Assembly: GCA_022361135.1 (NCBI GenBank)
Contig: JAKSBM010000278.1
Span: 1 to 7,509, forward strand
From: Desulfobacterales bacterium
GTDB taxonomy: Bacteria > Desulfobacterota > Desulfobacteria > Desulfobacterales > Desulfobacteraceae
DNA: 7,509 bases
Reading direction: 5' to 3'
The notes beneath the pieces are model-generated. The model was not told the DNA's origin, did not search any database, and was given only the letters and a program-made list of their open reading frames with translations. A program made the translations under genes and the position numbers. Shown in pieces: positions 1 to 7,509 of this stretch (the first letter of the stretch is position 1; the number at the start of each line of letters is the position of its first letter).

Positions 1-771
1 ACGGTGTGGATCGGCATGCTCCGCCATCCGGAGTTTGACAGCTTTGATCTTTCCCATTTGAAAAAATGCTACTACGGGGCCTCCATCATGCCCGTGGAGA
101 TCATCAAGGAAATCCTGGAGCGCCTTCCCGGTGTCGGTATTTATAATTCTTACGGCCAGACGGAACTTTCCCCCTGTCACACCTTTCTCAAGGCCGAAGA
201 TGCCTTGAAAAAATTGGGATCAGCCGGCGTGGGGGCCCTTCACATGGAGACCCGCATTGAAGACGAGTCTGGAAAGGAGATCACCCAGCCGGGGGTGGCC
301 GGGGAGATCTGTGGCCGGGGGCCCCATGTCATGGCCCTGTATTTCAAGGATCCGGAGAAGACCGAGGCCTGCATGGAAAACGGGTGGTTCCATTCCGGGG
401 ACCTGGGGCATCTGGATGGGGATCGTTATGTATTTGTGGTGGACCGGAAAAAGGACATGATTAAGACCGGGGGGGAGAATGTGGCTTCACGGGAGGTGGA
501 GGAGGCCATTTATACCAACCCTGGGGTGGAGGAGGTGGCCGTGGTGGGGCTGGACCATCCCAAGTGGGTGGAGGCGGTCACCGCCGTGGTGGTTCCCCGG
601 AAGGGGGAGACCCTCATCGAGGATGATATCCTTGCGACTTGCCAAAATGCCCAATTGGCAAGGTTTAAAATTCCCAAGAAAGTGGTGGTGGTAGAGGCCC
701 TGCCCAAAAGCCCCACGGGGAAGATTTTAAAACGAAGGATCAGGGAGACGTATAAGAACGCCTTTTGTTAA
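1..771 (+). CDS. AMP-forming acyl-CoA synthetase, first tandem copy (5' truncated by the window edge)
   Basis: This is the C-terminal 256 residues of a fatty-acyl-CoA synthetase of the ANL (adenylate-forming) superfamily. Members activate a carboxylic acid with ATP to an acyl-adenylate and transfer it to CoA in the cytoplasm. The frame is open from base 1 (ACG, Thr), so the start lies outside the window; the GTG at base 4 is internal. Visible motifs are YGQTE (A5), GWFHSGDLG (A7, ribose-binding Asp), DRKKDMIKTGGEN (A8 hinge) and PTGKILKR at the C-terminus with the catalytic Lys (A10). The stop is TAA at 769-771. It aligns without gaps to residues 293-548 of the gene that follows, differing at 65 of 256 positions. 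The P-loop cannot be judged because it lies upstream. The acyl substrate cannot be read from the sequence. The two genes are only 54 nt apart, so co-transcription is likely. Confidence 0.93.
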   Translation, partial: TVWIGMLRHPEFDSFDLSHLKKCYYGASIMPVEIIKEILERLPGVGIYNSYGQTELSPCHTFLKAEDALKKLGSAGVGALHMETRIEDESGKEITQPGVAGEICGRGPHVMALYFKDPEKTEACMENGWFHSGDLGHLDGDRYVFVVDRKKDMIKTGGENVASREVEEAIYTNPGVEEVAVVGLDHPKWVEAVTAVVVPRKGETLIEDDILATCQNAQLARFKIPKKVVVVEALPKSPTGKILKRRIRETYKNAFC

Positions 772-813
772 CCAGGAAACCGTGGGATTTGGAGAATTAA
801 TCTTTTTATACCA

Positions 814-820
814 AGGGAGG
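814..820 (+). promoter_or_regulatory. Ribosome binding site of the second acyl-CoA synthetase
   Basis: AGGGAGG lies 5 nt before the ATG at 826, a near-ideal Shine-Dalgarno match and distance. It decides the start codon over the downstream in-frame ATGs. The 54-nt spacer between the two synthetase genes shows no hairpin and no convincing promoter, which fits translation of the second gene from a shared transcript. Confidence 0.75.
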
Positions 821-825
821 CCGTT

Positions 826-2472
826 ATGGTGAATGCAGATTTGTCAGCCGAGGAAAAGGGAAGGTATTGTGAGTTGAATGAAGAGAACATGGAATTTCTC
901 ATGAAGCGGTACAATCGGACCAATCGATGGGTGATTGCCGATATGCTCAAGCGCAGCCGTTACCATTATCCAGAGAAGACGGCCCTGGTCCATGGAAAGA
1001 TTGAGCGAAATTATACCCAATTGGAGGACGAGTGCAATCAGACGGCCAATGCTCTGGCGGGCCTGGGGGTGAAAAAATACGATCGGGTGGCTATTCTAGC
1101 CCATAATACCCACCACCATGTCCTCACCTGGATGGGCTGTGCCAAAATCGGGGCCGTCTACCTTGCCTTGAACTATTTATTGTCGGCCAAGGACATTGCC
1201 TATTGCATCAACCATTCGGAATCCACGGTCTTCATTGTGGAGGACAGTTTTTACGAAGAAATCAAGGATGTGATCCCGGACTTATCCACGGTAAAGACCT
1301 TGATCTGGTCCAACCAGGGGGAAGGAAAGTCAGCCCCCAGGGGCTTCAATGATTTTGATCCATGGTTTTCGGCCTATGATATAACCGAGCCCGATGTGGA
1401 ATTGCGCATCGAAGATCCCGTGCAGATGACCTATACCAGCGGCACCGAATCCCTGCCCAAGGGGGTGATCATTTCAAATCAATCCTTGATAGCCGAATAC
1501 ATGGGCTGCATCATTGATGGGGGATTCGAGGTTCGGGACATCAATGTGAATGCCCTGCCCATCTATCATTGCGCCCAGCGGGATGTATTCATGAATCCCA
1601 TGTTCTGGCTGGGGGGAACCAATATCCTCATGGGGCCGGACATCGGGTTGATTTTGGAAAATTTGGCCCGGTACAAGGCCACGGTCTTCTTTGCCCCGCC
1701 CACGGTGTGGATCGGCATGCTCCGCCACCCGGATTTTGATTCCTTTGATCTGTCGGCATTGAAAAAATGTTACTATGGCGCCTCCATCATGCCCGTGGAA
1801 GTGCTCAAGGAGATCATGGAGCGGATCCCCGGGGCCAAGGTGTACAATTTCTACGGCCAGACCGAGCTGGCTCCTTACCACACCATCCTCAAGGCGGCCG
1901 ACGCCATGGAAAAGCTCGGCTCTGCCGGCATGGGCGGGTTGCACATGGAAACCCGCATTGAAGACGAGGCCGGTGGGGAGATCACCGAGCCAAATCTCCC
2001 CGGGGAAATCTGTGGCCGGGGCCCCCATGTCATGACCCTTTACTTTAAGGACCCTGAGAAAACCGAGGAAAGCATCAAAAACGGATGGTTTCACTCCGGC
2101 GATCTTGGGGTGCTGGTTGGGGATCGGTATGTCACCGTGGTGGACCGGAAAAAGGACATGATCAAGACCGGCGGGGAAAACGTTCCCTCCCGTGAGGTGG
2201 AAGAGGCCATTTACACCGATGCCCGGGTGGAAGAGGTGGCCGTCATCGGGGTGAACCATCCCAAGTGGGTGGAGGCGGTCACCGCCGTGGTGGTGGCCCG
2301 GAAGGGGGAGGACGTGAGTGAAGAAGAAATCATCAAGGCCTGTGAAAAGGCGGAATTGGCCAAATTTAAATTGCCCAAGAAGGTGGTCATCGTGGATGAA
2401 TTGCCCAAAACTCCCACCGGTAAAATACTGAAGCGGGAAATGCGGGATTCCTACCAGGGGATTTTTTCCTGA
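826..2472 (+). CDS. AMP-forming acyl-CoA synthetase (FadD-like), second tandem copy
   Basis: A complete 548-residue acyl-CoA ligase: ATP + fatty acid + CoA gives acyl-CoA + AMP + PPi, by a two-step ANL mechanism. Motifs in order: P-loop YTSGTESLPKG (residues 203-213), LPIYHCAQ (244-251), FFAPPTVWIGMLRHPDFD (288-305) in the acyl-pocket region, YGQTE (343-347), GWFHSGDLG (420-428; Asp426), hinge DRKKDMIKTGGEN (440-452) and catalytic Lys533 in PTGKILKR. TSGTES in place of the commoner TSGTTG is, from memory, typical of one bacterial acyl-CoA synthetase subfamily, so the enzyme looks intact. The ATG at 826 is chosen because a strong Shine-Dalgarno sequence precedes it by 5 nt. This leaves about 30 N-terminal residues before the conserved start of the fold, a little longer than I would expect; ATG codons at 889 and 901 are weaker alternatives. 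Chain length and substrate are unknown. No signal peptide or membrane segment is evident. Confidence 0.94.
   Translation: MVNADLSAEEKGRYCELNEENMEFLMKRYNRTNRWVIADMLKRSRYHYPEKTALVHGKIERNYTQLEDECNQTANALAGLGVKKYDRVAILAHNTHHHVLTWMGCAKIGAVYLALNYLLSAKDIAYCINHSESTVFIVEDSFYEEIKDVIPDLSTVKTLIWSNQGEGKSAPRGFNDFDPWFSAYDITEPDVELRIEDPVQMTYTSGTESLPKGVIISNQSLIAEYMGCIIDGGFEVRDINVNALPIYHCAQRDVFMNPMFWLGGTNILMGPDIGLILENLARYKATVFFAPPTVWIGMLRHPDFDSFDLSALKKCYYGASIMPVEVLKEIMERIPGAKVYNFYGQTELAPYHTILKAADAMEKLGSAGMGGLHMETRIEDEAGGEITEPNLPGEICGRGPHVMTLYFKDPEKTEESIKNGWFHSGDLGVLVGDRYVTVVDRKKDMIKTGGENVPSREVEEAIYTDARVEEVAVIGVNHPKWVEAVTAVVVARKGEDVSEEEIIKACEKAELAKFKLPKKVVIVDELPKTPTGKILKREMRDSYQGIFS
1702..2472 (+). repeat. Duplicated segment, second copy (first copy at 1-771)
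   Basis: Bases 1-771 and 1702-2472 are homologous at a constant offset of 1701 with no indels. Within them are perfectly identical runs: 26 bp at 1-26 / 1702-1727, 26 bp at 436-461 / 2137-2162, and 40 bp at 554-593 / 2255-2294. The rest has diverged at both synonymous and nonsynonymous sites. The pattern fits a tandem gene duplication. The identical runs could reflect local gene conversion or only strong codon preference in conserved motifs. Confidence 0.9.
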
Positions 2473-2508
2473 TCCCCATGTTTGAAATCTGATCCCATGG
2501 TTTGAATG
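2469..2508 (+). repeat. Imperfect 20-bp tandem repeat over the stop codon of the second synthetase
   Basis: Two adjacent 20-bp units are seen: CTGATCCCCATGTTTGAAAT at 2469-2488 and CTGATCCCATGGTTTGAATG at 2489-2508. They align as CTGATCCC-(C)-ATG-(G)-TTTGAA with one base shifted. The first unit contains the TGA stop of the synthetase gene (2470-2472). It looks like a small slippage duplication; no regulatory role can be assigned. Confidence 0.6.
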
Positions 2509-2530
2509 GATGGCTCAGACAATAAAAAAA

Positions 2531-2558
2531 GCCCCCGGAGGATCATCCTTCCGGGGGC
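2531..2558 (-). terminator. Intrinsic terminator between convergent genes, best oriented for the phosphoribosyltransferase transcript
   Basis: GCCCCCGGA pairs with TCCGGGGGC (9 bp), with two further G-C pairs possible across a one-base bulge. Read on the minus strand the hairpin is followed by TTTTTTTATT, a strong U-tract, and it begins 21 nt after the phosphoribosyltransferase stop. Read on the plus strand it is followed only by TTTGGTTTCTTT, a weaker tract, so it may also serve the acyl-CoA synthetase transcript as a bidirectional terminator. Confidence 0.88.
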
Positions 2559-2579
2559 TTTGGTTTCTTTCAGGAAAAA

Positions 2580-3140
2580 CTATTTGGGTGTGGGAAAGAT
2601 AAAGCCCTTGGCGGCCAATTCTTCCTTGGACAGGGCTTCCAGTTCATGGGGGAGAACCAGCCAGTCCGAAGGGGCGTAGGTTCTGTAGTGGAAATCCGGT
2701 GTGATGTCCACCTGGTTGTTCTCCGGCTTGTAGTAGAGGGCTGCCATTTTTACATCTTCCTTATTGCAGTCCACCTGGGCCAGGACTTCTTCGTAGACGG
2801 CCTTGAAGGTTTTTCCCCGGTCAAAGATATCATCCACGATGAGGAGACGTTTGCCTTTTTCCATGCGCCGTTTCAGGGAATCCAGATTTTCCACCACCAC
2901 TTCTCCGGCCTGGGCGATACCGGTGTAGGACTGGGCATGGATGGTGGTGAATTCCTTGGACTTGCCCGAAAGGAGGGCAAAGACCTCCTGCATGTAAATG
3001 GAAATCTGGGCGCCGCCCCGGGTGATGCCGGAAAGGATGTCAAAGTCTTCTCCGGCGGTGAAGATCTTTTTGGCAAATCCCCAGCAATCCCTTTCCATTT
3101 GAAGGGCATCAATAAATATTTTTTCGTTAACCTGGCTCAT
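2580..3140 (-). CDS. Predicted purine-type phosphoribosyltransferase (Hpt/Gpt-like)
   Basis: A 186-residue soluble type I phosphoribosyltransferase (PRTase). The family transfers a phosphoribosyl group from PRPP to a nitrogenous base, usually in purine salvage. The hallmark PRPP-binding loop is at residues 99-111, LLIVDDIFDRGKT, with the adjacent acidic pair Asp103-Asp104. The pyrophosphate loop is GITRGG at 38-43. The segment SDWLVLPHE (158-166) fits the C-terminal Trp-plus-Pro base-binding region of hypoxanthine/xanthine PRTases and of the uncharacterised Hpt-like group. Arg108 sits where many family members have Thr in the PRPP loop. The ATG at 3140 is chosen for its GGGAG ribosome site 6 nt upstream; the stop is TAG at 2580-2582. 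The gene is framed by terminators on both sides and so probably forms its own transcription unit. The fold is clear; the base specificity (hypoxanthine, guanine, xanthine or other) is not. Confidence 0.92.
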   Translation of the reverse strand: MSQVNEKIFIDALQMERDCWGFAKKIFTAGEDFDILSGITRGGAQISIYMQEVFALLSGKSKEFTTIHAQSYTGIAQAGEVVVENLDSLKRRMEKGKRLLIVDDIFDRGKTFKAVYEEVLAQVDCNKEDVKMAALYYKPENNQVDITPDFHYRTYAPSDWLVLPHELEALSKEELAAKGFIFPTPK

Positions 3141-3146
3141 GGTGCA

Positions 3147-3151
3147 CTCCC
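3147..3151 (-). promoter_or_regulatory. Ribosome binding site of the phosphoribosyltransferase gene
   Basis: On the minus strand GGGAG lies 6 nt before the ATG whose first base is 3140. Spacing and sequence support this start. Confidence 0.65.
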
Positions 3152-3168
3152 GGTATCTTTGTTTTCCT

Positions 3169-3174
3169 AATATA
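3169..3174 (-). promoter_or_regulatory. Candidate -10 element of a promoter for the phosphoribosyltransferase gene
   Basis: Read on the minus strand, TATATT lies at 3174-3169, giving a predicted transcript start near 3162 and a leader of about 22 nt that includes the ribosome site. The stretch at about 3160-3278 is much richer in A+T than the genes around it, as expected for a promoter. At 17-bp spacing the -35 position reads CTCAAA, a poor match to TTGACA, so the call is weak. A promoter is needed here because a terminator separates this gene from the large synthase gene upstream. Confidence 0.35.
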
Positions 3175-3278
3175 AATTGTTACGAATTGAATTTGAGTTT
3201 GGAAGTTTATATACGGTTTTTCCTTAGATTACCATACAAAATCATAGCCCTGCAAAAAAATTGGTTTTCCCCATAAAA

Positions 3279-3309
3279 ACTGCCCTCCGGGAGGGTCCCG
3301 GAGGGCAGT
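3279..3309 (-). terminator. Intrinsic terminator of the multidomain lipid synthase gene
   Basis: A perfect 14-bp stem, ACTGCCCTCCGGGA at 3279-3292 with its exact complement at 3296-3309, closes a 3-nt GGG loop. On the minus strand it begins 38 nt after the synthase stop codon and is followed by TTTTATGGGG, a short U-tract. It should end the synthase transcript and insulate the phosphoribosyltransferase gene. Confidence 0.88.
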
Positions 3310-3347
3310 GATATTCGGATAAATTTCCGTTTTGGGGAGACTTGGAT

Positions 3348-6300
3348 TTACGATGAAAGTGTTTCTTCGGCGGCCGGGGATTTTTTTTCTACCCCTGCCG
3401 GTACAAAGGCCACACCGAAATCCTTCATTTCATAGATGCAGATGCCGTCCACCACCAGGGCTCCGTCGGCCTGGACCGCATAGGCGGTCTGACCGTCCCC
3501 GGAGACTTCCTTTTCCAGTCCCTTGATGTGGGCATGGATCTGGATCTTTTTATTCTTGGGAATAATCTGTCCCCGGTAGATCCATTCATGGGATTGGCGG
3601 GTCTGCATTTGGGCTTCCAGGGCCTGGGGATCGATGCCGAATTTTTCCTTGAGGAAGAATCTCAGCATCTGGAGGAAGGATTCCACCCCCAGGGAACCGG
3701 GGCAGACCGGATCCTGGTAAAAATGGGCGTGGAAGTACCATTCATCGGGATCCACCATTTTATGGGCCCGGATATATCCCTTGCCGTGGATGCCGCCTTC
3801 GCTTTCCATGGCATCAATGGCGTCGATCATGCGCAGGGCCTTGGCGGGCATTCCCTTGTTTTCCCCGATTTCGGCATCCGCCGGAGTCAGGGGGGGCAGG
3901 GCTTCAAAGGTGTGAACCTGGCCGTCCTTTTCCGGCATTTCTTCGGGCCGGGGCACCAGTTCCGATTCCCGGATTCCCACCTGATTGGCCAGGGCTTGGG
4001 AGGAGAAAAATCCGAAATTGGTGGTGCCTTGGTAGATCATGCCGTCCTTGGACAGGACTTCCATGTCAAAGTTCTGGATGATCATGCCCCCGGCCTGGGA
4101 TACCTCGGTCATGCGGCTGCGCATGGTCAAGGTGCCGGTGTCCGGGGTGACCTGGCGGGTGAGATCGGCCTTGCCCCCCAGGTTCCTGAAGTGGAGGCGA
4201 TCCGATGAGGTCAGGGCGGAGCCGGCATAGGCCGCCAGCCAGCCACAGGGCTGGAGGGCGATTTCCAGGAGGATGCAAAAGGGCATGGTGGGGGAATGGT
4301 TGGCCTTGAAGTACCAGGCATCGGCCGGAACCTCATACCGGGCTTCGATCCAGCCCCCGGCTTTCATTTCCCACTGGGGATGGTCGGCCCTGAGGACCTC
4401 ATCCATGAAGAAATAGGGCGGCCGGGGCAGCCGGGCGATTTCCCGTTCCGAATCAAAGACCTTGTAAGCCGGTCCGAAGGCATCGGAGGGATTGCCCTGG
4501 GCAAAGGCCAGGATCCGCTCCCGGTCAAAGGCCGGTGCCGGGTTGAACTTTTCCTGAAGGGCCGGATCAATGATGGCTTCAAAGCCGGTGATACTGGCCA
4601 CCACCACATTGTCCTGGGTCAGGAAGGTGAAATAGCCCTTGAGCTTATATTCACTTTCTTCATTGACGGTGAAGACGATGCGGATCTTATCGGTTTTGGG
4701 ATCCAGATTTTCATAGGAGCTGTAACATCTCAAATTGGCCACATAGGCGGGCAGGCAAACCTGTTTCCGGTTTTCCCAGGTCCAGAGGATGGCCGCCTGG
4801 AAGGCCGCATCCACCATGAGGGGATCCAGGGTCCAGCTGGTGTTCATGGGCCGGGTCATCCATTGGGCCGGGGCAGGGGCCAGGGCCGTGACCACCTCGA
4901 TGCCCTTGGAAGAAACCCCGGTGATGCCTTCAATGCCCTGGAGGGCCGGGCCGTGGAAGAGAATCTCTTCATAGGCTTTTTCAGCATCAAAGGAGCAGGG
5001 GCCCAATTCCATGAAGGCGGCCTGGGAAAGAACCGGTGGGGCCGGCAATTGATTTTTCAACAGGCAGGTGCCGTTCATGTGGCGCAGGGTTTTCTCCCCC
5101 GTGGTGGTGGAAAGTTCGGCCGCCACCTTGAATCCGGTTTCTCCGGGTTTGCATTTCCCCAGGCTGAGATCCAGCTCCATGGTGCCGCCATCGGGGATCA
5201 CCCCTTTGAGAAGACGCACATCGTCCATGCCGGCAAAGGTGAGTCCGGGGTTGTTTTTCTCCGCCCCCATGGCCATGAGTTCCGTGAGCAGGGCAAAGGG
5301 AACCACACAGGACTTATCAATGCGGTGGGCATCCAGAACCGGGGCCTGGGAAATGCCCATGGGCTGGGTCAGGGTCTTGGACAGCACCGGGGGTTTCACC
5401 GGATGGTCGGAAGGGGTAAGGCCGGCGCCGATGACAATTTCAACGGAGTTGGCTGAATTTCCCATTTCCAGGGCCATCTGCCGGGCTCCCCCGGCCAGGG
5501 GAATGAGTTGGATTCCCTTGCGGGTGAATTCCTTTTTCAGGCTGGGATTGACCATGCCGCCGTCCCAGGGACCCCAGTTCAGGGAGAGGTAACGGCAGTC
5601 GGGATTGTCCAGGGTGAGTTTCTGGGCCACCTTATTCAGGACTTCGTTGGCCATGGCATAGTCGCATTGACCGGTGTTGCCGCCCCGGGCCGCCACAGAG
5701 GAAAAGAAAACCACATATTTCAACGCATCTGCCGCCGTGGCAGACAGCAGAACCGAGAGGCCGTCCACTTTTGTGGAAAGCACCCGTGAAAAGGCTTCGG
5801 GGGCCTTGTCTGCAATGAGCTTGTCCTCCAGGACACCGGCACCGTGGACCACCACGGTGATTTCACCGAAGTCCTTTCGCACCTGGGCCAATGTGGCTTC
5901 CAGGGCCTGGGGATCCCGGACATCGGTGCTGTAGTAATTCACCCGGGAACCGGCCTGGGCAATGCGGGCCATGTTCCGGTGGATTTCCCGGTTGGAGATG
6001 ATTTCCCGGTACCGTTTTTCCAATTGGGCCGGGGTGATCTTTTCCCCTGCAAATTCCTGTGCCAGGATTTCCTTTTTCAGGGCTGCGCCTTCAATGGCCG
6101 ATGCCCATTTGGGTTCGGCACCGGGTTCGGGGGAGCGACCCAACAGGGCAATGGCCGGAGAACCGGACTTTGCCAGTTCCAGGGCACATTCCGCAGTCAC
6201 GCCCTTGGCTCCACCTGTGATGACGATGGTGTCCCGGGTATTCAATTCCACGGGGGTATTGTCCAGGGTATGGGGAACCAGGGTGGGGATGTGGCAGTCC

Positions 6301-7509
6301 GAGCCGGTGAGGCCCATTTCCACTTCGCCATGGATCATGGTCAGGGCTGCGGCGGCTTCGGCCTGTGCCAATGATTGGGTGGGGTCGTCCGGCAGGTCCA
6401 GGGCCCGGCAGAGCACATTGGGCCATTCCAGGGCTGCGGTTTTGGCCAGTCCGGCCATGCCGCCATATGCGGGGGATGTGGCAAAGCCCTTTCCGTCAAA
6501 ACCGAATTTACCCCCCAGGAAGGAAACCGTGGTGAAAAAAGCCCCGTTTTCTTCGGCGGCCGTGGCCAGGTGGGCTGCATTTTTCCGGGCCAGGCAGAAG
6601 GCGGCGGTGAGAAAATCACTGCCCTTTTGGATTTCCTGGGAAATGGCCCGGGCGTTATCCCATGGTGCCGATGCATCAACATCGGGTTGGACAATGATGA
6701 GGCCGGCCGCATCGGAGAATTCCGGTGTGTCCTCCGGGGTGGCGGGCAGGTCAAAGAGCTGGACCGGAATTTCCAATTTGGCAAATTCATCGGCCAGTGC
6801 TTGGGCCATGCCGGCACCATCCCGGCTGATATAGACCTTGCGGTCCTCGGCCAGGTGGATCCGTGCCCCGTTGAAGAAGCGGACTTCATTGGTGGAGAGG
6901 GTGTTCAGCCGGATCTCCCTGGAGAGGAGATCCGGCTCATCTAAAGGGAGGGACGCTTCGGAGCGTGCCTCCTTATTATCCTGGGGATCTAATTGGGGAT
7001 CATCCCCATTGAATGGCGTTTTTTTTTTTTCGGCTGCCGTGTCGGCAGTCGGTGGGGTCACCGTATCCAGAAAGTTGACCATGTCGCCGATGGTCTTGAG
7101 TCGGGCCATGTCGTCCGGCGCCATGGGCGGGGCGTCCTTGAGCTCCTGCTCCAGCCGGGAAAGGATTTCCACCCGTTTGATGCTGTCGATGCCCAAATCG
7201 GACTCAATGTCCATTTCCGGTTCCAGCATGTCCACGGGAAAACCGGTAAGATCGCTGATGATGGCCGAAAGAACCGTCATGACTTCACCACCGGCCGGGG
7301 CTGCATGGGAGCTGCCGCCGTTGACCGGTGCGGCCTGGGCCGCGGGTGCCTCTGCCGGAGCGTCACTGCCTTCAATGACCTGGCAGATGTCGGCCAGGGT
7401 TTTCAGGGTGCCCATGTTATCGGTGGCTACACCGGGGCGGTCGGGCAATTGTTTTTCCAGTTCGGAGCTGATTTCCACCCGTTTGATGCTGTCGATGCCC
7501 AGGTCGCAT
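3348..7509 (-). CDS. Pfa-type multidomain lipid (PUFA-like) synthase, PfaA-like ACP-KR-DH fused to PfaC-like FabA dehydratases (5' truncated)
   Basis: The 3' part of a giant type I iterative fatty acid/polyketide synthase gene; 1386 residues are visible (residue 1 at 7508-7506) and the start lies beyond the window. Order: tail of an ACP (1-47; carrier Ser7 in DLGIDSIKR), Ala/Pro linker, full ACP (76-150; Ser109 in DLGIDSIKRVEIL), charged linker, pseudo-KR (195-410), catalytic KR (425-650; TGGAKGVT at 431-438, Lys580, Ser604, Tyr617, Asn621), PKS-type DH (710-985; His728, HGPALQGI at 852-859, Asp900 and Gln904 in DAAFQ), then two FabA-like domains (about 990-1175 and 1205-1365). The second keeps HFYQDPVCPG (His1262) and LGVESFLQ (Glu1276); the first has a shortened NHSPTMPF and LLEIALQPCG (Glu1082). 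KS and AT would be expected upstream. ACP-KR-DH matches the end of PfaA, the FabA pair the end of PfaC. It should reduce and dehydrate ACP-bound chains in the cytoplasm. The product is unknown. Confidence 0.93.
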   Translation of the reverse strand, partial: CDLGIDSIKRVEISSELEKQLPDRPGVATDNMGTLKTLADICQVIEGSDAPAEAPAAQAAPVNGGSSHAAPAGGEVMTVLSAIISDLTGFPVDMLEPEMDIESDLGIDSIKRVEILSRLEQELKDAPPMAPDDMARLKTIGDMVNFLDTVTPPTADTAAEKKKTPFNGDDPQLDPQDNKEARSEASLPLDEPDLLSREIRLNTLSTNEVRFFNGARIHLAEDRKVYISRDGAGMAQALADEFAKLEIPVQLFDLPATPEDTPEFSDAAGLIIVQPDVDASAPWDNARAISQEIQKGSDFLTAAFCLARKNAAHLATAAEENGAFFTTVSFLGGKFGFDGKGFATSPAYGGMAGLAKTAALEWPNVLCRALDLPDDPTQSLAQAEAAAALTMIHGEVEMGLTGSDCHIPTLVPHTLDNTPVELNTRDTIVITGGAKGVTAECALELAKSGSPAIALLGRSPEPGAEPKWASAIEGAALKKEILAQEFAGEKITPAQLEKRYREIISNREIHRNMARIAQAGSRVNYYSTDVRDPQALEATLAQVRKDFGEITVVVHGAGVLEDKLIADKAPEAFSRVLSTKVDGLSVLLSATAADALKYVVFFSSVAARGGNTGQCDYAMANEVLNKVAQKLTLDNPDCRYLSLNWGPWDGGMVNPSLKKEFTRKGIQLIPLAGGARQMALEMGNSANSVEIVIGAGLTPSDHPVKPPVLSKTLTQPMGISQAPVLDAHRIDKSCVVPFALLTELMAMGAEKNNPGLTFAGMDDVRLLKGVIPDGGTMELDLSLGKCKPGETGFKVAAELSTTTGEKTLRHMNGTCLLKNQLPAPPVLSQAAFMELGPCSFDAEKAYEEILFHGPALQGIEGITGVSSKGIEVVTALAPAPAQWMTRPMNTSWTLDPLMVDAAFQAAILWTWENRKQVCLPAYVANLRCYSSYENLDPKTDKIRIVFTVNEESEYKLKGYFTFLTQDNVVVASITGFEAIIDPALQEKFNPAPAFDRERILAFAQGNPSDAFGPAYKVFDSEREIARLPRPPYFFMDEVLRADHPQWEMKAGGWIEARYEVPADAWYFKANHSPTMPFCILLEIALQPCGWLAAYAGSALTSSDRLHFRNLGGKADLTRQVTPDTGTLTMRSRMTEVSQAGGMIIQNFDMEVLSKDGMIYQGTTNFGFFSSQALANQVGIRESELVPRPEEMPEKDGQVHTFEALPPLTPADAEIGENKGMPAKALRMIDAIDAMESEGGIHGKGYIRAHKMVDPDEWYFHAHFYQDPVCPGSLGVESFLQMLRFFLKEKFGIDPQALEAQMQTRQSHEWIYRGQIIPKNKKIQIHAHIKGLEKEVSGDGQTAYAVQADGALVVDGICIYEMKDFGVAFVPAGVEKKSPAAEETLSS
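7019..7030 (-). repeat. A12 homopolymer inside the synthase gene, in the ACP-KR linker
   Basis: Twelve consecutive T on the plus strand give A12 in the coding strand, read GAA AAA AAA AAA ACG (Glu-Lys-Lys-Lys-Thr, visible residues 160-164). It sits in the hydrophilic linker between the last ACP and the ketoreductase. Removing one A brings a TAG after twelve altered codons counted from the first Lys. Adding one A brings a TGA after about ten. Any slippage here would therefore end the protein just after the ACP array. Confidence 0.85.
7164..7501 (-). repeat. ACP-array direct repeat: two 32-bp identical boxes 306 bp apart
   Basis: A 32-bp box at 7164-7195 is repeated without mismatch at 7470-7501. 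On the coding strand it encodes the phosphopantetheine attachment motif GIDSIKRVEI of each ACP. The 306-bp period equals 102 codons, one ACP plus linker. At least two ACPs are therefore present, and the array probably continues past the window end, as in PfaA-type synthases where several ACPs stand in tandem. Such near-identical units are prone to recombinational gain and loss, and to assembly collapse. Confidence 0.9.

Follow-up and report, generated by a model that had tools for sequence, protein, structure and literature searches.

A PfaA-type synthase chain from Desulfobacterales that carries, on sequence evidence, one of the two FabA-type dehydratase units of PfaC

Introduction

In PUFA synthases, the choice between dehydratases on different subunits is believed to determine where double bonds are set. 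A 7,509-nucleotide stretch of DNA from a Desulfobacterales bacterium (contig JAKSBM010000278.1; hereafter the window, meaning the whole stretch analysed) raises the question of how dehydratases are shared out where both types lie on one chain. An earlier interpretation of the letters alone, the sequence-only reading, had proposed a PfaA-like ACP-KR-DH module joined in one polypeptide to the FabA-like dehydratase pair of PfaC. It set this against a classical split in which PfaA ends in KR-DH and the FabA-like pair sits on PfaC behind KS-CLF. The available text of PMC13291983 gives that same canonical order, KS-AT-ACP-KR-DH for PfaA and KS-CLF with two DH/I for PfaC. At issue are which part of PfaC the chain carries, where the rest lies, and whether the junction is real.

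Results

The window encodes the C-terminal part of a PfaA-type chain

On the minus strand, a single frame of 1386 aa is open from position 7508, at the window edge, as far as a stop codon at 3348–3350; the coordinates in the sequence-only reading are correct. The features are as follows.

3348..7508, minus strand: PfaA-type megasynthase, last 1386 aa, 5′ end outside the window (frame, Pfam and TIGR02813)
7374..7508, minus strand: ACP 1, partial, LGIDSIK at residues 3–9 (motif, without a Pfam match; end boundary approximate)
7068..7271, minus strand: ACP 2, residues 80–147 (Pfam PF00550; LGIDSIK at residue 105)
5562..6230, minus strand: ketoreductase (KR) core, residues 427–649 (Pfam PF08659; S603/Y617/N621)
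4554..5351, minus strand: PKS-type dehydratase, approximately residues 720–985 (Pfam PF14765 match at 843–977; H728, D900; outer boundaries approximate)
3939..4553, minus strand: His-less FabA-family pseudo-domain of the DH2 unit, approximately residues 986–1190, E1082 kept (Pfam, residue columns, hotdog in the model; end approximate)
3426..3848, minus strand: core FabA-type dehydratase of the DH2 unit, residues 1221–1361, H1262 and E1276 (Pfam PF07977; predicted fold)
3279..3309, minus strand: terminator-like hairpin 3′ of the gene (consensus match only)

Pfam matches on the chain were to PP-binding (6.8e-15, one stretch), KR (1.1e-34), PS-DH (4e-11) and FabA (3.3e-46, two stretches). The best NCBIfam match was TIGR02813 (PfaA) over residues 267–988, at 479.8 bits against a cut-off of 1010.1, the score of a fragment. 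The catalytic residues of KR (S603/Y617/N621), PKS-type DH (H728/D900) and core FabA domain (H1262/E1276) were intact in all 19 aligned proteins, and two ACP motifs were present in 12 of the 16 that displayed any (range 1–4, some proteins being truncated). The window chain is the ACP-bearing part of a PfaA-type protein, in the order ACP (partial)-ACP-KR-PKS-type DH, followed by two FabA-family hotdogs. The hairpin at 3279–3309 suggests that the fused gene is the last in its operon.

The remainder of the window carries, on the plus strand, two tandem long-chain acyl-CoA synthetases of the PRK08316 type (1–771 and 826–2472), which are 75% identical over 255 aa and represent a tandem duplication. 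A phosphoribosyltransferase with weak HPRT/XPRT likeness, under the NCBIfam cut-offs, lies at 2580–3140 on the minus strand.

Full-length relatives carry KS and AT and are mostly preceded by PfaD

Relatives were taken as the best 80 of 536 confirmed stretches from a genome scan, with L001–L036 being fused or split carriers, some of them cut by contig ends. The sequence-only reading had proposed a domain search of the full-length protein and a search for a neighbouring PfaD-type enoyl reductase, and both were made in relatives. In the complete relative L002 (2483 aa), Pfam gave KS-AT-ACP-ACP-KR-DH-FabA, and the chain scored 1395.7 bits with TIGR02813, above the cut-off of 1010.1. L002 thus has KS, AT, tandem ACPs and KR in this order in one chain; the window itself has ACP-ACP-KR. 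A PfaD-family reductase (622 bits) precedes the L002 chain. Such a reductase lies upstream in 19 of the 22 loci that include the gene start and upstream DNA, and was not found upstream in the other three (L030, L034 and L035). The partners assigned to the window chain are candidates, drawn from the genomes of relatives.

Desulfobacter vibrioformis (L017) has the chain as two proteins, KS-AT-ACP and KR-DH-FabA-FabA, with overlapping frames. Frame lengths suggest the same split in L030 and L034–L036. A 1418-aa frame in which Pfam finds no domain (L017:318–4571) lies directly before pfaD in this species.

The two FabA-family hotdogs appear to form one dehydratase unit

The sequence-only reading had counted the end of the chain as two dehydratases, FabA-DH1 and FabA-DH2. 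Two FabA-family hotdogs are indeed present, but the first does not qualify as a dehydratase of its own. At its catalytic-His position, assigned by a shared W-[YF]-F-x-A/C-x motif, all 30 fused-chain rows have N, A or G (26, 3 and 1, respectively). In the window a His occurs one residue past the expected position, in a column that is itself variable (R in 15, H in 11, and others). E1082, H1262 and E1276 were invariant in the same 30 rows and in 44 of 44 second units. One further row, L019_fus, proved to be an ole-linked unit under a wrong label; it is identical to L085_ole, from the same genome (G012). It is excluded from the fused-row residue counts and from the window-identity medians given below, though present in the tally from which the second-unit residue count was taken. 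As the first hotdog lacks the catalytic His, it is best regarded as a pseudo-domain, the two hotdogs together making up one dehydratase unit. The candidate of two catalytic FabA dehydratases in a row was dropped for the same reason. His-less hotdogs in FabA-like DH of PUFA synthases have reportedly been described by Oyola-Robles and colleagues.

An AlphaFold model of residues 986–1386, built from 16 sequences, predicted a double hotdog with a mean pLDDT of 84.2 and a pTM of 0.85 (model spread 69.8–84.2). The top PDB match of the modelled unit was 2cf2_C, titled as the DH part of the mammalian FAS architecture (TM 0.65/0.75); the matches ranked below it were mainly crystal structures of FabA. 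No solved structure was named as a PUFA-synthase FabA unit among the sequence matches listed (60 of 95). According to the available text of PMC9667614, each FabA-like DH of a PUFA synthase is a double hotdog, made up of a long pseudo-domain and a core domain, and units of this kind can complement fabA in E. coli. The pseudo-domain described in that text lacks the acidic residue, whereas in the fused chains here the His is absent and the Glu is kept.

The fused unit resembles the second FabA-type unit of PfaC

Comparison with loci L037–L080, where both units occur, identified the type of unit carried by the window chain. In 43 of these 44 loci, the first unit resembles the one found beside ole genes (438–575 bits in the 39 complete ones, four being truncated) and the second resembles that of the window (387–453 bits). 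Cross-matches between the two types reached 18–110 bits. The remaining locus, L062, has a single unit (186 bits). Median identity of the window unit was 60.6% to 29 fused rows and 51.5% to 44 second units, as against 23.9% to 40 first units and 23.2% to 12 ole-linked units.

A tree built from 83 of the 127 units agreed with these scores. First-type and second-type units were separated at 100/100. The 30 fused rows formed one clade (100/94) beside the second units, while the 12 ole-linked units, together with the mislabelled identical row, formed one clade (100/100) among the first units. Support for joining the fused clade with four particular second units was weak (83/84). Together, homology scores, identities and tree suggest that the second PfaC unit was transferred, apparently once, from the KS-CLF protein onto the ACP-bearing one. 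Frame, Pfam, unit homology and tree thus bear out the fusion of a PfaA-like ACP-KR-DH module with PfaC-derived FabA-type hotdogs in a single chain. They do not bear out the transfer of the whole PfaC dehydratase pair: the chain holds one of the two PfaC units, and in relatives the other lies on a separate protein. As judged from these comparisons, the PfaC dehydratase set is split between two subunits.

The first unit lies on a KS-CLF protein beside oleABC

Partner loci were examined in 12 fusion genomes that had been selected because FabA also matched in a separate frame. The partner protein is 1341–1470 aa long in the 10 loci where it is uncut. Two partners were scanned with Pfam; each gave KS and one FabA stretch, together with a second KS-like domain without the active-Cys motif, as in CLF. 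No AT domain scored above the reporting limit in these two proteins; the available text of PMC12895367 describes PfaB as the terminal acyltransferase. Directly after this KS-CLF-DH1 protein, oleA, oleB and oleC follow in 12 of 12 loci, and in L083 PfaD comes directly after oleC. A linkage between pfa-like clusters and ole genes was noted by Shulse and Allen 2011 (PMC3098273, available text).

The fused and partner loci are mostly unlinked, but a few genomes have them close together: G046 and G047 at a distance of approximately 12.5 kb, G043 at 27 kb and G012 at 8 kb. Given the general lack of linkage, joint action of the two proteins is something that we infer.

In L081–L088, a protein of approximately 244 aa lies between oleB and oleC (L082:13166–13897, with equivalents in L081 and L083–L088). 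Two copies were scanned without a Pfam match and one without an NCBIfam match.

The junction recurs throughout the family

The distribution of the junction was examined in 63 genomes, at least 85% complete, of the family of Desulfobacter vibrioformis (G011). The DH-to-FabA junction occurs in one frame in 56 of them: 47 by one alignment over approximately residues 6–670 of the 687-residue query, eight by shorter alignments that cross the junction, and G061 by two alignments in one frame. Four further genomes (G020, G021, G032 and G033) match the FabA part alone and lie outside this count. The other three (G031, G037 and G052) gave no match to the junction query at E 1e-60. Several junctions sit millions of bases into a contig, and the junction is also present in many other records.

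The window is a short contig, as might be expected if an assembly or binning artefact had fused the end of pfaA to the end of pfaC, and the sequence-only reading had named two genes joined by assembly error as the case that would overturn it. That case is excluded by the recurrence of the junction in 56 of 63 genomes. With the positions deep within contigs and the many other records, the probability of an artefact is vanishingly small. On the sequences compared, the fusion is a genuine rearrangement found across the family, and represents a variant of the Pfa kind rather than a separate category.

Carriers of the junction lack recognisable FabF

Fatty acid synthesis genes were scored in 22 fusion genomes, picked without regard to completeness (G018 has 1.5 million bases), and in eight others. 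With nearly all candidates scored, FabF over the cut-off was found in none of the 22 and in all eight of the others. In the family sample, no genome of 63 had FabF over the curated cut-off, with near misses of 474–486 bits in G007, G015 and G053; scoring covered at most 24 candidates per genome (at most 11 in the order sample), so that a FabF could be missed. In the order sample of 154 genomes, 128 had FabF over the cut-off. A junction-spanning match occurred in six (G011, G013, G016, G019, G035 and G092), none with FabF over the cut-off. Another 20 genomes without a spanning match, including the family members G020 and G032, also had no FabF over the cut-off, so that a lack of FabF is not in itself specific.

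None of the 22 fusion genomes had a stand-alone PF07977 protein with a score of at least 120 bits, compared with six of the eight others; weaker short-frame matches (23–66 bits) occurred in several fusion genomes. At E 1e-9, stand-alone FabA/FabZ was identified in six of the 63 family genomes (G007, G011, G044, G045, G058 and G071). This count takes short-frame matches in G014, G050, G055 and G059 as broken or cut pieces of pair-bearing genes, on the basis of oleA beside the match in G014 and the fused gene on the same contig in G050 and G055, with no such basis for G059. AcpP was over the cut-off in 20 of 22 fusion genomes and eight of eight others, and FabH in all 30 genomes (22 of 22 fusion genomes).

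FabD was over the cut-off in one fusion genome of 22 and in seven of the eight others; in frames under 400 aa, the counts were 1/22 and 4/8. As a marker for FAS II it proved weak, since three of the seven outgroup matches (G023, G024 and G030) fell in frames of 1,100–3,800 aa. E. coli FabI was set aside as non-discriminating, having matched one genome of 30 and none of the eight with FabF. In E. coli, pfa genes are reported to complement the loss of fabD (PMC8174602, available text).

A second, giant type I synthase accompanies the fused chain

The search for FabD also brought up a second type I synthase of approximately 3,900 aa, with frames up to approximately 4,200 aa. In L094 (257–11740) and L095 (2786–14575) it comprises an NMO-type ER, KS, KS, AT, a KS-like stretch, ACPs, KR and a PKS-type DH, the last being under the cut-off in L095. 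One of eight fetched loci has accC beside it. The middle part of this protein was present in 61 of 63 family genomes and in none of the eight FabF-bearing genomes, and among nine further genomes it occurred in four (G010, G019, G089 and G092; absent from G088, G157, G158, G162 and G170). The idea of the fusion as the sole FAS was dropped on account of this giant synthase. G037 has the giant synthase, yet it lacks the fused chain and gave no match to PF07977 at E 1e-9. This indicates that the chain is dispensable or that the G037 genome is incomplete.

Discussion

A possible mechanism and its rivals

The window chain is probably the PfaA-type, ACP-bearing subunit of an iterative lipid synthase that is Pfa-like except that the second FabA unit of PfaC has been relocated to the end of PfaA. 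In such a system, KS-AT would elongate the chain on the tandem ACPs and KR would reduce it. The PKS-type DH would then give a trans-2-enoyl product, to be reduced by PfaD. In an alternative branch, the FabA unit in cis would dehydrate and isomerise to a cis alkene. The KS-CLF-DH1 protein would join for further rounds, and OleABC would condense the chains into long olefins. We infer that the products would be unsaturated chains for olefins and perhaps for membranes; as relatives have no FabF and mostly no stand-alone FabA/FabZ, the fused chain may supply unsaturated membrane acyl groups as well. According to the available text of PMC7791843, tmp genes of Desulfobacter postgatei and Desulfobacula toluolica placed in E. 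coli convert palmitoleic acid to 10-methylenepalmitic acid. This is consistent with a requirement for cis-monounsaturated precursors.

The sequence-only reading had assigned all post-condensation steps short of enoyl reduction to the fused chain, with a bare KS-CLF or KS-AT protein as partner. KR, PKS-type DH and a FabA unit do lie in cis. However, the full-length relative L002 has KS and AT on the same chain, and the partner found is a KS-CLF protein that carries the first FabA unit, in both PfaC-like partners scanned, beside oleABC. This version of events therefore seems very improbable. Somewhat more can be said for the fused chain and PfaD as a self-contained type I FAS that makes the bulk membrane fatty acids. 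Between them they carry KS, AT, ACP, KR, DH and ER; the FabF, PF07977 and short-frame FabD counts run in the same direction, and a core role was proposed by Shulse and Allen for Type S of D. autotrophicum (PMC3098273, available text). Against this stand the better conserved giant synthase, with its absence from FabF-bearing genomes, the presence of that synthase without the fused chain in G037, and the FabH and AcpP that fusion genomes retain. A core FAS of this composition is thus unlikely. From its distribution, the giant synthase would be the likelier core FAS, or source of saturated chains, with the fused chain adding FabA-type unsaturation.

An extension of the preferred reading, a Pfa-like synthase with a relocated second unit, can be offered as a tentative possibility. 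The family may have dropped FAS II elongation and come to make its membrane chains by type I megasynthases. The giant enzyme would provide saturated chains, while PfaD and the fused chain would provide an anaerobic cis-unsaturated route, enabled by the move of DH2; KS-CLF-DH1 would serve olefins with OleABC. The family offers a natural experiment, with one FabA unit on the ACP chain and the other on KS-CLF, so that each role could be read from the products. With no FabF over the cut-off in 63 of 63 genomes and stand-alone FabA/FabZ absent from most, the source of known sulfate-reducer lipid biomarkers also becomes directly testable.

Comparison with known systems

The canonical Pfa (omega-3 PUFA) synthase PfaABCDE, Types A and B of Shulse and Allen 2011, shares with the present system the PfaA order KS-AT-ACP(n)-KR(-DH), a PfaD-family ER, and FabA-type units made up of pseudo-domain and core. 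It differs in that both FabA-type units are on PfaC, whereas here the second is on PfaA and the first alone is on the partner. Canonical Pfa has 4–6 ACP motifs, as against mostly two here (range 1–4). On the two KS-CLF proteins scanned here, no AT was found.

The Type S organism, Desulfobacterium autotrophicum, is presumably of the same bacterial group as the fused-chain carriers. Shulse and Allen 2011 distinguished 20 types, and the available text (PMC3098273) lists Type S for D. autotrophicum, reports that this organism has neither fabA nor fabZ, and suggests Type S as its core synthase. The lack of fabA and fabZ in strain HRM2 is shared with most relatives here, in a comparison made by text only. 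The suggestion in the sequence-only reading that the layout may already be catalogued could thus be right, Type S being the candidate. No recognised paper in the open-licence literature named the fused layout or a type I FAS in the family of G011, which does not imply that none is in print.

PfaBC-type proteins of other Desulfobacterota with ole genes resemble those of Types C, I and K, a likeness that is not a type assignment. They come with homologous PfaA, PfaD and FabA units and, as here, the KS-CLF protein has ole genes beside it in many loci. In these lineages KS-CLF, DH1 and DH2 lie in one protein, mostly of 2,100–2,500 aa where complete, with a weak AT match that was under the Pfam cut-off in the two scanned; in the system described here no AT was found on the partner and DH2 has moved. 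The order of first unit followed by second unit also occurs on Azospirillum, Persicobacter and Streptomyces plasmids. Two-unit PfaC-like proteins were encountered, too, in MAGs labelled Phycisphaerae/Planctomycetota, Acidobacteria and Eremiobacterota (L049, L055, L056, L061, L065, L066, L070, L071 and L073), several of these loci having ole genes or PfaD nearby.
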